Both the position numbers and the translations under genes were made by a program. Below the pieces are notes generated by a model. The model was not told the DNA's origin and made no database searches. It saw only the letters and a program-made list of their open reading frames with translations. 64,000 nucleotides of DNA from contig NZ_JARGNB010000005.1 of NCBI RefSeq assembly GCF_030167915.1, forward strand, positions 186,001-250,000, in the 5' to 3' direction. Below, in pieces: positions 1 through 64,000 of this stretch (within the stretch, counting starts at the first letter, position 1; every line of letters starts with the position of its first letter). This stretch comes from Aquabacterium humicola (GTDB lineage Bacteria > Pseudomonadota > Gammaproteobacteria > Burkholderiales > Burkholderiaceae_C).

Positions 1-1
1 C

Positions 2-514
2 GACCTGATCCCCAACATCGTCGCCACCGTGAAGGGCGAAGCGGCCTTCGAGCAGGAGACGCTGACGCGCGTGGTCGAGGCGCGCGCCAAGGCGACGTCC
101 GTGCAGGCGACGCCCGAGCTGATCAACGACCCGGCGGCCTTCCAGAAATTCCAGGCGGCGCAGGGCGAGCTGTCGAGCGCACTGAGCCGGCTGCTGGTGG
201 TGACCGAGAACTACCCGAACCTGAAGGCCAACCAGGGCTTCCAGGACCTGCGGGTGCAGCTCGAAGGCACCGAGAACCGCATCACCGTCGCGCGCAACCG
301 CTACATCCAGTCGGTCGCGCAGTTCAACGTGCTGGCACGCAGCTTCCCGACCAACCTGACGGCCAAGGTCTTCGACTACGAGCCGAAGCCGAGCTTCACG
401 GTGGCCGACGAGCGCCAGATCTCCACGCCGCCGACGGTGAGCTTCGACGGCCCGGCGCGAGGACCCGCCGGCTCCACGGCGGCGTCGGCACCGGCCGCAC
501 CGGCTTCGCGCTGA
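2..514 (+). CDS. lemA: LemA family protein (5' end outside window)
   Basis: The frame is already open at base 2 and reads [12 protein letters not shown], the conserved helix-1 motif of LemA proteins, so the true start and the N-terminal membrane segment lie to the left of the window. Next comes a long helical region (residues about 15-115) with the family's '[19 protein letters not shown]' type segment and 'LEGTENRI'. The C-terminus is a low-complexity Ala/Pro tail. LemA proteins are inner-membrane-anchored helical-bundle proteins of unclear biochemical role. The stop is 14 nt before the first TPM gene, and LemA-TPM-TPM is a recurring operon. The GTG at 29 is internal, not the start. Confidence 0.93.
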
Positions 515-528
515 CGCGGCCCGCGCCG

Positions 529-1452
529 ATGGCCGCCGTGGCCGCTCTGGCTGCCCTGCTGGTGGCGCTGCTGTTCGGCGCCGCGCCGGCGCTGGCGCAG
601 GCGCCGCAGCCGGTGCCGCCGCTCGACGCGCGCGTCATCGACCGCAGCGCCACGCTGACCGACGGGCAGCGCGCGGCGCTCGAGGCCAAGCTGGCCGCCT
701 TCGAGCAGCAGGCCGGGCCGCAGATCGTCGTGCTGCTGGTGCCGACCACCGCACCCGAGGACATCGTGGGTTATGCGCAGCGTGTCGGCGAAACCTGGAA
801 GATCGGCCGCCGCGAGGTCGGCGACGGGCTGCTGCTGGTGATCGCGAAGGACGACCGTGCGGTGCGCATCGCGCCGGCGAAGGCGCTCGAGGGCGCGGTG
901 CCGGACCTCGCCGCGCGGCAGATCATCGACCGGCAGATGCTGCCGGCCTTTCGCAACGGCGATTTCGCGGGCGGCCTGAATGCCGGCGTGGACGCGCTGA
1001 TGGCGCGCATCCGCGGCGAGCACCTGCCGGCCCCGGCCCCGCGCGGCGCCGGCACGCGGGGCCCGGCCGGCGGCTTCGACCTCGGCGGCCTCGGCCTGCT
1101 GTTCTTTGCCGGCGTGCCGATCGTCGGCGGCATGCTGTCCGGGCTGCTCGGACGGCGGCTCGGCGCGGCCCTGACGGCCGGCGGTGCCGGCGCGCTGGCC
1201 TGGTGGCTGGGCGCCGGCCTGGCGGTCGCGGCCGTGGCGGCGGTGATCGCGCTGGTGATGGTCGGCGTGCTCGGCGTCGGCGGCGGTGCGCGCGGCCACC
1301 GCCGCGGCGGGCTGCGCGGCATGGCACCGCCCATCGTCTGGGGCGGCGGCGGTGGCGGCTGGGGCGGCGGCGGGTTCTCCGGCGGCGGAGGCGGCTTCTC
1401 GTCCGGCGGCGGCGGCGACTTCGGCGGCGGCGGCGCGTCCGGACGCTGGTGA
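529..1452 (+). CDS. TPM-domain (YgcG/Psb32-like) exported membrane protein
   Basis: 307 residues. Residues 1-24 form a signal peptide ending in ALAQA. Residues about 35-160 are a TPM (repair_PSII/YgcG) domain with the typical 'RVIDRSATLTDGQRAALEAKLAAFE', 'GDGLLLVIAKDDRAVRI' and 'DFAGGLNAGVDAL' segments. Two hydrophobic stretches follow (about 180-250), then a Gly/Ser tail of GGGGF-type repeats that this family often ends with. TPM domains are thought to be acid phosphatase-like or membrane-protein quality-control modules; the substrate is unknown. It lies 14 nt behind lemA and overlaps the context of the next TPM gene, so the three are probably one transcript. No clear Shine-Dalgarno precedes the ATG. 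Confidence 0.9.
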   Translation: MAAVAALAALLVALLFGAAPALAQAPQPVPPLDARVIDRSATLTDGQRAALEAKLAAFEQQAGPQIVVLLVPTTAPEDIVGYAQRVGETWKIGRREVGDGLLLVIAKDDRAVRIAPAKALEGAVPDLAARQIIDRQMLPAFRNGDFAGGLNAGVDALMARIRGEHLPAPAPRGAGTRGPAGGFDLGGLGLLFFAGVPIVGGMLSGLLGRRLGAALTAGGAGALAWWLGAGLAVAAVAAVIALVMVGVLGVGGGARGHRRGGLRGMAPPIVWGGGGGGWGGGGFSGGGGGFSSGGGGDFGGGGASGRW

Positions 1453-1457
1453 CTGCG

Positions 1458-1976
1458 ATGCCCGACACCTCGAATCGCTGGACGCGCCTGCTGCGCCACC
1501 GCTGGCACGACGACGCCGAAGCCCGGCGCCTGCTGGACGACGCCGCGCTCGACCGGCTGCAGCAGCGCATCGAGGCCAGCGAGCGCCGGCACAGCGGCGA
1601 GATCCGCCTGTGCATCGAAGCCGCGCTGCCGCTGGCCGAGCTGTGGCGCGGCACGGCCGCGCGCGAACGGGCGCTGGCGCTGTTCGGCCAGCTCGGCGTC
1701 TGGGACACCGAGTTCAACAACGGCGTGCTGATCTACCTGCTGCTGGCCGAGCACGCGATCGAGATCGTCGCAGACCGCGGTGTCGACCGCCTCGTGCCGG
1801 CCGGCCACTGGGCCGCGGTGACGCAGCACATGGCCGCAGCCTTCCGCGACGGCCGCTTCGAGGCCGGCCTGATGGCGGCGATCGAGGCGGTGGAGGCGAC
1901 GCTGCTGCAGCAGTTTCCGCTCGCGGCCGGCGCGGGCGATGCCAACGAGCTCGCCGACCGGCCACTGCGCCTCTAG
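1458..1976 (+). CDS. Second TPM-domain protein, cytoplasmic form
   Basis: 172 residues, no signal peptide. 'DDAALDRLQQRIEASERRHSGEIRLCIEAAL' followed by 'VWDTEFNNGVLIYLLLAEHAIEIVADRG' and 'FRDGRFEAGLMAAIEAV' match the short TPM proteins encoded third in lemA operons. Two starts are possible: GTG at 1449, which overlaps the preceding TGA (GTGA), or ATG at 1458. The ATG is given here because the homologous core begins soon after it. The function is unknown. Tight spacing to the first TPM gene implies co-translation. Confidence 0.85.
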   Translation: MPDTSNRWTRLLRHRWHDDAEARRLLDDAALDRLQQRIEASERRHSGEIRLCIEAALPLAELWRGTAARERALALFGQLGVWDTEFNNGVLIYLLLAEHAIEIVADRGVDRLVPAGHWAAVTQHMAAAFRDGRFEAGLMAAIEAVEATLLQQFPLAAGAGDANELADRPLRL

Positions 1977-1996
1977 CCTCTGGTTGGCACGGCCTC

Positions 1997-4342
1997 TCAG
2001 GCCGTCGGCTCGTCGGCTTCGGCCGGCAGCCGGTAGCGCGTGCTCGGCCCCTTGCCCAGCTGCACCAGCAGCCCGCGCCCCATCAGCACGCCGAGGTGCT
2101 TGGACGCCGTGGCCAGCCCGACGCCGCACAGCGCCGCGTAGCCGCTCTTGTTGACGGTGCCACCGGCCAGCAGCTGCTGAAGCAGCGCTTCGCCGCTCGA
2201 CCAGGCGACGAGGTCGGTGGTCGTGCCGCGCCACAACGCGATCACCCGCTGCTCGCGGCTGAGCTGCCGTTCGTAGCGCGCACGCAGCTCGTCCAGCGCC
2301 GGCGCAAAACGCGCACCGAGGCCATGGCGCTCGATCAGCGCCACCGCGGCCTCGCGCTCCTTCGCGGCGATGACCGCATAGGCGCGCGCGATCGCCAGCT
2401 GCGCCTCGACCTGCTGCAGCGGCTGCAGCGGCACCGCCAGCGCGGCCCGGTGGCGCTGTACGCTGGCCATCTCGTCGAAGTGCGCTGCCAGCTCGACCGG
2501 CATCATGCGGTCGACGAATGCCTCGTCGCGCGGGCCCAGGATCTCGCGCTTCAGGCGCCGCGTCGCCTCGACCGCGCCGGGGTCCGCGCCTTCGGGCCAG
2601 CAGGCCAGCGCGGCGCCGATGTGCGCATCGCCCAGGCGCTCGTCGACCGGATCGTCGCCGGCCTGGAAGCGCTTGTAGAAGGCCTCGGCCAGGTTGTAGT
2701 GCGCGCGCCCGACCAGCACGCGCAGCGCGGCGCCCTGCGCGACCTCGAGCGCCTGCGCATAGTGCTCGATCGCCGCGTCGTACTTGCCCTGCCAGAAGTA
2801 CGCGGCGCCGGCATTCAGGTGCGTCGCGGCCACCGTCTCCGGCTCGATCGCCACGCGCGACGCCATCTCCAGCACGCGCTGCGAGTAGTCGATCGCGCGG
2901 GCGAAGTCCTTCGCGTCGCCGTACAGCAGCGCGAGGTTGCCCCAGGTCTTCAGCACCGCCTGGCGGTCGCCCAGGCGCTCGTAGACCTGCAGCGCGCGGT
3001 GCTTGTGCTCCAGCGCGCGCGGCAGCTCGCCGGCACGGCGCCAGTATTCGCCCCAGGCCTGCTCGAGCATCGCCACCCGCTCCGCGGACAGCGTGCCGAC
3101 CTCGCGCAGCGCCTCGGCGCGGTCGAGCACCGCCTTCGAACGCGGATCGTTGCGCAGCACGTACAGCCAGCCCAGCTTCACCAGCGTCGCGACGGTGGCC
3201 TCCACCACCTCGGGCGGGGCCTGCGACGGATCGTCGGGCAGGCCGGCGCGGCGCAGGAAGTCGGCACTTTCCTGATAACACGCGAAAGCCTTGTCAGGAT
3301 CACGCGCCTCGTCGATCTTGCCGAGCACGCCGTAGACGATGCCCAGCATCAGGGGATCGTCGACGGCGGCGGCGATGCGCAGCGCGGCTTCGCAGGCGGC
3401 GCGCTCGGCGGCCTCGTCGCCGCGCACGCCGGCGAGCGCGGCCCGCGCCAGGCCCAGCTCGAAGCGTTCGCGCGGCAGCGGCAGCCGCGCGGCGCAGCGC
3501 TGCAGCAGCGCATCGGTGTCGGGGTCGTTGGCCAGTTCGACGCGGAAGCGCCGCAGGCAGGCGATGAAGCCGGCCATGTCGCCCGCGCACAGCAGATGCC
3601 ACAGCGCGGCGCGCCCCTCGTGCGCGGCGAGCGCGGCGGTGGCCTGCCGCGCATGCCATGCGGTACGCGCGGCCGGATCGCTCGGCAGCAGCGCATCGAG
3701 CTCGTGCTGCAGGTGCAGGTCGCGCGCCAGCGCCGCATCGCCATGCGCGACGTGCCCGAACAACGGGCCGAACAGCACGTCGGACAAGCGCCTTCGGCCG
3801 CGATCGGCATGGCGGTAGAAGGTGCTGGCGCCGACGCCCCACAAGCCGCACAGCTGCTCGACGGCCGGTTCGTCGGCGCGGGCGCGGTAACGCGCCGGGA
3901 AGGCCGGCACGGCGACGAAGCCGGCGTGGCACATCAGCGCCAGCAGCGGCCGCCACGCGGTGCGCTGCAGCCAGTCGTGCTCGGCAATGCGCGTCAGGCC
4001 CGACGCGCCATCGGGCCGCAGCGCGGCCAGCGCGGCGCGCAGCAGCACGGTCCAGGCGGCCGGCTGCAGCGCCGGGTCGGCGCCGAACAGGTCGCCGGCG
4101 ATGGCCTGCAGCGGCGGCATCAGCCGGCGCGCGAACCAGCGTGTCAGCAGCGGCCGGCTGCGCAGCAGCTCGTCCAGCGTGCCGGCCCGGTGCGCGGCCA
4201 GCGCGGCGGCGAGCACCGCGTCGCAGAGCGCGCGGCGCCGCGCCGAGCGGCTCGCGCGCGGCGCACCCCCAAACGGGGCCCCGCGCGGGGGACGCGCAGG
4301 ACGCAAGCTAGGGGGGCGTGTGTCGGCGGGCTCGACCATCAT
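1997..4342 (-). CDS. Large TPR-repeat regulator with two helix-turn-helix regions
   Basis: About 781 residues from ATG 4342; the frame stays open to 4510 but would then run into the divergent gene. After a basic Pro/Arg-rich N-terminus there is a helical domain and a short HTH-like stretch (GASTFYRHADRGRRRL). A long array of tetratricopeptide-type helices follows (for example 'GNLALLYGDAKDFARAIDYS', 'LNAGAAYFWQGKYDAAIEHY'). The C-terminus is a winged helix (GLATASKHLGVLMGRGLLVQ, then STRYRL) like those on Fic-linked and ArsR-like regulators. It is likely a DNA-binding scaffold regulator of unknown target. The first ~30 codons lie in a GC palindrome (see repeat at 4265), so the true start may be further in. 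Confidence 0.75.
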   Translation of the reverse strand: MMVEPADTRPPSLRPARPPRGAPFGGAPRASRSARRRALCDAVLAAALAAHRAGTLDELLRSRPLLTRWFARRLMPPLQAIAGDLFGADPALQPAAWTVLLRAALAALRPDGASGLTRIAEHDWLQRTAWRPLLALMCHAGFVAVPAFPARYRARADEPAVEQLCGLWGVGASTFYRHADRGRRRLSDVLFGPLFGHVAHGDAALARDLHLQHELDALLPSDPAARTAWHARQATAALAAHEGRAALWHLLCAGDMAGFIACLRRFRVELANDPDTDALLQRCAARLPLPRERFELGLARAALAGVRGDEAAERAACEAALRIAAAVDDPLMLGIVYGVLGKIDEARDPDKAFACYQESADFLRRAGLPDDPSQAPPEVVEATVATLVKLGWLYVLRNDPRSKAVLDRAEALREVGTLSAERVAMLEQAWGEYWRRAGELPRALEHKHRALQVYERLGDRQAVLKTWGNLALLYGDAKDFARAIDYSQRVLEMASRVAIEPETVAATHLNAGAAYFWQGKYDAAIEHYAQALEVAQGAALRVLVGRAHYNLAEAFYKRFQAGDDPVDERLGDAHIGAALACWPEGADPGAVEATRRLKREILGPRDEAFVDRMMPVELAAHFDEMASVQRHRAALAVPLQPLQQVEAQLAIARAYAVIAAKEREAAVALIERHGLGARFAPALDELRARYERQLSREQRVIALWRGTTTDLVAWSSGEALLQQLLAGGTVNKSGYAALCGVGLATASKHLGVLMGRGLLVQLGKGPSTRYRLPAEADEPTA
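4265..4320. repeat. GC-rich palindromic element inside the regulator's 5' end
   Basis: The stretch holds a C-run / ACGGGGCCCC / GCGCGGGGG / ACGC layout with a CCCCGCGCGGGG self-complementary core and ends in a G-run. Pieces of the same vocabulary (GGGGGACGCG, AACGGGGCCCC) recur at 6053-6077, and a related C-run/GAGGGGGAC form occurs at 33550. This looks like a small dispersed palindromic repeat of the Burkholderiales type that has become the N-terminal coding segment of the regulator. Its membership in a family is inferred. Confidence 0.4.
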
Positions 4343-4442
4343 CCAGCGATCGTCTACGGTGTTCACGCGGCGGGCACGCCAGTGTGCATGTGAATGCAAC
4401 GCGATGCAGCCGTAGTGTGGCCGCCCCGCGATGGAGACCCCT

Positions 4443-5936
4443 ATGCCCAACCTGATCTTCAGCACCCCGCTCGTGGCCGGCCCGCCCGGCGCCGCGCCGG
4501 TCGGCGTCACGCTCGCCCTCTACGCCCCCTTCGGCACCGATGCGGTGCTCAGCACCTATCCCGGCGGCAGCGTGCTGCCGATCCAGCAGCATGCGCTGGT
4601 GCAGCACCTGCTGAAGGTCAGCGAATGCGGCGTGCACGTCAGCGCGCTGATCGACCTGCACGACGACGACAGCTACCTCGTCGACATCCCGGCCAACAAG
4701 CCGCTGTCGATGCAGATCGCCTCGCGCTGGAAGCAGGACATGCAATCGCCGCGCACGCTGGCCGGTTTCCTGCGCCGCGCGCGGCAGTTGCATCCTGAAA
4801 CCGCGCTGGTGCTGGCGCTCGAAGGCCATGGCGCCGGCTTCCTGCCGGAGATCGACCGCAGCCAGCTCTCCACAGAACAGCTGACGCAGGGCGGCGAAGT
4901 CGCCTGGCAGCTCGGTTCGGAACACGGCGAGCCGGTGTTGCCGATGGGTTCGCCGCTGCTGCCGATGGGTTCGCCGCTGCTGCCCATGGGCTCGCCGCTG
5001 TTGCCGGTGAACCACATGCCCCTGTCGACCTGGGGCCTGGCGACGGCCCTGAAGGATGCCCTCGGCGGTGGGGCCGGCAGCGGCCGCAAGCTGGCCGCGA
5101 TCCACTTCAACAACTGCTTCAACATGGCGGTGGAGGTGCTGCACACCGTGGCGCCCTACGCCGACTACGCCACCGGCTACATGAACTACAACTTCTTCAC
5201 CGGCGGCGAGACCTACCCGGCGGTGTTCAACAAGCTGAAGATCGCCGGCAATGCGACGACGCAGCAGCTGTCGCAATGGCTGGCCGAGGCCAACCGCGAC
5301 CTGCTGGCGACGAAGACGCACCACCCGACCACCGGCGCGGCCGTGCAGCTGTCGCGCATGCCGCTGATCGCCGCGCGCGTCGATGCGCTGGCCCAGGCGC
5401 TGGTCGCGGCGCTGACGGGCGCGCCAGCGGCGGAGCGCCCGACGGTGGTCGGCCGCATCCGCACCGCGATCATCCGCGCGCAGCAGTACGACACCGGCAC
5501 CAACGCCCGCCTGGACGTGCCCGACGAGCTGACCGACCTGCGCAGCCTGGCCGAGCAACTGATGGCCTTCGCCGGCAGCGCGGCGGTGGTGGCCGCCGCG
5601 ACGCAGCTGCACCAGGCGCTGGCGACGATCAAGGTCTACGGCGCGAGCGCCACGCCGTGGATCGCGCCCGACATCGTCTGGGACTTCTCGTCCCGCCAGC
5701 TGGCGATGAACATCCTCTGCCCGGACCCGGTGCTGCGCGGGCTGTGGGACTGGCGCTCGCCGTTCTACCTGCAGAAGGCGCCGACGCCGGCGCAGCCGCA
5801 GGTGATCGACTTCCTGAAGTCCACCGCGTGGGTCGACTTCATCATCGAGTACCACAAGCAGGCCAAGTTCGTCGGCCTGCTGCCGGCGGCGATCCCCGGC
5901 TACCCGATCTTCGACCGCAAGCTCACCCTGCCCTGA
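4443..5936 (+). CDS. Clostripain-like (peptidase family C11, clan CD) protein
   Basis: 497 residues. The start at 4443 is preferred over ATG 4431 because GGAG (4433-4436) sits 6 nt before it. A beta-rich start is followed by 'LALEGHGAGFLPEI', carrying the catalytic His (about residue 129), and 'IHFNNCFNMAVEVL', carrying the catalytic Cys (about residue 225). These match the NHGAGW and DACLMG positions of clostripain. Between them lie three 7-residue repeats (LLPMGSP). No signal peptide is visible, so secretion, if any, would need another route. The C-terminal ~200 residues are helical and unassigned. The RTX gene follows 300 bp later. The peptidase family is confident by motif; activity and target are unknown. 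Confidence 0.75.
   Translation: MPNLIFSTPLVAGPPGAAPVGVTLALYAPFGTDAVLSTYPGGSVLPIQQHALVQHLLKVSECGVHVSALIDLHDDDSYLVDIPANKPLSMQIASRWKQDMQSPRTLAGFLRRARQLHPETALVLALEGHGAGFLPEIDRSQLSTEQLTQGGEVAWQLGSEHGEPVLPMGSPLLPMGSPLLPMGSPLLPVNHMPLSTWGLATALKDALGGGAGSGRKLAAIHFNNCFNMAVEVLHTVAPYADYATGYMNYNFFTGGETYPAVFNKLKIAGNATTQQLSQWLAEANRDLLATKTHHPTTGAAVQLSRMPLIAARVDALAQALVAALTGAPAAERPTVVGRIRTAIIRAQQYDTGTNARLDVPDELTDLRSLAEQLMAFAGSAAVVAAATQLHQALATIKVYGASATPWIAPDIVWDFSSRQLAMNILCPDPVLRGLWDWRSPFYLQKAPTPAQPQVIDFLKSTAWVDFIIEYHKQAKFVGLLPAAIPGYPIFDRKLTLP
4935..5003 (+). repeat. 21-bp in-frame tandem repeat (LLPMGSP x 3.3)
   Basis: Units start at 4935, 4956, 4977 and 4998 (partial), each 21 bp with a few synonymous changes. 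They encode (V/L)LPMGSP three times and then LLPV. The array sits between the His and Cys motifs of the C11-like protein, probably in a surface loop or propeptide-like linker. Repeat number could vary by slippage. Confidence 0.9.
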
Positions 5937-6236
5937 GCCGCCGCCGGGCCGCCCCAAGGCGGCTCGCGTCCCGCGCCCGCCCCGAAGGCGCCGGCAGCGT
6001 CGTCTTCATCCGGCCCCTGCGGACCCCCCGGTCCGCAGGGGCCGATGACTTTGGGGGACGCGGAACGGGGCCCCAAGACGATCGTCGGGCCATCGTCCGA
6101 CCGCTGTGACGTATTCACCGCCGCCGCACACGTCGCGGCGCGAGCCACCCCCGGACTGCAATGGCCACCTCGCTCGATGCGAGGACCGGTCTCCCCCGGT
6201 CACTTCATCAACCCTTGCATTTCGGAGTAACCCATC
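5937..6236. other. 300-bp intergenic region between C11 and RTX genes
   Basis: It holds a short hairpin (GCCGCC-CCAA-GGCGGC, 5948-5963), a perfect 15-bp hairpin (6011-6044) and a GGGGGACGCG/ACGGGGCCCC stretch. Near 6225 GGAG serves the RTX start. I could not pick a convincing sigma-70 promoter, although the RTX gene needs its own start if the hairpins terminate upstream transcription. Confidence 0.6.
6011..6044. terminator. Perfect 15-bp stem, 4-nt loop hairpin
   Basis: The left arm CGGCCCCTGCGGACC (6011-6025) and right arm GGTCCGCAGGGGCCG (6030-6044) are exact reverse complements around a CCCC loop. No T-tract follows directly (ATGACTTTGGGGG), so it may be a Rho-assisted terminator, an RNA-stability element or a palindromic repeat rather than a classical intrinsic terminator. 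Confidence 0.6.
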
Positions 6237-8201
6237 ATGGCCATCATCATCACCGGCGACGCAGGCAACAACACGCTGACCGCCGGCTCGAACGCGGACC
6301 ACGAGATCTACGGCCTCGGCGGCGCCGACACGTTGACCGGCCTGGGCGGCAACGACCTGCTCGACGGCGGCACCGGCGGCGACAAGATGAACGGCGGCAC
6401 CGGCAACGACACCTACGTCGTCGACAACGGCCTCGACGTCGTGACCGAGGGCCTGTTCGGCGGCACCGACCTCGTGCAGTCGTCGATCAGCTACTCGCTG
6501 CCGGCCTACGTCGAGAACCTGTCGCTGACCGGTGCGCTGGCGATCAACGGCACCGGCAACAGCCTGAACAACAAGCTCACCGGCAACGGCGCCAACAACA
6601 TCCTCAACGGCGGCACCGGCGCCGACATGATGTCCGGCGGCCTCGGCAACGACACCTACTACGTCGACGACGTCGGCGACGACACGGTCGAGTTCCTGTT
6701 CGGCGGCGTCGACCTGGTGTACTCGACGATCGACCACGTGCTGGCGAACAACGTCGAGAACCTCGACCTGATCGGCATCACCGCGGTGCATGCCACCGGC
6801 AACGACCTCAACAACAACCTCAAGGGCAACAGCGCGAACAACGTGATGGACGGCAAGGCCGGGTCCGACACGATGGCCGGCAACAGCGGCAACGACACCT
6901 ACTACGTCGACGTGTCGACCGACGTCGTCACCGAGCTCGCCGGCGAAGGCACGGACCAGGTTCGCTCGCGGGCCGCCGACTTCACGCTCGGCGCCAACGT
7001 CGAGAACCTCGACCTGCTGTCGACCTCGATCATCGTGCAGCCCGGCGGCGGCTTCCTGGTGCTGCCGGGCGGCGTCAACGGCACCGGCAACAGCGGCGCC
7101 AATACGATCAGCGGCAACAGCGGGGCCAACATCCTCAAGGGCATGGGCGGCAACGACGCGCTGTTCGGCGAAGGCGGCGCCGACACGCTGGACGGCGGCA
7201 CCGGCGCCGACGACATGACCGGCGGCACCGGCGACGACGAGTACGTCGTCGACAACGTCGGCGACGACGTGATCGAGCTTGCCGGCGAAGGCACCGACCA
7301 CGTGCGCGCATCGGTCACGCACACGCTCGATGCCAACGTCGAGAATCTGACGCTGACCGGCGCCGCCGCGATCAACGGCACCGGCAATGCGCTGGCCAAT
7401 ACGATCGTCGGCAATGCCGCCGCGAACACGATCGACGGCGGCGCCGGCGCCGACGCGATGAGCGGCGGCGCGGGCAACGACATCTACTTCGTCGACAACG
7501 CCGGCGACACGGTCAGCGAGAACGCGGCCCAGGGCACCGACTGGGTCTATGCCAGCATCAGCGAGACGCTCACCGACGTCGACGTCGAGAACCTCGTGCT
7601 GACCGGCGCCGCGGCGATCAACGGCACCGGCAATGCCGCCAACAACACGATGTACGGCAATGGCGCGGCCAATACGCTGCTGGGCGTGGGCGGCAACGAC
7701 ACGGTCTTCGGCAATGCCGGCAACGACCTGATCGAAGGCGGCGCCGGTGCCGACCTGCTGCACGGCGGCGTCGGCAACGACACGCTGCGCGCCAACGACA
7801 ACGTCACGCCCAACGACGGCGCGACCGACCGCTTCTTCTTCGACACCGCGCTGAACGCCTTCACCAACGTCGACCTGATCGACCGCGCCAGCTTTACCGC
7901 CGCCGGCGGCGAGGCCACCGACGACCAGATCGTGCTGGAGAACAGCATCTTCACCGCGCTGCTGTCGACGCTGGGCACCAACGCCGGCACGCTGGGCGCG
8001 GCCTACTACTTCGAAGGCGGCAGCAACGGCAGCGGCCAGTTCGACCCGGTGGGCATCTACAACAACACCGCGACCGGCCAGCTGTTCTACAACCCGACCT
8101 TCGGCGCGGCCGGCGACAGCATCCTCTTCGCCGTGGTCAACCTGGCCGGCGTGCCGGGCGGCTCGGCGATCCTGTCGGCGGAGGAGTTCACGCTGGGGTG
8201 A
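6237..8201 (+). CDS. RTX-type calcium-binding repeat protein
   Basis: 654 residues, acidic, with no N-terminal signal peptide. Nonapeptide Ca-binding repeats of the GGxGxD/N type run throughout (GLGGADTL, GGTGADMM, GNAGNDLIEGGAGAD). They are organised into five ~90-residue units, each opening with GNDTYYVD and containing 'VENLxLTG.. AINGTGN' and 'NNxLxGN'. The C-terminal ~120 residues (from 'TDRFFFDTALNAFTNVDLI') are the serralysin-type tail that usually carries the type I secretion signal. Such proteins leave the cell through an ABC/MFP/TolC channel and fold on extracellular calcium; no secretion genes lie in this window. GGAG at 6225 gives a good ribosome site. No catalytic domain is visible, so it is probably a surface or matrix protein. 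Confidence 0.93.
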   Translation: MAIIITGDAGNNTLTAGSNADHEIYGLGGADTLTGLGGNDLLDGGTGGDKMNGGTGNDTYVVDNGLDVVTEGLFGGTDLVQSSISYSLPAYVENLSLTGALAINGTGNSLNNKLTGNGANNILNGGTGADMMSGGLGNDTYYVDDVGDDTVEFLFGGVDLVYSTIDHVLANNVENLDLIGITAVHATGNDLNNNLKGNSANNVMDGKAGSDTMAGNSGNDTYYVDVSTDVVTELAGEGTDQVRSRAADFTLGANVENLDLLSTSIIVQPGGGFLVLPGGVNGTGNSGANTISGNSGANILKGMGGNDALFGEGGADTLDGGTGADDMTGGTGDDEYVVDNVGDDVIELAGEGTDHVRASVTHTLDANVENLTLTGAAAINGTGNALANTIVGNAAANTIDGGAGADAMSGGAGNDIYFVDNAGDTVSENAAQGTDWVYASISETLTDVDVENLVLTGAAAINGTGNAANNTMYGNGAANTLLGVGGNDTVFGNAGNDLIEGGAGADLLHGGVGNDTLRANDNVTPNDGATDRFFFDTALNAFTNVDLIDRASFTAAGGEATDDQIVLENSIFTALLSTLGTNAGTLGAAYYFEGGSNGSGQFDPVGIYNNTATGQLFYNPTFGAAGDSILFAVVNLAGVPGGSAILSAEEFTLG

Positions 8202-8296
8202 GCGGCGCGGCCTCCGTGCTGCGGCATGACGATTGCCCCCCCGAAACGCGGGGCGGGCAGCTGCGGCCTTGTTCACGAACGAGGCTGCGGCTTGAC

Positions 8297-8323
8297 TAAA
8301 GTTTCGGCTCAACGGACCGAAGC
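8297..8323 (+). promoter_or_regulatory. Possible sigma-28 (FliA)-type promoter
   Basis: TAAAGTTT (8297-8304) is an exact FliA -35 box. After 11 nt comes ACCGAAGC (8316-8323), which matches the -10 consensus GCCGATAA only in its CCGA core (4 of 8). An alternative sigma-70 -10, TACAAT, lies at 8346-8351 without a good -35. Either would drive the 58-residue gene. Confidence 0.3.
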
Positions 8324-8381
8324 GAGCCGGGTCCATCGGTCCGCCTACAATGGCGTGGTCTCTCGAGCGAAAGGGCGCACG

Positions 8382-8558
8382 ATGGCGAAAATCGAGCGAA
8401 AAGTGGCCTACATCAAGCGCGCCAAGAGCGGCGGCAAGGCGTCACAGCAAAAGAAGGCGATCTGGGTGTACAAGCCCCTGAAGCTGCCCTATCGGCCCAA
8501 TCATCTGACCGAGAAGCAGATCAAGGACGCCGTCGACCAGGTGGTCGAAGCCGTCTAG
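8382..8558 (+). CDS. Small basic protein, 58 residues, unknown
   Basis: Starts at ATG 8382 (MAKIERKVAYIKRAKS), with AAGGGCG 8 nt upstream as a weak ribosome site. Very rich in Lys/Arg: 'SGGKASQQKKAIWVYKPLKLPYRPNHLTEKQIKDAVDQVVEAV'-like composition, with a basic N-terminal half and a short amphipathic helix at the end. No signal peptide or membrane segment. It is followed by a textbook intrinsic terminator, so it is an independent transcription unit. Third positions use more A/T than neighbouring genes. I do not recognise the family. Its basic character could fit nucleic-acid binding, but that is inference. Confidence 0.65.
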   Translation: MAKIERKVAYIKRAKSGGKASQQKKAIWVYKPLKLPYRPNHLTEKQIKDAVDQVVEAV

Positions 8559-8578
8559 GCGCCTTTCACGCCAAAAAG

Positions 8579-8606
8579 AGCCTCGCTAGCCGAGGCTTTG
8601 TCATTT
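8579..8606 (+). terminator. Rho-independent terminator
   Basis: AGCCTCG (8579-8585), loop CTAGC, CGAGGCT (8591-8597), then TTGTCATTT. An AAAAA run precedes the stem, so it could act in both directions. It ends the 58-residue gene. Confidence 0.88.
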
Positions 8607-8648
8607 CTGGAGCAGCCGACGCGAGAAGCGGCAAGGGGGAGACTCACG

Positions 8649-9314
8649 ATGACCGAACCCGGCACGAACTACGGCCGCAACATCTTCATCAACTGCCCGT
8701 TCGACGAAGAATATGTCCCGCTGCTGCACGCCATCACGTTCACGATCTGCTTCGCGCAGTTCATTCCGCGTTCGGCACTCGAGGTGCAGGACAGCGGCGT
8801 CGAGCGACTGGCCAAGATCGTGAGGATCATTCGGGACTGCGCCTACGGGATCCACGACATCAGCCGTGTGGAGGTTGGAGACGACCCGCAGATACCGCTT
8901 CCCCGATTCAACATGCCATTCGAATGCGGCCTGTTCTTCGGCGCCCTTCATTTCGGCACGGGCAGGCAGAAGCAGAAGCAGCTTCTGATCTTCGACAGCG
9001 TACCGTTCCGGCCGCACAAGACGATGAGCGACATCGCCGGCAAGGACCCGGCGTTCCACCATGGCGACCCCGCCACCGCCATTGGCTGCGTTCGAACCTT
9101 CCTCGCCCCCAAGCCGGGGGTCACCGGGTTGCCGGGAGAAGAGCAGATCCGCTCGGCCTATGCCAGTTTCCAGGACGCGCTGCCGCACTTGCTGAATCAG
9201 TTCGGCATCAACGGCAAGGAGATCAGCTCGCCCACCTATTGGAACGACTTCGTGAAGATCGTCGATGCCTACCTGTCCAAGCGCTTCGGGGCCGGCGTGC
9301 CGGCGGCGGGGTGA
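8649..9314 (+). CDS. TIR / nucleoside 2-deoxyribosyltransferase-like protein
   Basis: 221 residues from ATG 8649, with GGGGGAGA just upstream (8636-8643); an in-frame TTG at 8598 lies inside the terminator and is rejected. The N-terminus 'NIFINCPFDEEYVPLLHAI' and later 'GIHDISR', 'RFNMPFECGLFFGA' follow the layout of the TIR/NDT superfamily: a first strand, a helix with the ligand Ser/Asp region, and a conserved Glu in an N..E.G motif that is the glycosidase Glu in that superfamily. A basic loop (GRQKQKQ) and a C-terminal helical tail follow. Similar proteins occur widely as single genes in accessory regions. Codon choice (GGA, GAA, AGG, CCG/CCA mix) is less GC-biased than neighbours, suggesting acquisition. 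Nucleotide-directed glycosidase activity is an inference. Confidence 0.6.
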   Translation: MTEPGTNYGRNIFINCPFDEEYVPLLHAITFTICFAQFIPRSALEVQDSGVERLAKIVRIIRDCAYGIHDISRVEVGDDPQIPLPRFNMPFECGLFFGALHFGTGRQKQKQLLIFDSVPFRPHKTMSDIAGKDPAFHHGDPATAIGCVRTFLAPKPGVTGLPGEEQIRSAYASFQDALPHLLNQFGINGKEISSPTYWNDFVKIVDAYLSKRFGAGVPAAG

Positions 9315-9464
9315 CGGTCGTGTGACCGCGGCGGACATCACTGACGAAACCGTTACATCGCACGGCCAACCTTCCCTTGCAGCTCCGGCCGTTCGCCGGA
9401 CGACAATGCGGGTGGGACCGCGCCCGCCAACCGTCCTTCCTCCAGCCCTGTTCCGAGCCCCCCG

Positions 9465-10766
9465 ATGTCCAACCTCGTCGTCCACGGCGGCACGCCGCTC
9501 TCCGGCCGCGTGCTGCCCTCCGCCAACAAGAACGCGGTGCTGCCCATCCTCTGCGCGACCTTGCTGACGCGCGAGCCGGTGACGCTGCACGGCATCACCG
9601 AAATCACCGACGTGCGCAAGATCCTCGAGTTCTTCCGCTCGATCGGCAGCGCGGTGGAGGTCGACTACGCCGCCCGCGTGCTGAAGGTGCACCACCGCGA
9701 CACGCTGTTCGACGAGCGCCGCCACCAGCTGCCCGAGGAGATGCGTTCGTCGATCATGCTGGTGCCGCCGCTGCTGGCGCGCTTTCGCGTCGCGCGCATC
9801 GAGGACGACGTGCAGGGCTGCACGCTGGGCGTGCGCGAGATCGATCCGCACGTCGAGGTGATGGAGCGCTTCGGCGGCCGTGTCGAGCGCGCACGCGACG
9901 CGATCACCGTGCGCTGCGACGGCCGGCTGCAGGCCAACGACCACTGGCTCGACTACGCGTCGGTCACCACCACCGAGAACTTCGTGCTCTGCGCGGCGCT
10001 GGCCGAAGGCACGTCGACGCTGACCAATGCCGCCAGCGAGCCGCACGTGCAGGAGATGTGCGACTTCCTGGTGATGCTCGGCGCGCAGATCGATGGCCGC
10101 GGCACCTCGAAGGTGACGGTGCACGGCGTCGAGCGCCTGGGCGGCGGCGAGTACACCTTCGCCGAGGACTTCCACGAGATCGTCACCTTCCTCGCGCTCG
10201 GCGCGATCACCGGCGGCGACGTGGTGGTGAAGAACTCGGTGCCGCGCCAGTTCCCGCTGCTCGACCGCACCTTCGCGAAGTTCGGCGTGACCATCGAGCA
10301 CCGGGACGGCTGGTCGCGGGTGAAGCCCGGTGGCCAGCTGCGCGTGCGCGAGCCCTTCACCCGCAACATGCTGCAGAAGGTCGAGGCCGCGCCTTGGCCC
10401 TACGTGCCGGTCGACCTGCTGCCGATCTTCATCGCCATCGGCGTCAAGGCTGAAGGCAGCGCGATGTTCTGGAACAAGGTCTACGACGGCGCGCTCGGCT
10501 GGACCTCGGAGCTCTCGAAGTTCGGCGCCCACGTGTTCCTCTCCGACCCGCATCGCGTGATCACCTTCGGCGGCAAGCCGCTGGCGCCGGCGGAAGTCGA
10601 GAGCCCGTACATCATTCGCGTCGCGATCGCGCTGCTGATGGTCGCGGCCAGCATCCCGGGGAAATCGGTGATCCGCAATGCCGCGCCGATCCGCCGCGCG
10701 CATCCGGGCTTCGTCGAGAACCTGCAGGCGCTGGGCGCGCGCATCGACTGGACCGACGCCGAGTAA
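9465..10766 (+). CDS. MurA-type enolpyruvyl transferase (UDP-GlcNAc 1-carboxyvinyltransferase paralogue)
   Basis: 433 residues, a full-length EPSP-synthase/MurA fold. Lys22-Asn23 (SANKNAVLPIL) match MurA K22/N23. Cys119 in 'DVQGCTLGVREID' matches the fosfomycin-target Cys115, with Arg124 as R120. An Asp in 'VPVDLLPIF' corresponds to D305. MurA transfers enolpyruvate from PEP to UDP-GlcNAc in the first committed step of peptidoglycan synthesis. It differs from housekeeping MurA in several blocks (for instance TEITDV, RSSIMLV, DFHEIV), and it stands alone rather than in the mur/his context usual for the main copy, so I treat it as a paralogue whose acceptor may differ. No strong ribosome site is visible. 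Confidence 0.8.
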   Translation: MSNLVVHGGTPLSGRVLPSANKNAVLPILCATLLTREPVTLHGITEITDVRKILEFFRSIGSAVEVDYAARVLKVHHRDTLFDERRHQLPEEMRSSIMLVPPLLARFRVARIEDDVQGCTLGVREIDPHVEVMERFGGRVERARDAITVRCDGRLQANDHWLDYASVTTTENFVLCAALAEGTSTLTNAASEPHVQEMCDFLVMLGAQIDGRGTSKVTVHGVERLGGGEYTFAEDFHEIVTFLALGAITGGDVVVKNSVPRQFPLLDRTFAKFGVTIEHRDGWSRVKPGGQLRVREPFTRNMLQKVEAAPWPYVPVDLLPIFIAIGVKAEGSAMFWNKVYDGALGWTSELSKFGAHVFLSDPHRVITFGGKPLAPAEVESPYIIRVAIALLMVAASIPGKSVIRNAAPIRRAHPGFVENLQALGARIDWTDAE

Positions 10767-10781
10767 TACGCAGCCGGCGCG

Positions 10782-12341
10782 TCACTCGGTCAGTTCCGCC
10801 GCGGCGATCGGAATGCGCCGCCGCGGCCGCGCCAGCGCGTACTCGCTTGCGGCCAGAGACGGCCCCAGGAACTCGCGCAGCGTCGGCCCGTTCTTCAGCA
10901 GCCGCGTATCGAAGAGGAACTGCGCGACCTCGTGGAACCAGACGCGTCGCCCCATGCGCGTGTACCAGTGCATCGCGTGGCGGAAGTCGGCGTCGCCGCT
11001 GACCAGCCGCATCAGCGCCTTCGGCCGCAGCTGCATCGCGAGCTCGATCGCCTTCGACCACATGAACACCCGCCACGGCGGCACGCTGCCCGGGGCTTCG
11101 AGCACCTGGTGCTTGTAGTCCCAGCGCCGCGTATCGGGCTGGATCACGCGGCGCTCGATCACCGTGTCATAGAACGGCGTCCAGCGGTGCGGCGTCGCGA
11201 ACAGCAGCTGGACCTGGTCGGGGTCGTAGCGCCACAGGCTGCGCAGCGTGCGCCAGTAGTCGGCGTCGCGCTCCTCGTTGAAGCCGATCATGCAGGTGGC
11301 CATCGAGACGATGCCGTGCTGCCGCAGGAGGCGGATCGCCTGCATGTCCTCGCTCGGCGTCGCGCCCTTGCGGATCGCCTTCAGCGTCGGCTCGTCGACG
11401 CTCTCGATGCCCAGCAGGAAACGGATCACGCCGGCGCGGCGGTACAGGTGCAGGATGTCGGCATCGCGCACGATGTCGCCGGCGCGCGTCGAGCCGACCA
11501 GCAGCAGCGGCACGTGCTCGGCGATCAGCGCCTCGAGGAACGCGCGCCAGGCCTTGCGCGAGCCGGTGGGCAGCTCGTCGGCGAAGTTGACCAGCTCGAC
11601 GCCGTGCTCGCGGTGCAGCCGCGCCAGCTCCTTCGCCAGCTTCACCGGGTCGCGATGGCGCCAGCGGGTCCAGAAGCCGCGCTGGCCGCAGTAGTTGCAC
11701 AGGTAAGGGCAGCCGCGCGCGAACTGCACCACCACCGCGCGCTTGCCGCCCCAGTACGAATAACGCGCATGGTCGATCAGCTCCCAGCCGATGCGGTGCG
11801 CGTCGAGGTCGGCGATCATCTCGGCCGCCGGCGTGGCGATGAGCTCGCCGTCGCGGCGGAAGGCGATGCCGCGCACCGCGTCGAGCGGGCGGCCGTCGGC
11901 CAGTGCGCGCACCAGGGCCGGCGCGGTCGCTTCGCCCTCGCCGCGCACGACGATGTCGATCTGCGGCGCCTCGCGCAGGATCTGATCGAAGTGGTAGGTC
12001 GGATGCACGCCGCCGTAGACCACGAGCAGCCGCGGCAGCGCGAGCTTCAGCAGCGCCGCCAGCGCCAGCACCGTGGCATGCGCCGAGCTCGAGCCGGAGT
12101 GGCCGAGCATCACGATGTCGGGCCGGCGTCGTCGGGCCTCGCGCACGATCCGGCCCAGCGGCATCGCCGCGTGACCGGCGCTGCCCGGCGGCGGCAGCTC
12201 GGCGTCGAGCAGCTCGACCACGAAGCCGGCGTCGATCAGCGGTCCGCCGACCGCCAGCAGCCCGAGCGGCGGCAGGTGCTCGCGCGGGATGCGGCTGCCG
12301 ATCGCGGTGTGCGGCGGGTTGATCAGCAGGACGCGTGTCAT
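10782..12341 (-). CDS. B12-binding radical SAM protein (BchE-like)
   Basis: 519 residues; the ATG at 12341 overlaps the stop of the preceding gene (ATGA). Residues 1-150 form a cobalamin-binding Rossmann domain (MTRVLLINPPHTAIGSRIP, 'LPPLGLLAVGGPLIDAG', 'DIVMLGHSGSSSAHA'). The radical SAM CxxxCxxC follows in 'ARGCPYLCNYCGQRGFW', then the TIM-barrel part ('LLGIESVDEPTLKAIRKG', 'CMIGFNEE'). The layout is that of anaerobic Mg-protoporphyrin cyclase BchE and related methyltransferases and cyclases. No bch or crt cluster surrounds it, so the substrate is open. Oxygen-sensitive chemistry fits the FNR-type promoter upstream of the cytochrome genes with which it may be co-transcribed. Confidence 0.85.
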   Translation of the reverse strand: MTRVLLINPPHTAIGSRIPREHLPPLGLLAVGGPLIDAGFVVELLDAELPPPGSAGHAAMPLGRIVREARRRRPDIVMLGHSGSSSAHATVLALAALLKLALPRLLVVYGGVHPTYHFDQILREAPQIDIVVRGEGEATAPALVRALADGRPLDAVRGIAFRRDGELIATPAAEMIADLDAHRIGWELIDHARYSYWGGKRAVVVQFARGCPYLCNYCGQRGFWTRWRHRDPVKLAKELARLHREHGVELVNFADELPTGSRKAWRAFLEALIAEHVPLLLVGSTRAGDIVRDADILHLYRRAGVIRFLLGIESVDEPTLKAIRKGATPSEDMQAIRLLRQHGIVSMATCMIGFNEERDADYWRTLRSLWRYDPDQVQLLFATPHRWTPFYDTVIERRVIQPDTRRWDYKHQVLEAPGSVPPWRVFMWSKAIELAMQLRPKALMRLVSGDADFRHAMHWYTRMGRRVWFHEVAQFLFDTRLLKNGPTLREFLGPSLAASEYALARPRRRIPIAAAELTE

Positions 12342-12817
12342 CGCAGCGCTCCGGCGCAGCTGGCGACCAGCGCCAGCGCATAGGCGCACTTGCCGGCCGC
12401 GCCGAGCTGCACGCGGGCCAGCGCCTGCTCGGCGAGGCGGCGCGTCGTGCGGCGCAGGCCGCGCTCGGCGGCGCGGAAGCCGAGCCAGGCCGCGGCCACC
12501 GCGGCGGCCGCCAGCAGCGCCGTCGCGGCCGGCCCCAGCCAATCGCCCCGCGCATGGGCGAGCAAGGTCAGCGCCGCCGCCAGCGCCAGCCAATGCAGCC
12601 GCGCGGCCCAGTCGCAGCCGAGCCGGCCGCGCCATTGCGCGCCGGCCACTCCCGCGGCGAGCAGCGTCGCGACGACCGGCGACGCAGGCAGCAGCGCGAT
12701 GCATTGCAGGATCAGCCACGTCACCGGCGGCCAGGCTTCGATTCGGGACGCCCAGCGCAGCAGCCGGGGCAGCTGGGGCGGCCGGCGCGACCGGCGCCAA
12801 CGGGATCGGAAGGACAT
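12338..12817 (-). CDS. Small polytopic membrane protein paired with the radical SAM enzyme
   Basis: 159 residues from ATG 12817. A basic N-terminus (SFRSRWRRSRR) is followed by three or four hydrophobic segments (residues about 37-60, 70-92, 96-118 and a C-terminal one at 140-157), with an amphipathic Arg-rich helix (ERGLRRTTRRLAEQAL) before the last. Its stop overlaps the start of the radical SAM gene by 4 nt, a sign of translational coupling. I do not recognise the family; it may anchor or deliver the substrate of its partner, which is inference. Upstream lies a 121-nt gap to the decaheme gene. Confidence 0.65.
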   Translation of the reverse strand: MSFRSRWRRSRRPPQLPRLLRWASRIEAWPPVTWLILQCIALLPASPVVATLLAAGVAGAQWRGRLGCDWAARLHWLALAAALTLLAHARGDWLGPAATALLAAAAVAAAWLGFRAAERGLRRTTRRLAEQALARVQLGAAGKCAYALALVASCAGALR

Positions 12818-12938
12818 GCGCAAACGCTCCAGGGCTGAGAGGAGCCCCGAGCCTGCGCGGCGCCTGCGAAGTGCCGGCGATGAACCGGCGCCGGCGGTGA
12901 GCGGACGGTGAAGCGGGCGTGAACGAGCGCGCGGGACC

Positions 12939-13814
12939 TCAGTCCTTCTTCCTCCCGCCCCGCTCCCGTCCGCCGTGCTTGTCCGGTTCCACACGCGGGT
13001 CCCGATGGCACTCCACGCAGTTCTGGAAGTCCCGCACGCCTTCCTCGATGTGCTCCTGGCGAACCTTCGCTTCCGAGTGCTCATGGCACCCATAGCAGGT
13101 GTAGCGGCTGTAGTCGCTGTTCCTGTGACAGGTCTCGCAGGGGGCCTGATGGTCGCGGTCGAGCACGAAGGACTTGTCGTGGTCGAAGGTGGCCGGCTTC
13201 CAGGCGCCGGTCCGGTGGCAGGACTGGCAGCCCCCCTGGACCTGGCGATGCAGGCGGTCGGTCGGCGCGTTGTGGCAGCGCTCGCACCGATCCAGTTCGG
13301 CCTTGGCCAGCAGCGCGTGGTCGAAATGGGCCGGCTTCCATGCCGTGCTCTCGTGGCATTTCGAGCATTCGGCCTTGAGGTCGCGGTGCACGGTGTCCCT
13401 GGGTGTCGCGTGGCAGGAGGAGCAGGTGTCGCGCACGGCGACCTGCAGCAAGCCGTGCGAGAACGGCTTGCGGCTGCGCTTCGTGGACTTCGGGCCCTGG
13501 TGGTCGCTGTGGCAGGCCATGCAGTCCTGCTCGATCAGTTGCTGGTGGAACGACACCTTCACGGTCCGGCTCGGGATCGGCACGCCCTTGGTGGTCTTCA
13601 AGCCGACGTCGGCCGTCACGTGACACGCCGTGCATCGTCGGGACGAGGCGCCGCGCCATGCCGAGTGGCAGGCGAAGCAGTCGGTGGCGAGCTCGGCATG
13701 GCCCTTGACCAGCGGGCCCGGGCTCACCATGAGGTGCGGGTACACGAAGGCCAGCGCCACCAGCACGAGCAGGTTGAGCGCGATGACGACCAGCAGGAGG
13801 GGGCGCTTCTTCAC
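12939..13814 (-). CDS. Membrane-anchored decaheme cytochrome c
   Basis: 291 residues. The start is GTG 13814, overlapping the preceding stop (GTGA). Residues 5-24 are one hydrophobic helix (LLLVVIALNLLVLVALAF) acting as uncleaved signal anchor. Ten CXXCH haem motifs follow, with first Cys at residues 46, 61, 98, 131, 150, 177, 196, 226, 240 and 266. Extra His residues (FHQQ, FSHG, HFDH, TFDHD, RDHQ) can serve as second ligands, as in cytochrome c3/c7-type bis-His haems. Two AWKPA(H/T)FDH repeats show internal duplication. The haem domain would face the periplasm and accept electrons from the cytochrome b encoded just upstream. The C-terminus is basic. No outer-membrane porin partner lies nearby, so the final acceptor is unknown. 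Confidence 0.92.
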   Translation of the reverse strand: MKKRPLLLVVIALNLLVLVALAFVYPHLMVSPGPLVKGHAELATDCFACHSAWRGASSRRCTACHVTADVGLKTTKGVPIPSRTVKVSFHQQLIEQDCMACHSDHQGPKSTKRSRKPFSHGLLQVAVRDTCSSCHATPRDTVHRDLKAECSKCHESTAWKPAHFDHALLAKAELDRCERCHNAPTDRLHRQVQGGCQSCHRTGAWKPATFDHDKSFVLDRDHQAPCETCHRNSDYSRYTCYGCHEHSEAKVRQEHIEEGVRDFQNCVECHRDPRVEPDKHGGRERGGRKKD

Positions 13815-14395
13815 TTCCAGCCCCAGAACAGGAAGACGGCCGCGATGTGGACCGTCGCCAGCACGCTGAACGCGAGCGTGATCGGGAAGTGCACCACGCG
13901 CCACTGCGTGACCACGTCGAAGGTCAGGCTGTCCCAGTACAGCCGGTCCTCGAGCTCCCCTTCGCTCAAGCCGCGGTCCCGCATGCGCTGGCGGGCCTGC
14001 TCCATGCGCCGGCGCGCGCGATCCAGCAGGAACTTGCCGGTCAGGCCGCTGCCCACGTTGATCAGCATGGCCCACACGGCGAGCCATCCGAGGATGGCGT
14101 TGAAATGCACGCCTGCATGCACCAGCACCAGCAGCGATCCGAGCCAGGCCAGCAACTCGTGCCAGCGCAGCAGCTTCGCCGGATGACCGCGCCGGATGAG
14201 CTGCCGCTTTCGCAGCGAGTAGGCGGTGGAGCCGATGATCAGCAGGGTGCCCGGAATGCCCAGCCAGCGGCCGACCCACAGCAGGTCGAACAGGTGCAGC
14301 AGGCCGTCGAAGGCCAGCGCGATCAGCACCAGTGCGGCAAAGCTGCCGAAGAAGGGCAGCACCTCGCGCGTCAGGAGTCTCGGGCGCTGCGGCAT
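13811..14395 (-). CDS. b-type membrane cytochrome (cytochrome b561/b6-like)
   Basis: 194 residues from ATG 14395, which overlaps the stop of the reductase gene (ATGA). There are about five hydrophobic segments. Histidines well placed for haem ligation are H79, H93 and H97 (RWHELLAWLGSLLVLVHAGVHF) and H169 and H183 (VVHFPITLAFSVLATVHIAAV), typical of four-helix di-haem b cytochromes. A charged loop (RARRRMEQARQRMRDRGLSEGELEDR) joins the halves. Its position between a cytoplasm-facing reductase and a periplasm-facing decaheme cytochrome points to transmembrane electron transfer. The haem assignment is by motif only. Confidence 0.85.
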   Translation of the reverse strand: MPQRPRLLTREVLPFFGSFAALVLIALAFDGLLHLFDLLWVGRWLGIPGTLLIIGSTAYSLRKRQLIRRGHPAKLLRWHELLAWLGSLLVLVHAGVHFNAILGWLAVWAMLINVGSGLTGKFLLDRARRRMEQARQRMRDRGLSEGELEDRLYWDSLTFDVVTQWRVVHFPITLAFSVLATVHIAAVFLFWGWK

Positions 14396-15639
14396 CAGGC
14401 CTCCAGCACCACGGCCGAAGTCGGCCGGCCGACGCAGAGCAGGCAATGGCCGGGCGCGACGTCGTGGTCGGGTGCGTGGTCGTACTGCACCGTGCCTTCG
14501 AGCAGGCGGGTCTCGCAGCTCCCGCAGCCGCCCGAGCGGCAGCCGGACTCGACCACGATGCCGTGCCGCTCCGCGAAGTCGAGCAGCGAGGGATCCCGGC
14601 CCTCCCAGGCCAGCGTCCGGCCGGAGCGCCTGAACCGCACGTCGAGTGCTGCGGCGGGCGACGCCGGCGCTTCAGGTGTCCCGGGCAGCCTGACGGATGC
14701 CGGGCCGAAGGCTTCGTAGTGGAGGTCCGCAAGCGGCACCCCCCAGGCCGCCAGGGCCGGCACCAGCGCCTCCATCATGGCCGGGGGCCCGCAGACGTAG
14801 AACTGGTGGCGTCCGTGCGGCAAGGTGCGCCGCAACAGGTCGACATCGACATGGCCGCGGTGCTGGTAGTCGCGACCTTCGACATCGGTCTCGCCGGGCC
14901 GGCTGTAGACGATGTGCAGGCGCAGCGGCGGGTGAGCGGCGGCCATCTGCTCGAGCACCGGCTTGAAGGCGTGCTCGTGGCCGTGTCGCAAGCCGTAGTA
15001 CAGGTGGACCGTGCGCTGCGGCTGTTCGGCCAGGCACCAGCGCAGCATGCTCATCATCGGCGTGATGCCGATGCCTCCGCCGATCAGCACCACCGGCACG
15101 TTCGGGTCCGGGTCGATGAAGAAGTGCCCGGCCGGGGCCTTCAGGCGCAGGACGTCGCCGACCCGCACGTGGTCATGGAAGTGGTTCGACGACAGGCCCG
15201 GCGCGAACTCGGGGTGATCCGCCGGCGGCGGCACGCGCTTGATCGTCACGCGGTAGAAGGACGGATCGGGACGATCGGACAACGAGTAGCAGCGCGTGAT
15301 GACGCGCGATCCTGCGGTGGCGGGCGAAGCCGGCGGGCCGACCTCCAGCGTGAAGGTCAGGAACTGCCCGGGCTTGAATGCCGGCAGCGGCTGGCCATCG
15401 ACGGGCTGCAGGTGGAACGAACACTGCGACTGCGCCGGGTCCTCGAAGGCGCGCTGCACGACGCGAAACGCGCGCCACCCGGCCCATGCACTCGTCGACG
15501 GCGCCGCCCCTTCGAGCCCCGTTGCAGCGGGCGCCATCGCCGCCGCCGCCCGCCGGCGCATCACCGTCACGCCGACCCCTGCCATCAATTGCAGCAGCAG
15601 CGCGGCAATGATCAGTCCGAGCAGTTCAACGGCGGTCAT
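14395..15639 (-). CDS. Membrane-anchored FAD/NAD(P)/2Fe-2S oxidoreductase
   Basis: 414 residues. An N-terminal helix (residues 4-26) tethers it to the membrane. The ferredoxin-reductase FAD domain follows (RCYS at 116-119, with the flavin-binding beta-barrel), then the NAD(P) domain (GGGIGITP 187-194, YVCGPPAMM 281-289). The last domain is a plant-type ferredoxin with Cys367-X4-Cys372-X2-Cys375-X26-Cys402. This FAD-NAD-2Fe2S order is that of Hcr and phthalate dioxygenase reductases. It is the first gene of a three-gene set with 4-nt overlaps and would feed NAD(P)H electrons to the cytochrome b. An FNR-type site lies upstream. Confidence 0.92.
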   Translation of the reverse strand: MTAVELLGLIIAALLLQLMAGVGVTVMRRRAAAAMAPAATGLEGAAPSTSAWAGWRAFRVVQRAFEDPAQSQCSFHLQPVDGQPLPAFKPGQFLTFTLEVGPPASPATAGSRVITRCYSLSDRPDPSFYRVTIKRVPPPADHPEFAPGLSSNHFHDHVRVGDVLRLKAPAGHFFIDPDPNVPVVLIGGGIGITPMMSMLRWCLAEQPQRTVHLYYGLRHGHEHAFKPVLEQMAAAHPPLRLHIVYSRPGETDVEGRDYQHRGHVDVDLLRRTLPHGRHQFYVCGPPAMMEALVPALAAWGVPLADLHYEAFGPASVRLPGTPEAPASPAAALDVRFRRSGRTLAWEGRDPSLLDFAERHGIVVESGCRSGGCGSCETRLLEGTVQYDHAPDHDVAPGHCLLCVGRPTSAVVLEA

Positions 15640-15691
15640 CGATCAGGGTGGCGCCACACGGTCCGGTCCACCTGGCGCGTGGCGAGCGGGT

Positions 15692-15740
15692 TCGATCGAT
15701 TCTGGGGTGGTGCCGCTCGCACCCGATTGACTGCGATCAA
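15692..15740 (-). promoter_or_regulatory. FNR/Anr-type class II promoter of the electron-transfer operon
   Basis: On the minus strand TTGATCGCAGTCAA (15740-15727) matches the FNR consensus TTGAT-N4-ATCAA at 9 of 10 half-site positions. A -10 hexamer CAGAAT lies at 15704-15699, predicting +1 at 15692. The box centre is then exactly at -41.5, the classical position for class II FNR activation. The leader is 53 nt long. Anaerobic induction is inferred. Confidence 0.7.
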
Positions 15741-15777
15741 CGGGGGCAGCTTGCGCTGCCGGTGCCCCTGGCAGCCG

Positions 15778-16656
15778 TCAGGCGCGGGCCGTCGCGTGCA
15801 GCCAGTCGACGAAGGCGAGCACACGCGCCGATTCGCGCCGCCGGCCGATCGCGACGGCATAGGCGCCGGTCTCGATGCGTTGCGGCCGCACCGCGCGCAG
15901 CGTGCCGGCGTCCAGCATGCCGGCGATGAAGAGCTCGGGCAGCACCGCCAGGCCCAGCCCTTCGGCCGCGGCCTGGATCGCGAGCACGGTGTTGTCGAAA
16001 GCCAGCGTCGGCGCCCAGTCCGCCGGCGCGGCCCGGTGCTGCTGCGCCCACTGCGGCCACAGGTCCGGCCGCGACCGCGCGCCGATGCGCGGCCAGCGCG
16101 CCAGCGCGCGCAGGCCGCTGCTTTTGGACGTCAGCACCGGGTGTGCGGCAGCCGCCACCAGCAGCGACTGCTCGACGAGCAGGCGCTGCGCCGGCAGCCC
16201 GCGCAGCTCGGCCTGGTCGCGGCGAATGTAGACGTCGGCGCCGGAGGCCGGGTCGATGTCGCCGTCGGTGGTGCGCACCTGCACCTCGATCTGCGGATGG
16301 CGTTCGGCGAAGCCGCGCAGCCGCGGGATCAGCCAGTGCATCGCCAGGGTCACGCCGGTGTCGACACGCACGATCGCGCGGCGCCGGCCCGCGGCCCCGG
16401 CGGGCGACAGCGCATCGACGATCACCTCCAGGCGTTCGCCGACGCGCTTGAGCAGGCGGCGGCCGGCTTCGGTCGGCTGCGCGGCGGCCGGCCCGCGCTC
16501 GAACAGCGCCTCGCCGAGGTGGGCCTCCAGCGCCTGCACCTGGCGCGTCACCGCGCCGGGCGTCACGCACAGCACCTCGGCCGCGGCGCGGATGCCGCCA
16601 TGGCGCGCGACGGCGCAGAAGACATGCAGCGCATTCAGCGGCGGACGGGCGGGCAT
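15778..16656 (-). CDS. LysR-family transcriptional regulator
   Basis: 292 residues from ATG 16656. The frame extends to a TTG at 16719, but that codon lies inside the presumed operator and the extra 21 residues are Pro/Ala filler. The N-terminal winged HTH (LNALHVFCAVARHGGIRAAAEVLCVTPGAVTRQVQALE) is clear, followed by the effector-binding domain ('TLAMHWLIPRLRGFAERHP', 'AEGLGLAVLPELFI'). It is divergently placed to the MFS transporter gene with a T-N11-A palindrome between them, so it probably controls that transporter and itself. The inducer is unknown. Confidence 0.9.
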   Translation of the reverse strand: MPARPPLNALHVFCAVARHGGIRAAAEVLCVTPGAVTRQVQALEAHLGEALFERGPAAAQPTEAGRRLLKRVGERLEVIVDALSPAGAAGRRRAIVRVDTGVTLAMHWLIPRLRGFAERHPQIEVQVRTTDGDIDPASGADVYIRRDQAELRGLPAQRLLVEQSLLVAAAAHPVLTSKSSGLRALARWPRIGARSRPDLWPQWAQQHRAAPADWAPTLAFDNTVLAIQAAAEGLGLAVLPELFIAGMLDAGTLRAVRPQRIETGAYAVAIGRRRESARVLAFVDWLHATARA

Positions 16657-16703
16657 CGGCGCGGTCGCAGGCGGGGCCGGGGTGGGGCCGGGTGGAGGGG
16701 GGT

Positions 16704-16720
16704 GTTGAGCAGCGCTCAAC
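16704..16720. promoter_or_regulatory. LysR-type operator (T-N11-A palindrome)
   Basis: GTTGAGCAGCGCTCAAC is a perfect 7-bp inverted repeat with a 3-bp centre. It contains T16706-N11-A16718, the LysR half-site pattern, and lies between the divergent regulator and MFS genes. Confidence 0.65.
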
Positions 16721-16819
16721 GCATCTTGGCAGAAATCTCGTTTGCGCCGGCCGGTGGCCCTGTCCAGACTGCGGCCCTCCCCGCGATCCCTGGCCCCGAA
16801 CGAGGGCCGCCCCTTGCCG

Positions 16820-18022
16820 ATGTCCCTGCCCGCCTTCGTGCCCGCCCTGGCCGTGACGCTGCTGCTGTCGTGGGGCAGCCTGTTCTACGCCTTCACCGTG
16901 CTCGCCCCGCCGCTGCAGGCCGACCTGCAGGCCGCCGGCCCGGCGGTGATGGGAGCCTATTCGGCCGGGCTGCTGGTGTGGGCGCTGGCCACCGGCGCGA
17001 TCGGCCTCGTGCTGCAGCGCTGGGGCGGGCGCGTGGTGATGGGCGCGGGTTCGCTGCTGGCCGGCCTCGGCTTCGTCTTGTTGTCGATGGCCGGGTCGCT
17101 GCCGGCGCTGTACGCGGCGTGGGCCGTGCTCGGCCTGTCGATGGCCCTGACCCTGTACGAGCCGGCGTTCGCCATCGTCGTGCAGGCCGGCACCGCCGAC
17201 CGGCGCCGCGTGATCACCGCGCTGACGCTGGCCGGCGGCCTCGCGAGCACGCTGTTCTGGCCGCTGACCAGCGCGCTGGTGCAGCGCATCGGCTGGCGCG
17301 ACACCGCGCTGGCCTACGGACTGATGCACCTGCTGCTCTGTGCGCCGCTGCACGCGGCGCTGCTGCCGGCCCGGCACCGCGGGGCACGCGATGGCGCGCC
17401 GGGCCGGCCGACCACGGCGGCCGCGCTGGGGGGTGCCCCGCGCCGCGCGCTGCTGCTGCTGGGCGCCTGCTTCGTCGCCAACGGGCTGCTCACCGCGGCG
17501 CTGGCCGCGCACATGCTGCCGCTGCTGCAGTCGCGCGGCCTCGGCAGCGGCACCGCGATCGTGCTGGCGAGCTGCATCGGGCCGATGCAGGTGGCCGGCC
17601 GGCTGCTGGAGCTCATCGCCGGCCACCGGCTCGATGCACGCCGGATGGGCCTCGCGACCTTGGCGCTGATCGTGCTGGCGCTCGGCGCGCTGGCGCTGGC
17701 GCCGGGCTGGGCGCCGCTGTGCGGCGTGTTCGTCGTCGCCTACGGCGCCGGCCTCGGGTTGATGACCATCGTGCGCGCGACCGCGCCGCTGGCGCTCTTC
17801 GGCGCCGAGCGCTACGCGCTGCTCAGCGGCACGCTCGGCATGCCGGCGCTGCTGGCGCGCGCGGCCGGCCCGATCGGCGCCAGCTGGCTGCTCGAAGGCC
17901 GCGGCGGCTTCGGCACGCTGCTGGGGGCGCTGCTGGTGCTGGCGGCGTTCGGCGCCTGGAGCTTCGCGCGCGCCTGGGCCGTCGCGCCGCCGGCCGGTGC
18001 CGCCGGCGGTCCGCATGCCTGA
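16820..18022 (+). CDS. Major facilitator superfamily transporter
   Basis: 400 residues from ATG 16820 (MSLPAFVPALAV); an upstream in-frame start at 16742 adds an Arg/Pro-rich stretch and is less likely. About twelve hydrophobic helices are visible with a central hydrophilic loop (ARHRGARDGAPGRPTTAAALGGAPRRA residues split over the middle of the protein). The fold fits small MFS exporters of the monocarboxylate/CynX-like type. The substrate cannot be told from sequence. Divergent LysR gene and operator suggest induction by the transported compound or a precursor. Confidence 0.85.
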   Translation: MSLPAFVPALAVTLLLSWGSLFYAFTVLAPPLQADLQAAGPAVMGAYSAGLLVWALATGAIGLVLQRWGGRVVMGAGSLLAGLGFVLLSMAGSLPALYAAWAVLGLSMALTLYEPAFAIVVQAGTADRRRVITALTLAGGLASTLFWPLTSALVQRIGWRDTALAYGLMHLLLCAPLHAALLPARHRGARDGAPGRPTTAAALGGAPRRALLLLGACFVANGLLTAALAAHMLPLLQSRGLGSGTAIVLASCIGPMQVAGRLLELIAGHRLDARRMGLATLALIVLALGALALAPGWAPLCGVFVVAYGAGLGLMTIVRATAPLALFGAERYALLSGTLGMPALLARAAGPIGASWLLEGRGGFGTLLGALLVLAAFGAWSFARAWAVAPPAGAAGGPHA

Positions 18023-18064
18023 CGATGGCGCCGGCGCGCACGCCGCGCTAGCCTTGCGGCCGCC

Positions 18065-18952
18065 ATGCCCTACGACGCGACGCTGACCGCCCTCTTCCAG
18101 CCGGAGCGCGCCGAGTCGCCGCTGCTGGACGGTCCGGCGCCGCAGGAGATCGCGCTGGCCACCGAGGCCGCACGGCTGGCCTACTACCGCTGGGATGAAC
18201 GCCCCACCGAGCGGCAGCGGCTGCAGGAGGCGCTGGCCCGCGCCGGCTTCGACGGCCTGCAGTGCTTCGAGCACGAGGCGACCGATGGCCAGGGCTTCGG
18301 CGCACTGCGCGCAGCGGACGGGCTGGTGCTGCTGGCCTTTCGCGGCACGCAGGTCGACCGCCGCCGCGACCTCGTCATCGACGCGCGCAGCTGGCTGGTC
18401 GGCTGGTCGCTCGACCGCGGCGGCGACGCGCAGCGCATCGGCCGCGTGCACGCCGGCTTCGCCGCAACCTCGCTCGGCCTGTGGGCGGCGGTGAAGCCCT
18501 GGCTGGCGCAGGTGGCGCCGCAGCGCCGGCGCCTGCTGGTCTGCGGCCACAGCCTCGGCGGCGCGATCGCCACGCTGCTGGCGCTGCCGTCCGGTGCCGA
18601 CCGGCTCGTGAGCATCGGCTCGCCGCGCGTCGGCGACGCGGCCTTCGTCGCGCGGCTGCTGGCGCAGGTGCCCGACGTGCAGCGCTTCGTCGACTGCTGC
18701 GACCTCGTCGCGCGCGTTCCGCCGCCGCTGCGCTTCCGGCATGCCGGCGCGCGGCGCTACATCGACCGCCACGGCCTCGAGCGACCCGGCATCGGTTCCC
18801 TGGCCGTCTTCGCCGATCGCACCGCGGCGCGGCTGGACTACCTGTGGCACCACGCCTGGCGCCGCGGCAACGTGCCGGTGCGCATGCTGGCCGACCATGC
18901 GCCGCACAACTACCGGCGCGCGCTGTGGCCGGAGGGGACGCCGCCCACCTGA
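18065..18952 (+). CDS. Class 3 lipase-like alpha/beta hydrolase
   Basis: 295 residues, no signal peptide. 'VLLAFRGTQ' (residues 88-96) is the oxyanion-loop motif of class 3 lipases. The nucleophile elbow is GHSLGG with Ser163. The acid is likely Asp213 (CCDLVARVPP) and the base His279 (LADHAPHNY). Without an export signal it probably acts in the cytosol or at the inner membrane on acylglycerols or other esters. It is alone between the MFS gene and the GntR gene and no operon link is clear. The family call is firm; the substrate is unknown. Confidence 0.88.
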   Translation: MPYDATLTALFQPERAESPLLDGPAPQEIALATEAARLAYYRWDERPTERQRLQEALARAGFDGLQCFEHEATDGQGFGALRAADGLVLLAFRGTQVDRRRDLVIDARSWLVGWSLDRGGDAQRIGRVHAGFAATSLGLWAAVKPWLAQVAPQRRRLLVCGHSLGGAIATLLALPSGADRLVSIGSPRVGDAAFVARLLAQVPDVQRFVDCCDLVARVPPPLRFRHAGARRYIDRHGLERPGIGSLAVFADRTAARLDYLWHHAWRRGNVPVRMLADHAPHNYRRALWPEGTPPT

Positions 18953-19009
18953 CGTCGCGGGACGGCGGCGGGAAGGGCCTACGCCCTGGCCCTCATCTTG
19001 CATGGATGC

Positions 19010-19019
19010 TTGCATACAA
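19010..19019. promoter_or_regulatory. Possible GntR/FadR-family operator
   Basis: TTGCATACAA is one base from the perfect palindrome TTGTATACAA bound by many FadR-subfamily regulators. A second CTTGCAT lies at 18998-19004. The site is 13 bp before the gntR start, suggesting autoregulation. Confidence 0.45.
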
Positions 19020-19031
19020 GACCTCCATGCA

Positions 19032-19811
19032 ATGAATCGACGCACCACGCCCCAGGATGGGGACCCGGCGCACCACGCCGAGTCGCTGCGCAGCCCGGAC
19101 GCGATCGCCGACCGCATCGTCGACGCGATCCTCGCCGGCCGCCTGGCCGCCGGCGAGCGCCTGGGCGAGCAGTCGCTGGCCGACCTGTTCGGCGTCAGCC
19201 GCACGCTGGTGCGCGAGGCCTTGAGCCGCCTCTCGGCGCGCGGCATGGTGCAGGTGCGGCCGCGCCGCGGCTGGTTCGTCATCGAGCCTTCGGCGGCCGA
19301 GGCCAAGAGCGCGTTCGATGCCCGGCTGGCGATCGAGACCGGCCTGGTGCAGATGCTGCCCGCACCGCTGCAGCGGCCGGCGATCGAGCGGCTGCAGCGC
19401 CACGTCGCCGACGAGCAGCGCGCGATCCGCGATGGCGACGCCGCGCGCCGCAGCTACCTGCTCGGTGAATTCCATGTCTGCCTGGCCGACTGCGCGGGCA
19501 ACCCGCTGCTGGCCGAGATCCTGAAGGACCTCACCGCGCGCACGACGCTGATCGCCGCGCTCTACCAGTCCGGCACCGACGCCGCGCGCTCCTGCGCCGA
19601 GCATGCGCAGATCGTCGCCGCGCTGGAAGCCGGCGACCACGCCGCCGCGGCCGGCCTGCTGCGCGAGCACCTGGCGCTGATCGCGCGCGAGCTCGTCGAG
19701 CCGCCGCGCGCGGACGACCCGCTGCAGCGCCTGCGCGCCGCGCTGCAGCCGCAGCGCCGGCTGTTTTCCGACCTGATCGATCCCTCCCAGGCGCCCGACG
19801 CCTCCGCCTGA
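19032..19811 (+). CDS. GntR-family (FadR/FCD subfamily) regulator
   Basis: 259 residues. Residues about 20-90 are the GntR winged helix (DAIADRIVDAILAGRLAAGERLGEQSLADLFGVSRTLVREAL). Residues 100-230 form the all-helical FCD ligand domain, with metal-binding type His residues (EFHVCLADCAGN, CAEHAQIVAAL, REHLALI). It lies 71 nt upstream of and in line with a polar amino-acid ABC transporter, so it likely controls uptake of that substrate. The regulator's own promoter carries a TTGCATACAA site. Confidence 0.92.
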   Translation: MNRRTTPQDGDPAHHAESLRSPDAIADRIVDAILAGRLAAGERLGEQSLADLFGVSRTLVREALSRLSARGMVQVRPRRGWFVIEPSAAEAKSAFDARLAIETGLVQMLPAPLQRPAIERLQRHVADEQRAIRDGDAARRSYLLGEFHVCLADCAGNPLLAEILKDLTARTTLIAALYQSGTDAARSCAEHAQIVAALEAGDHAAAAGLLREHLALIARELVEPPRADDPLQRLRAALQPQRRLFSDLIDPSQAPDASA

Positions 19812-19882
19812 TCCCACATCCCGAGCCCGACCTCGACCCCGACCCTTCCCCTCACCGACACCGCCACCCTGGAGAAACCGCC

Positions 19883-20677
19883 ATGAACCGCCGCCTTGCC
19901 ACCACCTTCGGCCTTGCCCTCGCCGCGGCCGCGCTGCTCGCCCCGCTGGGCGCGCAGGCGCAGACCGCGCTCGACGACATCGTCGCGAAGAAGACCATCC
20001 AGATCGCCGTGCCGACCGACTTCCCGCCCTACGGCTTCGTCGGCATCGACCTGAAGCCGCAGGGGCTGGACGTGGACATGGCCAACCTGATCGCCGCCAA
20101 GCTCGGCGTGAAGGCCGAGCTGGTGCCGGTGACCAGCGCCAACCGCATCCCCTACCTGCAGACGAAGAAGGCGCACCTCGTGATCTCCACGCTCGGCAAG
20201 AACCCCGAGCGCGAGAAGGTCATCGACTTCAGTGCCGCCTACTCGCCCTTCTTCCAGGCGGTGTTCGCCTCGAAGACGCTGCCGCTGAAGAGCTTCGCCG
20301 AGCTCGCCGGCAAGACAGTGGGCGTCACCCGCGGCGCGATCGAGGACATGGAGCTCACCAAGCTCGCGCCCGCGGGCGCCGACATCAAGCGCTTCGAGGA
20401 CAACAACGCCACCGTGTCGGCCTTCGTCTCGGGCCAGGTGCAGGTGATCGCCACCGGCGCGTCGGTGGCCGGCAACATGATGCAGCGCAATCCGCAGCTC
20501 AATGCCGAATACAAGCTGCTGATCAAGGACTCGCCCAACTTCATCGGCATCGCCAAGGGCGAGGACAAGCTGCGCGCGAAGGTCAACGAGGTCATCGCCG
20601 CCGCGAAGGCCGCCGGCGAGCTCGACGCGCTGGCGAAGAAGTGGCTCGGCCGCCCGGCCGGCGAGCTGCCGAACTGA
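19883..20677 (+). CDS. Amino-acid ABC transporter, periplasmic binding protein
   Basis: 264 residues. Residues 1-27 form a classical signal peptide (MNRRLATTFGLALAAAALLAPLGAQAQ). The rest is a family-3 solute-binding fold: 'IQIAVPTDFPPYGFV', 'GLDVDMANLIAAKLGVKAELVPVTSANRIPYL', 'GKTVGVTRGAIEDMEL', 'FVSGQVQVIA'. These motifs bind the alpha-amino and carboxylate groups of polar amino acids. GGAG 8 nt before the ATG is a good ribosome site. It is the first transporter gene of a four-gene operon (binding protein, two permeases, ATPase) behind gntR. Confidence 0.94.
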   Translation: MNRRLATTFGLALAAAALLAPLGAQAQTALDDIVAKKTIQIAVPTDFPPYGFVGIDLKPQGLDVDMANLIAAKLGVKAELVPVTSANRIPYLQTKKAHLVISTLGKNPEREKVIDFSAAYSPFFQAVFASKTLPLKSFAELAGKTVGVTRGAIEDMELTKLAPAGADIKRFEDNNATVSAFVSGQVQVIATGASVAGNMMQRNPQLNAEYKLLIKDSPNFIGIAKGEDKLRAKVNEVIAAAKAAGELDALAKKWLGRPAGELPN

Positions 20678-20697
20678 GCCGCGGCGCAGGGCTCGAC

Positions 20698-21357
20698 ATG
20701 GTGATTCTCGACTTCGGCGCGGTGCTCGCCGAGTGGCCGCTGCTTTTGAAGGGTATCGGCGTCACCGCGGCGCTGACCGCGGTGTCGGCCGCGCTCGGCA
20801 TGGCGCTGGGCATCGCCTGCGCCTGGGGCCGCAGCGAGGGGCCGGCGTGGCTGCGCGCGATCGTCGGCGCCTACGTCGAGCTGATCCGCAACACGCCCTT
20901 CATCGTGCAGCTGTTCTTCCTGTTCTTCGGACTGCCCAGCCTCGGCGTGAAGCTGACGCCGGAGCTCGCATCGGCGCTGGCGATGGTGATCAACCTCGGC
21001 GCCTACGCGGCCGAGATCGTGCGCGCCGGCATCGCCGCGACGCCGCGCGGCCAGGTCGAGGCCGCCCTGAGCCTCGCGTTGACGCGCACGCAGGTGTTCA
21101 CCCGCGTCGTGCTGCCGCCGGCGCTCAAGCGCGTATGGCCGGCGGTGACCAGCCAGATCATCATCGTGATGCTCGGCTCCGCGGTGTGCGGGCAGATCGC
21201 GACGCAGGAGCTGTCCTATGCCGCGAACCTGATCCACAGCCGCAACTTCCGCGCCTTCGAGGCCACCCTCGTCGCCACCGCCGCCTACCTGGCGCTGGCC
21301 ATCGCGCTGCGCCAGCTGCTGCACTGGGCCGGCCCGCGCTTCGTGTTCGGACGCTGA
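20698..21357 (+). CDS. Amino-acid ABC transporter permease 1
   Basis: 219 residues from ATG 20698. The hydrophobic profile gives about five helices, and the HisM/GlnP permease signature is clear: 'YVELIRNTPFIVQLFFLFFGLP' and the EAA-loop region 'NLGAYAAEIVRAGIAATPRGQVEAALSLALT'. It pairs with the next permease to form the membrane channel and is 20 nt behind the binding-protein gene. Confidence 0.93.
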   Translation: MVILDFGAVLAEWPLLLKGIGVTAALTAVSAALGMALGIACAWGRSEGPAWLRAIVGAYVELIRNTPFIVQLFFLFFGLPSLGVKLTPELASALAMVINLGAYAAEIVRAGIAATPRGQVEAALSLALTRTQVFTRVVLPPALKRVWPAVTSQIIIVMLGSAVCGQIATQELSYAANLIHSRNFRAFEATLVATAAYLALAIALRQLLHWAGPRFVFGR

Positions 21358-21372
21358 GCCCGGAGAACCGCC

Positions 21373-22020
21373 ATGGTCGACTTCAGCCTCTGGGACATTG
21401 TGCGCAACCTGCTGCTCGCGGCGCGCTGGACGATCGTCCTGTCCGTCATCGCCTTCGTCGGCGGCGGCCTCGTGGCCTTAAGCCTGCTCGGCGCGCGGCT
21501 GGCGCGGTGGCCCGGCGCCGATCGCCTCGTCGGCGGCTACGTGCAGCTGTTCCAGGGCACGCCGCTGCTGATGCAGCTGTTCCTCGCCTACTTCGGCCTC
21601 GCGCTGCTCGGGCTGGAGGTCTCGGCCTGGACCGCCGCGGCGCTGGCGCTGACGCTGTACGCCAGCGCCTTCCTCACCGAGATCTGGCGCGGCTGCGTCG
21701 CGGCGATCCCGAAGGGGCAATGGGAAGCCGCGGCCAGCCTCGCGCTCAGCCTGCCCGAGCAGCTGCGCCACGTGATCGGCCCGCAGGCGCTGCGCATCGC
21801 GCTGCCGCCGACGGTGGGCTTCCTGGTGCAGGTGATCAAGGGCACTGCGCTGGCGTCGGTGATCGGCTTCATCGAGCTCACGAAGGCCGGCACGATGATC
21901 ACCAACGCCACCTTCCGCCCGTTCACCGTCTACGCGTGCGTCGCGCTGCTGTACTTCGTCCTCTGCTACCCGATCTCGGCCTGGAGCCGGGGCATGGAAA
22001 GAAAGCTGCACCATGGCTGA
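21373..22020 (+). CDS. Amino-acid ABC transporter permease 2
   Basis: 215 residues. It has the same HisM/GlnP signature ('YVQLFQGTPLLMQLFLAYFG', 'YASAFLTEIWRGCVAAIPKGQWEAAASLAL') and five helices. CGGAGAACCGCC before the ATG is the ribosome site. Its end overlaps the ATPase start by 8 nt. It forms a heterodimeric channel with the preceding permease. Confidence 0.93.
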   Translation: MVDFSLWDIVRNLLLAARWTIVLSVIAFVGGGLVALSLLGARLARWPGADRLVGGYVQLFQGTPLLMQLFLAYFGLALLGLEVSAWTAAALALTLYASAFLTEIWRGCVAAIPKGQWEAAASLALSLPEQLRHVIGPQALRIALPPTVGFLVQVIKGTALASVIGFIELTKAGTMITNATFRPFTVYACVALLYFVLCYPISAWSRGMERKLHHG

Positions 22021-22750
22021 TCCCATCGTGAACATCCAGGCGCTGCGCAAGCGCTTCGGCGCCAACGAGGTGCTCAAGGGCATCGACCTGGCGGTCCAGC
22101 GCGGCGAGGTCATCGCCATCATCGGCAAGAGCGGCTCGGGCAAGAGCACGCTGCTTCGCTGCATCAACGGGCTGGAGACCTTCGACGACGGCGCACTGAC
22201 CGTCGACGGCCAGCCGCTGAAGCACGGCGATGCGACCGCGATGCGCGCGCTGCGCCAGCACGTGGGCATGATCTTCCAGAGCTTCAACCTCTTCCCGCAC
22301 CTCGACGTCGGCCGCAACATCATGCTGGCGCCCTCGCTGGTGAAGGCGCGGCGCGGGGCCGAGGCCGAGGCGCGCGCCCGCGCGCTGCTCGAGCGCGTGG
22401 GCCTGGCCGACAAGTTCGCGGCCTACCCCGATCAGCTCTCCGGCGGCCAGCAGCAGCGCGTGGCGATCGCGCGCGCGCTGGCGATGGAGCCGGCGGTGCT
22501 GCTGTGCGACGAGATCACCTCGGCGCTCGACCCCGAGCTGGTCGGCGAAGTGCTGAAGGTCGTCGAGCGCCTGGCCGACGACGGCATGACCTTGCTGATG
22601 GTCACGCACGAGATGAACTTCGCGCGCCGCGTCGCCGACCGCGTGGTCTTCATGCACGCCGGCCGCATCCACGAGATCGGTGCGCCGGAGGCGCTGTTCG
22701 GGGCGCCGCAGACGCCGGAGCTGAAGAGCTTCCTGTCGGCGCTGCACTGA
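22013..22750 (+). CDS. Amino-acid ABC transporter ATP-binding protein
   Basis: 245 residues. Walker A is GKSGSGKST, the Q-loop is in 'MIFQSFNLFPHLDV', the signature is LSGGQQQRVAIARAL, Walker B is 'VLLCDEITSALDPE' and the H-loop is 'MLVTHEM'-type (LLMVTHEMNFA). This is the GlnQ/HisP class. It completes the polar amino-acid importer and is translationally coupled to permease 2. Confidence 0.95.
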   Translation: MADPIVNIQALRKRFGANEVLKGIDLAVQRGEVIAIIGKSGSGKSTLLRCINGLETFDDGALTVDGQPLKHGDATAMRALRQHVGMIFQSFNLFPHLDVGRNIMLAPSLVKARRGAEAEARARALLERVGLADKFAAYPDQLSGGQQQRVAIARALAMEPAVLLCDEITSALDPELVGEVLKVVERLADDGMTLLMVTHEMNFARRVADRVVFMHAGRIHEIGAPEALFGAPQTPELKSFLSALH

Positions 22751-22783
22751 CGCCTGCCGGCCGCTGCCGCGCGCCGGCGCCGC

Positions 22784-25177
22784 TCAGTCCTGCCCGTCGA
22801 TCACGAGGTCCGCCGGCGCCAGGCCGGCGGCATGGTGCCGATGCGCGGCCGCGCACGCCGCCTCGAAGCTGCGTGCGAAACGCCGCGGATCGAAGAGCCG
22901 GCTCGCCGGCAACGCCGCGGCCAGCCGGGCGCGCAGCGCCTGCAGCCGCGCCGGATCGGTGGCCAGCGCCACCGCGGCGGCTTCGTAGTCCGCCACCGAG
23001 GCCGTCACCAGCTCGGGCAGCCCGACGGCGTGCAGCAGGCTGGCGCCCATGCGGCTGGCCAGGCTCTCGCCGCGCCGCGTCAATACCGGCACGCCGGCGC
23101 GCAGCGCATCGCTGGCGGTCGCGCCGGCGTTGTACGGGAAGGTGTCGAGGAACAGGTCGGCCAGCGCCAGCCGCGCACGGTGCTCTGCCAGCGGCACGCG
23201 CGCGGCCGGCACCAGCCGGTGCGGATCGATGCCGGCGGCCTCGGCCGCGGCGCGCAGGCGCGGCAGCGCCGAGGCGCGGTCGAGGTAGATCCACAGCACG
23301 CTGCCGGGCACCTGCCCGAGCACCCGCAGCCAGCCGGCGAACACGGCCGGCGTCAGCTTGTGGTTGCTGTTGAACGACGCGAAGACGAAGCCCTCAGCCG
23401 GCAGGCCGACTTGGACGCGATCGATCGGCAGCCCGGCTGGCGCCAGCACGTCGTTGCACTGGAAGCACGGCAGCGTGATCAGCCGCTCGGCCAGGTGCGG
23501 CCGCGTGGTGGGCGACGCCATCGCCGCATCAGTGACCAGGTAGTCGATGAAGGGTGCACCCAGCGTGCCCGGGTAGCCGAGGTAGCTCGCCTGCACCGGC
23601 GCACAGCGCGCGGCGAACAGGCCCAGGCGCTGGCCGCGGGTGCAGCCGTTGAGGTCGATCGCCACGTCCAGCCGCTGCGCGCGCACCGCCGCGATGGCCT
23701 CGTCGTCGGCCAGCGGGCCCAGGTCGACGAAGCGGTCGACCGCCTGCACGACGCGCCGGCGCCAGGGATCGTCGCGCCGCGGCCCGAGCCCGAAGGCCAG
23801 CACCTCGACTTGCTGCCGGTCGTGCGCCTCGAGCACGGCCGCGAGCAGGTGGCTCACCGGGTGGTCGCCGAAGTCGGACGAGAAGTAGCCGATGCGCAGC
23901 CGCCCGCCGGCCGCCTCACGCGCCTGCGGCAGCGGCGGCGCCGGCCGCACCGCCAGGCGCGCCGACCAGGCCTGCGCGGCCCGCCGCTGCAATGCCGGGT
24001 TGTCGAACAGCGCCAGCAGCACGAACGGCGAGCCGGCATACCGGTCCTCGCGCACCTGCGCGGCCAGGCGGGTGCAGCGCTCGGCCAGCTGCGACCAGTC
24101 GCAGAGCTCGAGCTGCGTCAGCAGCGCCAGCTCGAGCGCGCGGCCATGCCCGGGCGACAGCGCCAGCGCGGTGTCGTAGCTCGCCAGCGCCTCGTCGAAG
24201 CGGCCCAGCTCGCGCAGCGTATTGCCGCGGTTGGCGTGCAGGTCGGCCTGGCCCGGCGCGCGTGCGATGGCCTGGTCGATGCTGTGCAGCGCGTCGGCCG
24301 GGCGGCCCAGCGCCTTCAGCGCGACGCTGCGGTCGGTCCACGCATCGGGCCGCTGCGGATCGAGCGCCAGCGCCCGCTCGTAGGCGGCCAGCGCGTCGTC
24401 GTCGCGGCCCAGCGCCTGCAGCAGCTGCGCCAGCTGCACCTGCGCATCGGCGCGCCGCGGCTGCAGCGCGGCCAGCCGGGTGAAGCTGTCGAGCGCCTCG
24501 CGCAGGCGGCCGAGCCGGCGCAGCGCGACGCCCCGGTTGTTCAGCGCTTCGGCGAAGGCCGGTTGCAGGGCCAGCGCGGCGTCGTAGCGCGTTATCGCCT
24601 CGTCCAGCCGGCCCAGCACGCGCAGCGCGTTGCCCCAGTTGAACAGCGCGCCGGCATGGCGGGGATCGGCCTGCAGCGCGGCCTCGAAGCAGGCCAGCGC
24701 CGCCTGCGGGCGCCGCAGCGTCTCGTGCAGCAGCAGGCCGCGGTTGTTGTGCGCGCCGGCATGGCGCGGCGCGAGCACGATCGCGCGGTCCAGCAGCGCC
24801 AGCGCCTCGTCGGGCCGCTGCAGGCGCCGCAGCGCGGCCGCGGCATGCACGAGGATGTCCGGCTGCGCCGGTTCGAGCGCCAGCGAAGCCTCGAACTGCC
24901 GCCAGGCCTCGTCGAAGGCCGCTTCCTGAAAGTGCAGCTGCCCGAGCAGGTTCGCCAAGGGCACGCTGCGCGGATGGCGGGCCTGCAGCGCCTGGTACAG
25001 CGCGCGCGCTTCGCCGAGGCGGCCCGCGCGGTGCAGCGCACGCGCGCGGTCGAAGCGCTCCTCGTCCTCGCGCTGCAAGGGGCTCGGCGCCTCGGACGCG
25101 GCGGGGGCGGAAGGACTCGGGGCCATCGGGCGGCCATTGTCGGCGACGGGGGCTCGGCGACGGTCCCCGCGTGACAT
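22784..25177 (-). CDS. TPR protein with O-GlcNAc transferase (OGT/SPINDLY) domain
   Basis: 797 residues. The start at 25177 has GGAG 8 nt upstream, better than the internal ATG at 25126. Residues about 45-365 hold nine or so tetratricopeptide repeats. From about 420 comes the OGT-type GT41 catalytic domain: 'LRIGYFSSDFGDHPVSHLL', 'DVAIDLNGCTRGQR', 'QASYLGYPGTLGAPFIDYLVTD', 'VFASFNSNHKLTPAVF', 'LFLDTFPYNAGATASDALRAGVPVLT'. Bacterial members glycosylate proteins (including flagellin or adhesins) with a nucleotide sugar. Target and sugar are not visible here. It is divergent to the S8 protease gene, 105 bp away. Confidence 0.93.
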   Translation of the reverse strand: MSRGDRRRAPVADNGRPMAPSPSAPAASEAPSPLQREDEERFDRARALHRAGRLGEARALYQALQARHPRSVPLANLLGQLHFQEAAFDEAWRQFEASLALEPAQPDILVHAAAALRRLQRPDEALALLDRAIVLAPRHAGAHNNRGLLLHETLRRPQAALACFEAALQADPRHAGALFNWGNALRVLGRLDEAITRYDAALALQPAFAEALNNRGVALRRLGRLREALDSFTRLAALQPRRADAQVQLAQLLQALGRDDDALAAYERALALDPQRPDAWTDRSVALKALGRPADALHSIDQAIARAPGQADLHANRGNTLRELGRFDEALASYDTALALSPGHGRALELALLTQLELCDWSQLAERCTRLAAQVREDRYAGSPFVLLALFDNPALQRRAAQAWSARLAVRPAPPLPQAREAAGGRLRIGYFSSDFGDHPVSHLLAAVLEAHDRQQVEVLAFGLGPRRDDPWRRRVVQAVDRFVDLGPLADDEAIAAVRAQRLDVAIDLNGCTRGQRLGLFAARCAPVQASYLGYPGTLGAPFIDYLVTDAAMASPTTRPHLAERLITLPCFQCNDVLAPAGLPIDRVQVGLPAEGFVFASFNSNHKLTPAVFAGWLRVLGQVPGSVLWIYLDRASALPRLRAAAEAAGIDPHRLVPAARVPLAEHRARLALADLFLDTFPYNAGATASDALRAGVPVLTRRGESLASRMGASLLHAVGLPELVTASVADYEAAAVALATDPARLQALRARLAAALPASRLFDPRRFARSFEAACAAAHRHHAAGLAPADLVIDGQD

Positions 25178-25282
25178 GCGACCGCTCCACCGCCGGCTTT
25201 ACCTTTCGCAGCCTTTTGCGGCGCTCGCCAATGGCCCGGCGGCACGGCGCCGGCCCGTAGCATGCGCCGACGGAGTGTTCGC

Positions 25283-27943
25283 ATGCGTCTGGCCAGAATC
25301 GCGACCGCCAGGGTCGCCCTGTTCCTCTTCACCGCCCTGTGCTCGTTGGCGACCGTCGCGGCCGAGCACAACCCGGCGCGCCGCGCGCCGGGCGCCGCCG
25401 AGCAGGCCGCGGCCGATGCCCGCGCCGATGCGCTCGAAGGTCCGCGGGTGATCGTCAAGCTGCGCCCCGCGTCCACCGCGATGCGGGCGCTCGGTGCGGC
25501 GCCGCGGCGCCCGCCCGGACCGCAGGCCGCGGCCACGCTGTCGCTGCGCACCGGCCTGGCGTTGACCGACGGCCGCGTGATCGATGCGCGCATGCAGGCG
25601 CTGCGCGGGGCGCCCGGCCTCAGCTCCGCCGCGCTGGCCGCCCGGCTGGCCGCCGATCCCGACGTCGAGTACGCGGTGCCGGACCGGCGCCGCTTCCCGC
25701 TCGCGCTGCCGAACGATCCGCTCTTCGCCGCGCAGCCGTCGATCTCGCCGGCGGCCGGCCAGTGGTACCTGCAGGCGCCCGATGCGACGCTGGTCTCGGC
25801 GATCAACGCGGTGGGCGCGTGGCAGTACAGCACCGGCTCGCCGTCCATCGTCGTCGCCGACATCGACACCGGCGTGCTGCCGTGGCATCCCGACCTCGCC
25901 GGCAAGCTGCTGCCGGGCTACGACTTCATCAGCAGCCTCAGCATGGCGCGCGACGGCAATACGCGCGACGACGATCCGGCCGATCCCGGCGACTGGGTCG
26001 CGCAGGACGACTGCGGCCCCGGCTCGGGGGCCGATTCGAGCAGCTGGCACGGCACGCAGACCTCGGCGCTGATCGGCGCGCTGACCGACAACGGCATCGG
26101 CATGGCCTCCGTCGGCCGCGACGTGATGCTGCTGCCGGTGCGCGTGCTCGGCAAGTGCGGCGGCCGCGACTCGGACATCATCGCCGGCATGCTGTGGGCC
26201 GCCGGCCTGTCGAACGAGCCGAAAGCCAATCCCCATCCGGCGCGCGTGCTGAACCTGAGCCTCGGCTCGTACGGCTTCTGCGATCCGGCATATGCCGACG
26301 CGGTCAGCCGGATCACCGCGGCGGGCGTGGTGGTGGTCGCCGCGGCTGGCAACGACGAGGGCCTGGCCGTCGGCGCACCGGCCAACTGCCCCGGCGCGAT
26401 CGCCGTCGCGGGGGTGCGGCATGCGGGCACCAAGGTCGGCTTCTCGAGCATGGGGCCGCAGGTGGCCATCGCCGCCCCGGCCGGCAACTGCGTGAACCCG
26501 GACGGGCCCTGCCTGTACCCGATCCTCACCGCCACCAATGCCGGCACGACGGTGCCGACGACCCACGGCTACAGCGATGGCGTGCACTTCTCGGTCGGCA
26601 CGAGCTTCGCCGCGCCGCTGGTCTCGGGCACCGCGGCGCTGATCCTGTCGGTCAACCCGTCGCTGTCGCCGGCCCAGGTGCGTACGCTGCTGCAGCACCG
26701 CGCCCGCCCGTTCCCGACCACCAGCGACGACGACAGCGTGGCGCAGTGCAAGGCGCCGGGCGGCGTGCCGCAGGGCGAATGCCTGTGCACGACGAGCACC
26801 TGCGGCGCGGGCCTGCTCGATGCCGGGGGCGCGGTGGCCGCGGCGTCCGGCAGCACCGGCCCGATCGCCGCCATCGACGCGTCGGCGACGACGGTGCTCT
26901 ACGGCAATGCGATGACGCTCGACGCCGGTGCGTCGGTGGTCGGCGGCGGCCGCCGCATCGCCGCCTACCAGTGGGCGATCACCAGCGGCTCGGACGTCGT
27001 GCGCATCGACGGCGCGGGCACCGAAGGGCGCATCCGCCTGGTCACGATCGGACTCGGCAGCGCGACGATCCGCCTGACGATCACCGACGACCTCGGCCAG
27101 CAGGCCACCAGCAGCGTCGCGCTGACGGTGAAGCCGCCGCCGGGCCCCACCGCGCGGATCCAGGCGCTCACCGGCACGGTGTCGCCCGGCAGCACGATGA
27201 CGCTCGACGGCAGCGGCTCCATCGCGGCGACCAACCTGACGATCACCGCCTACAAGTGGGAGATCGTGCTCGGCGCCACGCGCGCCTCGATCGTCGGCAG
27301 CGCCACCTCGCCGAGCGTCGCGATCGTCACCTCGGGCGCCGGCAGCGCCACCTTCACGGTCAAGCTCACCGTCACCGACACGCTGGGGCGCCAGGCCAAC
27401 GCCACCCGGCCGCTGGCCATCAGCACGTCCGGGCCGACCGCCAGCTTCAGCCCGGCGACGGCCGCCGCGGCGATCGGCGACACGCTGCGCTTCGACAGCA
27501 CCTCGACCGCGCAGAGCGGGCGCAGCATCCGCAGCCAGCAGTGGGCGCTGCTCGACGGCAATGGCGGCGTCGCGGCCATCAGCGGCGGCACGACCGATGC
27601 CGCCCTCTTCGTGAAAGCGCTCGCCGCCGGCAGCTTCACGCTGCAGCTGACGGTGATCGACAGCGGCAACATCGCCGCGACCCAGCGCGCGAGCTTCACG
27701 GTGCGCGGGCGCGACGCCGACCGCGTCTTCGACTGGGCCGAATCGCTGTACCCGCAGTGGTTCCCGAAGCCCGGCAGCGCCGGCACGCAGGCGCCGTACA
27801 GCTACCGCTACTACGCGTCGACCGGTGTCTACCTGGGCACGGCGAACGGCCGCGTCGTGGTGCACGACGGGCGCGACTGGAACATGCTGGACGTCGGCGC
27901 GCTGGCGGACTTCCTGCAGCAGGCGGCCGCCGCCGGCTTCTGA
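25283..27943 (+). CDS. Secreted subtilisin-like (S8) protease with PKD-type domains
   Basis: 886 residues from ATG 25283, which has GGAG at 25272 (upstream ATG 25262 is in frame but lacks one). There is a signal peptide to about residue 27 and an inhibitor-I9-like propeptide ('RVIVKLRP' to 'DPDVEYAVPDRR'). The S8 catalytic domain has Asp195 (ADIDTGV), His256 (SSWHGTQTSAL), oxyanion Asn357 (AAAGND) and Ser441 (VGTSFAAPLVSG), so it looks active. Three PKD/Ig-like domains of ~95 residues follow. The last ~75 residues ('DRVFDWAESLYPQWF' to 'GRDWNMLDVGALADFL') form a short domain seen at the end of many exported betaproteobacterial proteins. It is probably an extracellular protease. Confidence 0.94.
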   Translation: MRLARIATARVALFLFTALCSLATVAAEHNPARRAPGAAEQAAADARADALEGPRVIVKLRPASTAMRALGAAPRRPPGPQAAATLSLRTGLALTDGRVIDARMQALRGAPGLSSAALAARLAADPDVEYAVPDRRRFPLALPNDPLFAAQPSISPAAGQWYLQAPDATLVSAINAVGAWQYSTGSPSIVVADIDTGVLPWHPDLAGKLLPGYDFISSLSMARDGNTRDDDPADPGDWVAQDDCGPGSGADSSSWHGTQTSALIGALTDNGIGMASVGRDVMLLPVRVLGKCGGRDSDIIAGMLWAAGLSNEPKANPHPARVLNLSLGSYGFCDPAYADAVSRITAAGVVVVAAAGNDEGLAVGAPANCPGAIAVAGVRHAGTKVGFSSMGPQVAIAAPAGNCVNPDGPCLYPILTATNAGTTVPTTHGYSDGVHFSVGTSFAAPLVSGTAALILSVNPSLSPAQVRTLLQHRARPFPTTSDDDSVAQCKAPGGVPQGECLCTTSTCGAGLLDAGGAVAAASGSTGPIAAIDASATTVLYGNAMTLDAGASVVGGGRRIAAYQWAITSGSDVVRIDGAGTEGRIRLVTIGLGSATIRLTITDDLGQQATSSVALTVKPPPGPTARIQALTGTVSPGSTMTLDGSGSIAATNLTITAYKWEIVLGATRASIVGSATSPSVAIVTSGAGSATFTVKLTVTDTLGRQANATRPLAISTSGPTASFSPATAAAAIGDTLRFDSTSTAQSGRSIRSQQWALLDGNGGVAAISGGTTDAALFVKALAAGSFTLQLTVIDSGNIAATQRASFTVRGRDADRVFDWAESLYPQWFPKPGSAGTQAPYSYRYYASTGVYLGTANGRVVVHDGRDWNMLDVGALADFLQQAAAAGF

Positions 27944-28007
27944 GGATTCCTATCGATCGAAGGACGCGGCCGGCGCGTGCCGCGCCGCGTGCGTCGACAA
28001 TGCGCCG

Positions 28008-28898
28008 ATGCTGCATGCCCGCCAACTCTGGGTCCTCGCGCTGCTGACCCTGTTCTGGGGCCTGAACTGGCCGATCATGAAGCTCGCGGTCGGCGAGATG
28101 GCGCCGCTGACCTTCCGCGCGCTGTCGCTGCTGCTCGGCCTGCCCTGCCTCGCGCTCGGGCTCGTGCTGCTGAAGGTGCCGTTCACGCTGCCGCGGCGCG
28201 ACTGGGCGGCCGCGGCGACGCTGTCGGTCACCAACATGATGGTCTGGCACGTGCTGCTGATCCTGGCGCTGCCGCACGTCAGCTCGGGCCGCGCCGCGAT
28301 CCTCGGCTACACGATGCCGGTGTTCGCCGCGCTGTGGGGCCGCACGCTGTACGGCGAGCGGCTGACGTCGCGGCAGCTCGCCGGCATCGCCGCCGCGGCC
28401 GGCGCGGTGCTGCTGCTGCTGTGGCACGAGCTCGGCCGCCTGGGCGGGGCGCCGCTGGCGGCCTGCGCCATCCTGTTCGCCGCGGGGGTGTGGGGGCTGG
28501 GCACGCAGCAGCTGCGCCGCGCCACCCTCTCGGCCGCGACGCTGACCTTGTCGTTCTGGATGACCGCGGCCACCACGGGGGTGCTGTGCGCGCTGGCGCT
28601 GGCCTTCGAGGCGCCGCGCTGGCGCTGGCCGCCGGGCGACGCCGCGCTGTGGGCCATCGTCTACAACGGGGCGCTGGTGTTCGGCTACTGCCACGCGGCG
28701 TGGTTCTACCTCGCGCGCACGCTGAGCCCGGTGGCCTCGTCGACCAGCGTGATGCTGATCCCGGTGCTGGGCATCGGCTCGGGCGCGCTGTGGCTGGGCG
28801 AAGCGCTGCACTGGCAGGACGGCGCGGCCGTCGTGCTGATCCTGGCGGCGATCGGGCTGGTGCTGCTGCCCGGCCGGGCTCATCGGAATTTCCGATGA
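28008..28898 (+). CDS. EamA/DMT-family exporter
   Basis: 296 residues in ten hydrophobic helices arranged as two EamA repeats: the first opens 'LLTLFWGLNWPIMKLAVGEMAPLTFRA', and the second contains 'LGTQQLRRATLS' and 'VASSTSVMLIPVLGIGSGALWLGEAL'. This is the drug/metabolite transporter superfamily, usually exporters of amino acids or metabolites; the substrate is not predictable. The ATG at 28008 lies 64 nt behind the protease gene, with no strong ribosome site. Later in-frame starts are inside helix 1. Confidence 0.88.
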   Translation: MLHARQLWVLALLTLFWGLNWPIMKLAVGEMAPLTFRALSLLLGLPCLALGLVLLKVPFTLPRRDWAAAATLSVTNMMVWHVLLILALPHVSSGRAAILGYTMPVFAALWGRTLYGERLTSRQLAGIAAAAGAVLLLLWHELGRLGGAPLAACAILFAAGVWGLGTQQLRRATLSAATLTLSFWMTAATTGVLCALALAFEAPRWRWPPGDAALWAIVYNGALVFGYCHAAWFYLARTLSPVASSTSVMLIPVLGIGSGALWLGEALHWQDGAAVVLILAAIGLVLLPGRAHRNFR

Positions 28899-28984
28899 GG
28901 GCATAGAAATCGAATCCGTTGGCGCCGGCGTCCCCCCGGCCTTACAACTCGCGGCAGCCCTCCCCGAAGTCATCGAGGTGCACG

Positions 28985-29416
28985 ATGAACCTGCCGCGTG
29001 CTGAAAGATCCGCCGCGTCGCGCGACGGCGCCGAACCCCTGGTGCTGCTGGCCGATGCCGACGATGACAACGCGCTGTACGCGACGACCGCGCTGGAGCT
29101 GCTGGGCTGCGGGGTCGTGCGCGTGCGCGACGGCGGCACCGCGGTGACGCTGGCCACCACCGGGCTCTTCCACCTCGTGATGATGGAACTGCGCATGCCG
29201 CTGCTCGACGGCGCCGCCGCGACGCGCGCGATCCGCCGCTTCGAGCACTCGGCCCGGCGCATGCCGACGCCGATCGTCGCGCTGACCGCGTCGCTGATGC
29301 CGCACGAGCGCGCCCACTGCGCTGACGCCGGCATGGACGACCTGCTGCCCAAGCCCTTCACGCTGCCCGAGCTGCGGCGCACCGTCGACCGCTGGCGCGG
29401 TGCTACAGCAGCTTGA
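28985..29416 (+). CDS. Stand-alone receiver-domain protein with Glu at the phospho-acceptor site
   Basis: 143 residues. The receiver fold is complete: acidic cluster 'LLADADDDNALYA', 'LLGCGVVRVRDGGTAV', switch Thr101 (VALTASL) and Lys123 (LLPKPFTLPEL). The usual phospho-acceptor Asp (as in LMDxxMP) is replaced by Glu68 in 'LVMMELRMPLLDG'. A Glu can mimic the phosphorylated state or simply abolish phosphorylation. There is no output domain, and no sensor kinase is nearby. The start at 28985 is chosen over the frame's earlier codon at 28919. The 3' end overlaps the convergent gene by 14 bp. Confidence 0.85.
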   Translation: MNLPRAERSAASRDGAEPLVLLADADDDNALYATTALELLGCGVVRVRDGGTAVTLATTGLFHLVMMELRMPLLDGAAATRAIRRFEHSARRMPTPIVALTASLMPHERAHCADAGMDDLLPKPFTLPELRRTVDRWRGATAA

Positions 29417-29759
29417 GCCCCAGCCACGCGATCAGGATCACCGAGTTGATCGGCACGCTCAGCACGCTGGGCAGGAAGAACACCAGCGACAGCGGGGCGC
29501 CCAGCAGCAGCTCGACGGCGCTGCCGATCGCCCAGCCGAGCAAGCCGATCACCGCCCAGCGCTTCATGTAGGTGGGCAGCCAGCGCGCCATCGCGCGGTT
29601 GTGGCGCAGCGCCGCGGCGCGCTGGATCAGGTCGCGCACGCTCGCGTCGTGGAACAGCCAGCCGAAGAAGAAGTAACGGTACAGCAACGTGCGGAACCGC
29701 AGCGACGGCGCCCTGCCGGGAGCGGCGGCCGGGAGAACCTCGGACGGGGCGGGCTGCAT
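29403..29759 (-). CDS. Small membrane protein, unknown family
   Basis: 118 residues from ATG 29759, which has GGAG 9 nt upstream; an in-frame start at 29795 is possible. A polar N-terminus contains 'SLRFRTLLYRYFFFGWLFHDAS'. Two strong transmembrane helices follow (about residues 69-90, AVIGLLGWAIGSAVELLLG, and 93-117, LSVPINSVILIAWLGLKLL). 'RDLIQRAAALRHNRAMARWLPTYMKRW' forms a basic cytoplasmic segment. I do not recognise it. It converges on the receiver gene and overlaps it by 14 bp. Confidence 0.7.
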   Translation of the reverse strand: MQPAPSEVLPAAAPGRAPSLRFRTLLYRYFFFGWLFHDASVRDLIQRAAALRHNRAMARWLPTYMKRWAVIGLLGWAIGSAVELLLGAPLSLVFFLPSVLSVPINSVILIAWLGLKLL

Positions 29760-29853
29760 GTCGCGTGACTCCAGCGCTGGAACCGGACGGAGCAATCGTC
29801 ACACCTGCCGCGTGGGGGCGCAAGCGACATCGTTCTCAGCTAGCCTACGCGCC

Positions 29854-30381
29854 ATGCACAAGACCGCCCGCCTGCTGCTGCGCCGCCCGGACCCGGACGA
29901 CGTCGTGCGCCTGTTCGCGATCTATGGCGACCCGGCGACCAACATCTACAACCCGGCCGGCCCGTTCCGCGACCTGCAGAAGGCGCAGACCGTGCTCGAC
30001 GTCTGGCTCTCGCACTGGCAGGCGCGCGGCTTCGGCCAGTGGGCGATCGCCACCCGCGAGGCCCCGCGCGAGATCATCGGCTTCGGCGGCATCGCGTGGC
30101 GGCGCTACGTCGACGCCGACGCGCTGAACCTGGGCTACCGCTTCGACGCCGCGGCCTGGGGCCGCGGCTACGCGACCGAGCTCGGCCAGGCCGCGCTGCG
30201 CCAGGCCTTCGTCGACCTGCGCGAGCCGGAGGTCTTCGCGATCGTGCGGCCGGCCAACCTGCCGTCGATCCGCGTGCTGGAGAAGCTGGGCATGCAGCGC
30301 ATCGGCGCGCTCGACGACGTGCCGGGCCAGCCGCAGAGCCACCTGTACCGCATCGCGCGCGAGGCGGCCGTCGCCCGCTGA
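29854..30381 (+). CDS. GNAT-family N-acetyltransferase (RimJ/RimL type)
   Basis: 175 residues. 'TARLLLRRPDPDDVVRLFAIYGDP' is the typical RimJ-like opening. The acetyl-CoA motif A region is 'LGYRFDAAAWGRGYATELGQAAL' (GRGYAT), followed by 'VFAIVRPANLPSIRVLEKLGMQRIG', the conserved C-terminal signature. It probably acetylates an amino group on a small molecule or protein N-terminus. It stands alone, with no ribosome site of note. The family is sure, the substrate is not. Confidence 0.92.
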   Translation: MHKTARLLLRRPDPDDVVRLFAIYGDPATNIYNPAGPFRDLQKAQTVLDVWLSHWQARGFGQWAIATREAPREIIGFGGIAWRRYVDADALNLGYRFDAAAWGRGYATELGQAALRQAFVDLREPEVFAIVRPANLPSIRVLEKLGMQRIGALDDVPGQPQSHLYRIAREAAVAR

Positions 30382-30434
30382 CACCACCCGCTGACGCCGG
30401 CCGATGGCCTGCGCCGCCAGGCGCGCCGCGCCGC

Positions 30435-32057
30435 TCACTTGGCGGTGATCGTCAACCCGCGCGTCAGCCCGCCCTTGGGCGTCGACGCGCTGACCGTCGC
30501 GCTCTGGTTGCGCGTCGTCGGCATCGTCGTGATCGTGAAGCTCGCGCTCTTGGCGCCGGCCGGCACGGTGATCGAGGCCGGCACCGTGAGCAGCGCGGTG
30601 TTCGACGTCTTCAGCTTGACCACCGCACCGCCGACGGGCGCCGCGGCACCGAGGCCGACCGTGCCGGTGGCGGTCTGCCCGCCGACCACCCGCACCGGCT
30701 GCAGCACCAGCGAAGTCACCGCCGGCGCGGGCGCGGTCGCCGCGGGCTGCACGGTCAGGCTCGCGCTCTTGCCGACGTCGGCATAGGTGCCGGTGATCGT
30801 CGCCGTGGTCGTCGCGCTGACGCTGGTCGTCGTGATCGAGAAGGCCGCGCTGGTCGCACCGGCCGCGACCGCCACCGACGAGGGCACCAGCGCGGCGCTC
30901 GACGAGCTCTGCAGCGTCACCACCGCGCCGCCGGCGGGCGCGGCGGCCGACAGCTGCACGCTGCCACTCGCGCTGGCGCCGCCGGTCACGCTGCTCGGCG
31001 AGATGGCCAGGCCGCTCAGCGCCGGCGCGGTGCCCACCGGGTTCCAGCCCAGCTGCACCACCTCGAAGTCGCTCGCCGTCAGCAGGCGGAACGCGGGGTT
31101 CAGCAGGCTGTTGTTCCAGCGCGTGTCGAAGGTGCCGCTGACGTACATGTCCGAGCCGTTGTCGGCGACGATCAGGCCGTGCTTCTGCATCGCGCGGAAG
31201 ATCTTCTGCACGTTCGGGTCGGTGGTGCGCAGCGCCGGGTCGGCACCGTTGACGCTGGACTTCAGGCGCAGCCGCGCGCCCATCGGCAGCGCGCCGGCGG
31301 TATTGCCGGCCCGGTGCGAGGCCGGCCAGACGTAGCCGTTGGTGGCACGAACTGTCACACGAAAGGCGTGGCCGATCTCGGGAACCGTGACGTTGTACAC
31401 CTCGTCCCAGCGCACCAGGCCGGGAAAGATCGCCAGGCCGGCGGCGTCGGCCGAGGTCCAGGTCTCGGGCCGGCGGTTGTTGGTGTTCATGTCGAAGAAC
31501 GCGCCCGAGCCGGCCCGCCACGCGCTGCCGTCGAACCACACGTTGTAGAGCTCGTAGAGGCGGTTGTTCGTGCAGTCGACCATCAGCAGGTGGCGGTCGG
31601 AACTGCTGCGCTGGTCGACGTTCGCCGGCGCGCCGCCTTCGACCCAGTGCGGCTGGGTGATCGACTGCGTCGGGATCGGATAGAAGGCCTGGCCGACGCC
31701 GTCGCTTTCGCTGGCGTACTGGAACTGCACCATCGACTTCACCTGGCCGGCGTCGACCACCGCGTAGGGCATGCCGTAGATCGGGACGCTGCCGGGCGAT
31801 TCCTCGCCGCCGAAGTCCGGGTGCAGCCGCCGCGTACCGCCGTTGTTGATGAAGCTGATGTAGGCGGCCGAGTTCGCGTCGACCGGCGCGTTGCGGATGT
31901 CCAGGTTCCACCAGTTGTCGGCCGGGAACAGCGGCGCCGTGCCACGCACCGCGCCGCCTTGCACCGGCGTGGACGCCGGGCAGACCGCGCTGCCGGCGTG
32001 GGCGGCGCCGACGGCGGCGGTCAGGATCAGGCTCAGCAGGGTGATGCGGGTGTTCAT
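30435..32057 (-). CDS. Secreted protein, unknown N-terminal domain plus two Ig-like repeats
   Basis: 540 residues from ATG 32057. Residues 1-20 are a signal peptide (MNTRITLLSLILTAAVGAAHA). Residues about 35-345 form a domain I do not assign: 'FPADNWWNLDIRNAPVDANSAAYISF', 'LHPDFGGEES', 'YGMPYAVVDAGQ', 'DRHLLMVDCTNNRLYEL', 'WPASHRAGN', 'QKHGLIVADNGSDMYVSGT'. The many Trp and Asp-Gly turns suggest a beta-rich, possibly carbohydrate-active, extracellular fold. Two ~95-residue Ig-like repeats follow, each with 'VGGxxxxGxVxLxxxAPxGGAVVxLxxS' and 'VPAGA'. It is likely a cell-surface or secreted protein. Nothing in the flanking genes explains its role. Confidence 0.8.
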   Translation of the reverse strand: MNTRITLLSLILTAAVGAAHAGSAVCPASTPVQGGAVRGTAPLFPADNWWNLDIRNAPVDANSAAYISFINNGGTRRLHPDFGGEESPGSVPIYGMPYAVVDAGQVKSMVQFQYASESDGVGQAFYPIPTQSITQPHWVEGGAPANVDQRSSSDRHLLMVDCTNNRLYELYNVWFDGSAWRAGSGAFFDMNTNNRRPETWTSADAAGLAIFPGLVRWDEVYNVTVPEIGHAFRVTVRATNGYVWPASHRAGNTAGALPMGARLRLKSSVNGADPALRTTDPNVQKIFRAMQKHGLIVADNGSDMYVSGTFDTRWNNSLLNPAFRLLTASDFEVVQLGWNPVGTAPALSGLAISPSSVTGGASASGSVQLSAAAPAGGAVVTLQSSSSAALVPSSVAVAAGATSAAFSITTTSVSATTTATITGTYADVGKSASLTVQPAATAPAPAVTSLVLQPVRVVGGQTATGTVGLGAAAPVGGAVVKLKTSNTALLTVPASITVPAGAKSASFTITTMPTTRNQSATVSASTPKGGLTRGLTITAK

Positions 32058-32134
32058 CTTCAAACTAGGGGTGGCCGACGACGGAGCGAGTTGTGCCATC
32101 GCTTCGGCCGGCCCCGGTGTCCAGCTGTAAGCGA

Positions 32135-33457
32135 TCAGCCGATCGCGCGCCGGACCTGCGTCAGCGCGTGCCGCAGCACGGCCAGGTCGACCGAGCCCAG
32201 CGCGACGCGGATCGCCTGCGGCAGAGGCCGGGCGACGGCGAAGGCTTCGGCGGTGGACACAGCGATGCCTTCGCGCAGCAGGTCGGTCGCCAGCCGGTCG
32301 GCGCGCTGGTCGTCGACCAGCGGCAGCCAGGCGAAGTACGACGCCGGGTGGCGCGACCAGCGCAGGCCGGCGAAGGCGCGTTCGGCGATCGCCTGGCGCG
32401 CCATCGCGTCGCGGCGCTTGCCGGCCTCGAGCTGCGCGACCGTGCCGTCGTCGAGCCACTGGCAGGCCAGCGCGGTCATCAGTGCCGGCGTGTTCCAGGC
32501 GGTCGCGCGCACGGCACGCTCGAGCCGCGGCACCCACTCGTCGGGCGCGACGACGAAGCCGACGCGCAGGCCGGTCGCCACGCTCTTCGACAAGCCCGAC
32601 ACGTACAGCGTGCACTCCGGCGCCAGCGCGGCCAGCGGCGGCGGTGCATCGTCGGCCAGGAAGGCGTAGGCCGCGTCCTCGATCAGCAGCAGGCCGTAGC
32701 GGCGCGCGATGGCCACCAGCCGGCGCCGCCGGCTCGCGCCCATCACCCAGCCGAGCGGGTTGTGCAGCGTCGGCATCGCATAGACCGCGCGCACGCGGCG
32801 CTTCGTGCACAGCCGTTCCAGCGCATCGAGGTCCGGCCCGGCGCCGGCGGCGGGCAGCGGCGCCAGCTCCAGCCGCAGCGTCTCGGCCAGCACCTTGAAG
32901 CCGGGGTAGGTCAGCGCGTCGACCGCGACGACGTCGCCCGGCTTCAGCAGCGCCATCGCCGCGACCGCCAGCCCGTGCTGCGCGCCGTTGACGATCAGTA
33001 CGCGCGCGCCCGTCACGTCGAGCCCGCGCGCGGCGAGATGCCGCGCGACCGCGGCGCGCTCGTGCACGCGCCCGCCATGCGGCTGGTAGCGCAGCAGCGC
33101 ATCGAGGTCGCCGCCGCCGGCCAGCTGGCGCAGCGCGCCGCGCAGCAGCTCGGCCTGGCCCGGCAGCGCCGGGTAGTTGAAGGTCAGGTCGACCAGGTGG
33201 CCGGCCGGCGCGGGCTGCTCCACGCCATGGCCCGGCGGCAGCGCGGTCTCGCGCACGAAGGTGCCGCGGCCGGTCTCGCCGCTGACCAGGCCCATCGCCG
33301 CCAGCTCGGCATAGACCCGCGTCGCGGTGACCAGCGCCAGCCCGTGCGCCGCGGCCAGTTCGCGGTGCGTCGGCAAGCGGCTGCCGGGGGCGAGGCGGCC
33401 GTCGCGGATGTCGGCGGCGAGTGCATCGACGAGCGGCTTGTAGCGGGGCGATGGCAT
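32135..33457 (-). CDS. MocR-type regulator (GntR HTH + aminotransferase fold)
   Basis: 440 residues. Residues 1-70 are a GntR winged helix (YKPLVDALAADIRDGRLAPGSRLPTHRELAAAHGLALVTATRVYAELAAMGLV). The rest is a fold-type I PLP aminotransferase domain with 'TLHNPLGWVM', the conserved Asp/Tyr of 'LLIEDAAYAFL', and the PLP Lys in 'YVSGLSKSVATGLRVGF'. MocR proteins sense PLP or amino compounds and usually control the divergent gene, here the DJ-1/PfpI gene. A perfect palindrome lies 22 bp upstream of its ATG. Confidence 0.93.
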   Translation of the reverse strand: MPSPRYKPLVDALAADIRDGRLAPGSRLPTHRELAAAHGLALVTATRVYAELAAMGLVSGETGRGTFVRETALPPGHGVEQPAPAGHLVDLTFNYPALPGQAELLRGALRQLAGGGDLDALLRYQPHGGRVHERAAVARHLAARGLDVTGARVLIVNGAQHGLAVAAMALLKPGDVVAVDALTYPGFKVLAETLRLELAPLPAAGAGPDLDALERLCTKRRVRAVYAMPTLHNPLGWVMGASRRRRLVAIARRYGLLLIEDAAYAFLADDAPPPLAALAPECTLYVSGLSKSVATGLRVGFVVAPDEWVPRLERAVRATAWNTPALMTALACQWLDDGTVAQLEAGKRRDAMARQAIAERAFAGLRWSRHPASYFAWLPLVDDQRADRLATDLLREGIAVSTAEAFAVARPLPQAIRVALGSVDLAVLRHALTQVRRAIG

Positions 33458-33478
33458 GGTGGTGTGCCTGTATCCATG

Positions 33479-33494
33479 ACAATCATTTGATTGT
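33479..33494. promoter_or_regulatory. MocR operator candidate
   Basis: ACAATCATTTGATTGT is a perfect 7-bp inverted repeat with a 2-bp centre. On the minus strand TACAAT (33495-33490) overlaps its edge and may be the mocR -10. TTGACA at 33496-33501 on the plus strand could be a -35, without a good -10. Confidence 0.55.
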
Positions 33495-33523
33495 ATTGAC
33501 AGGTCTGCCTAGGATGCGGCAAT

Positions 33524-33677
33524 GGACCACCCCCTGCTCACGTCGTTCGCTCCCCCCGAGGGGGACTCAGCGCCCTTCGGGCGGCCGGGCGGGCGCTGAT
33601 GGTCCACCCCCTGCTCACTTCGTTCGCTCCCCCCGAGGGGGACTCAGCGCCCTTCGGGCGGCCGGGCGGGCGCTGAT
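33524..33677. repeat. 77-bp tandem duplication
   Basis: Copies at 33524-33600 and 33601-33677 differ at only two positions (3 and 19). Each contains CTCCCCCCGAGGGGGAC and CGCCCTTCGGGCG palindromes. The second copy ends in the AT of the PfpI gene's ATG, so the duplication forms the whole leader of that gene. The sequence style matches dispersed intergenic palindromes of Burkholderiales. Confidence 0.93.
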
Positions 33678-34392
33678 GCACATCGCCATCCTCACCTTCG
33701 ACGGCTTCAACGAGCTCGATTCGCTGATCGCGCTCGGCGTCCTGAACCGCGTGCGCCGGCCCGGCTGGCGCGTCTCGCTGGCCTGCCCGACCGAGCGCGT
33801 GCGCTCGATGAACGGCGTCACGATCGAGGCCCAGGCGACGCTGGAAGACGCCGCCGGCGCCGATGCGGTGCTGGTGGGCAGCGGCATGCGCACGCGCGAG
33901 GTGGTGGCCGATGCGGCGCTGATGGCGCGGCTGCGCCTGGACCCGTCGCGCCAGCTGCTCGGCGCGCAGTGCTCGGGCACGCTGGTGCTGGCCAGGCTCG
34001 GCCTGCTGCAGGACCTGCCGGCCTGCACCGACCTGACCACGAAGCCCTGGGTGCAGGACGCCGGCGTCGACGTGCTGGATGCGCCCTTCACCGCGCGCGG
34101 CAACGTCGCCACCGCCGGCGGCTGCCTCGCGTCGCCCTACCTCGCCGCCTGGGTGATCGCGCGGCTCGAAGGCGTCGACGCAGCGCAGGCGGCGCTGCAC
34201 TACGTCGCGCCGGTCGGCGAGAAGGACGACTACGTCTCGCGCGCGATGGGGCATCTCCTGCCGGCGCTCACGATGCCGCCGGCGCCCGAGCTCAGCCCAG
34301 CGTCGCCGAGGCCCGCGGCCGCGGCGACTTCGCCCAGCGCGGCATCGCCGTCGACGGCTGGCGCAGCGCACGCTGCTGCTCGATGTCCCTGA
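33676..34392 (+). CDS. DJ-1/PfpI-family protein
   Basis: 238 residues from ATG 33676. 'HIAILTFDGFNELDSLIALGVLN' is the DJ-1/PfpI opening with the conserved Glu13, and the nucleophile is Cys99 in 'LGAQCSGTLVLARLGLL'. 'TTKPWVQDAGV' and 'TAGGCLASPYLAAWVIARLEG' complete the domain. Members include isonitrile hydratases, glyoxalase III and amidase-like enzymes; residues do not settle which. The last ~35 residues (Ala/Pro/Ser-rich) are read through the 3' end of the convergent LysR gene (101-bp overlap), so the natural protein may be effectively ~200 residues plus a tail. It is divergent to mocR and likely its target. Confidence 0.88.
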   Translation: MHIAILTFDGFNELDSLIALGVLNRVRRPGWRVSLACPTERVRSMNGVTIEAQATLEDAAGADAVLVGSGMRTREVVADAALMARLRLDPSRQLLGAQCSGTLVLARLGLLQDLPACTDLTTKPWVQDAGVDVLDAPFTARGNVATAGGCLASPYLAAWVIARLEGVDAAQAALHYVAPVGEKDDYVSRAMGHLLPALTMPPAPELSPASPRPAAAATSPSAASPSTAGAAHAAARCP

Positions 34393-35293
34393 ACAGCTGC
34401 GTCACGAAATCGAGCACGCGCCGCACGCGCGGAATGCGGCGCACGCTGGGCGGGTAGAGCAGGTTCACCGGCGGCACCTCCTCGTGCTGCCAGTCGGTCA
34501 GCGCGGGCACCAGCGCGCCACGCGCGATCTCGTGGCCCTGCATCTGGTTCCAGTCGATCAGCCGCGCGACGCCGGCGCCGGCCACGGCGAGGTCGCGCAC
34601 CATGTCGCGGTGCACGTTGTCGGCGACCAGCCAGCCGCGCGCCGACACCGATACGCGTTCGTCACCGCGCTGGAACTGCCACAGGTCCATCACCGAGCCC
34701 ATGTTCGAACGGATGCACAGGCAGTTGTGCTGCTCGAGCTCGGACGGGTGCTGCGGCATGCCGTGCGCCGCCCAGTACGCGGGCGCCGCGCAGACGACGA
34801 AGCTCGTCGCGCCGAGCTGACGCTGCACCAGGTCCGCAGCCGCCAACTGCGGCCAGCCCAGCACCAGCGCCGCGTCGATGCCACGCAGCTGGTCCTCGGT
34901 CGGGCGCATGAACAGCCGCACATCGAGCTGGATGTCGGGGTACAGCGCATGGAAGCGCGGCAGCGCCGGCGTCAGGCATTCCTGCGCGATCACCGGCTGC
35001 ACGCCGAGCACCACGGTGCCGCTCACCCGGGACGTCACGGCGCGCGCCTGCTCGTCGGCCGCGGCCAGCTGCACCAGCGCCGGGCCGCAGGCCTCCAGGT
35101 AGGCCGTGCCGCCGGCCGTCAGGGCCAGGCCGCGCGGGTGGCGCTCGAAGAGCGTCAGGCCCAGCTCGCGCTCCAGCGACTGCACCAGCTTGGCCACCGC
35201 GGCGGTGCTGACGCCGAAATGACGCGCCGCCTTCGAGAAGCTCGACAGCTCGGCGGCGGCCGCGAAGTAATGCAGCGAACGCAGCTTGTCCAT
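34292..35293 (-). CDS. LysR-family transcriptional regulator
   Basis: 333 residues. The N-terminal HTH 'LRSLHYFAAAAELSSFSKAARHFGVSTAAVAKLVQSLERELGLTLFER' is standard, followed by the CrgA-type effector domain ('GTVVLGVQPVIAQECLTPAL', 'FVVCAAPAYWAAHGMPQHPSEL', 'HNCLCIRS'). It is divergent to the Bug binding-protein gene with a TCAACC-GAT-GGTTGA palindrome between them. The C-terminal end overlaps the convergent PfpI gene by 101 bp. Confidence 0.92.
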   Translation of the reverse strand: MDKLRSLHYFAAAAELSSFSKAARHFGVSTAAVAKLVQSLERELGLTLFERHPRGLALTAGGTAYLEACGPALVQLAAADEQARAVTSRVSGTVVLGVQPVIAQECLTPALPRFHALYPDIQLDVRLFMRPTEDQLRGIDAALVLGWPQLAAADLVQRQLGATSFVVCAAPAYWAAHGMPQHPSELEQHNCLCIRSNMGSVMDLWQFQRGDERVSVSARGWLVADNVHRDMVRDLAVAGAGVARLIDWNQMQGHEIARGALVPALTDWQHEEVPPVNLLYPPSVRRIPRVRRVLDFVTQLFRDIEQQRALRQPSTAMPRWAKSPRPRASATLG

Positions 35294-35323
35294 CGTGGTG
35301 ACCCTCCGGCCGCCGGACAGGGT

Positions 35324-35338
35324 TCAACCGATGGTTGA
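35324..35338. promoter_or_regulatory. Palindrome between LysR and Bug genes
   Basis: TCAACC-GAT-GGTTGA is a perfect 6-bp inverted repeat 31 bp from the lysR start and 79 bp from the Bug gene, a plausible LysR operator. Confidence 0.4.
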
Positions 35339-35416
35339 CGCCGCCGGCAAGCGGCGGAGTATTCCATGCGCGCCGCGCGGCGTCGAAGATGCGGGCCACA
35401 CCACCGGGAGCCCGCC

Positions 35417-36403
35417 ATGGCCCTTCACCGTCGCCAGTTCACCTTCGCCACGGCCGGTGCGCTGGCCGCGCCGCTGCTCGCACCCCTCGCCGTGGCCCAG
35501 GGCACGGCCTGGCCGTCGCGGCCGCTGCGCCTTGTCACCGGCGGGCCGGCCGGCATCGCCGACATCCGCGGCCGCTGGCTCGCCGAGCGCCTGGCCGCCG
35601 CGCTGGGCCAGCCGGTGGTGGTGGAGAACAACGGCGCCGCCGGCGGCAACGTCGGTGCCGAGCAGGTGGCGCGCGCGGCGCCCGACGGCTACACGCTGCT
35701 GGTGGTGCACCAGGGCATTGCCGCGATCAACCCGCACCTGTACGCGCAGATCGGCTTCGATCCGCTGCGCGACTTCGCCCCGGTCACCCGCTTCGGCCAC
35801 GGTTCGCTGCTGCTGACCGTGCATCCCGGCGTGACGGCGAGTTCGGTGCGCGAGCTGATCGCGCTGGCGAGGCAGAAGCCCGGCACGCTGAACTTCGGAT
35901 CGCCGGGCAACGGCACGCCGCCGCACCTGGCGGCCGAGATGTTCCGCCGCGCCGCCGGCATCGAGTCCACGCACATCCCGTTCAAGGGGGGCGGGGCGAT
36001 GATGGCGTCGCTGCTCGCCGGCCACGTGCAGTGGTGCATGGAGGGCCTGACCGCGCAGCTGCCGCACGTGCGCGCGGGCAGCCTGCGCGCGCTGGCGGTC
36101 ACCGGCGCCCGGCGCGTGCCGTCGCTGCCCGACCTGCCGACGATCGCCGAGGCCGGCGTGCCCGGCTACGAGTACGCCGGCTGGACGGGCATCGCCGCGC
36201 CGGCAGGCACGCCGCGCGCGGTGGTCGAGCGCCTGCAGGCCGAGATCGCCCGCATCGCCGCCACCGACGAGGCGCGGCAGTGGTTCGCGGCGACCGGCGC
36301 TGACGCCGGCGTGCTGTCGCCCGATGCGTTCGGCGCCTTCATCCGCGACGAGCATGCCCGCTTCGGCAAGCTGATCCGCGACGCCGGGCTGCGCGCCGAA
36401 TGA
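35417..36403 (+). CDS. Bug/TctC-type periplasmic binding protein
   Basis: 328 residues with GGGAGCCCGCC before the ATG. The signal peptide carries a twin-Arg motif (HRRQFTFATAGALAAPLLAPLAVA), suggesting Tat export. The Bug domain is complete: 'PLRLVTGGPAGIADIRGRWLAERLAAALGQPVVVENNGAAGGNVG', 'PDGYTLLVVHQG', 'HIPFKGGGAMMASLLAGHVQ', 'SLPDLPTIAEAGVPGYEY'. These bind carboxylates for tripartite tricarboxylate transporters, though many Burkholderiales copies are orphans, as here. Its stop overlaps the next ATG (ATGA). Confidence 0.93.
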   Translation: MALHRRQFTFATAGALAAPLLAPLAVAQGTAWPSRPLRLVTGGPAGIADIRGRWLAERLAAALGQPVVVENNGAAGGNVGAEQVARAAPDGYTLLVVHQGIAAINPHLYAQIGFDPLRDFAPVTRFGHGSLLLTVHPGVTASSVRELIALARQKPGTLNFGSPGNGTPPHLAAEMFRRAAGIESTHIPFKGGGAMMASLLAGHVQWCMEGLTAQLPHVRAGSLRALAVTGARRVPSLPDLPTIAEAGVPGYEYAGWTGIAAPAGTPRAVVERLQAEIARIAATDEARQWFAATGADAGVLSPDAFGAFIRDEHARFGKLIRDAGLRAE

Positions 36404-37449
36404 CCGCCGCAAATATGCACCACGGATCCCTGGACGGCGAGCCCCCGCAGCGGGCGCAGCTGTTCGACTGGATCAACGCCAGCTGGACCACGCAGGCGAT
36501 CCGCAGCGCCTGCGTGCTGCAGCTGCCCGACTGGCTCGCGCGCGGCGCCAGCTCCGCCGACGAGGCCGCCGCCGGGCTCGGCTGCGACGCGCCGGCGCTG
36601 GCCCGGCTGCTGCGCGCGCTGGCCACGCTGGGCTTGTGTGCAGAGGACGACGCCGGCCGCCACGCGCTGACCGCCACCGGCGCGCTGCTGTGCGAGGACC
36701 ATCCGCAGTCGCTGCGCGCCTGGGCGTTGATGGCCGGCGGCCCGCAGTGGCAGCGCTGGGGCGAGCTCGACCAGAGCGTGCGCACGGGCTGCAGCCACCG
36801 CCGCCGTCACGGCGGCAGCGACGGCTTCGACGACCTGGCGACCGATCCGGCCGCCGCCGAGCAGTTCTACCGCGCGATGGTCGAGATGACCCGCTCGATC
36901 GCCGGCGCGGTGGTGCAGGCGATGAACGCCACCGGGGCGCGTTGCGTCGTCGACGTCGGCGGCGGCCGCGGCGAGCTGCTGGCGCAGGTGCTGGCCGCGC
37001 ACCCGTCGCTGCGCGGCGTGCTGTTCGACCTGCCGCAGGGCCTGGCCGGCGCCGACGCGGTGCTGGCGCAGCACGGCGTCGCGGCGCGCTGCCGCTGCAT
37101 GGCCGGCAGCTTCTTCGAGACCGTGCCCGAGGGCGATGTGCAGTTGCTCAAGAGCGTGCTGCACAACTGGGACGACGCACGCGCGGTGCAGATCCTCGCC
37201 CGCTGCCGCGACGCGCTGGCGCCGGTCGGGCGCGTGCTGATCGTCGAGCGCCTGGTGGCCGATCGCATCGGCCGCACGCCGCAGGACCGCGACGTGGCGC
37301 GCTCCGACCTCAACATGCTGGTCGCACTGAGCGGCCGTGAGCGCCGGCGCTCGGAGTTCGCGGCGCTGTGCGCGGCGGCCGGGCTGGCCTTGACCGGTGA
37401 GGCGCACGCCACCGGCGCCTGGCACGTGCTGCAGGCCCGCGCGGCCTGA
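36400..37449 (+). CDS. O-methyltransferase (hydroxyneurosporene/ASMT type)
   Basis: 349 residues; the ATG overlaps the preceding TGA. An N-terminal helical dimerisation/winged domain ('SACVLQLPDWLARGASSADEAAAGLGCDAPALARLLRAL') precedes the Rossmann SAM domain with 'VVDVGGGRGELLAQVL' (motif I) and 'LKSVLHNWDDARAVQILARCR', where the His is the usual catalytic base. The family includes plant-type caffeate methyltransferases and CrtF; the substrate is unknown. Coupling to a Bug protein gene is unusual and may be only positional. Confidence 0.88.
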   Translation: MTAANMHHGSLDGEPPQRAQLFDWINASWTTQAIRSACVLQLPDWLARGASSADEAAAGLGCDAPALARLLRALATLGLCAEDDAGRHALTATGALLCEDHPQSLRAWALMAGGPQWQRWGELDQSVRTGCSHRRRHGGSDGFDDLATDPAAAEQFYRAMVEMTRSIAGAVVQAMNATGARCVVDVGGGRGELLAQVLAAHPSLRGVLFDLPQGLAGADAVLAQHGVAARCRCMAGSFFETVPEGDVQLLKSVLHNWDDARAVQILARCRDALAPVGRVLIVERLVADRIGRTPQDRDVARSDLNMLVALSGRERRRSEFAALCAAAGLALTGEAHATGAWHVLQARAA

Positions 37450-37467
37450 CCGGGCCCAGAATCGGGC

Positions 37468-38127
37468 ATGGCCACCTTCAACCTGCCCGATCCCGTCGCC
37501 GACGGCGACCCGCGACGCCACAGCCCCGCCGCGGACCGCAACCGCGGCGTGCTCCTGGCCGAGCTGCAACGCCTGCTGCCCCGGGTCGACCCGGCGGGCG
37601 GCGTGCTGCTGGAGATTGCCAGCGGCAGCGGCCAGCATGCCGCGCACTGCAGCCCCGCGCTGCCGGGCTGGCAGTGGCTGCCCAGCGACGTGAACCCCGA
37701 CATGCTGCCGTCGATCCGCGCCTGGTGCGACGGCCTCGAGCGCGTTCGCCCGCCGATCGTGCTGGACGTGCTGCAGCCGCCGTGGCCCGGTGTGCCCGAC
37801 CGCGTCGACGCCATGCTCTGCGCCAACATGATCCATGCCGCGCCCTGGGCCTGCTGCCGCGGGCTGATGCAGGTGGCCGCGCGCCACCTGGCGCCGCACG
37901 GGCGGCTGATCACCTACGGCCCCTACCTCGAGGACGGCGTGCCCACCGCCGCGAGCAACCTGGCGTTCGACGCCGACCTTCGCGCGCGCGACGCGGCCTG
38001 GGGCCTGCGCCGCCGCGAGGACGTCGAGCGCGAGGCGGCGGCCGCCGGGCTGACGCTCGAAGTACGCGTCCCGATGCCGTCGAACAACCTGCTGCTGGTC
38101 TGGTCGCGCGCCGCATCGGGCAGCTGA
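37468..38127 (+). CDS. DUF938-family SAM-dependent methyltransferase
   Basis: 219 residues. 'HSPAADRNRGVLLAELQRLLP' and 'VLLEIASGSGQHAAHCSPALPGWQWLPSDVNPDMLPSI' (SAM motif I) plus 'NMIHAAPWACCRGLMQVAARHLAPHGRLITYGPYLEDG' are the DUF938 signature. It is an enzyme-like cytosolic protein with no established substrate. It lies 18 nt behind the O-methyltransferase and 26 nt before another methyltransferase, so three SAM enzymes are in a row. Confidence 0.9.
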   Translation: MATFNLPDPVADGDPRRHSPAADRNRGVLLAELQRLLPRVDPAGGVLLEIASGSGQHAAHCSPALPGWQWLPSDVNPDMLPSIRAWCDGLERVRPPIVLDVLQPPWPGVPDRVDAMLCANMIHAAPWACCRGLMQVAARHLAPHGRLITYGPYLEDGVPTAASNLAFDADLRARDAAWGLRRREDVEREAAAAGLTLEVRVPMPSNNLLLVWSRAASGS

Positions 38128-38153
38128 ATAGACTTTCCCGAAACGAGGCCCCG

Positions 38154-39041
38154 ATGACCGACCCGCCCCTGCCCACCAACAACGACGACCAGCTGAAACT
38201 GTGGAACGGCGTCGCCGGCCAGGCCTGGGTCGACGAACAGGCCCTGCTCGACGCGCTGTTCCGGCCCTTCGAAGAGGCGCTCGCCGCCGCTGCACGCGCG
38301 GCCTCGGCGCGCCGCGTGCTGGACGTCGGCTGCGGCACCGGCGCGACGACGCTGGCGATCGCCCGCGCGATCGATGAGTCGGCCGGGCCCGGTGGCCGCT
38401 GCACCGGCATCGACCTGTCCGAGCCGATGACCGCGCTGGCCCGGGAACGCGCGCGGCGCGACGCCGTCGCCAACGCGGAATTCCTCTGCGCCGATGCGCA
38501 GGCCCAGGCCTTCGAGCCCGCCACCTTCGACCGCGTGGTGTCGCGCTTCGGCGTGATGTTCTTCGCCGACCCCGTCGCCGCGTTCGCCAACCTGCGCCGC
38601 GCCGCCACCGATCACGCCGCGCTGCACTGCATCGTCTGGCGCAGCGCGGCCGAGAACCCGTTCATGACCACCGCCGAACGCGCGGTCGCGCCGCTGCTGC
38701 CCTCGATGCCCGCGCGCCGCCGCGACGGCCCGGGCCAGTTCGCGTTCGCCGAGCCGCCACGCGTGCAGCACATCCTGGGCGCCGCCGGCTGGCACGATGT
38801 CGCGCTGCAGCCGCTCGACGTGCCGTGTGCGCTCGACCCGGCGCAGCTCGACCGCTACCTGTCCCGCCTCGGCCCGGTCGGCGTCGCGCTGGCCGAGGCC
38901 GACGACGCGACCCGCGACCACCTGCTGCAGGTGCTGCGCACCGCCTTCGCGCCGTTCAGGCACGGCGACCAGACGCGCTTCACGGCGGCGTGCTGGTCGG
39001 TGACGGCGCGCGCCGACGCGATCAGCACGGCGCCGGCGTGA
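38154..39041 (+). CDS. Class I SAM-dependent methyltransferase
   Basis: 295 residues. 'RVLDVGCGTGATTLAIARAI' is motif I, 'GRCTGIDLSEPMTALARERA' motif II and 'FDRVVSRFGVMFFADPVAAFANLRR' the motif around the active site. The opening 'NDDQLKLWNGVAGQAWVDEQALLDALF' is typical of UbiE/SmtA-like enzymes of unknown substrate. ACGAGG precedes the ATG. It probably forms one transcript with the preceding two methyltransferases. Confidence 0.9.
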   Translation: MTDPPLPTNNDDQLKLWNGVAGQAWVDEQALLDALFRPFEEALAAAARAASARRVLDVGCGTGATTLAIARAIDESAGPGGRCTGIDLSEPMTALARERARRDAVANAEFLCADAQAQAFEPATFDRVVSRFGVMFFADPVAAFANLRRAATDHAALHCIVWRSAAENPFMTTAERAVAPLLPSMPARRRDGPGQFAFAEPPRVQHILGAAGWHDVALQPLDVPCALDPAQLDRYLSRLGPVGVALAEADDATRDHLLQVLRTAFAPFRHGDQTRFTAACWSVTARADAISTAPA

Positions 39042-39096
39042 TGCCGGCCGGCGCGCCCGCCCCTCGAGCCCCCGGTCCATGCGCCACACTCGCGCG

Positions 39097-39369
39097 ATGT
39101 CCGAACCGACCCTCCGCATCGTCCCGATCGCCCCGGCGCACGCCGCCGGCTTCCACGCCTGCCTGGACACCGTGGCACGCGAGAAACGCTACCTCGCCCA
39201 GATCGAGGCGCTGCCACTGGATCGCATCGAGGGCTTCGTGCGCGACAGCGTGCGCGACGACGCGGTGCAGTTCGTCGCGCTCGACGAGCTCGAGGCACGC
39301 CAGCGCGACGCGATGCGCTTCGACGGCATCTACTTCGACGCGCTGCGCATGAGCCTCGTGCGTCGCTGA
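39097..39369 (+). pseudogene. GNAT acetyltransferase with in-frame loss of the acetyl-CoA core
   Basis: The 90-residue frame joins the first ~55 residues of a GNAT protein ('LRIVPIAPAHAAGFHACLDTVAREKRYLAQIEALPLDRIEGFVRDSVRDDAVQFVALD') directly to its usual last ~25 ('ELEARQRDAMRFDGIYFDALRMSLVRR'). The ~80 residues in between, which carry the acetyl-CoA-binding Q/RxxGxG motif, are absent, yet the frame is intact. Full relatives are about 165-175 residues. It therefore looks like an internally deleted remnant with no possible acetyltransferase activity. ATG 39097 is taken as the start; 39079 is also in frame. Confidence 0.7.
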
Positions 39370-39509
39370 GGCCGCGGGCGCGCCACTTGCCGCGTGCAGT
39401 ACCCGCGCCGCGAACCGCGAACGCCGTTCGGTGATCGAATCGGGGGTCGCCAGCCCGACTGTGATAGGGTGCGCGGCCATTTTCGTGACCCCTCCTGCGC
39501 GGCACCGCC

Positions 39510-39863
39510 ATGAACCTGCACGTTTCCATCGCCATCACCGACGAGCTCGACGACGACATCGTGAGCTCCACCGGCTCGCTCGACCTGGCGAGCGGCGAGA
39601 TCCGCGACGTGGTCTACGAGGACTACGACGTCAAGGCGCGCGGCGGGGTGCCGGCCACGCTGCCGGACTACGCCTTCACCAGCGGCACGCTGTCGCACGG
39701 CGGCAAGGACGTCGAGTTCAGCGTGCAGGTCGACAAGTTCAGCGGCAAGTACAGCGTGACCGCCAACGAGCTGCTGGACATCAAGGTGCGCGCCGCGAAG
39801 CTCTTCGCTGGCATCGAGGGCAAGGAACTCGCCGCCGGCGCGGGCAAGAAGAAGACGCACTGA
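39510..39863 (+). CDS. Conserved-looking hypothetical protein, 117 residues
   Basis: A soluble acidic protein. It opens 'MNLHVSIAITDELDDDIVSSTGSLDLASGEIRDVVYEDYDVKARGGVP', with alternating strands suggesting a beta-sheet domain, and ends in a Lys-rich tail (AGAGKKKTH). No signal peptide, membrane helix or catalytic motif is seen. I do not recognise the family. It precedes the SUI1 gene by 25 nt and may be co-transcribed with it. The 140 bp upstream contain no clear promoter beyond a weak TGATAGGGT extended -10 near 39461. Confidence 0.6.
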   Translation: MNLHVSIAITDELDDDIVSSTGSLDLASGEIRDVVYEDYDVKARGGVPATLPDYAFTSGTLSHGGKDVEFSVQVDKFSGKYSVTANELLDIKVRAAKLFAGIEGKELAAGAGKKKTH

Positions 39864-39888
39864 CCCGGCCCCTGACGGCAGCGCACGC

Positions 39889-40251
39889 ATGCGCAAGACG
39901 TCGGCCGCCGGCGGCCTCGTGTACTCCACCGAAGGCGGGCGCATGTGCCCGGCCTGCCGGCAGCCGCTGGCCGCCTGCAGCTGCCGCGCGCAGACCCCCG
40001 CGCCCGCCGGCGATGGCGTCGTGCGCGTCAGCCGCGAGACCAAGGGTCGCGGCGGCAAGGCGGTCACCGTCATCCGCGGCGTGACGGGCGACGCGGCAGC
40101 GGTGGCGGCGCTGGGCAAGCAGCTGCGCACCGCCTGCGGCTGCGGCGGCACGGTGAAGGACGGCGTCATCGAGGTCCAGGGCGACCACTGCGACCGGATC
40201 GTCGCGATACTCCAGCAGGCCGGCCTGACGGTGAAGCGCGCCGGCGGCTGA
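39889..40251 (+). CDS. eIF1/SUI1-like translation factor (YciH family)
   Basis: 120 residues. The C-terminal half is the SUI1 domain: 'VRVSRETKGRGGKAVTVIRGVTGDAAAVAALGKQLRTACGCGGTVKDGVIEVQGDH', with 'GRGGK' and 'CGCGGTVKDG' as hallmark motifs. The N-terminus has two Cys pairs (CPAC at 20-23 and CSC near 32) that could bind zinc. In bacteria YciH-type proteins bind the 30S subunit and influence initiation fidelity under stress. It lies between the hypothetical gene and a small membrane-protein gene 13 nt downstream. Confidence 0.92.
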   Translation: MRKTSAAGGLVYSTEGGRMCPACRQPLAACSCRAQTPAPAGDGVVRVSRETKGRGGKAVTVIRGVTGDAAAVAALGKQLRTACGCGGTVKDGVIEVQGDHCDRIVAILQQAGLTVKRAGG

Positions 40252-40264
40252 GGAGGAACTCCCG

Positions 40265-40684
40265 ATGTGGCCCGTGATCCTCGCCATCGCGTCGACGGTG
40301 GCCCTGCTGTGCACGATGGGCTTCTTCATGATGGGCTCGCTGCCGCTGCTGATCCTGAAGCACGACACCCCGCTCGACGCGCGCTTCATCCGCAGTCTCT
40401 TCAACCTGCACTACCGGGCGGTGATGCTCACCGCGACGGTCGCCGCGCTGGCCTACGGCTTGGCCGGCAAGCCCGCGTTCTGCGCCGGCATGGCGGCGAT
40501 CGCTCTGCTGGGCTTCGGGCTGCACCGCACGATCGTCGGCCGCATGGACGCGCTGCGCGGCACGATGACGCCGTCCGACGCACCGGGCATCGCGCGCTTT
40601 CGCCGGCTGCATGTGAGCGGCATGCTGCTCAACGTGCTGCAGCTCGGCGCCGTGGCGATCGGGCTGACGCAGCTCGCGCTGTAG
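40265..40684 (+). CDS. Small integral membrane protein, unknown
   Basis: 139 residues with AGGAGG 6 nt before the ATG (40252-40258), a strong ribosome site. Four hydrophobic helices are visible (residues about 3-27 'VILAIASTVALLCTMGFFMMGSLPLLI'-type, 50-66, 68-86 and 117-137). A positively charged loop (HRTIVGRMDALRG) precedes the last. I do not recognise the family; function is unknown. It follows the SUI1 gene by 13 nt and ends 27 bp before the convergent AraC gene. Confidence 0.75.
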   Translation: MWPVILAIASTVALLCTMGFFMMGSLPLLILKHDTPLDARFIRSLFNLHYRAVMLTATVAALAYGLAGKPAFCAGMAAIALLGFGLHRTIVGRMDALRGTMTPSDAPGIARFRRLHVSGMLLNVLQLGAVAIGLTQLAL

Positions 40685-40711
40685 CGCGGCCGGGCAGGCC
40701 TCTGCGCAGGC

Positions 40712-41746
40712 TCAGCGCGGGCGATCGCCGACGTTTTCCGCCGCGCCGTGGCGCGCGCGGTATGCGCCCGGCGACTCGCCGAACCAGCGCTTGCAGGCGC
40801 GGAAGAAGTTGCTCGGGTCTTCGAAGCCCAGCTGCTGCGCCACCTGCTTCAGCGAATGGCGCGGCTGCTTCAGGTACACCTGCGCCAGCTCGCGCCGGGT
40901 TTCGTCGAGCAGTTGCTGGAACGAAGTGCCTTCGTCGTGCAGGCGGCGCTGCAGCGTGCGGTCGCTCAGCTGCAGCGCAGCGGCGGCCTGTTCGCGGCGC
41001 GGCTCGGCCTCGCTCAGGCGCGTGGCCAGGAAGTGACGCACCCGCTGGCCGGTACCGGCGCCGGACAGGCGCTCGAGCGCCTGCTCGGCGAGGCGCTCGT
41101 GCAGCGCGGCCATCGCCGCGTCGCGCGCCGGCAGCGGCAGCGCCAGGTCGTCCCGGCGCAGCAGCGCGCGGTTGGCCGCGCAGCCATAGCGCACCGGACA
41201 GCCGAACACGGCCTGGTGCAGCGCCGCATGCGGCGAAGGCGGATCGACGAACTCGATCACCAGCGCGTTGAAGTCACGCCCGCTGATCCAGCTGCAGAAG
41301 CTCAGCGTCGTCAGCATGCCGAACTCCACCCGCTGCCGCGGCACCGGCCTCGCGCCGCCCAGGTGTCCCAGCTCGATCCAGCAACCCTGCGCATCGTCGG
41401 CCAGCGCGAAGGTCGCCGCATTGCTCACCACGTCCATGTAGCGCTGCATGCGCTGCAGCGCCTGCAGCAGCGTGGGGCAGGCCATCATCGCGAAACCCAC
41501 CATGCCCAGCTTGGCGTAGGTGGCGGCCAGCTCGCGGCGCAGGCCCAGCGTCGGCTTGCCCGAGCGCCGCACCGCCAGCTCCCACAGCAGGCTCACGTCG
41601 TCGATCGTGAAGCGGGCTTCCGGCTCGTCGAGCAGGCGCAGGTCCAGGCCGGCCTGCGCAAACAGCGCCGCCACGTCCAGGCCCTCGGCCGCGAACATGT
41701 CGGCCACGCCCCGCACCCACGCTGCCGAACTCGTGCGCTCGATCAA
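40712..41746 (-). CDS. AraC-family regulator (OruR/arabinose-binding-like N-domain)
   Basis: 344 residues from TTG 41746, which has GGAG 8 nt upstream. The frame extends to GTG 41860, but that stretch overlaps two palindromes and lacks a ribosome site. The N-terminal domain ('VADMFAAEGLDVAALFAQAGLDLRLLDEPEARFTIDDVSLLWELAVRRSG') is the Arabinose_bd/OruR type. The C-terminal AraC double HTH is clear ('QAAAALQLSDRTLQRRLHDEGTSFQQLLDETRRELAQVYL', 'SLKQVAQQLGFEDPSNFFRACKRWFGESPGAYRARH'). It is divergent to the carboxylesterase gene and is its likely activator. Confidence 0.88.
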   Translation of the reverse strand: MIERTSSAAWVRGVADMFAAEGLDVAALFAQAGLDLRLLDEPEARFTIDDVSLLWELAVRRSGKPTLGLRRELAATYAKLGMVGFAMMACPTLLQALQRMQRYMDVVSNAATFALADDAQGCWIELGHLGGARPVPRQRVEFGMLTTLSFCSWISGRDFNALVIEFVDPPSPHAALHQAVFGCPVRYGCAANRALLRRDDLALPLPARDAAMAALHERLAEQALERLSGAGTGQRVRHFLATRLSEAEPRREQAAAALQLSDRTLQRRLHDEGTSFQQLLDETRRELAQVYLKQPRHSLKQVAQQLGFEDPSNFFRACKRWFGESPGAYRARHGAAENVGDRPR

Positions 41747-41761
41747 CTCGCCTGCTCCGTT

Positions 41762-41801
41762 CTGGCGCTGCAACGCCAGCGTTGTGGCCGCCTGCGGCCA
41801 C
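41762..41801. promoter_or_regulatory. Two palindromes in the AraC/esterase divergent region
   Basis: CTGGCG-N6-CGCCAG (41762-41779) and a perfect 18-bp palindrome GTGGCCGCCTGCGGCCAC (41784-41801). They sit 23 bp upstream of a -10-like TAGAAT (41824-41829), where an activator would bind. A further hairpin CCCTCT-CGC-AGAGGG (41839-41853) lies in the esterase leader. Confidence 0.5.
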
Positions 41802-41885
41802 TGTGTCCACCGAACGCGATTTCTAGAATGAAATTCGACCCTCTCGCAGAGGGGAAACACTCGTCATTCGAGCAGGAGACAAACG

Positions 41886-43646
41886 ATGGACGCGCGCTGG
41901 GCTTGGAGTCGTGGTGGGCTGGCGGTGCTGGCCTTGGGCAGCGCGCTGCTGGGGGGCTGCGGCGGCAACGACGACGTGCCGCCCACGCGGCGCGAAACGG
42001 TCTACGGCACGCTGCAAGGCAGCGACCTCGGCGCCGCCAGCGGCACCTGGGCCTGGAAGGGCGTGCCCTATGCCAAGCCGCCGGTCGGCGCCCTGCGCTG
42101 GAAGGCCCCGGTGGAACCCGACAGCTGGGCCGGCACGCTGCGGCCGGCCACGCAGTTCGGCAATGCCTGCGTGCAGTACGGCCGCATCTACGGTCCCGGC
42201 GCGAACAACACCTACGACGCGACGATCGGCACCACGCTGAACCAGGCCGTGGGCAGCGAGGACTGCCTGTACCTGAACATCTGGCGCCCCGCCACGACGG
42301 ACGACAGGCTGCCGGTGATCGTCTTCATCCACGGTGGCAGCAACGTCTCGGGCTACACCGCGGACCCGGTGTACGACGGGGCGGCGCTGGCGAAGACGGC
42401 CAACGCCGTGGTCGTGACGGTGAACTACCGCCTGGGCATCTTCGGCTGGCTGAACCTGCCGCAGCTGAAGGAAGGCAGCAATGCCAGCGACGATTCGGGC
42501 AACTTCGCGACGCTGGACACGATCCAGGCGCTGCGCTTCATCAACCGCAACATCGCCAGTTTCGGCGGCGACCCCGGCAACGTCACGGTTACCGGCCAGT
42601 CGGCCGGCGCGATCAACGTCTATGCGCTGATGACCTCGCCGCTGATGGTCAATGCCAGCCCGAAGCTGATGCACCGCGCGGTGGCGATGAGCGGCGGCAT
42701 CTCGCTGGCCACCAACCTGCCCCCCGGCAGCCTGCCGACCTTGAACCCGGCCAGCACGTCGCTGGCCCAGGGCACCGCGCTGCTGCAGCAGCAGCTGATC
42801 GCCGACGGCCTGGCCACCGACGTGGCCTCGGCCAATGCCTACATCGCGACGCAAGGCAAGGCCCAGCTGGCCGCGTACCTGAGGGGCAAGAGCCCGGCCG
42901 CGCTGCTGGGCACGCTGCTGGGCAAGCTGAGCGCGCTGGGCCTCGCCGGTTCGGGCCCGATCCCCGAGGGCACGGTGCTGCCGGTGGACCCGGTGGCCGC
43001 CATCAACGCCGGGCAGTATTTGAAGCTGCCGTTCATCGCCAGCAATACACGCGACGAGGCCAAGCTGTTCCCGACCTTCCTCGCGCTGTCGCCGGCGCTC
43101 GGTGGCGTCAGCGGCCGCCTGGTCAACGACGCGGCGCTGTTCAGCACCCAGATGGCCTACAACCCGAACGCGGCGCCCACGGTCGCCGTCGAGCAGTGGA
43201 TTCCGGCCGCCTACCTGCCGGTGGCCACGCCGACCACCGGCTTCAATGCCCGCACCGACCTGCTCAACAGCATCTTCTTCATCGCCAGCCGCAACAACGT
43301 GATGGCCGCGCTGAAGGCGCAGCAGCCCACCAGCGTCTGGTACTTCCGCTTCGACTGGGACGAGGAACCGGCGCCATGGAACGACATCTACGGCGCCGCC
43401 CATGCCTTCGACCTGCCCTTCGTCTTCGGCACCTTCGGGCCCTCGCTGTTCTCCAACGTCGCCAACAGCAGCGCCAACCAGGCCGGCCGTCTGGCGCTGT
43501 CGGACGCGATGATGAAGAGCCTGGGCGCCTTCGCGCGCAGCGGCGACCCGAACCACAGCGCGCTGGGCGTCACCTGGCCGGTGTGGCCGGCGCAGCTGCT
43601 GTTCGATGCCTCGGCCACCGCCAAGGCGATCAGCGTGAAGCCGTGA
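41886..43646 (+). CDS. Lipoprotein type-B carboxylesterase
   Basis: 586 residues with GGAG 8 nt before the ATG. The signal peptide ends in the lipobox LLGGC (Cys25), so the enzyme is an envelope lipoprotein. The catalytic Ser239 lies in 'VTVTGQSAGAINV', the oxyanion loop is 'IHGGSNVSG' and the His is in 'YGAAHAFDLPFVFG', with 'EDCLYLNIWRP' the family signature. It hydrolyses carboxylic esters of unknown identity. AraC regulator and palindromes upstream suggest substrate induction. Confidence 0.94.
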   Translation: MDARWAWSRGGLAVLALGSALLGGCGGNDDVPPTRRETVYGTLQGSDLGAASGTWAWKGVPYAKPPVGALRWKAPVEPDSWAGTLRPATQFGNACVQYGRIYGPGANNTYDATIGTTLNQAVGSEDCLYLNIWRPATTDDRLPVIVFIHGGSNVSGYTADPVYDGAALAKTANAVVVTVNYRLGIFGWLNLPQLKEGSNASDDSGNFATLDTIQALRFINRNIASFGGDPGNVTVTGQSAGAINVYALMTSPLMVNASPKLMHRAVAMSGGISLATNLPPGSLPTLNPASTSLAQGTALLQQQLIADGLATDVASANAYIATQGKAQLAAYLRGKSPAALLGTLLGKLSALGLAGSGPIPEGTVLPVDPVAAINAGQYLKLPFIASNTRDEAKLFPTFLALSPALGGVSGRLVNDAALFSTQMAYNPNAAPTVAVEQWIPAAYLPVATPTTGFNARTDLLNSIFFIASRNNVMAALKAQQPTSVWYFRFDWDEEPAPWNDIYGAAHAFDLPFVFGTFGPSLFSNVANSSANQAGRLALSDAMMKSLGAFARSGDPNHSALGVTWPVWPAQLLFDASATAKAISVKP

Positions 43647-43721
43647 CGGGCACGGCCGGCCTCGGCGCCTGAGCCGCAAGGGTGGACCTGTCCGAGCGTC
43701 GGTGCAAAGGCCTGGCGGCGC

Positions 43722-45590
43722 TCACTTGCCGATCAGCGCGGCCGTCCAGGCCGCGCGCAGCATGCCGGCATCGTTCGGCTGCGCTTCATTGCCCATCGAG
43801 TTGCGGGTGATGAAGACCTCGGTGCCCGGGTACACCACCAGCTGCGACGCCGCGCCGCCGGCGCCACCGTTCTTCGAGTACAGCGGACCGACGCCGTCGG
43901 GGCCGCTCATCGCCGGGGCCTCGCCACCGAAGCCGATGGACTTGGCGGCCGCCAGGTCCGTGGGCGTCAGCAACGCGCCGTTCGCCAGCTTCGACAGGAA
44001 GCGCGCGAATTCCTTGGACGTCATCTTCAGGCCGCCGGAGCCGGCCTCGAGGTAGTCGTCCTCGCTCTCGGGGATCCACGGCGCGATCTCGTCGGTCGGC
44101 GGCGTGCCCCAGTGGTAGCGGTAGGCCCCGTTCTCGCCGTCGCCGTAGACGTACTTGAAGTCGGCGTCGACGCCCACCTCGGCCAGCATGCCGCGCACGT
44201 AGTTGCGGAAGCGCTTGCTCATCTCCTCGTTGCGCTTGGACTCGCTGGGCTCGAAGAGGAACAGGTTGGTCACGCCGACCGGGTCCATCACGTACGGCAG
44301 CAGGTAGCGCATCAGCGTGTAGTGGATGTTGTGGTAGCCGGCGTCGCGGACCATGCCGCCGGCCACCGCATCGCGCAGGCAGCGGTAGGGGTTGCTGTCG
44401 CACATCGCGGCCGGATAGTGCAGGCCCTTGCCGACCGTGGGCTTCAACCCGTGCGACAGCAACTGGCGGAAGGTGACCGTGTCCATGCCCGGTCCGCGCG
44501 GCCAGTGCGGCGGCAGGTAGTGGTCGACCTTCGCGTCCACCGACACGGAGCGCTCGCGCAGCGCGCGCAGCATCGCCACCAGCGTGACGGTCTTGGTCGT
44601 GCTGGCCATCTCGTTGAGCGTGTTCTCGGTGAACGGCAGCGGCGACCACAGCCCGTTGCTGGCGGTCACCGCGCGGCGGGCGCCGCCGGCGCCCTTGCGC
44701 AGCACGACGCCGTTCTGCGCGATGGCGTAGCTGAAGCCGACGGTGTAGGGCGTCAGCCGGGCCTCGATCTCGGAGGCGAACTTGTCGAGGTCCACCGCGT
44801 AGTCGGCGGTATAGGCCACCTGGCGCAGCGGCGGGTAACCTGGCACAGGCACGCTCAGCGTCTGCAGGAAGTCGCGCGCGGCGGGCGACTTCTGGCCGAT
44901 GAACTGGCCGGACGTGAGGTTGGCGGTCTGGTGCGGCAGGTCGAAGAAGGCACCGCCCATGCCGTCGCTGGAACGCGTCGCGATGCTGACCGTGGCATAC
45001 ACCGGGCGCGCATCGCCCGGCTCGGCGAAGCGCTCGGTCATCATGACCACCGTTGAGCCGTACTGGCGCACGTAGGCGCGGCTGCCGTCGGAGCCCTTGA
45101 ACGCGCCGTCGAGGTCGCTGGCCATCGTCGACTGGAACTTCGCTTCGCGCGCCTGCGGGAAGGTGAACTGGCTGGGCAGCTTGGCGATCCAGGTGCCGGT
45201 GCCGACGTTCTCGCCGCTGGCGCGCTGCAGCGTCGAGCCGCCATTGGACAGGGTCAGGGTCAGCGGGCCCTGCTGCGTGCTGCTGCCCTTGGGCAGGCCG
45301 TAGACCTGGCCGGTGATGGTCATGCCCGAGCGCGTGCCGCTGAAGACGTAGGCGCGCGTGCCGGTCAGGTCCTGGCTGAAGCCGACCACCGTGTTGTTGA
45401 CGGCGCGCAGCGACAGCACGCTGCCGTCGGCGCCGTGGTAGGTGCGGGTCAGCGAGATCGCATCGCCGCCGACGAGGTCGCTGGCGTGGACCGGTGCGGC
45501 AACGGCCAGCGCGGCGGCCGCGGCGAGCAGGCCGGCCCACAGGCGTCGGCGACGCGTGGGCACGGGGGAAGCAGGGAGAAGGGAGGTCAT
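43722..45590 (-). CDS. Exported serine hydrolase (beta-lactamase/class C-like)
   Basis: 622 residues. Residues 1-36 are a signal peptide ending AAPVHA. Residues about 37-240 form a beta-rich domain without a known label. The serine beta-lactamase-like domain starts near 275: nucleophile Ser330-x-x-Lys333 in 'NEMASTTKTVT', then 'FRQLLSHGLKP', 'GYHNIHYTLMRYLLPYV' (tyrosine region) and 'YSKNGGAGGAAS' near the KTG position. Esterase, peptidase or D-Ala-directed action is possible; resistance to beta-lactams should not be assumed. It is the third gene of a globin/Spy-like/hydrolase run, 85 nt behind the Spy-like gene. Confidence 0.88.
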   Translation of the reverse strand: MTSLLPASPVPTRRRRLWAGLLAAAAALAVAAPVHASDLVGGDAISLTRTYHGADGSVLSLRAVNNTVVGFSQDLTGTRAYVFSGTRSGMTITGQVYGLPKGSSTQQGPLTLTLSNGGSTLQRASGENVGTGTWIAKLPSQFTFPQAREAKFQSTMASDLDGAFKGSDGSRAYVRQYGSTVVMMTERFAEPGDARPVYATVSIATRSSDGMGGAFFDLPHQTANLTSGQFIGQKSPAARDFLQTLSVPVPGYPPLRQVAYTADYAVDLDKFASEIEARLTPYTVGFSYAIAQNGVVLRKGAGGARRAVTASNGLWSPLPFTENTLNEMASTTKTVTLVAMLRALRERSVSVDAKVDHYLPPHWPRGPGMDTVTFRQLLSHGLKPTVGKGLHYPAAMCDSNPYRCLRDAVAGGMVRDAGYHNIHYTLMRYLLPYVMDPVGVTNLFLFEPSESKRNEEMSKRFRNYVRGMLAEVGVDADFKYVYGDGENGAYRYHWGTPPTDEIAPWIPESEDDYLEAGSGGLKMTSKEFARFLSKLANGALLTPTDLAAAKSIGFGGEAPAMSGPDGVGPLYSKNGGAGGAASQLVVYPGTEVFITRNSMGNEAQPNDAGMLRAAWTAALIGK

Positions 45591-45675
45591 GGTGCGGGTT
45601 CCTGAACGGGGTTCGTCTGAAGTGGGTTCGTCGGGAGGGGGATGGAGGGTCGAAGCGCGGGGCGACGCGAGCGCG

Positions 45676-46101
45676 TCAGAGCAGGCGCTCGTCGCGCGAG
45701 CTGCCGTGCATGGCCTTGCGTCGGGCCAGCTCGGCCTCGAAGCGGACGCGCTGCTCGGGGGTCAGCAGCGCGCGGATCTTGTCGTTCTCGGCCTCGCGGA
45801 TCTTGCGCAGGTCCTGCTGCAGCGCATCGACGACCGGCTGCTGCTTCGCGATGGCCGCGCTGTCGCGGGCCAGGTGCGCGCGGCGCAGCACGCGGCTCTC
45901 GCGGTTGAAGTCGCCGCGCTTGGCCGCGAACTCCAGGCGATAGACCTTCTCGATGGCCATCACCGCATGCGCCTGGTCGCGGCTGAGGCCCAGCGCCGTT
46001 TCCAGCGGCTGGTCGGCGGCGGCAGGGCGGGCGACGACGAGGGTCGCGACGCACACGGCGGTGAACATCACGTCGCGCCATGAAGCACGGGCGTTGCTCA
46101 T
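45676..46101 (-). CDS. Periplasmic Spy/CpxP-like helical protein
   Basis: 141 residues; the ATG at 46101 overlaps the globin stop (ATGA). Residues 1-28 are a signal peptide (SNARASWRDVMFTAVCVATLVVARPAAA). The mature part is all helix: 'LETALGLSRDQAHAVMAIEKVYRLEFAAKRG' and the LTxxQ-like 'RALLTPEQRVRFEAELARRKAM'. The LTxxQ motif and helical hairpin are those of Spy/CpxP/ZraP envelope-stress proteins, which act as chaperones or metal sensors. A different frame (45587-46081) is a shadow. Confidence 0.8.
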   Translation of the reverse strand: MSNARASWRDVMFTAVCVATLVVARPAAADQPLETALGLSRDQAHAVMAIEKVYRLEFAAKRGDFNRESRVLRRAHLARDSAAIAKQQPVVDALQQDLRKIREAENDKIRALLTPEQRVRFEAELARRKAMHGSSRDERLL

Positions 46102-46547
46102 GCGGCCTCCTGCATGTCGGCAGCCTCGGCCGGGTAGGCCGCGGCCTTCATCGCACCGGCCAGCGTCTCGTAGGCCAGCAGCCAGGCTTCGCGCGCAGCC
46201 GGCGTCATCGCGGCGCCGAGGCCTTGTTCGAGGGTCCAGATCAGCGCGGTGCCCACGCTGTCGTAGTGCTGCGGCTGCACGCCGTAGCCGACATGGCGCC
46301 GCGCCAGCTGCTGCGCGGTGGGCAGCACGGCCCCCAGGTCGTGCAGGCTGCGCACCACCGCGTCCAGCGTGGCCATCAGCATGGCGCCCTGGGCATGGAT
46401 GTCGCGCTTGAACAGCGGCCGCGTATCGGGCGCCAGCTCGAACAGGCGGCCGTAGAACAGGTCCGCCGCGGCGGCCTTGATCGGCAGCACCTGCTGCCAG
46501 GTGGATCGGACCAGCACGATCTGCTGGGGCGACATGAGGACTTTCAT
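46098..46547 (-). CDS. Single-domain bacterial globin
   Basis: 149 residues from ATG 46547 (MKVLMSPQQIVLVRSTW), with GGAGA 7 nt upstream. The globin fold is of the flavohaemoglobin/Vitreoscilla type: Phe46 at CD1 (RPLFKRDIHAQGAML), distal Gln53 and proximal His85 in 'ARRHVGYGVQPQHYDSVG', then 'EAWLLAYETLAGAMKAA'. There is no reductase domain. Roles in such globins are O2 supply or NO detoxification. It is first in a three-gene minus-strand operon and divergent to the STAND regulator. Confidence 0.93.
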   Translation of the reverse strand: MKVLMSPQQIVLVRSTWQQVLPIKAAAADLFYGRLFELAPDTRPLFKRDIHAQGAMLMATLDAVVRSLHDLGAVLPTAQQLARRHVGYGVQPQHYDSVGTALIWTLEQGLGAAMTPAAREAWLLAYETLAGAMKAAAYPAEAADMQEAA

Positions 46548-46611
46548 CGGGCGTCTCCTGAGGCGGTGGAAGGGATGGAGGCCAGTGTTCCGACACCCCC
46601 TCGCAAGCACC

Positions 46612-46663
46612 TTCAGGCGGACTTAAAAATGGTTAAACATCGGCCGCGACCGCTCCCTACACT
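46612..46663 (+). promoter_or_regulatory. A/T-rich direct repeats between globin and regulator genes
   Basis: TTCAG (46612), TTAAA (46623) and TTAAA (46633) recur at 11 and 10 bp spacing, the layout bound by OmpR-type winged helices such as the one at the N-terminus of the flanking regulator. TTAAAC (46633) and TACACT (46658-46663) might be its -35/-10, but with a 19-bp spacer. Confidence 0.3.
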
Positions 46664-46674
46664 TCGACGCCACG

Positions 46675-49290
46675 ATGGCGAACACCCTGCGCTTCGGCCG
46701 GTTCGAGCTGCGGCCCGCAGAGCACCGGCTGCTCGCCGACGGCCAGCCGGTGCCGCTGGGCGGGCGTGCGTTCGACCTGCTGCTCGCGCTGGTGCAGCGG
46801 CCGGGCGAACTGGTCGGCCGCAACGAGCTGATCGAGCAGGTCTGGCCGGGCCGCGTGGTCGAGGAGAACAACCTCACCGTGCAGGTCAATGCGCTGCGCA
46901 AGGCGCTCGGCAGCGAGTGGCTGGTGACCGTGCCGGGGCGGGGCTACCGCTTCGTCGCGCCGGCGCCGGCGGCCACGGCCTCGGCGCCGTCATCCCCCTC
47001 GGCCCCTGCATCGCCTTCATCGACGCCATTGCCGGCAACCACCGCGGCGCCGCTCCCGTCTGGCCCGCGCACCAACCTGCCGGTGCTGCAGCCGCAGCTG
47101 ATCGGCCGCAGCGACGACCTGGCCGCGCTGGGCACGCTGGTCGACCAGCACCGGCTGGTCACCGTGGTCGGCGCCGGCGGCATCGGCAAGACGCGCCTCG
47201 TGCAGGCGCTGATGCAGCTGCGCGCCAACGCCTATCCGCAGGGCGTTTGCTGGGTGGAGCTGGGCAACGTCGGCACGTCCGCGGCCCTGCCGCCGGCAGT
47301 CGCGGCGGCGCTGGGCCTGCAGTCGCCCCCAGGCGACGCGCTGGCGCACCTGGCGCGCACGGTGGCCGGGCTGCAGATGCTGCTTGCGCTGGACAACGCC
47401 GAACACCTGCTCGACGACGTGGCCGGCCTCGCGCAGGCGCTGCTGGACGCGGCGCCGGCCCTTCGCCTGGTGATCACCAGCCAGGCGCCGCTGCGGCTGG
47501 CCCAGGAACGCATCTTCCGGCTCGGGCCGCTGGCCCTGCCGCAGGGCCCGCTGCCGGCGCAGCAGGCGCAGTCCTTCGGCGCGGTGGCGCTGTTCTGCGA
47601 ACGCGCGGCCGCGGCCGATCACCGCTTCGTGCTCGACGAGGCCGACGTGCCCGCGGTGATCGAGCTGTGCCGGCACCTCGACGGCGTCGCGCTGGCCATC
47701 GAGCTGGCGGCCGCGCGCGCGCCGGCGCTGGGCATTCCGCGGCTGCAGCAGGCGCTGTCCGACCGGCTGCAGGTCTTCAGCAGCAACCGCAACCGCCTGG
47801 CGCCGGCGCGGCAGCAGAGCCTGCGCGCGGCGCTCGAATGGAGCGTGGGCCTGCTGGCGCCGTTCGAACAACAGCTGTTCCGCCGCCTCGGCGTGGTGGC
47901 CAGCAGCGCGTCGCTGGGCCTGGTGCAGCGCCTGGGCACGCTGGCCGACGACGACGCCGCGCCGGCGGATGCCTGGGCCGTCGTCGATGCGCTGGACCAG
48001 CTGGTGCAGCGCTCGCTGGTCGACGTGGTGCAGGCCGAAGGCGCCGGCCCGACGCACTACCGGCTGCTCGAGTCCCCGCGGGCGCTGGCGCTGGAGCAGC
48101 TGGCCGCGGCCGGCGAAGCCCCCGTGGTGCGCCTGCGCTTCGCCCACGCCGTGCTCGACGAGCTCGACGCCGCGCGCACCGCGCTGCTCGCCGGCGAGCT
48201 CGGCCTGCAGGACTGGCGCCAGCTCGGCGCCCGGGCGCTGGACAACGCCCGCGCGGCGCTGGCCTGCGCGAACGACGCCGGGCTGCCGGCCCTGGAGCTG
48301 GCGCTGGCCAGCGCGATGATGCCCGCCGCGCTGAATGCCGAGCGCCTGGCGCTGGCGGACCGCTGCGAGCAGTTGATCGCCGCCTGTGCCGACCGCCAGG
48401 CGCCGCTGGACCCGGTGCGGGTCTACGACGCCTGGCGCGAGATCAGCGTGGCGCTGGCCAACATGCGGCCGCAGCGCAGCCTGGTGGCCGCGCGGCACGC
48501 GCTGGCGCTGGCGCGGCAGCTGGATGCCTCGCGCCCGGACCGCTATGCGCTCTATGACGCGCTCTGCGCCACCGCGCACATGCTGGTCGACGACGACGAC
48601 GCGCTGCCCGCTGTGGCCCTGCTGCAGGAAGCGCGCACGCTCGAAGACCCGGGCTGGCCGCCCGTGCGCCTGCTGCCCGGCCTGCGCGTCCAGGCCAGCA
48701 TCGCGATGGCGCGCCACGAGGTGTCCGAAGCGCTGCGCCTGTACCGCCGCGTGCTCGACGTCGGCCACGCCGCCGGCGACCCCGGTGTGACCACCCAGCT
48801 CAACCTCGCCAACGCCGAGCTGCTGGCCGGCGATGCCGAGGCGGCCGTTGCCAGCGGCATCCGGCTGGTGGCGCTGATCCAGCCGCTGCGCAACGAGAAC
48901 ATGCTGTTCTTCGCGCGCATCAACCTGGCCGCGGCGCACCTGATGCTGCACCAGACCGCGCCTGCGCGGCAGCAGCTGCACGAGGCCCTGCCCCGGCCGC
49001 TGCGCGGGCCGCTGCAGACCTGGTGCATGAACTACCTGGCGCTGCTGGCCGCGCTGGAAGGCCGCTTCGACGACGCGGCGCAACTGGTAGGCGCCACCGA
49101 CGCGCGCTACGCGACGGACGACGAGCAGCGCCAGGTCAACGAACAGCGCGCCTACGAACGCACGCTGCAGCTGCTGTGCGACGCACCGGCCGACGATGCG
49201 GCCATCGACGCGCTGATCACGCAGGGGCGGACACTGAGCGATGCCGACGTGGTGCAGCTGGCGCTGCAGGCGGTGGAACGGGCGCCATGA
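46675..49290 (+). CDS. STAND-type regulator: OmpR winged helix + NB-ARC ATPase + TPR
   Basis: 871 residues. Residues 1-95 are an OmpR/PhoB winged helix without a receiver (LRFGRFELRPAEHRLLADG, 'GRAFDLLLALVQRPGELVGRNELIEQVWPGRVVEENNLTVQVNALRKAL', 'TVPGRGYRF'). After an Ala/Pro/Ser linker comes an NB-ARC-like ATPase with P-loop VVGAGGIGKT (164-173), 'LALDNAEHLLDDVA' (Walker B) and 'LRLVITSQAPLRLAQERIFRLGPL'. From about 520 on, helical TPR-like repeats. These proteins act as ATP-driven sensory switches. It probably controls the divergent globin operon. Confidence 0.93.
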   Translation: MANTLRFGRFELRPAEHRLLADGQPVPLGGRAFDLLLALVQRPGELVGRNELIEQVWPGRVVEENNLTVQVNALRKALGSEWLVTVPGRGYRFVAPAPAATASAPSSPSAPASPSSTPLPATTAAPLPSGPRTNLPVLQPQLIGRSDDLAALGTLVDQHRLVTVVGAGGIGKTRLVQALMQLRANAYPQGVCWVELGNVGTSAALPPAVAAALGLQSPPGDALAHLARTVAGLQMLLALDNAEHLLDDVAGLAQALLDAAPALRLVITSQAPLRLAQERIFRLGPLALPQGPLPAQQAQSFGAVALFCERAAAADHRFVLDEADVPAVIELCRHLDGVALAIELAAARAPALGIPRLQQALSDRLQVFSSNRNRLAPARQQSLRAALEWSVGLLAPFEQQLFRRLGVVASSASLGLVQRLGTLADDDAAPADAWAVVDALDQLVQRSLVDVVQAEGAGPTHYRLLESPRALALEQLAAAGEAPVVRLRFAHAVLDELDAARTALLAGELGLQDWRQLGARALDNARAALACANDAGLPALELALASAMMPAALNAERLALADRCEQLIAACADRQAPLDPVRVYDAWREISVALANMRPQRSLVAARHALALARQLDASRPDRYALYDALCATAHMLVDDDDALPAVALLQEARTLEDPGWPPVRLLPGLRVQASIAMARHEVSEALRLYRRVLDVGHAAGDPGVTTQLNLANAELLAGDAEAAVASGIRLVALIQPLRNENMLFFARINLAAAHLMLHQTAPARQQLHEALPRPLRGPLQTWCMNYLALLAALEGRFDDAAQLVGATDARYATDDEQRQVNEQRAYERTLQLLCDAPADDAAIDALITQGRTLSDADVVQLALQAVERAP

Positions 49291-49788
49291 ACATTTCGGC
49301 GGCGTCCGCGTGGAAGCCATTGCAGATCCGCGGACGATGGAGAGTCGCTCGACCTGCAAGGCGTGGCGCGCCCGAGCGGCTCGGCGTGCGGGCACGTCGG
49401 GCCGAGTCCGGCGAGGTGGTGGCATGCGGTCCTTCAAAGTCCTCGGTGACTCGCAAAGGCGCGGGCGGGCAGGCCGCAGCGCGCGTGGGAGGCGCCGGGA
49501 TTGAGCGGCTCGGGGGCGGCGAGCGCAGCGAGCTTCGACAACTGACTCGCCGGCGCTGTGCGTAGCGAGCGCAGCGAGCGAAGCTAAATGGACGGCGCGC
49601 CCCCGAGCCGCTCAAGCCCGGGGAGTCGGCCCCCCCAGGGCCGACCGCCGGACTCGCGCGATGCGGCCTGCCCGCCCGTGCCTTTGTCGCTCTGCACGTC
49701 GCAATTCCCACGTGGACCATCCACACCAATGTCCGCAACGGGCCGAAAGCGGCCCAAGAGAACGGCATGGCGGCCTGACCCCTTCGGC
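49291..49788. other. 498-bp gene-free region with large imperfect palindrome
   Basis: No convincing gene is seen in any frame. The region is dominated by nested inverted repeats (see the repeat entry) and by GAGCGCAGCGAGC motifs at 49521 and 49568. The rightmost part (49725-49775) has GGGCCG-AAAG-CGGCCC, another small hairpin. Confidence 0.7.
49460..49705. repeat. ~245-bp imperfect inverted-repeat element
   Basis: The inner arms TTGAGCGGCTCGGGGGCG (49501-49518) and CGCCCCCGAGCCGCTCAA (49598-49615) are perfect 18-bp complements. Outer arms of about 24 bp (near 49463-49488 and 49667-49696) match with one or two mismatches around GCGGGCAGGCCGCA. A GTCGGCCC-N5-GGGCCGAC hairpin (49625-49645) is inserted in the right arm only. 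AGCTTCG / CGAAGCT pair in the loop. It could be a miniature mobile element, a structured RNA or a strong bidirectional transcription stop. Confidence 0.75.
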
Positions 49789-51393
49789 CTACCGCGCTCC
49801 AGTGCGCGGCGACACCAGCCGCGCCAGCCCCTCGAACAGCGCCTGGGTCAGCAGCGCCAGCGCCGCCGCCGGCAGCGCGCCGGCCAAGAGCGTTGCGTGG
49901 TCGTTGAGCGCCAGGCCGGTCGCGATGCGTTCGCCGTAGCCGCCGGCGCCGATGAAGGCGGCGATGGTCGCGGTGCCGACGGTGATCACCGCGGCGGTCT
50001 TCACGCCGGCCAGGATCACCGGCAGCGCCAGCGGCAGGTCGATGAGGCGGAAGCGCTGCCAGGCGGTCAGCCCGAGCGCGGTGCCGGCCGCGCGCAGGCC
50101 GCCGGGCACCTGCATCAGCCCGGTGCAGGTGTTGCGCACGATCGGCAGCAGCGCGTAGAGCGCCAGCGCCACCAGCGCCGGCAGCGTGCCGATGCGGCCC
50201 AGCAGCGGGATCAGCGCGGCGAAGAGCGCCAGCGACGGCACGGTCTGCAGCAGGCCGACCACCGCCATCACCGCGTGTTCGAGCCGCGGCCAGGTGGCCG
50301 CCAGCGCCCCCAGCGGCAGGCCGATCACGCAGGCGGCGCCGACGGCGACCAGCACCAGCAGCACGTGCTGCCGCGTCAGCCGGCCGAGGTCGTCGCCGAA
50401 GAGGCGCTCGCGGAAGCCGCCGCCGGATGACGTCTGCGTGGCCGCGGACGCGGCCGGTGCCGTCGTGGCCGCGGACGCGGCCGGTGCCGTCGTGGCCGCG
50501 GACGCGCCCGTCGCGGGCGCCTGCGCCGCCAGGAAGTCGCGCGCGATCGCCGCGAACGACCGCTTGCGCAGCTCCGCATCGCCATTCAGCCGGATCATCG
50601 TCGCCTCGTCGATGCGGCCCTCGAGCGCGGAAATGGCGCGCCAGGCCGCCGGCAGGCGCTTCGGCAGATCCAGCCGGTACAGCAGCACCGCGTCATAGCG
50701 TGGGAAGTACGCGGCGTCGTCGGCCAGCACGCGCAGGCCCAGCGCGGCGATCTTGGCGTCGGTGGAATAGATGTCCATCACGTCGATGCGGCCGGCGGCC
50801 AGCGCGTCGTAGGCGATGCCGTGGTCGAGGCCGGTGGGCCGCTGCGGCAGCCGGTAGCGCGCGGCGAGCCCCGGCCAGCCGTCGGCACGGCCGATGAACT
50901 CGTGCGACAGGCCGAAGTTGAGCGCCGGATGCCGCGCGAGCCCGGACAGCGTCGTGAGGCCCAGCTGCTGCGCCTGGTCGCCCCGCAAGGCCAGCGCGTA
51001 GCCGTTCTGGAAGCCCAGGGGCACCGCGACGCCGAGACCCAGCGCCTGGAGTTCACGACGCAGCGTGGCGATGTCGGTGGGTTTCGGGTGCTTCAGGATC
51101 TCGGCGTCGATGGTGCCGAGGTACTCGGGATAGACGTCGATCGCGCCCGCCTTCAGCGCTTCGAACACGACAGCGGTATTGCCCAGCCCCTGCCGGTGCT
51201 CGACCGCCGGCGCGTGCGGCTGCGCGGCCTGCGCGACGATCTCTCCGAGGATGTACGACTCGGTGAAGCGCTTGGAGCCGACGACGAGCCCGGCGCCGTC
51301 GGTCGCTGCTGCAGCGGGCAGGGCGGCCAGCAGCAGCCCGCACGCCAGCGCGAGCGCGGTGCACATCGGTTGGAACGTCAGGCGGCATCGCAT
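49789..51393 (-). CDS. Quaternary-amine (OpuC/OsmF-type) binding protein fused to permease
   Basis: 534 residues. Signal peptide to about residue 30. Residues 33-310 are an OpuAC/ProX-type binding domain ('LVVGSKRFTESYILGEIVAQAA', 'HRQGLGNTAVVFEALKAGAIDVYPEYLGT', 'RIDVMDIYSTDAKIAALGLRVL'). A linker of three ASAATTAPA-like repeats follows. The last ~210 residues are a ProW-like permease with six helices and the EAA-type 'GLRAAGTALGLTAWQRFRLIDLPLALPVILAGVKTA'. Such fusions import betaine, choline or similar osmolytes, or bile-type compounds in some bacteria. No ATPase gene lies next to it, so the partner is encoded elsewhere. Confidence 0.9.
   Translation of the reverse strand: MRCRLTFQPMCTALALACGLLLAALPAAAATDGAGLVVGSKRFTESYILGEIVAQAAQPHAPAVEHRQGLGNTAVVFEALKAGAIDVYPEYLGTIDAEILKHPKPTDIATLRRELQALGLGVAVPLGFQNGYALALRGDQAQQLGLTTLSGLARHPALNFGLSHEFIGRADGWPGLAARYRLPQRPTGLDHGIAYDALAAGRIDVMDIYSTDAKIAALGLRVLADDAAYFPRYDAVLLYRLDLPKRLPAAWRAISALEGRIDEATMIRLNGDAELRKRSFAAIARDFLAAQAPATGASAATTAPAASAATTAPAASAATQTSSGGGFRERLFGDDLGRLTRQHVLLVLVAVGAACVIGLPLGALAATWPRLEHAVMAVVGLLQTVPSLALFAALIPLLGRIGTLPALVALALYALLPIVRNTCTGLMQVPGGLRAAGTALGLTAWQRFRLIDLPLALPVILAGVKTAAVITVGTATIAAFIGAGGYGERIATGLALNDHATLLAGALPAAALALLTQALFEGLARLVSPRTGAR
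50438..50518 (-). repeat. 27-bp tandem repeat encoding the fusion linker
   Basis: Units begin at 50438, 50465 and 50492 (last one partial/diverged), period 27 bp. On the coding strand they give about three copies of the nine-residue AAATTAPAA-type linker between binding and permease domains. Confidence 0.85.
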
Positions 51394-51486
51394 GGCGGCG
51401 CTCCGGGATTTGCGGGCGCGCCGATTCTGCACGGGGCCCGGTTGTGGTCCACTTGAGAGGTCCGGAATTATTTGAGAACTGAAGCA

Positions 51487-53031
51487 ATGAGTCTTTCCCT
51501 CGACACGCCGCTGCTGGTGATCGGCGCCGGCATCATGGGCGCCGGCATCGCGCAGGTGGCTGCGCAGGCCGGTCATCCGGTGTGGCTGTACGACCTGCGC
51601 GAGGGCGCCGCGGCGCAGTCGCTCGACAAGCTCGCGGGTGCGCTGCAGGCGCTGGAGGCCAAGGGCAAGCTGCAGGGCGGCCAGGCGCAGGCGATCACCG
51701 CGCGCATCCGCGTCGCGACGACGCTGGACGACGCCCGCGGCGCCGGTCTCGCGGTCGAGGCGATCGTCGAGAACCTGGGCGCGAAGCGGTCGCTGATGGC
51801 GCAGCTCGAGGCGCTGCTGGCCGACGACGCGGTGCTGGCGACGAACACCTCGTCGATCTCGATCACCGCCATCGCGCAGGGCCTGAAGCGGCCGGGGCGT
51901 GTGGTCGGCATGCATTTCTTCAACCCGGTGCCGCTGATGAAGCTGGTGGAAGTGGTGTCGGGGCTGGAGACGGATCGGGCGGTTGCCGACGCGATCCACG
52001 CGCTCGCCACCGCCTGGGGAAAGACGGCCGTGCACGCCCGCTCGACGCCCGGCTTCATCGTCAACCGCATCGCGCGGCCGTACTACGCCGAGACCTGGGC
52101 GCTGCTGCAGGAGCAGGCCGCGGTGCCCGCCGCGATCGACGCCGCGCTGCGGGGCGCCGGCTTCAAGATGGGGCCCTGCGAGCTGATGGACCTGATCGGG
52201 CACGACACCAACCTCGCGGTCACCGAGTCGGTGTTCCAGGCCAACTACGGCGACAAGCGCTTCCAGCCCTCGCTGCTTCAGCGCGAGTTCGTCGACGGCG
52301 GCCTGCTCGGCCGCAAGAGCGGGCGCGGCTTCTACACGCATGCGGCCGGGGCCGCGGCGCCGGCGATCGAGCCGCTGCCGACCGCGCCGGTCAGCGGTCC
52401 GGTCGAGGTGCATGGCGGCTGTGCGTTCGCGCAGCGCCTGGCCGACGGCCTGCGCGCCGCGGGCCTCACCGTCGAGCAGGACGTCGGCGCGCCGACCGTC
52501 GGCCTGCGCTTCGGCACCGGCCGGCTCGACATCACCGACGGCCGCCCGGCGCTGCAGCGCGCGGCCGAGAACGGCGTCGCCGACAGCGCGGTGTTCGACT
52601 GGGTGGTGGCCGACCCCGCCGCGGCGTCGCGCGGCGCGCTGGCCTTCGCGATCGCGCCGACCGCGTCCGACAGCTTCGCGCAGCAGGTCGCCGGCTTGAT
52701 CGCCGCGCTCGGCTGGCAGCCGCTGCGCGTGGCCGACGCGCCGGGGCTGGTCGTCGCGCGCACGGTGGCGATGTTGATCAACGAAGCGGCCGATGCCGTG
52801 CAGCAGGGCGTCTGCGCGCCCGACGCGGCGGACGCGGCGATGAAGCTCGGCGTCGGCTACCCGGCCGGGCCGTTCGAGTGGCTGCAGCGCGTCGGCGTCG
52901 CGCCCGTCGTCGATCTGCTCGACCGGCTCGACGCGCATTACCGCGGCGAGCGCTACCGCGTCAGCCCCTGGTTGCGCCGGGCGCAGTGGCAGGCGCGGGC
53001 GCCGCAGTCGCCTGGGCGTCAGGCCGCTTGA
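51487..53031 (+). CDS. paaH: 3-hydroxyacyl-CoA dehydrogenase (PaaH type, double C-domain)
   Basis: 514 residues from ATG 51487. The NAD-binding motif is 'LVIGAGIMGAGIAQVAAQAGH', followed by 'VLATNTSSISITAIAQGLKRPGRVVGMHFFNPVPLMKLVEVVSG' with the catalytic His, and 'STPGFIVNRIARPYYAE'. A second 3HCDH C-terminal domain ends the protein ('LVVARTVAMLINEAADAVQQGVC', 'GVGYPAGPFEWLQRVG'). This two-C-domain layout is typical of PaaH in phenylacetate catabolism and of beta-oxidation dehydrogenases. It is followed by MBL-fold and enoyl-CoA hydratase genes in the same direction. Paa ring-opening genes are not in the window, so the symbol is tentative. Confidence 0.88.
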   Translation: MSLSLDTPLLVIGAGIMGAGIAQVAAQAGHPVWLYDLREGAAAQSLDKLAGALQALEAKGKLQGGQAQAITARIRVATTLDDARGAGLAVEAIVENLGAKRSLMAQLEALLADDAVLATNTSSISITAIAQGLKRPGRVVGMHFFNPVPLMKLVEVVSGLETDRAVADAIHALATAWGKTAVHARSTPGFIVNRIARPYYAETWALLQEQAAVPAAIDAALRGAGFKMGPCELMDLIGHDTNLAVTESVFQANYGDKRFQPSLLQREFVDGGLLGRKSGRGFYTHAAGAAAPAIEPLPTAPVSGPVEVHGGCAFAQRLADGLRAAGLTVEQDVGAPTVGLRFGTGRLDITDGRPALQRAAENGVADSAVFDWVVADPAAASRGALAFAIAPTASDSFAQQVAGLIAALGWQPLRVADAPGLVVARTVAMLINEAADAVQQGVCAPDAADAAMKLGVGYPAGPFEWLQRVGVAPVVDLLDRLDAHYRGERYRVSPWLRRAQWQARAPQSPGRQAA

Positions 53032-53056
53032 CGGGCCCGCGCGCAGAATCGGGCCG

Positions 53057-54202
53057 ATGTCCTCCCCTTCCGCTCCCACGATGACGCCCGACGGCCGGCC
53101 GGATACGCCCGACGATGCCGCCCGCGGCCTCCTCTATCCGTGCGGCGAACCGCCGGCCCCCGGCCATGTCACCGAGATCGCGCCGGGCGTGCTGTGGCTG
53201 CGCATGCCGCTGCCCTTCGCGCTGAACCACATCAACCTGTGGGCGATCGCCGACGAGGACGAACACGGCCCCGGCTGGGCCATCGTCGACACCGGCACCA
53301 AGACGCCCGAGGCGCTCGATGCCTGGCGCACGTTGATCGCGCCCGAAGGCCCGCTGGCCGCGCGGCTGCCCGAGGGCACCTTGCCCGGCGGCGGCGCGCG
53401 GCTGACGCGCGTGCTGGTCACGCACATGCACCCGGACCATGTCGGCATGGCCGGCTGGCTGACGCGCAAGTTCCAGTGCCGGCTGTGGATGACGCGGCTG
53501 GAGTACCTGACCTGCCGCATGCTCGTCGCCGACACCGGCCGCGAGGCGCCCGAGGAGGCGATCCGCTTCTACCGCCGCGTCGGCTGGCCGGAGGAGGCGA
53601 TCGACACCTACCGTGCGCGCTTCGGCGGCTTCGGCAAGTACATGCATGCGCTGCCGGAGAGTTATCGCCGCCTCGTCGATGGCGAGACGCTGCGCATCGG
53701 CACGAACGACTGGCGCATCGTCGTCGGCCGCGGCCATTCGCCCGAACACGCCTGCCTGATCAGCGACTCGCTGGGGGTGATGATCTCCGGCGACCAGGTG
53801 CTGCCGCGCATCTCGTCGAACGTCTCGGTGTTCCCGACCGAGCCCGATGCCGATCCGCTGGGCGACTGGATCGAATCGATCGACGTGCTGCGCGCGAGCC
53901 TGTCCGACGAGCTGCTGGTGCTGCCCGCGCACGGTGAACCCTTCCGCGGCCTGCATGCGCGCCTCGACCGCCTGGCCGGCGGGCACGAGCGCGGGCTGGA
54001 GCGCCTGCGCCGCAGCCTGGCCGAGCCGAAGCGCGCGATCGATGTCTTCGGCGCGCTGTTCGCGCGGCCGATCGACAGCAAGGGCGAGCTGCTGGGCATG
54101 GCCACCGGCGAAAGCCTGGCGCACCTGAATCACCTGCTCGCACGCGGTGAAGCCGTGCGCGAGGAGGGCGCCGACGGCGTGCTGCGTTACCGGCTGGCTT
54201 GA
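53057..54202 (+). CDS. Metallo-beta-lactamase-fold hydrolase
   Basis: 381 residues. The zinc motif is 'LVTHMHPDHVGMAGWL' (HxHxDH), with further ligands in 'VVGRGHSPEHACLIS' and 'GVMISGDQVLP' and the final His in 'LLVLPAHGEPF'. A C-terminal winged-helix-like extension ('IDVFGALFARPIDSKGELLGMATGESLAHLNHLLARGEAV') is typical of LACTB2-like MBL proteins linked to CoA pathways. Possible roles are thioesterase or RNA/ester hydrolase. It lies 25 nt behind paaH and 16 nt before the hydratase, which points to a CoA-thioester role. Confidence 0.9.
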   Translation: MSSPSAPTMTPDGRPDTPDDAARGLLYPCGEPPAPGHVTEIAPGVLWLRMPLPFALNHINLWAIADEDEHGPGWAIVDTGTKTPEALDAWRTLIAPEGPLAARLPEGTLPGGGARLTRVLVTHMHPDHVGMAGWLTRKFQCRLWMTRLEYLTCRMLVADTGREAPEEAIRFYRRVGWPEEAIDTYRARFGGFGKYMHALPESYRRLVDGETLRIGTNDWRIVVGRGHSPEHACLISDSLGVMISGDQVLPRISSNVSVFPTEPDADPLGDWIESIDVLRASLSDELLVLPAHGEPFRGLHARLDRLAGGHERGLERLRRSLAEPKRAIDVFGALFARPIDSKGELLGMATGESLAHLNHLLARGEAVREEGADGVLRYRLA

Positions 54203-54218
54203 ACGGGACTTTGCGACG

Positions 54219-55028
54219 ATGAACGAGACCGTGCTGGTCGACGTCGCCGATGGCGTCGCGACGATCACCTTGAACCGCCCCCAGGCGCGCAATGCGCTGG
54301 ATGCGCAGATGAAGGACGCGCTCGCCGCGCTGGTGCCATCGATCGTCGCCGACGATGCCGTGCGCGCGGTGATCCTCACCGGCGCGGGCGGCGCCTTCTG
54401 TGCCGGCGGCGACCTGCGGGGCATGGCCGAAGTGCGCCCGACGATGGACTTCGAACGCTGGCAGGCCCGCATGCGCGAGTTCCAGCCCTGGCTCACGCAG
54501 CTGATCGAGCTCGACCGGCCGCTGATCGCCGCGGTCGACGGCCCGGCCTACGGTGCGGGCTTCGGCCTCGCGCTGGCGGCCGACGTGGTGCTGGCGTCGC
54601 CGCGCGCACGCTTCTGCCTGTCGTTCATGAAGGTCGGCCTCGGCCCCGACTTCGGCGCGATGTACACGCTGCCGCGCGTCGTCGGCGTGCAGCGCGCGAA
54701 GGAGCTGATGCTGTCGGCTCGCGAGGTCGGCGCCGAGGAAGCGCAGCGGCTGGGGCTGGTGATGGAACTGCACCCCGAGGATCGGCTGCTCGACCGGGCG
54801 CGCGCGCTGGCGCGCAGCTTCGTCGACGCGTCGCCGGTGGCGGTGCGACACATCAAGCAGGATGTCGCGCGCTCGCTGGCCAGCGACCTGCCGACCATGC
54901 TGGCCCTGGAGGCCGAGCACCAGGCGCGCTGCTTCGACACCGCCTACCAGGCCGACGCCGTGGAACGCTTCCTGGCCAAGCAGCCGCCCCGTTTCCAGTG
55001 GCCGCCGACGCACGATGACGACCGATAG
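54219..55028 (+). CDS. Enoyl-CoA hydratase/isomerase
   Basis: 269 residues. Crotonase signatures: 'ATITLNRPQARNALDAQM', the oxyanion-hole 'FCAGGDLRGM', and 'PLIAAVDGPAYGAGFGLALAADVVLASPRARF' with the second oxyanion Gly. The usual catalytic Glu pair is partly replaced: after 'FMKVGLGPDFGAMYTLPRVVG' the position near Glu144/164 reads Asp, as in PaaG-type isomerases. It likely hydrates or isomerises unsaturated CoA esters together with the paaH product. Confidence 0.92.
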   Translation: MNETVLVDVADGVATITLNRPQARNALDAQMKDALAALVPSIVADDAVRAVILTGAGGAFCAGGDLRGMAEVRPTMDFERWQARMREFQPWLTQLIELDRPLIAAVDGPAYGAGFGLALAADVVLASPRARFCLSFMKVGLGPDFGAMYTLPRVVGVQRAKELMLSAREVGAEEAQRLGLVMELHPEDRLLDRARALARSFVDASPVAVRHIKQDVARSLASDLPTMLALEAEHQARCFDTAYQADAVERFLAKQPPRFQWPPTHDDDR

Positions 55029-55065
55029 GTAGAACGGGGGATGGAGTGCCTGGGGCTTCCCCGCA

Positions 55066-55078
55066 CTTTGACGCAAAG
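55066..55078. promoter_or_regulatory. Small palindrome in the leader before the FeeM-like gene
   Basis: CTTTG-ACG-CAAAG is a perfect 5-bp inverted repeat in the 170-bp gap after the hydratase gene. The gap is relatively A/T-rich (TTGTAAC, TATCAT) and probably carries the next gene's promoter, but spacing does not fit a clean sigma-70 pair. Confidence 0.25.
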
Positions 55079-55198
55079 GTTCGATTTGTAACGTGGGTTC
55101 GGGGCTATCATCGCCGCACAGTGCCTAACCCGGGCGCGGTACGGACCCGAGAGCACGTCCTCCCCTTGAAATCCAGCACCATCATCGCCGCATCGCTG

Positions 55199-55990
55199 AT
55201 GTGGCGCCGCAACTCCGGCAACATGCTGGTCGAGAACCCGCGGATCGACCTGCTGCCCGATGGTGCCCCCGGACCCCGCCGCTTCAAGATCAAGGTCGCC
55301 GACCAGAAGGGCCGGCGCGGCCTGGTCGAGAGCCTGCTGAAGCACCGCTACGCGTGGCGCGGCTACCAGCAGGTGAGCCTGCCGACGGACCAGTCGGTCC
55401 ACAAGTTCACGCTGGCGGCGATGGAGAACGACCAGTCGATCGGCACGATCACCGTGTCCTTCGACGGGCCGAACCGGCTCAGCGCCGACGATGCCTTCCC
55501 GGAAGAAGTGCAGGCGCTGCGCGCGCAGGGCCGGCGGCTGTGCGAATTCACCAAGCTGGCGGTCGACCCCACCACCGCCACCAAGCGCGTGCTGGCGGCG
55601 CTGTTCCATGTCGCGTACATCGTCGCCCATCGCATCCGCGGCCACGACATGCTGCTGATCGAGGTGAACCCGCGTCACGTGCGCTACTACGAGCGCATGC
55701 TGGGCCTCAAGGTCATCGGCAGCGAACGGCTGAACCGCACGGTGCGCGCACCGGCGGTGCTGCTGGCGGTGGACTTCGCCTACATCCTTCAGCAGATCGG
55801 CGAGTTCGGCGGCCAGCCGGACCGCGCCGCGAACGAACGCTCGCTGTTCCCGTTCGCCTTCTCGCTGACCGAGGAAGCCAGCATCATGGGCCGCATGCAG
55901 GCCGTGCAGGCGCTGCGCGAGCAGCAGCTGGCCAAGCCGGAGAGCGAGCGCGAGGACGAGCACCTGCCTTCGGATCTCATGCCCGGCTGA
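55199..55990 (+). CDS. FeeM-like N-acyl amino acid synthase
   Basis: 263 residues from ATG 55199; GTG/TTG codons further up (55121, 55166) and ATG 55223 are alternatives, and no clear ribosome site decides. The domain is GNAT-like: 'RFKIKVADQKGRRGLVESLLKHRYAWRGYQ', 'IGTITVSFDGPNRLSADDAFPEEVQALRAQGRRLCEFTKLAVDP' and 'LIEVNPRHVRYYERMLGLKVIG', the pattern of FeeM, which condenses acyl-ACP with an amino acid and resembles AHL synthases. The C-terminal tail (RMQAVQALREQQLAK) is helical. No acyl carrier protein gene is adjacent. Products might be long-chain N-acyl amino acids acting as signals or lipids. Confidence 0.75.
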   Translation: MWRRNSGNMLVENPRIDLLPDGAPGPRRFKIKVADQKGRRGLVESLLKHRYAWRGYQQVSLPTDQSVHKFTLAAMENDQSIGTITVSFDGPNRLSADDAFPEEVQALRAQGRRLCEFTKLAVDPTTATKRVLAALFHVAYIVAHRIRGHDMLLIEVNPRHVRYYERMLGLKVIGSERLNRTVRAPAVLLAVDFAYILQQIGEFGGQPDRAANERSLFPFAFSLTEEASIMGRMQAVQALREQQLAKPESEREDEHLPSDLMPG

Positions 55991-56022
55991 CCGGCGCAGG
56001 CTGCGCCCATCACGCCCGCTGA

Positions 56023-56044
56023 ACGGCCGCCGCAAGGCGGCCGT
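56023..56044. terminator. Convergent hairpin with GNRA loop
   Basis: ACGGCCGCC-GCAA-GGCGGCCGT: perfect 9-bp stem with a GCAA tetraloop between the convergent FeeM-like and AcuI-like genes, followed by CGTGCTTTC. Likely a shared terminator. Confidence 0.75.
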
Positions 56045-56057
56045 CGTGCTTTCGGCG

Positions 56058-57044
56058 TCAGCGGTTCACGTCGACGATCGTGCGCCCGCGCACCTGGCCG
56101 TCGATCAGCTTCGGCGCATAGGCGATCACCTCGGACAGGCCGATCTCGGTGCTCATCACCTCGAGCTTCGCCGCATCGAGGTGCCTGGCCATCAGCGCCC
56201 ACGCCTCGCGGCGCAGATCGTTGTGCACCAAGACGCTGTTGATGCCGTACAGCGTGACGCCGCGCAGGATGAAGGGCATCACGGTGGTCGGGAAGTCGCC
56301 GCCCTGCGCGAGGCCGCAGGCCGCGACCGCGCCGTTGAAGCGCGTCTGCGCGCAGGCATTGGCCAGCGTGTGGCTGCCGACCGTGTCGACCACACCGGCC
56401 CAGGTTTCCTTCTGCAGCGGCTTGCCGGCTTCGGTCAAGGTCGCGCGGTCGACGATGCGGCGTGCGCCCAGGCCCTGCAGGTAGTCGGCCTCGTGCGGGC
56501 GGCCGGTCGACGCGACGACGGTGTAGCCCAGCGCGCCCAGCAGCGCGACGGCGATCGAGCCGACGCCGCCGGCCGCGCCGGTCACCAGCACCTCGCCGTC
56601 GCCGGGCTGCAGGCCATGGCGCTGCAGCGCCTGCACGCACAGCGCCGCGGTGAAGCCGGCGGTGGCGATGACCATCGCGCTGCGCGGCGTGAACGGCGCC
56701 GGGATCTTCAGCAGCCAGCCGGCGTCGACGCGCTGGCGCTGCGTCAGGCCGCCCCAGTGGTTCTCGCCCAGGCCCCAGCCGGTGACGACCACCTGGTCGC
56801 CGGGCTGCCAGTCCGGCTGGCGGCTGTCGCGCACGGTGCCCGCCAGGTCGATGCCGGGCACCAGGGGCCAGCTTCGCACCACGGCGCCGCGGCCGGTGAT
56901 CGCCAGCGCGTCCTTGTAGTTCAACGTCGAGTAGGCGACGTCGACGGTGACGTCGCGGTCCGGCAGGCGATCGTCGTCGAGCTCGAGCAGCTCGGCGCGC
57001 GTCTTTCGGTCCTCGGTCTGCGACAGCAGCACGGCCTTGAACAT
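56058..57044 (-). CDS. acuI: Acrylyl-CoA reductase (AcuI/YhdH) of the MDR family
   Basis: 328 residues with GGAG 9 nt before the ATG. 'FKAVLLSQTEDRKTRAELLELDDDRLPDRDVTVDVAYSTLNYKDALAITGRG' is the YhdH/AcuI opening, and the NADPH site is 'VLVTGAAGGVGSIAVALLGALGY'. 'VIATAGFTAALCVQALQ' and 'NDLRREAWALMARHLD' are family signatures. No zinc ligands are present. AcuI reduces acrylyl-CoA to propionyl-CoA, in 3-hydroxypropionate or DMSP metabolism or as acrylate detoxification. Confidence 0.92.
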   Translation of the reverse strand: MFKAVLLSQTEDRKTRAELLELDDDRLPDRDVTVDVAYSTLNYKDALAITGRGAVVRSWPLVPGIDLAGTVRDSRQPDWQPGDQVVVTGWGLGENHWGGLTQRQRVDAGWLLKIPAPFTPRSAMVIATAGFTAALCVQALQRHGLQPGDGEVLVTGAAGGVGSIAVALLGALGYTVVASTGRPHEADYLQGLGARRIVDRATLTEAGKPLQKETWAGVVDTVGSHTLANACAQTRFNGAVAACGLAQGGDFPTTVMPFILRGVTLYGINSVLVHNDLRREAWALMARHLDAAKLEVMSTEIGLSEVIAYAPKLIDGQVRGRTIVDVNR

Positions 57045-57101
57045 GGTGTCTCTCCTGGAGCGCCGGATGATCGCACGCGGTCCGAATCACCACAGTCGCC
57101 G

Positions 57102-58643
57102 TCACGACTGCGAGAGCAGCCGGTGATAGAAGCGGATCATCTCTGCGTAGCGGTCGACCGCGACGCGTTCGTTCGTGCCGTGGAAGCGCGGCAGGTCCTC
57201 GGGCCGCGCGCGCAGCGGCGTGAAGCGGTAGATGTCGTCGACCAGGTCGACGTAGTGCCGGGTGTCGGTGGCGCCGACCATCAGTCCGGGCGCGACCAGC
57301 GCGCCGGGAAACACCTCCCGGATCGTGCGTTCGATCTGCCGGTAGCCCGCACTGTCGTGCCGAGACACGCGCGAGCCGGCCCAGCCGCCCGGGCTGCTCG
57401 CGGCGCGAACGCCGTGCGCATCGACCGCGCGCTGCACGTGGTCCAGCGCCGCGGCCGGCGCGTCGCCCGGCAGCAGCCGCAGATTGAGCCGCGCGACCGC
57501 CTGTGCGGGCAGGGTGTTGTCCTTGGCGCCGGCGCGCACGCTGACCGGCGCGATCGTGGTTCGCAGCATCGCGTTCGCGGAAGGCATGCGCTCGAGCTGC
57601 CGCTGCACCAGCGGTCCGAAGAGCCACAGGTTCGACAGCAGCCATCGATTCGGCCCGCTGAACTCCGGTGCCAGCGTGTCGAACAGGCCTCGGGCGATGC
57701 CGTCGAGGTCCGCCGGCATCGGCGCATGCTGCAGGGCGTCGAGCGCGGCCGCCAGGCTGCCGATCGCCGTGCGCGCCGGCGGCATCGACGAGTGGCCGTC
57801 GTGCGCGTGGGCGGTGAGCTCCAGCGTCAGGTAGCCCTTCTCGGCGACGCCGATCAGCGCCACCGGCGCGTCGAGCCCGGCCATCACGCCCTCGGTGACC
57901 AGCAGGCCTTCGTCGAGCGCATAGGCGAAGCGCTGCCCGCGTGCGCGCAGCAGCGCCGCGATGGCCGACGCGCCGTCGCGTCCGGCCGTGCTGCCCATCT
58001 CCTCGTCGTGCCCGAAGGCGAAGACCACGGTGCGGCGCGGCTGCATGCCGGTGGCGATCAAGCGCTCGACGGCCTCGAACATCGCCATCAGGTTGCCCTT
58101 GTCGTCCCACGCGCCGCGGCCCCAGACGTGGCCGTCGGCCAGCGCGCCACTGAACGGCGGCTGCTGCCAGTCGCCCTCGGTGCCGGCGGCCACCGGCACG
58201 ACGTCCTGGTGCGCCATCAGCAGGATCGGCGGCTGCAAGGGGTCGCTGCCGGTCCAGGTGTAGAGCAGGCTGTGGCGGTTGACCAGCTCGCGCTTCAGTG
58301 TGCGGTGCACGAGCGGGAACGAACGCTCGAGATGCGCATGCAGCTCGGCGAAGGCAGCGGCGCTGGCGCCGGGTTGCCCGTCGATCGAGACGGTGCGGAT
58401 GCGCACGGCGCCGCCCAGGCGCTCGGCCGCAGCCGCCGTGTCGATGGGCAGTGCGGGCAGCGGCGCGACCGCCAGCTGCCGCGAGCTCAGCGACGCGGTG
58501 CGAAGCCCCACGGCCAGCGCCAGCAGGGCCGCCAGCCCGGCGATCAGCAGCAGGGCGGTTCGCCACGGACGGCGCGTGGGCGGGATCTCGGGTGTCGTCG
58601 GGAAGGGCACTGTGAAGCCTTGTCGGGTGGATCGGGCTGGCAT
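57102..58643 (-). CDS. Membrane-anchored M20 peptidase (carboxypeptidase S-like)
   Basis: 513 residues from ATG 58643 (GTG 58610 is an alternative). A transmembrane helix lies at about residues 29-50 (TALLLIAGLAALLALAVGL). M20 metal-binding motifs follow: 'ILLMAHQDVVPV' (His/Asp), 'WGRGAWDDKGNL' (Asp), 'VVFAFGHDEEMGS' (catalytic Glu-Glu), and later 'PGLMVGATDTRHYVDL' (His). It belongs to the carboxypeptidase S/PM20D1-like group, which also hydrolyses or makes N-acyl amino acids. It is two genes from the FeeM-like synthase, so an N-acyl amino acid link is an attractive inference. Confidence 0.9.
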   Translation of the reverse strand: MPARSTRQGFTVPFPTTPEIPPTRRPWRTALLLIAGLAALLALAVGLRTASLSSRQLAVAPLPALPIDTAAAAERLGGAVRIRTVSIDGQPGASAAAFAELHAHLERSFPLVHRTLKRELVNRHSLLYTWTGSDPLQPPILLMAHQDVVPVAAGTEGDWQQPPFSGALADGHVWGRGAWDDKGNLMAMFEAVERLIATGMQPRRTVVFAFGHDEEMGSTAGRDGASAIAALLRARGQRFAYALDEGLLVTEGVMAGLDAPVALIGVAEKGYLTLELTAHAHDGHSSMPPARTAIGSLAAALDALQHAPMPADLDGIARGLFDTLAPEFSGPNRWLLSNLWLFGPLVQRQLERMPSANAMLRTTIAPVSVRAGAKDNTLPAQAVARLNLRLLPGDAPAAALDHVQRAVDAHGVRAASSPGGWAGSRVSRHDSAGYRQIERTIREVFPGALVAPGLMVGATDTRHYVDLVDDIYRFTPLRARPEDLPRFHGTNERVAVDRYAEMIRFYHRLLSQS

Positions 58644-58688
58644 GATCCGAAGCCGCGCACGCCGCCGCATTAACCAGGGTTCATTCGC

Positions 58689-59312
58689 ATGCTGTCCGAC
58701 GACGCCTGTTCGCCCTGCGGGCCCGGGCTGGCACGCGTGCTGGACGCCGAGCCGCTGCTGGCGCGGGCGTGGACCACCCTGCCGCGCCGCCGGTGGCCGG
58801 CGGGTGCCCGGCTGCTGTCTGCCGGCGAGCCGGCGCACGACCTGTGGTTCATCGAATCCGGACTGGTGCGGCTGTACTGCCTGGCGCCGGACGGCCTCGA
58901 GCGCAACAAGTCCTTTCATGCCGAAGGCGCCTGGGTCGGCGCGGGCGTGCCGCCCCGGCCGGCGCCCAGCCCGTACTTCATCGAGGCGCTGGAACCGCTG
59001 CAGGTGGTGCAGCTGTCGTATGCCGAGCTGCAGCGCTGGTCGCTGCAGTGGCCGGCGGTCGGCGAACTGCTCGTCGCCGGGCTCGGGCGGGTGTTCGCGC
59101 GGCTGGCGGCGCGCGAGGCCGAGCTGCTGCTGCTCGATGCCCCGGACCGCTACCGCGCCTACCTCTCGGAATACGCGGCCATCGCGGCGCGCGTGCCGTT
59201 GCGCCACGTCGCCGGCTACCTCGGCATCACCGACGTCGCGCTGTCGCGCATTCGGCGCCGCCTTGGCATCGGCGGTCGCACAGGGTCCGCCGGCGCGGAG
59301 CGTCAGCCCTGA
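58689..59312 (+). CDS. Crp/Fnr-superfamily regulator
   Basis: 207 residues. A cyclic-nucleotide-binding-like domain ('ARLLSAGEPAHDLWFIESGLVRLYCLAPDGLERNKSFHAEGAWVGAG', 'PYFIEALEPLQVVQLSYAEL') is followed by a C-terminal HTH ('VPLRHVAGYLGITDVALSRIRRRLG'). There are no Fe-S cysteines, so it is not FNR itself. The effector is unknown. It is divergent to the M20 peptidase gene across 45 bp, and its 3' end overlaps the convergent BtuF-like gene by 10 bp. Confidence 0.88.
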   Translation: MLSDDACSPCGPGLARVLDAEPLLARAWTTLPRRRWPAGARLLSAGEPAHDLWFIESGLVRLYCLAPDGLERNKSFHAEGAWVGAGVPPRPAPSPYFIEALEPLQVVQLSYAELQRWSLQWPAVGELLVAGLGRVFARLAAREAELLLLDAPDRYRAYLSEYAAIAARVPLRHVAGYLGITDVALSRIRRRLGIGGRTGSAGAERQP

Positions 59313-60124
59313 CGCTCGGCCCAGTCGCGGACGATGCGCTGCAGCGCAGCCAGCCCGTCGGTCAGCGCCGCCGGCCCCGGCTGCAGGATGATCGGCGACT
59401 TGATCTCGTGCAGCTGGCCGTCGCGCACCGCCGGCACGTCCGCCCAGCCGGGCCGCGCGGCGACCTGCTCGGGCCGGAACTTCTTGCCGCACCACGAGCC
59501 GATGATGATGTCCGGCGCGGCCTCGATGGTCTCGCGATCGTCGGCGACGATGCGGTCGCGGCCGAGGCTGGCCGCGGCGCGCTGCGGGAAGATGTCGTCG
59601 CCGCCGGCGATGCCGATCAGCTCGCTGACCCAGCGGATCGCGCTGATGCGCGGTTCGTCCCATTCCTCGAAGTACACGCGCGGCCGGCGCGGCAGCCGCG
59701 CGGCCGCTTCGCGCGCCGCATCCACCTGCGCCGCCAGCGCGTCGGCATAACGCGCCGCCTGGGCGGCCACGCCCACCAGCGCGCCGAGCCGGCGCACGTA
59801 GCCGAGGATGCCGTCCACCGACCGATGGTTGGCTATCCACACCTCGATGCCGGCCTTGACCAGCGCGGCGGCGATGTCGGCCTGCATGTCGGAGAAGCCG
59901 ATCGCCAGGTCCGGCGCCAGCGCCAGGATGCGGTCGATCTTTGCGCTGGTGAAGGCGCTGACACGCGGCTTGTCCTGGCGCGCCCGGGCCGGGCGCACGG
60001 TGAAGCCCGAGATGCCCGCGATGCGGTCCTGTTCGCCCAGGGCGTACAGCACCTCGGTGGGCTCTTCCGTCAGGCAGATGATGCGGCGGGGCAGGCCCGA
60101 ACGATCCATGTCCATCGGTGGCAT
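59303..60124 (-). CDS. BtuF-like cobalamin/haem-type binding protein without signal peptide
   Basis: 273 residues from ATG 60124. 'RIICLTEEPTEVLYALGEQDRIAGISGFTVRPARARQDKPRVSAFTSAKIDRILALAPDLAIGFSDMQADIAAALVKAGIEVWIANH' is the cluster-A binding-protein (PeriBP_2/BtuF) N-lobe, and 'PRVYFEEWDEPRISAIRWVSELIGIAGGDDIF' the C-lobe. The N-terminus (PPMDMDRSGLPR) has no hydrophobic segment, so the protein appears cytoplasmic unless the start lies elsewhere. This soluble subgroup is known in Burkholderiales. No ABC permease or ATPase is next to it. Confidence 0.85.
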   Translation of the reverse strand: MPPMDMDRSGLPRRIICLTEEPTEVLYALGEQDRIAGISGFTVRPARARQDKPRVSAFTSAKIDRILALAPDLAIGFSDMQADIAAALVKAGIEVWIANHRSVDGILGYVRRLGALVGVAAQAARYADALAAQVDAAREAAARLPRRPRVYFEEWDEPRISAIRWVSELIGIAGGDDIFPQRAAASLGRDRIVADDRETIEAAPDIIIGSWCGKKFRPEQVAARPGWADVPAVRDGQLHEIKSPIILQPGPAALTDGLAALQRIVRDWAERQG

Positions 60125-60184
60125 TGTGCGATGCGCTGGCGCCGGGGCCGCGTGTAGCATCGACCGCAGACCTCACGCAGCACG

Positions 60185-61051
60185 ATGGCCGACGAGCACG
60201 CCCACATCCCTTCTTCGCCGGCCGGCCGGCCGGACTTCAGCGGCGTGCGCGTGCTGCTGGCCGAGGACAACCTGATCAACCAGGAAGTGGCCGTCGAGCT
60301 GCTGCAGGCCGTCGGCGCGGTGGTCGACGTCAGCTCCGATGGCAGCGCCGCACTGGCCTGCGCCGAACGCAAGCACTACGACCTGGTGCTGATGGACGTG
60401 CAGATGCCCGGCCTCGACGGGCTGGAAGCGACACGGCGCATCCGGCAGCTGTCCCACCATGCGCGGACCCCGATCCTCGCGATGACCGCCAATGCCTTCG
60501 GCGAGGACCGCGCGGCCTGCCTCGATGCGGGCATGAACGACCACATCGCGAAGCCGGTCGATCCGGACCAGCTGTACGGGCTGATGCAGCACTGGCTGCA
60601 TGAAACACCCGTGCCTGCACCGCGCCCGCCGGCCGGCCGGCCGGCCTCCACGGCCGACCGTCCGCCCGCATTGCCCGAGATCCCGGGCCTCGTGACGTCG
60701 CGCGCGCTGATGCACCTGCCCGGGCGCGACGACCTCTTCCTGCGCGTGCTGCAGCGCTTCGCCGACGACTACCGCGGCGGCCTGCCGCGGCTGGCGGCGC
60801 TGCTCGCCGAGGGCGCGCACGGCGAGGCGCGCGCGCTGGTGCACACCTTGCGCGGCAGCTGCGGCGCGATCGGCGCACTGGCGCTGTCGGGCCAGGCGCT
60901 GGCCTTCGAGGAGGCGCTGGAGCGCGCCGCACGCCACGAGCTCGACGCCGAGGCCCTGGCCGCCGACGAGCGCGCGCTGCAGCGCGCGCTGGCCGCGCTC
61001 ACCGGCACGATCCGCGCCGCGCTGCGCGAGCGCAGCGTCGGCCCTCAATAG
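60185..61051 (+). CDS. Receiver-Hpt two-domain phosphorelay protein
   Basis: 288 residues. The receiver domain (20-135) has acidic 'LLAEDNLINQ', phospho-acceptor Asp71 in 'LVLMDVQMPGLDG', Thr101 and Lys123 (HIAKPVDP). After a Pro-rich linker the C-terminal Hpt domain carries His220 in 'ARALVHTLRGSCGAIGA'. This order is the tail end of hybrid sensor kinases, but here it is free-standing, so it probably relays phosphate for a kinase encoded elsewhere. It overlaps the convergent dehydrogenase gene by 7 bp. Confidence 0.92.
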   Translation: MADEHAHIPSSPAGRPDFSGVRVLLAEDNLINQEVAVELLQAVGAVVDVSSDGSAALACAERKHYDLVLMDVQMPGLDGLEATRRIRQLSHHARTPILAMTANAFGEDRAACLDAGMNDHIAKPVDPDQLYGLMQHWLHETPVPAPRPPAGRPASTADRPPALPEIPGLVTSRALMHLPGRDDLFLRVLQRFADDYRGGLPRLAALLAEGAHGEARALVHTLRGSCGAIGALALSGQALAFEEALERAARHELDAEALAADERALQRALAALTGTIRAALRERSVGPQ

Positions 61052-61893
61052 CGGTAGACGCCGCGGCCCGTCTTGCGGCCCAGCCAGCCAGCGGCGACCA
61101 TTTCCTTCAGCAACGGCGCCGGGCGGTACTTCGAATCGGCGAACTCCTCGACGTAGACGTTCATCACCGCCAGGCACACGTCCAGGCCGATCATGTCGGC
61201 CAGCGCCAGCGGGCCGATCGGGTGGTTGCAGCCGAGCTTCATGCCGGCGTCGATGTCCTCCGGCGTCGCCAGGCCTTCGGCCAGCACGAAGAAGGCCTCG
61301 TTGATCATCGGCACCAGGATGCGGTTGACGACGAAGCCGGGCGCGTTCTTCACCGTCACTGGCGTCTTGCCGAGGGCCTCGGCCATCGCTTTCACCGCGT
61401 CGTGCGTCGCATCGCTGGTCTGCAGGCCGCGGATGATCTCCACCAGCGCCATCATCGGCACCGGGTTGAAGAAGTGCATGCCGATGAAGCGGTCGGCGCG
61501 CTGCGTCGAGGCGGCCAGCTTGGTGATCGAGATCGAGCTGGTATTGCTGGCGATGATGGTTTCGGCGGGCAGCAGCGCATCGAGCTGGCCCAGGATCTTC
61601 AGCTTCAGCGCCTCGTTCTCGGTCGCCGCCTCGATCACCAGTTGCGCCGTCGTCAGGTCCTCGTAGCGGGTCGTGCCCTTGATCTTGGCCAGCGCGGCGT
61701 CCTTGTCGGCGGCGCTGATCTTGTCCTTCTTGATCAGCCGGTCCAGGCTGCCGGCCACGGTGGCGAGGCCGCGCTGCACGGCGGCGTCGTTGATGTCGAC
61801 CATCACGACGTTCAGGCCCTTGACCGCGCAGGCCTGCGCGATGCCGTTGCCCATGGTGCCGGCGCCGACGATGCCGATGGTGTTGATGCTCAT
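61045..61893 (-). CDS. 3-hydroxybutyryl-CoA dehydrogenase
   Basis: 282 residues with GGAG 9 nt before the ATG. The NAD motif is 'IGIVGAGTMGNGIAQACAVKG', followed by 'IIASNTSSISITKLAASTQRADRFIGMHFFNPVPMMALVEIIRG' with the catalytic His, 'NAPGFVVNRILVPMINEA' and 'MKLGCNHPIGPLALADMIGLD'. It is a single-domain HbdA/PaaH-short enzyme that oxidises 3-hydroxybutyryl-CoA with NAD(P). It fits PHB or short-chain fatty-acid metabolism. Confidence 0.95.
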   Translation of the reverse strand: MSINTIGIVGAGTMGNGIAQACAVKGLNVVMVDINDAAVQRGLATVAGSLDRLIKKDKISAADKDAALAKIKGTTRYEDLTTAQLVIEAATENEALKLKILGQLDALLPAETIIASNTSSISITKLAASTQRADRFIGMHFFNPVPMMALVEIIRGLQTSDATHDAVKAMAEALGKTPVTVKNAPGFVVNRILVPMINEAFFVLAEGLATPEDIDAGMKLGCNHPIGPLALADMIGLDVCLAVMNVYVEEFADSKYRPAPLLKEMVAAGWLGRKTGRGVYRY

Positions 61894-61983
61894 GACGAAA
61901 AACTCCGGATCGGGTGGAATGTTGCAGTGCGGCGAATTATCCGCGCCCGCATCCGGGGTGCCTGTCACTGCGTAGACCGATCG

Positions 61984-62907
61984 ATGACCCTCAAACTCCT
62001 GCTGGGCGCGCTGGCCGCGCTGCTGGTCGCGATCGTGGCCGCGGCGGCGCTGGCGCCGCTGAAGGCGCTGAACCTGCTGGCCGCCGTCGACAGCCGCCGC
62101 GCCGCGGCCGGCGAGGCCTACGGCCCGCTGCCGCGCCAGCGCTACGACCTGTACCGCCCCGCCGGCGCGGCGCCGCCCGGCGGTTATCCGCTGGTGCTGT
62201 TCTTCTACGGCGGCGCCTGGAACCGCGGTGAACGCGCCGACTACCGCTTCGTCGGCGAGGCCCTGGCCGAGCGCGGGCTGATGGTGATGGTGGCCGACTA
62301 CCGGCTGCATCCGGAGGTCAAGTACCCCGAGTTCCTGCACGACTGCGCCCGCGCCGCCGGCTTCGCGCTGGACCGCGCGGCCGCCTGGCAGGCCGATCCG
62401 AAGCGCTTCTTCGTGATGGGCCACAGCGCCGGCGCCTACAACGCCGCGATGCTGGCGCTGGATGCGCGCTGGCTCGCGGCCGCAGGCCACCGGCCCGAGG
62501 AACTGGCCGGCTGGATCGGCCTGGCCGGGCCCTACGACTTCCTGCCGATCAAGACACCCGAGGTGCAGTCGGTGTTCCACCATCCCGACGTGCCGCGCGA
62601 CTCGCAGCCGATCCGTCATGTGATCGGCGCCAGCGTGCCGGCGCTGCTGGCGGTCGGGCTGGACGACCAGCGCATCAACCCGCTGCGCAACACGGTCGGC
62701 CTGGCGCATGCGCTGCGCGACGCCGGCGCGCCGGTGGCGCTGCGGCAGTACGAGGGCCTGGGGCACGAACCGGTGGTCGCCGCCATCGCACGGCCGCTGC
62801 GCCGGTTGGCGCCGGTGCTCGACGACGTGGTCGATTTCGTGCGCGCGCCGGCGGCGCCGCGCACGATGGCGGCGATCGATCCGGCGGCCGCGTCGATTTC
62901 GCGCTAG
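61984..62907 (+). CDS. Alpha/beta hydrolase of the carboxylesterase/BD-FAE type
   Basis: 307 residues. The N-terminal hydrophobic segment (LKLLLGALAALLVAIVAAAALAPL residues 3-26) acts as signal anchor. 'PLVLFFYGGAWNRGERADYRFVG' contains the HGG-like oxyanion loop with Tyr replacing His. The nucleophile is in 'FFVMGHSAGAYNAAM' (GHSAG), the acid near 'VGLDDQRINP' and the His in 'YEGLGHEPVV'. It is an esterase of unknown substrate facing the periplasm or membrane. It is divergent to the dehydrogenase gene and overlaps the next convergent gene by 4 bp. Confidence 0.88.
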   Translation: MTLKLLLGALAALLVAIVAAAALAPLKALNLLAAVDSRRAAAGEAYGPLPRQRYDLYRPAGAAPPGGYPLVLFFYGGAWNRGERADYRFVGEALAERGLMVMVADYRLHPEVKYPEFLHDCARAAGFALDRAAAWQADPKRFFVMGHSAGAYNAAMLALDARWLAAAGHRPEELAGWIGLAGPYDFLPIKTPEVQSVFHHPDVPRDSQPIRHVIGASVPALLAVGLDDQRINPLRNTVGLAHALRDAGAPVALRQYEGLGHEPVVAAIARPLRRLAPVLDDVVDFVRAPAAPRTMAAIDPAAASISR

Positions 62908-64000
62908 GCCAGCTGCATCTCCAGCAGCCGCGCGACGTGCAGCGCCTCGCGCTGCGCGCCGTCGGCGATCTGGTGCCGGCAGCTGGTGCCGTCGGCGACG
63001 ATCATCGCGTCCGGCCGCGCGCGGATTGCCGGCAGCAGCGCGGCTTCGGCCATCTGCATCGACACCGCATGGTGCTTCGCCTCGTAGCCGAAGCTGCCGG
63101 CCATGCCGCAGCAGCTCGACTCGATCAGCGCCGGCTGCGCGCCGGGGATCAGCCGCAGCACCTGGAGGATCGGCTCGACCGCGCCGAAAGCCTTCTGGTG
63201 GCAGTGGCCGTGCAGCAGGATCGGCCGTTCGGCGGGCTTGAGCTTGAGCGCGAAGCGGCCCGCGCGCAGCTCGGCGGCGACGAACTCCTCGAACAGATGC
63301 GACGCGTTCGCGATCTGCTCGGCCTTGTCGCCGAAGCCCATCACCAGCGCCTCGTCGCGCAAGGTCAGCAGGCACGACGGCTCGAGGCCGACCACCGGCA
63401 GCCCGGCCTGCACGAAGGGCAGCAGCGCGTCCACCAGTGCGCCCAGCGTTGCTTTCGCTGCGTCGACCTGGCCCGAGGCCAGCAGCGTGCGGCCGCAGCA
63501 GTGGGCGGATTGATCCGCCGGGCCGTGGCCCTTGTGCACCGCATGCACCAGGTAGCCGGCGGCCTGCAGCACGTGCACGGCGGCGCGCGCGTTCTCGCTG
63601 TCGAAGAAGCCGTTGAACGTGTCGACGAACAGCACCACGGCCTTGTCGCCGGCGGCCGCGGCCCTCAGCACCTTGTCGCGGGAAGCCAGGCCGCGCGGGC
63701 GCTGGTGCCAGAAGGTGTCGCGCCGCCAGGCCGGCAGTGAACGCGCGGCGGCGATGCCGAACCAGCGCTCGCCGAGGCGCCGCGCCCACGGCAGCCGGTT
63801 GCGCAGGTTCGCGAGGCCCGGCACGCGGCTGGCCCAGGGCGCGATCGCAGGCAGCGCGCCCATCAGGCGGTCCTTGATCGACAGGCCGTGGCGCGCAGTG
63901 CGGTGCGCCAGCCACTCGATCTTCATCTTCGCCATGTCGACGCCGGTCGGGCAGTCGCGCCTGCAGCCCTTGCAGCTGACGCACAGGTCCATCGCCTCGG
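62904..64000 (-). CDS. YdiJ-like FAD/Fe-S oxidoreductase, C-terminal part (5' end outside window)
   Basis: The frame is open through base 64000, so only the last ~365 residues are present. A 4Fe-4S motif 'CVSCKGCRRDCPTGVD' opens the visible part. Two CCG (HdrB-type) motifs follow, 'SAHCCGRTLLASG' and 'ESSCCGMAGSFGYEAKH', with 'GHCHQKA' between them. Upstream, outside the window, an FAD-linked oxidase domain is expected, as in YdiJ/GlcD-GlcF fusion proteins that oxidise D-2-hydroxyacids such as D-2-hydroxyglutarate or D-lactate. The electron acceptor is unknown. Confidence 0.9.
   Translation of the reverse strand, partial: EAMDLCVSCKGCRRDCPTGVDMAKMKIEWLAHRTARHGLSIKDRLMGALPAIAPWASRVPGLANLRNRLPWARRLGERWFGIAAARSLPAWRRDTFWHQRPRGLASRDKVLRAAAAGDKAVVLFVDTFNGFFDSENARAAVHVLQAAGYLVHAVHKGHGPADQSAHCCGRTLLASGQVDAAKATLGALVDALLPFVQAGLPVVGLEPSCLLTLRDEALVMGFGDKAEQIANASHLFEEFVAAELRAGRFALKLKPAERPILLHGHCHQKAFGAVEPILQVLRLIPGAQPALIESSCCGMAGSFGYEAKHHAVSMQMAEAALLPAIRARPDAMIVADGTSCRHQIADGAQREALHVARLLEMQLA

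Follow-up and report, generated by a model that had tools for sequence, protein, structure and literature searches.

A reductase, a cytochrome b and a multihaem cytochrome c

Three open reading frames, g1, g2 and g3, are present on the minus strand of the 64 kb window (the whole stretch of DNA analysed here), where the first-pass annotation had placed a module of reductase, cytochrome b and multihaem cytochrome c; domains and motifs bear out this composition. The gene g1 (14395..15639, minus strand) encodes a 414-residue protein with an N-terminal transmembrane (TM) anchor, FAD and NAD(P)H domains and a C-terminal 2Fe-2S domain. It yielded Pfam matches to NAD_binding_1 (1.3e-22) and Fer2 (3.6e-11), with FAD_binding_6 slightly under its cut-off (18.8 versus 21.1 bits). 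C367, C372 and C375 are invariant, and C399 and C402 almost invariant, across 27 aligned proteins. Residues 42-313 have as their top PDB match the flavohaemoprotein 1cqx (E 9.2e-52), reflecting a resemblance between the FAD/NAD domains of g1 and the reductase part of Hmp flavohaemoglobin; the globin part of Hmp, however, lies outside the match, while the TM anchor belongs to g1. The Flavohaemoglobin model NF009805 was matched at profile positions 147-396 only, missing the globin part, and scored 237.5 of 432 bits, under the cut-off. The ‘NADH oxidoreductase’ model NF007964, which we take to be Hcr, gave a match that reaches the 2Fe-2S end but, at 104 bits, stays below the cut-off of 383; the locus also differs from Hcr-type reductases in that no hcp gene was found among the five neighbours scanned.

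The second gene, g2 (13811..14395, minus strand; 194 residues), encodes a predicted membrane cytochrome b of five helices; it carries two HX13H pairs (H79/H93 and H169/H183) and an SGXXG motif at 116-120. The SGXXG motif and both HX13H helices are invariant in 30 aligned proteins, as are H34, H79, H93, H97, H169 and H183. No Pfam family was matched at 0.01, including PF01794, the ferric reductase-like transmembrane domain. A structure model of moderate quality shows the helices, and fold searches with it, in which the FRD transmembrane fold was compared, gave no informative match. Two HX13H pairs on two helices, a trait of the FRD/NOX superfamily, are found in g2 (H79/H93 and H169/H183). The PCC3 motif WX3HX13H is partly present, with tryptophan at −4 on helix 5 (W165) and L75 in its place on helix 3. 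The inner-membrane proteins of PCC3 and PCC4 are described with a motif set similar to that of g2 (PMC5566968).

The third gene, g3 (12939..13814, minus strand; GTG start), encodes a predicted membrane-anchored periplasmic decahaem cytochrome c of 291 residues. Its ten CXXCH motifs, as annotated, were counted in the translation, and two or more such motifs occur in none of the window's other frames. Pfam matches are of the cytochrome c3/c7 type, while the MtrA/DmsE decahaem family TIGR03508 scored 25.8 bits, below the curated cut-off of 192.2. The structure model is poor (pLDDT 53.7). Two adjoining 46-residue units are identical at 21 of 46 positions, and a two-haem stretch (residues 139-184, approximately 13263..13400, minus strand) aligns with a gap in, and is missing from, most eight-haem relatives. 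Eight histidines outside the motifs are invariant among 31 aligned proteins, eight being also the common haem number. In all 31, such histidines are never fewer than the haems, so bis-His ligation is possible throughout g3, which suggests a wire.

The two junctions had been annotated as 4-nt stop/start overlaps. This holds for g2/g3 (GTGA, 13811-13814), but g1 and g2 overlap by 1 nt (TGATG at 14395).

An FNR-type box upstream of the module

An FNR-family dyad, TTGATCGCAGTCAA (15727..15740, minus strand), matches TTGATNNNNATCAA at nine of ten positions and is the sole match of at least 9/10 in the 64 kb window, in which 19 matches reach at least 8/10. A −10 hexamer, CAGAAT (15699..15704, minus strand), lies 36 nt from the start of the box, which is class II spacing. 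If transcription begins 7 nt past CAGAAT (15704-15699), the centre of the box falls 41.5 bp upstream of that putative start, as the annotation had proposed; both sequence and conservation uphold this class II architecture.

Of 53 regions upstream of g1, 25 contain the core TTGA-N6-TCAA, versus 0.2 expected under a first-order Markov model; at −130..−60 it occurs in 20 of 44 genomic loci, where its density in those loci predicts 0.09. The FNR-like box is thus beyond chance. NANAAT hexamers located 15-59 nt from the 25 boxes (n = 15) lie at an offset of 35 (2) or 36 (13), all class II spacing; for the remaining ten boxes, a hexamer at the right place is wanting. Regulation through the box is not universal, since 28 of the 53 regions lack the core, as do all ten scanned loci outside the host's order, which have g1 or a remnant of it. 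The host genome encodes an FNR with a C-x2-C-x5-C motif and an ETVSR helix, and has many Crp/Fnr genes. The predicted FNR box may also serve DNR/FixK-type regulators, which the sequence does not separate.

Distribution of the trio and probable loss of the reductase gene

The trio is present in many other bacteria. Among 48 close loci, g1 stands beside g2 in 44, and g3 is present in 47, the one remaining locus running off its contig; the gene order seen in the window is therefore shared by relatives. All 47 close loci with g3 show a g2/g3 overlap of precisely 4 nt, and in the 44 loci where a g1 frame adjoins g2, these two genes share 1 or 4 nt in 28 cases. The five neighbours scanned in the window (EPSP-type, BchE-like, LysR, MFS and lipase) include no porin or terminal reductase, in agreement with the annotation. 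None of them recurs in the 48 close loci at a threshold of 1e-20, which indicates that the trio travels as a unit. A plasmid search with g2 gave no match.

The BchE-like neighbour had prompted us to consider a link to phototrophy. This was rejected: a search of the genome found no reaction-centre gene, and the BchE-like protein itself matches nothing in the 48 loci at 1e-20. Elsewhere, P-type cation ATPases are recurrent neighbours of the trio, seen in 15 of the 48 close loci, and Usp domains also occur next to it; we count both in favour of the exporter reading set out below. A catalase-peroxidase gene is found nearby in L114 and L080, with the end of one in L049.

The presence of g1 and the haem counts of g3 were followed across a set of 73 rows. 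Eight haems, found in 48 of the 73, are commoner than ten, so a count of ten does not define g3. Nor is the NAD(P)H reductase obligatory: g1 is absent or broken in 13 of the 73 rows while g2-g3 remain open, and g2 must therefore have another donor there. For seven of ten genomes lacking an adjacent intact g1, no clear orthologue was found elsewhere in the genome, and none was found in three genomes on the deepest g2 branch (G408, G478 and G489). Metagenome bins make up many of the rows, and assembly faults may therefore account for some of these gaps.

We rejected the idea that g1 was gained once and that this alone explains its distribution: on the g2 tree, its presence and absence needs ten changes, nine of them forced by well-supported branches. 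However, shuffled labels need 12.2 changes on average, with 26 of 500 shuffles needing as few as observed, so the label is weakly clustered. Inspection of eight g1-less loci revealed clear scars in L062, L086 and L124, an N-terminal g1 remnant in L125 and a possible remnant in L122, with no scar or remnant in L080, L127 and L130. Repeated loss of g1 fits the distribution best, although the g1-less deep branch L127-L129 fits it less clearly. We infer that g2-g3 is the core of the system and g1 one replaceable input.

A possible electron exporter and its known relatives

Gene order, domains, motifs and promoter architecture are all observed at this locus, and each is conserved among relatives. 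They are compatible with the flow of electrons from NAD(P)H to the periplasm that the annotation had suggested. On balance, we lean towards reading the trio as a transmembrane electron exporter of split NOX/MsrQ-like design, produced when oxygen is scarce. Binding of FNR to the dyad at −41.5 would turn the operon on under these conditions. Membrane-anchored g1, its catalytic domains presumably cytoplasmic and its cofactor sites filled, would oxidize NADH, the probable preference, or NADPH at its FAD and hand single electrons to its own 2Fe-2S cluster. From there, they would cross g2 by way of its two b haems, first the one facing the cytoplasm (H79/H169) and next the one facing the periplasm (H93/H183), and move out to g3, which would act as a tethered bis-His wire with 8 to 12 haems. 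The likely acceptors of g3 would be soluble periplasmic carriers or oxidants, with no outer-membrane conduit needed nearby. Such a route involves no pumping and would run the membrane potential down, so it probably serves to balance the redox state while the oxidases are starved of oxygen. Weighing against this reading are the loci that lack an intact g1 and those without the box or its hexamer.

It is also conceivable, if rather unlikely, that the system is a quinol-linked conduit, in which g2, a diheme cytochrome b, would oxidize quinol and feed g3, with g1 as an auxiliary source of electrons. Under such a reading, g2 would resemble the cytochrome b part of CbcL. The retention of g2-g3 where g1 is lost, and the three deepest-branch genomes with no g1 orthologue found, are what a quinol donor would predict; moreover, He et al. 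put forward quinone exchange for similar five-TM proteins (PMC5566968), although that proposal is itself a hypothesis. Against this stands the position of g1, directly upstream of g2 in 44 of 48 close loci, 28 of which show a 1-nt or 4-nt overlap between the two genes.

We consider it improbable that g3 is a catalytic detoxifier that uses electrons from NAD(P)H to reduce an oxidant in the periplasm, be it nitric oxide, peroxide, nitrite or a metal. The closest relative of g1 is indeed a flavohaemoglobin reductase, and the catalase-peroxidase genes near three loci would suit such a role, but the histidine counts leave no obvious open haem in any of the 31 proteins, and the sole reductase among the PDB sequence matches is an ammonia-forming nitrite reductase, with an E-value of 0.76. 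Very unlikely, in our view, is electron uptake, in which a donor in the periplasm or outside the cell, Fe(II) for example, would send electrons inward along the wire to form NAD(P)H. The host genome does carry a PCC3-like porin-cytochrome locus, and loci of this type have been discussed in connection with Fe(II) oxidation. However, pushing electrons to NAD(P)H against the membrane potential without energy input is unfavourable, and the predicted low-oxygen promoter better matches export. Furthermore, among 399 genomes, a PCC3-type protein (E < 1e-30) is present in 21 and a close g2 in 11, with both in only three, all from a single family.

Extending the exporter reading, we tentatively suggest that the trio could belong to a widespread, unnamed electron safety valve of Proteobacteria, with a modular g2-g3 core and varied cytoplasmic inputs, the input in Burkholderiales and their kin being a dedicated NADH reductase under FNR class II control. 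Oxygen-starved aerobes would dump NADH electrons into the periplasm without proton pumping, and wire length would change by whole two-haem units. If the exporter reading is right, many aerobic Proteobacteria can, at low oxygen, pass electrons from NADH straight to the periplasm without involving quinone, and models of anoxic survival and of reactions with periplasmic or extracellular oxidants in such bacteria would change. The module is small, conserved and found in cultured genera such as Ideonella, Roseateles and Piscinibacter, and therefore directly testable; it also offers a natural series (8, 10 and 12 haems, with or without the reductase) for studying haem-wire growth and input swapping.

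We found no paper on the g1-g2-g3 trio in the main texts searched. The annotation's view that no named pathway has this composition therefore stands as far as a name is concerned, but clusters of this general type were on record by 2017, when He et al. described ‘Other multiheme cytochrome c’ clusters, in which a five-TM HX13H protein accompanies a multihaem cytochrome, mostly together with another redox protein and mostly without a porin (PMC5566968). Like the trio, these pair a periplasmic multihaem cytochrome with an adjoining five-TM inner-membrane protein bearing two HX13H motifs; compared by description only, they differ in having the membrane protein downstream of the cytochrome, and the sections describing them name no regulator and no reductase type (PMC5566968). 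Since such porin-less clusters were already noted, the trio is best seen as a variant of a known, uncharacterized kind.

The PCC3-type protein of the host is a distant relative of g2 (27% over 110 residues), and HX13H pairs and SGXXG are common to g2 and the PCC3 inner-membrane protein. In contrast, g3 is much smaller, a reductase subunit like that of the trio is not named among PCC3 parts, and of the porin and extracellular multihaem gene that accompany PCC3, no porin was found among the five flanking genes and no second multihaem frame in the window. The co-occurrence of both proteins in only three of the 399 genomes, from one family, rejects an obligate partnership with a PCC3-like conduit.

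In NADPH oxidases and ferric reductases, and in Fre-MsrQ (MsrPQ), a cytoplasmic NAD(P)H-flavin enzyme passes electrons through two stacked b haems to an acceptor outside. By analogy, the trio would work alike, from NAD(P)H and flavin via two b haems to an external acceptor; MsrQ-like systems are also treated in PMC8238504. The differences are that g2 has no PF01794 match and that the trio consists of separate genes, with an added 2Fe-2S cluster and a multihaem wire as the acceptor.

Gene order, spread and surroundings of the trio

The three genes run on the minus strand in the order g1 (15639 to 14395, 414 aa), coding for a membrane-anchored FAD/NAD(P)/2Fe-2S reductase, g2 (14395 to 13811, 194 aa), for a five-helix cytochrome b, and g3 (13814 to 12939, 291 aa), for a multihaem cytochrome c. 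The first-pass annotation placed 4-nt overlaps at both junctions; that of g2 and g3 stands (GTGA, four bases in common), while g1 and g2 share a single base (TGATG). Its ten CXXCH motifs in g3 were confirmed by count, and no other frame in the 64-kb window holds two or more. The N-terminus of g1 has a single hydrophobic stretch with arginines behind it; Pfam then places an FAD domain, an NAD(P) domain and, at the C-terminus, a 2Fe-2S domain; the closest solved structure is flavohaemoglobin 1cqx (E 9.2e-52, g1 residues 42-313), of which g1 resembles the reductase part only. Pfam matches g3 to cytochrome c3/c7-type families and gave no family match for g2.

The trio is a real, conserved module. 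A g2 scan of a named genome collection returned 49 loci, 48 close and one distant (L087, Desulfobacteraceae). The three-gene order put forward in the annotation recurs among the close loci: a g1 frame of about 400 aa or more adjoins g2 in 44/48 (including L083, whose g1 has an odd C-terminus) and g3 does so in 47/48, the sole locus lacking it sitting at a contig end. Contig ends cut three of the 47 g3 genes; the g2 of L083 is also cut and that of L082 short. The g2/g3 overlap is 4 nt in 47/47 loci; among the 44 loci with g1, 17 have a g1/g2 overlap of 1 nt and 11 one of 4 nt. Genera named in the record titles include Ideonella, Piscinibacter, Curvibacter, Roseateles, Rhodoferax, Rubrivivax, Novosphingobium and Sphingomonas. 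Within an order sample of 399 genomes, g2 had matches at E 0.001 in 36, 11 of them close (at least 50% identity); 16 of the 25 weak or partial ones also have a protein of the type found in PCC3 (E <1e-30), a porin-cytochrome complex described by He et al. 2017. The g2 profile matched 31 of 398 genomes in a phylum sample, and g1 (>250 aa) adjoins g2 in 12 of 20 stretches taken, from 19 of the phylum-sample genomes and one (G387) from the order search. One locus (L064) comes from a metagenome bin titled Klebsiella pneumoniae, probably a misassignment; its g2-g3 group with Burkholderiales and alphaproteobacterial ones.

In the window the trio is flanked by LysR and MFS genes upstream and BchE-like radical SAM and EPSP-type genes downstream; at 1e-20 the 48 related loci gave no match to any of the four, or to the lipase gene that comes next. 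The BchE-like anaerobic cyclase (10782-12347, minus strand) scores 516.5 bits for TIGR02026 (cut-off 481.35); no reaction-centre genes were found in the window's own genome. The commonest neighbour is a P-type cation ATPase, present in 15/48 loci with no fixed side or strand (one a 135-aa piece); of three ATPases tested, none reached an ion-specific NCBIfam cut-off. A scan of 96 out of 203 candidate neighbour proteins gave 15 that match the ATPase C-terminal domain and four each that match Usp, cytochrome b561 and HATPase_c. Usp proteins and such P-type ATPases would be typical low-oxygen company. In 69 loci searched, VIT-family genes lie near the trio in six (L066, L069, L080, L081, L086, L114), a catalase-peroxidase gene in L080 and L114, and the end of one in L049.

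The FNR-like box upstream of g1

The 64 kb contain a single 9/10 match, the box at 15727-15740. The TTGA-N6-TCAA core occurs in 25 of 53 upstream regions (among them the window's own and some near-duplicates) against 0.2 expected, with a maximum of 2 in 200 simulations, and is absent from 28. Among genomic loci with enough sequence, 20/44 carry it at -130 to -60, against 0.09 expected from the same loci's density; none was found in 10 scanned loci from outside the order. The inner bases vary among relatives, so the recurrence of the box reflects more than shared ancestry. Within 15-59 nt of the 25 boxes there are 15 NANAAT hexamers, of which 13 lie at offset 36 and two at 35. These offsets are those of class II FNR promoters, in which 29.5 nt separate the centre of the box from the -10 element.

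The window's genome has 26 Crp-type helix matches, 21 of them above cut-off, and one gene codes for a protein with two marks of FNR, the C-x2-C-x5-C signature and the recognition helix ETVSR. The box alone would fit FNR, NO-sensing or FixK-type relatives alike. Roughly 1 kb away from this FNR gene there is a match to a g1-like reductase (G000:C23:455504-457576; L137, L092) that contains one in-frame TGA.

Proposed electron path and alternatives

Probably, the trio exports NAD(P)H electrons to the periplasm at low oxygen. FNR would activate it; g1 would pass hydride from NADH to FAD and split it into single electrons on the 2Fe-2S centre, which would enter g2 at its inner b haem and move outward through g3 to periplasmic acceptors, steps that we infer beyond the motifs themselves. 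This topology fits the positive-inside rule, given the positive residues at RRR behind the g1 helix, in g2 loops 60-70 and 121-150, and at KKR ahead of the g3 helix. Outward transfer without a proton pump would spend membrane potential, so a valve suits better than a coupling site; electron flow in the inward direction seems very improbable.

Conservation was read from alignments, window included, of 30 of 56 g2, 27 of 54 g1 and 31 of 55 g3 proteins. Cysteines C367, C372 and C375 of g1 are invariant, and C399 and C402 almost so. Six histidines of g2 are invariant (H34, H79, H93, H97, H169, H183), four of which form two HX13H pairs (H79/H93, H169/H183), and SGXXG lies at residues 116-120. Such features are described for the inner-membrane proteins of PCC3 and a second complex, PCC4, in PMC5566968, which argues for two b haems in them. 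In g2, H34 and H97 may, speculatively, ligate a third haem or line a site. In g3 eight non-CXXCH histidines are invariant and a ninth is present in 28/31; since non-motif histidines never number fewer than the haems, bis-His ligation would be possible throughout, which points to a haem wire, and we consider a catalytic detoxifier improbable.

Haem number varies: 73 tabulated g3 rows hold eight CXXCH in 48, ten in 21, twelve in one and seven in one (cut by a contig end), with two partial. It shifts between near relatives, the locus nearest to the window by g2 (L040) having eight and L039 ten. Two adjoining 46-residue units of the window's g3 are identical at 21/46 positions, as unit duplication would give.

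Intact g1 is absent from 13/73 rows. Mapped on a g2 tree of 70 distinct rows, from which three duplicates had been removed, its presence needs 10 changes, nine forced by well-supported branches, against 12.2 for random labels. Eight loci without intact g1 include three with clear remnants upstream of g2 (L062, L086, L124), one with an N-terminal remnant (L125), one with a possible remnant (L122) and three without any. A search for g1 elsewhere in ten genomes gave no clear orthologue in seven (one, G064, with a g2 fragment only) and a 44-48% relative in G416, G438 and G466. In G416 and G466 this relative, a TM-anchored g1-like reductase, sits in a second cluster type (L132 7213-13382; L134 6781-13835), whose four genes all match between the loci. 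Its partners are a second protein, in which a Pfam run on L132 alone showed cyclic-nucleotide-binding and 4Fe-4S domains, a membrane protein that belongs to no Pfam family, and a multihaem protein with 10 CXXCH in L132 and, as far as the contig end, 7 in L134. As g1 comes and goes among g2-g3 loci, remnants included, g2-g3 is the core and g1 the usual input. Because g2-g3 persists without g1, a conduit fed by quinol is the most serious rival to export from NAD(P)H, although we think it rather unlikely.

Relation to known systems

Literature searches, covering listings and abstract openings, turned up no paper on the trio. According to PMC13386937, some Leptothrix relatives have an unnamed decahaem cytochrome with no porin close by, a candidate g3. 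PMC5566968 describes clusters in which a multihaem cytochrome accompanies a five-TM HX13H protein, in most cases together with another redox protein and in most cases lacking a porin; these are of the same general kind as the trio, a kind already known but uncharacterised. The window's own genome also holds a locus resembling PCC3 (contig C41, L088 1063-12372, minus strand), with a 332-aa g2-like membrane protein, a 27-CXXCH protein, a 70-CXXCH frame and a further frame with, by eye, a beta-barrel-like ending; its 70 and 27 motifs compare with 63 and 21 in one PCC3 example given in PMC5566968.
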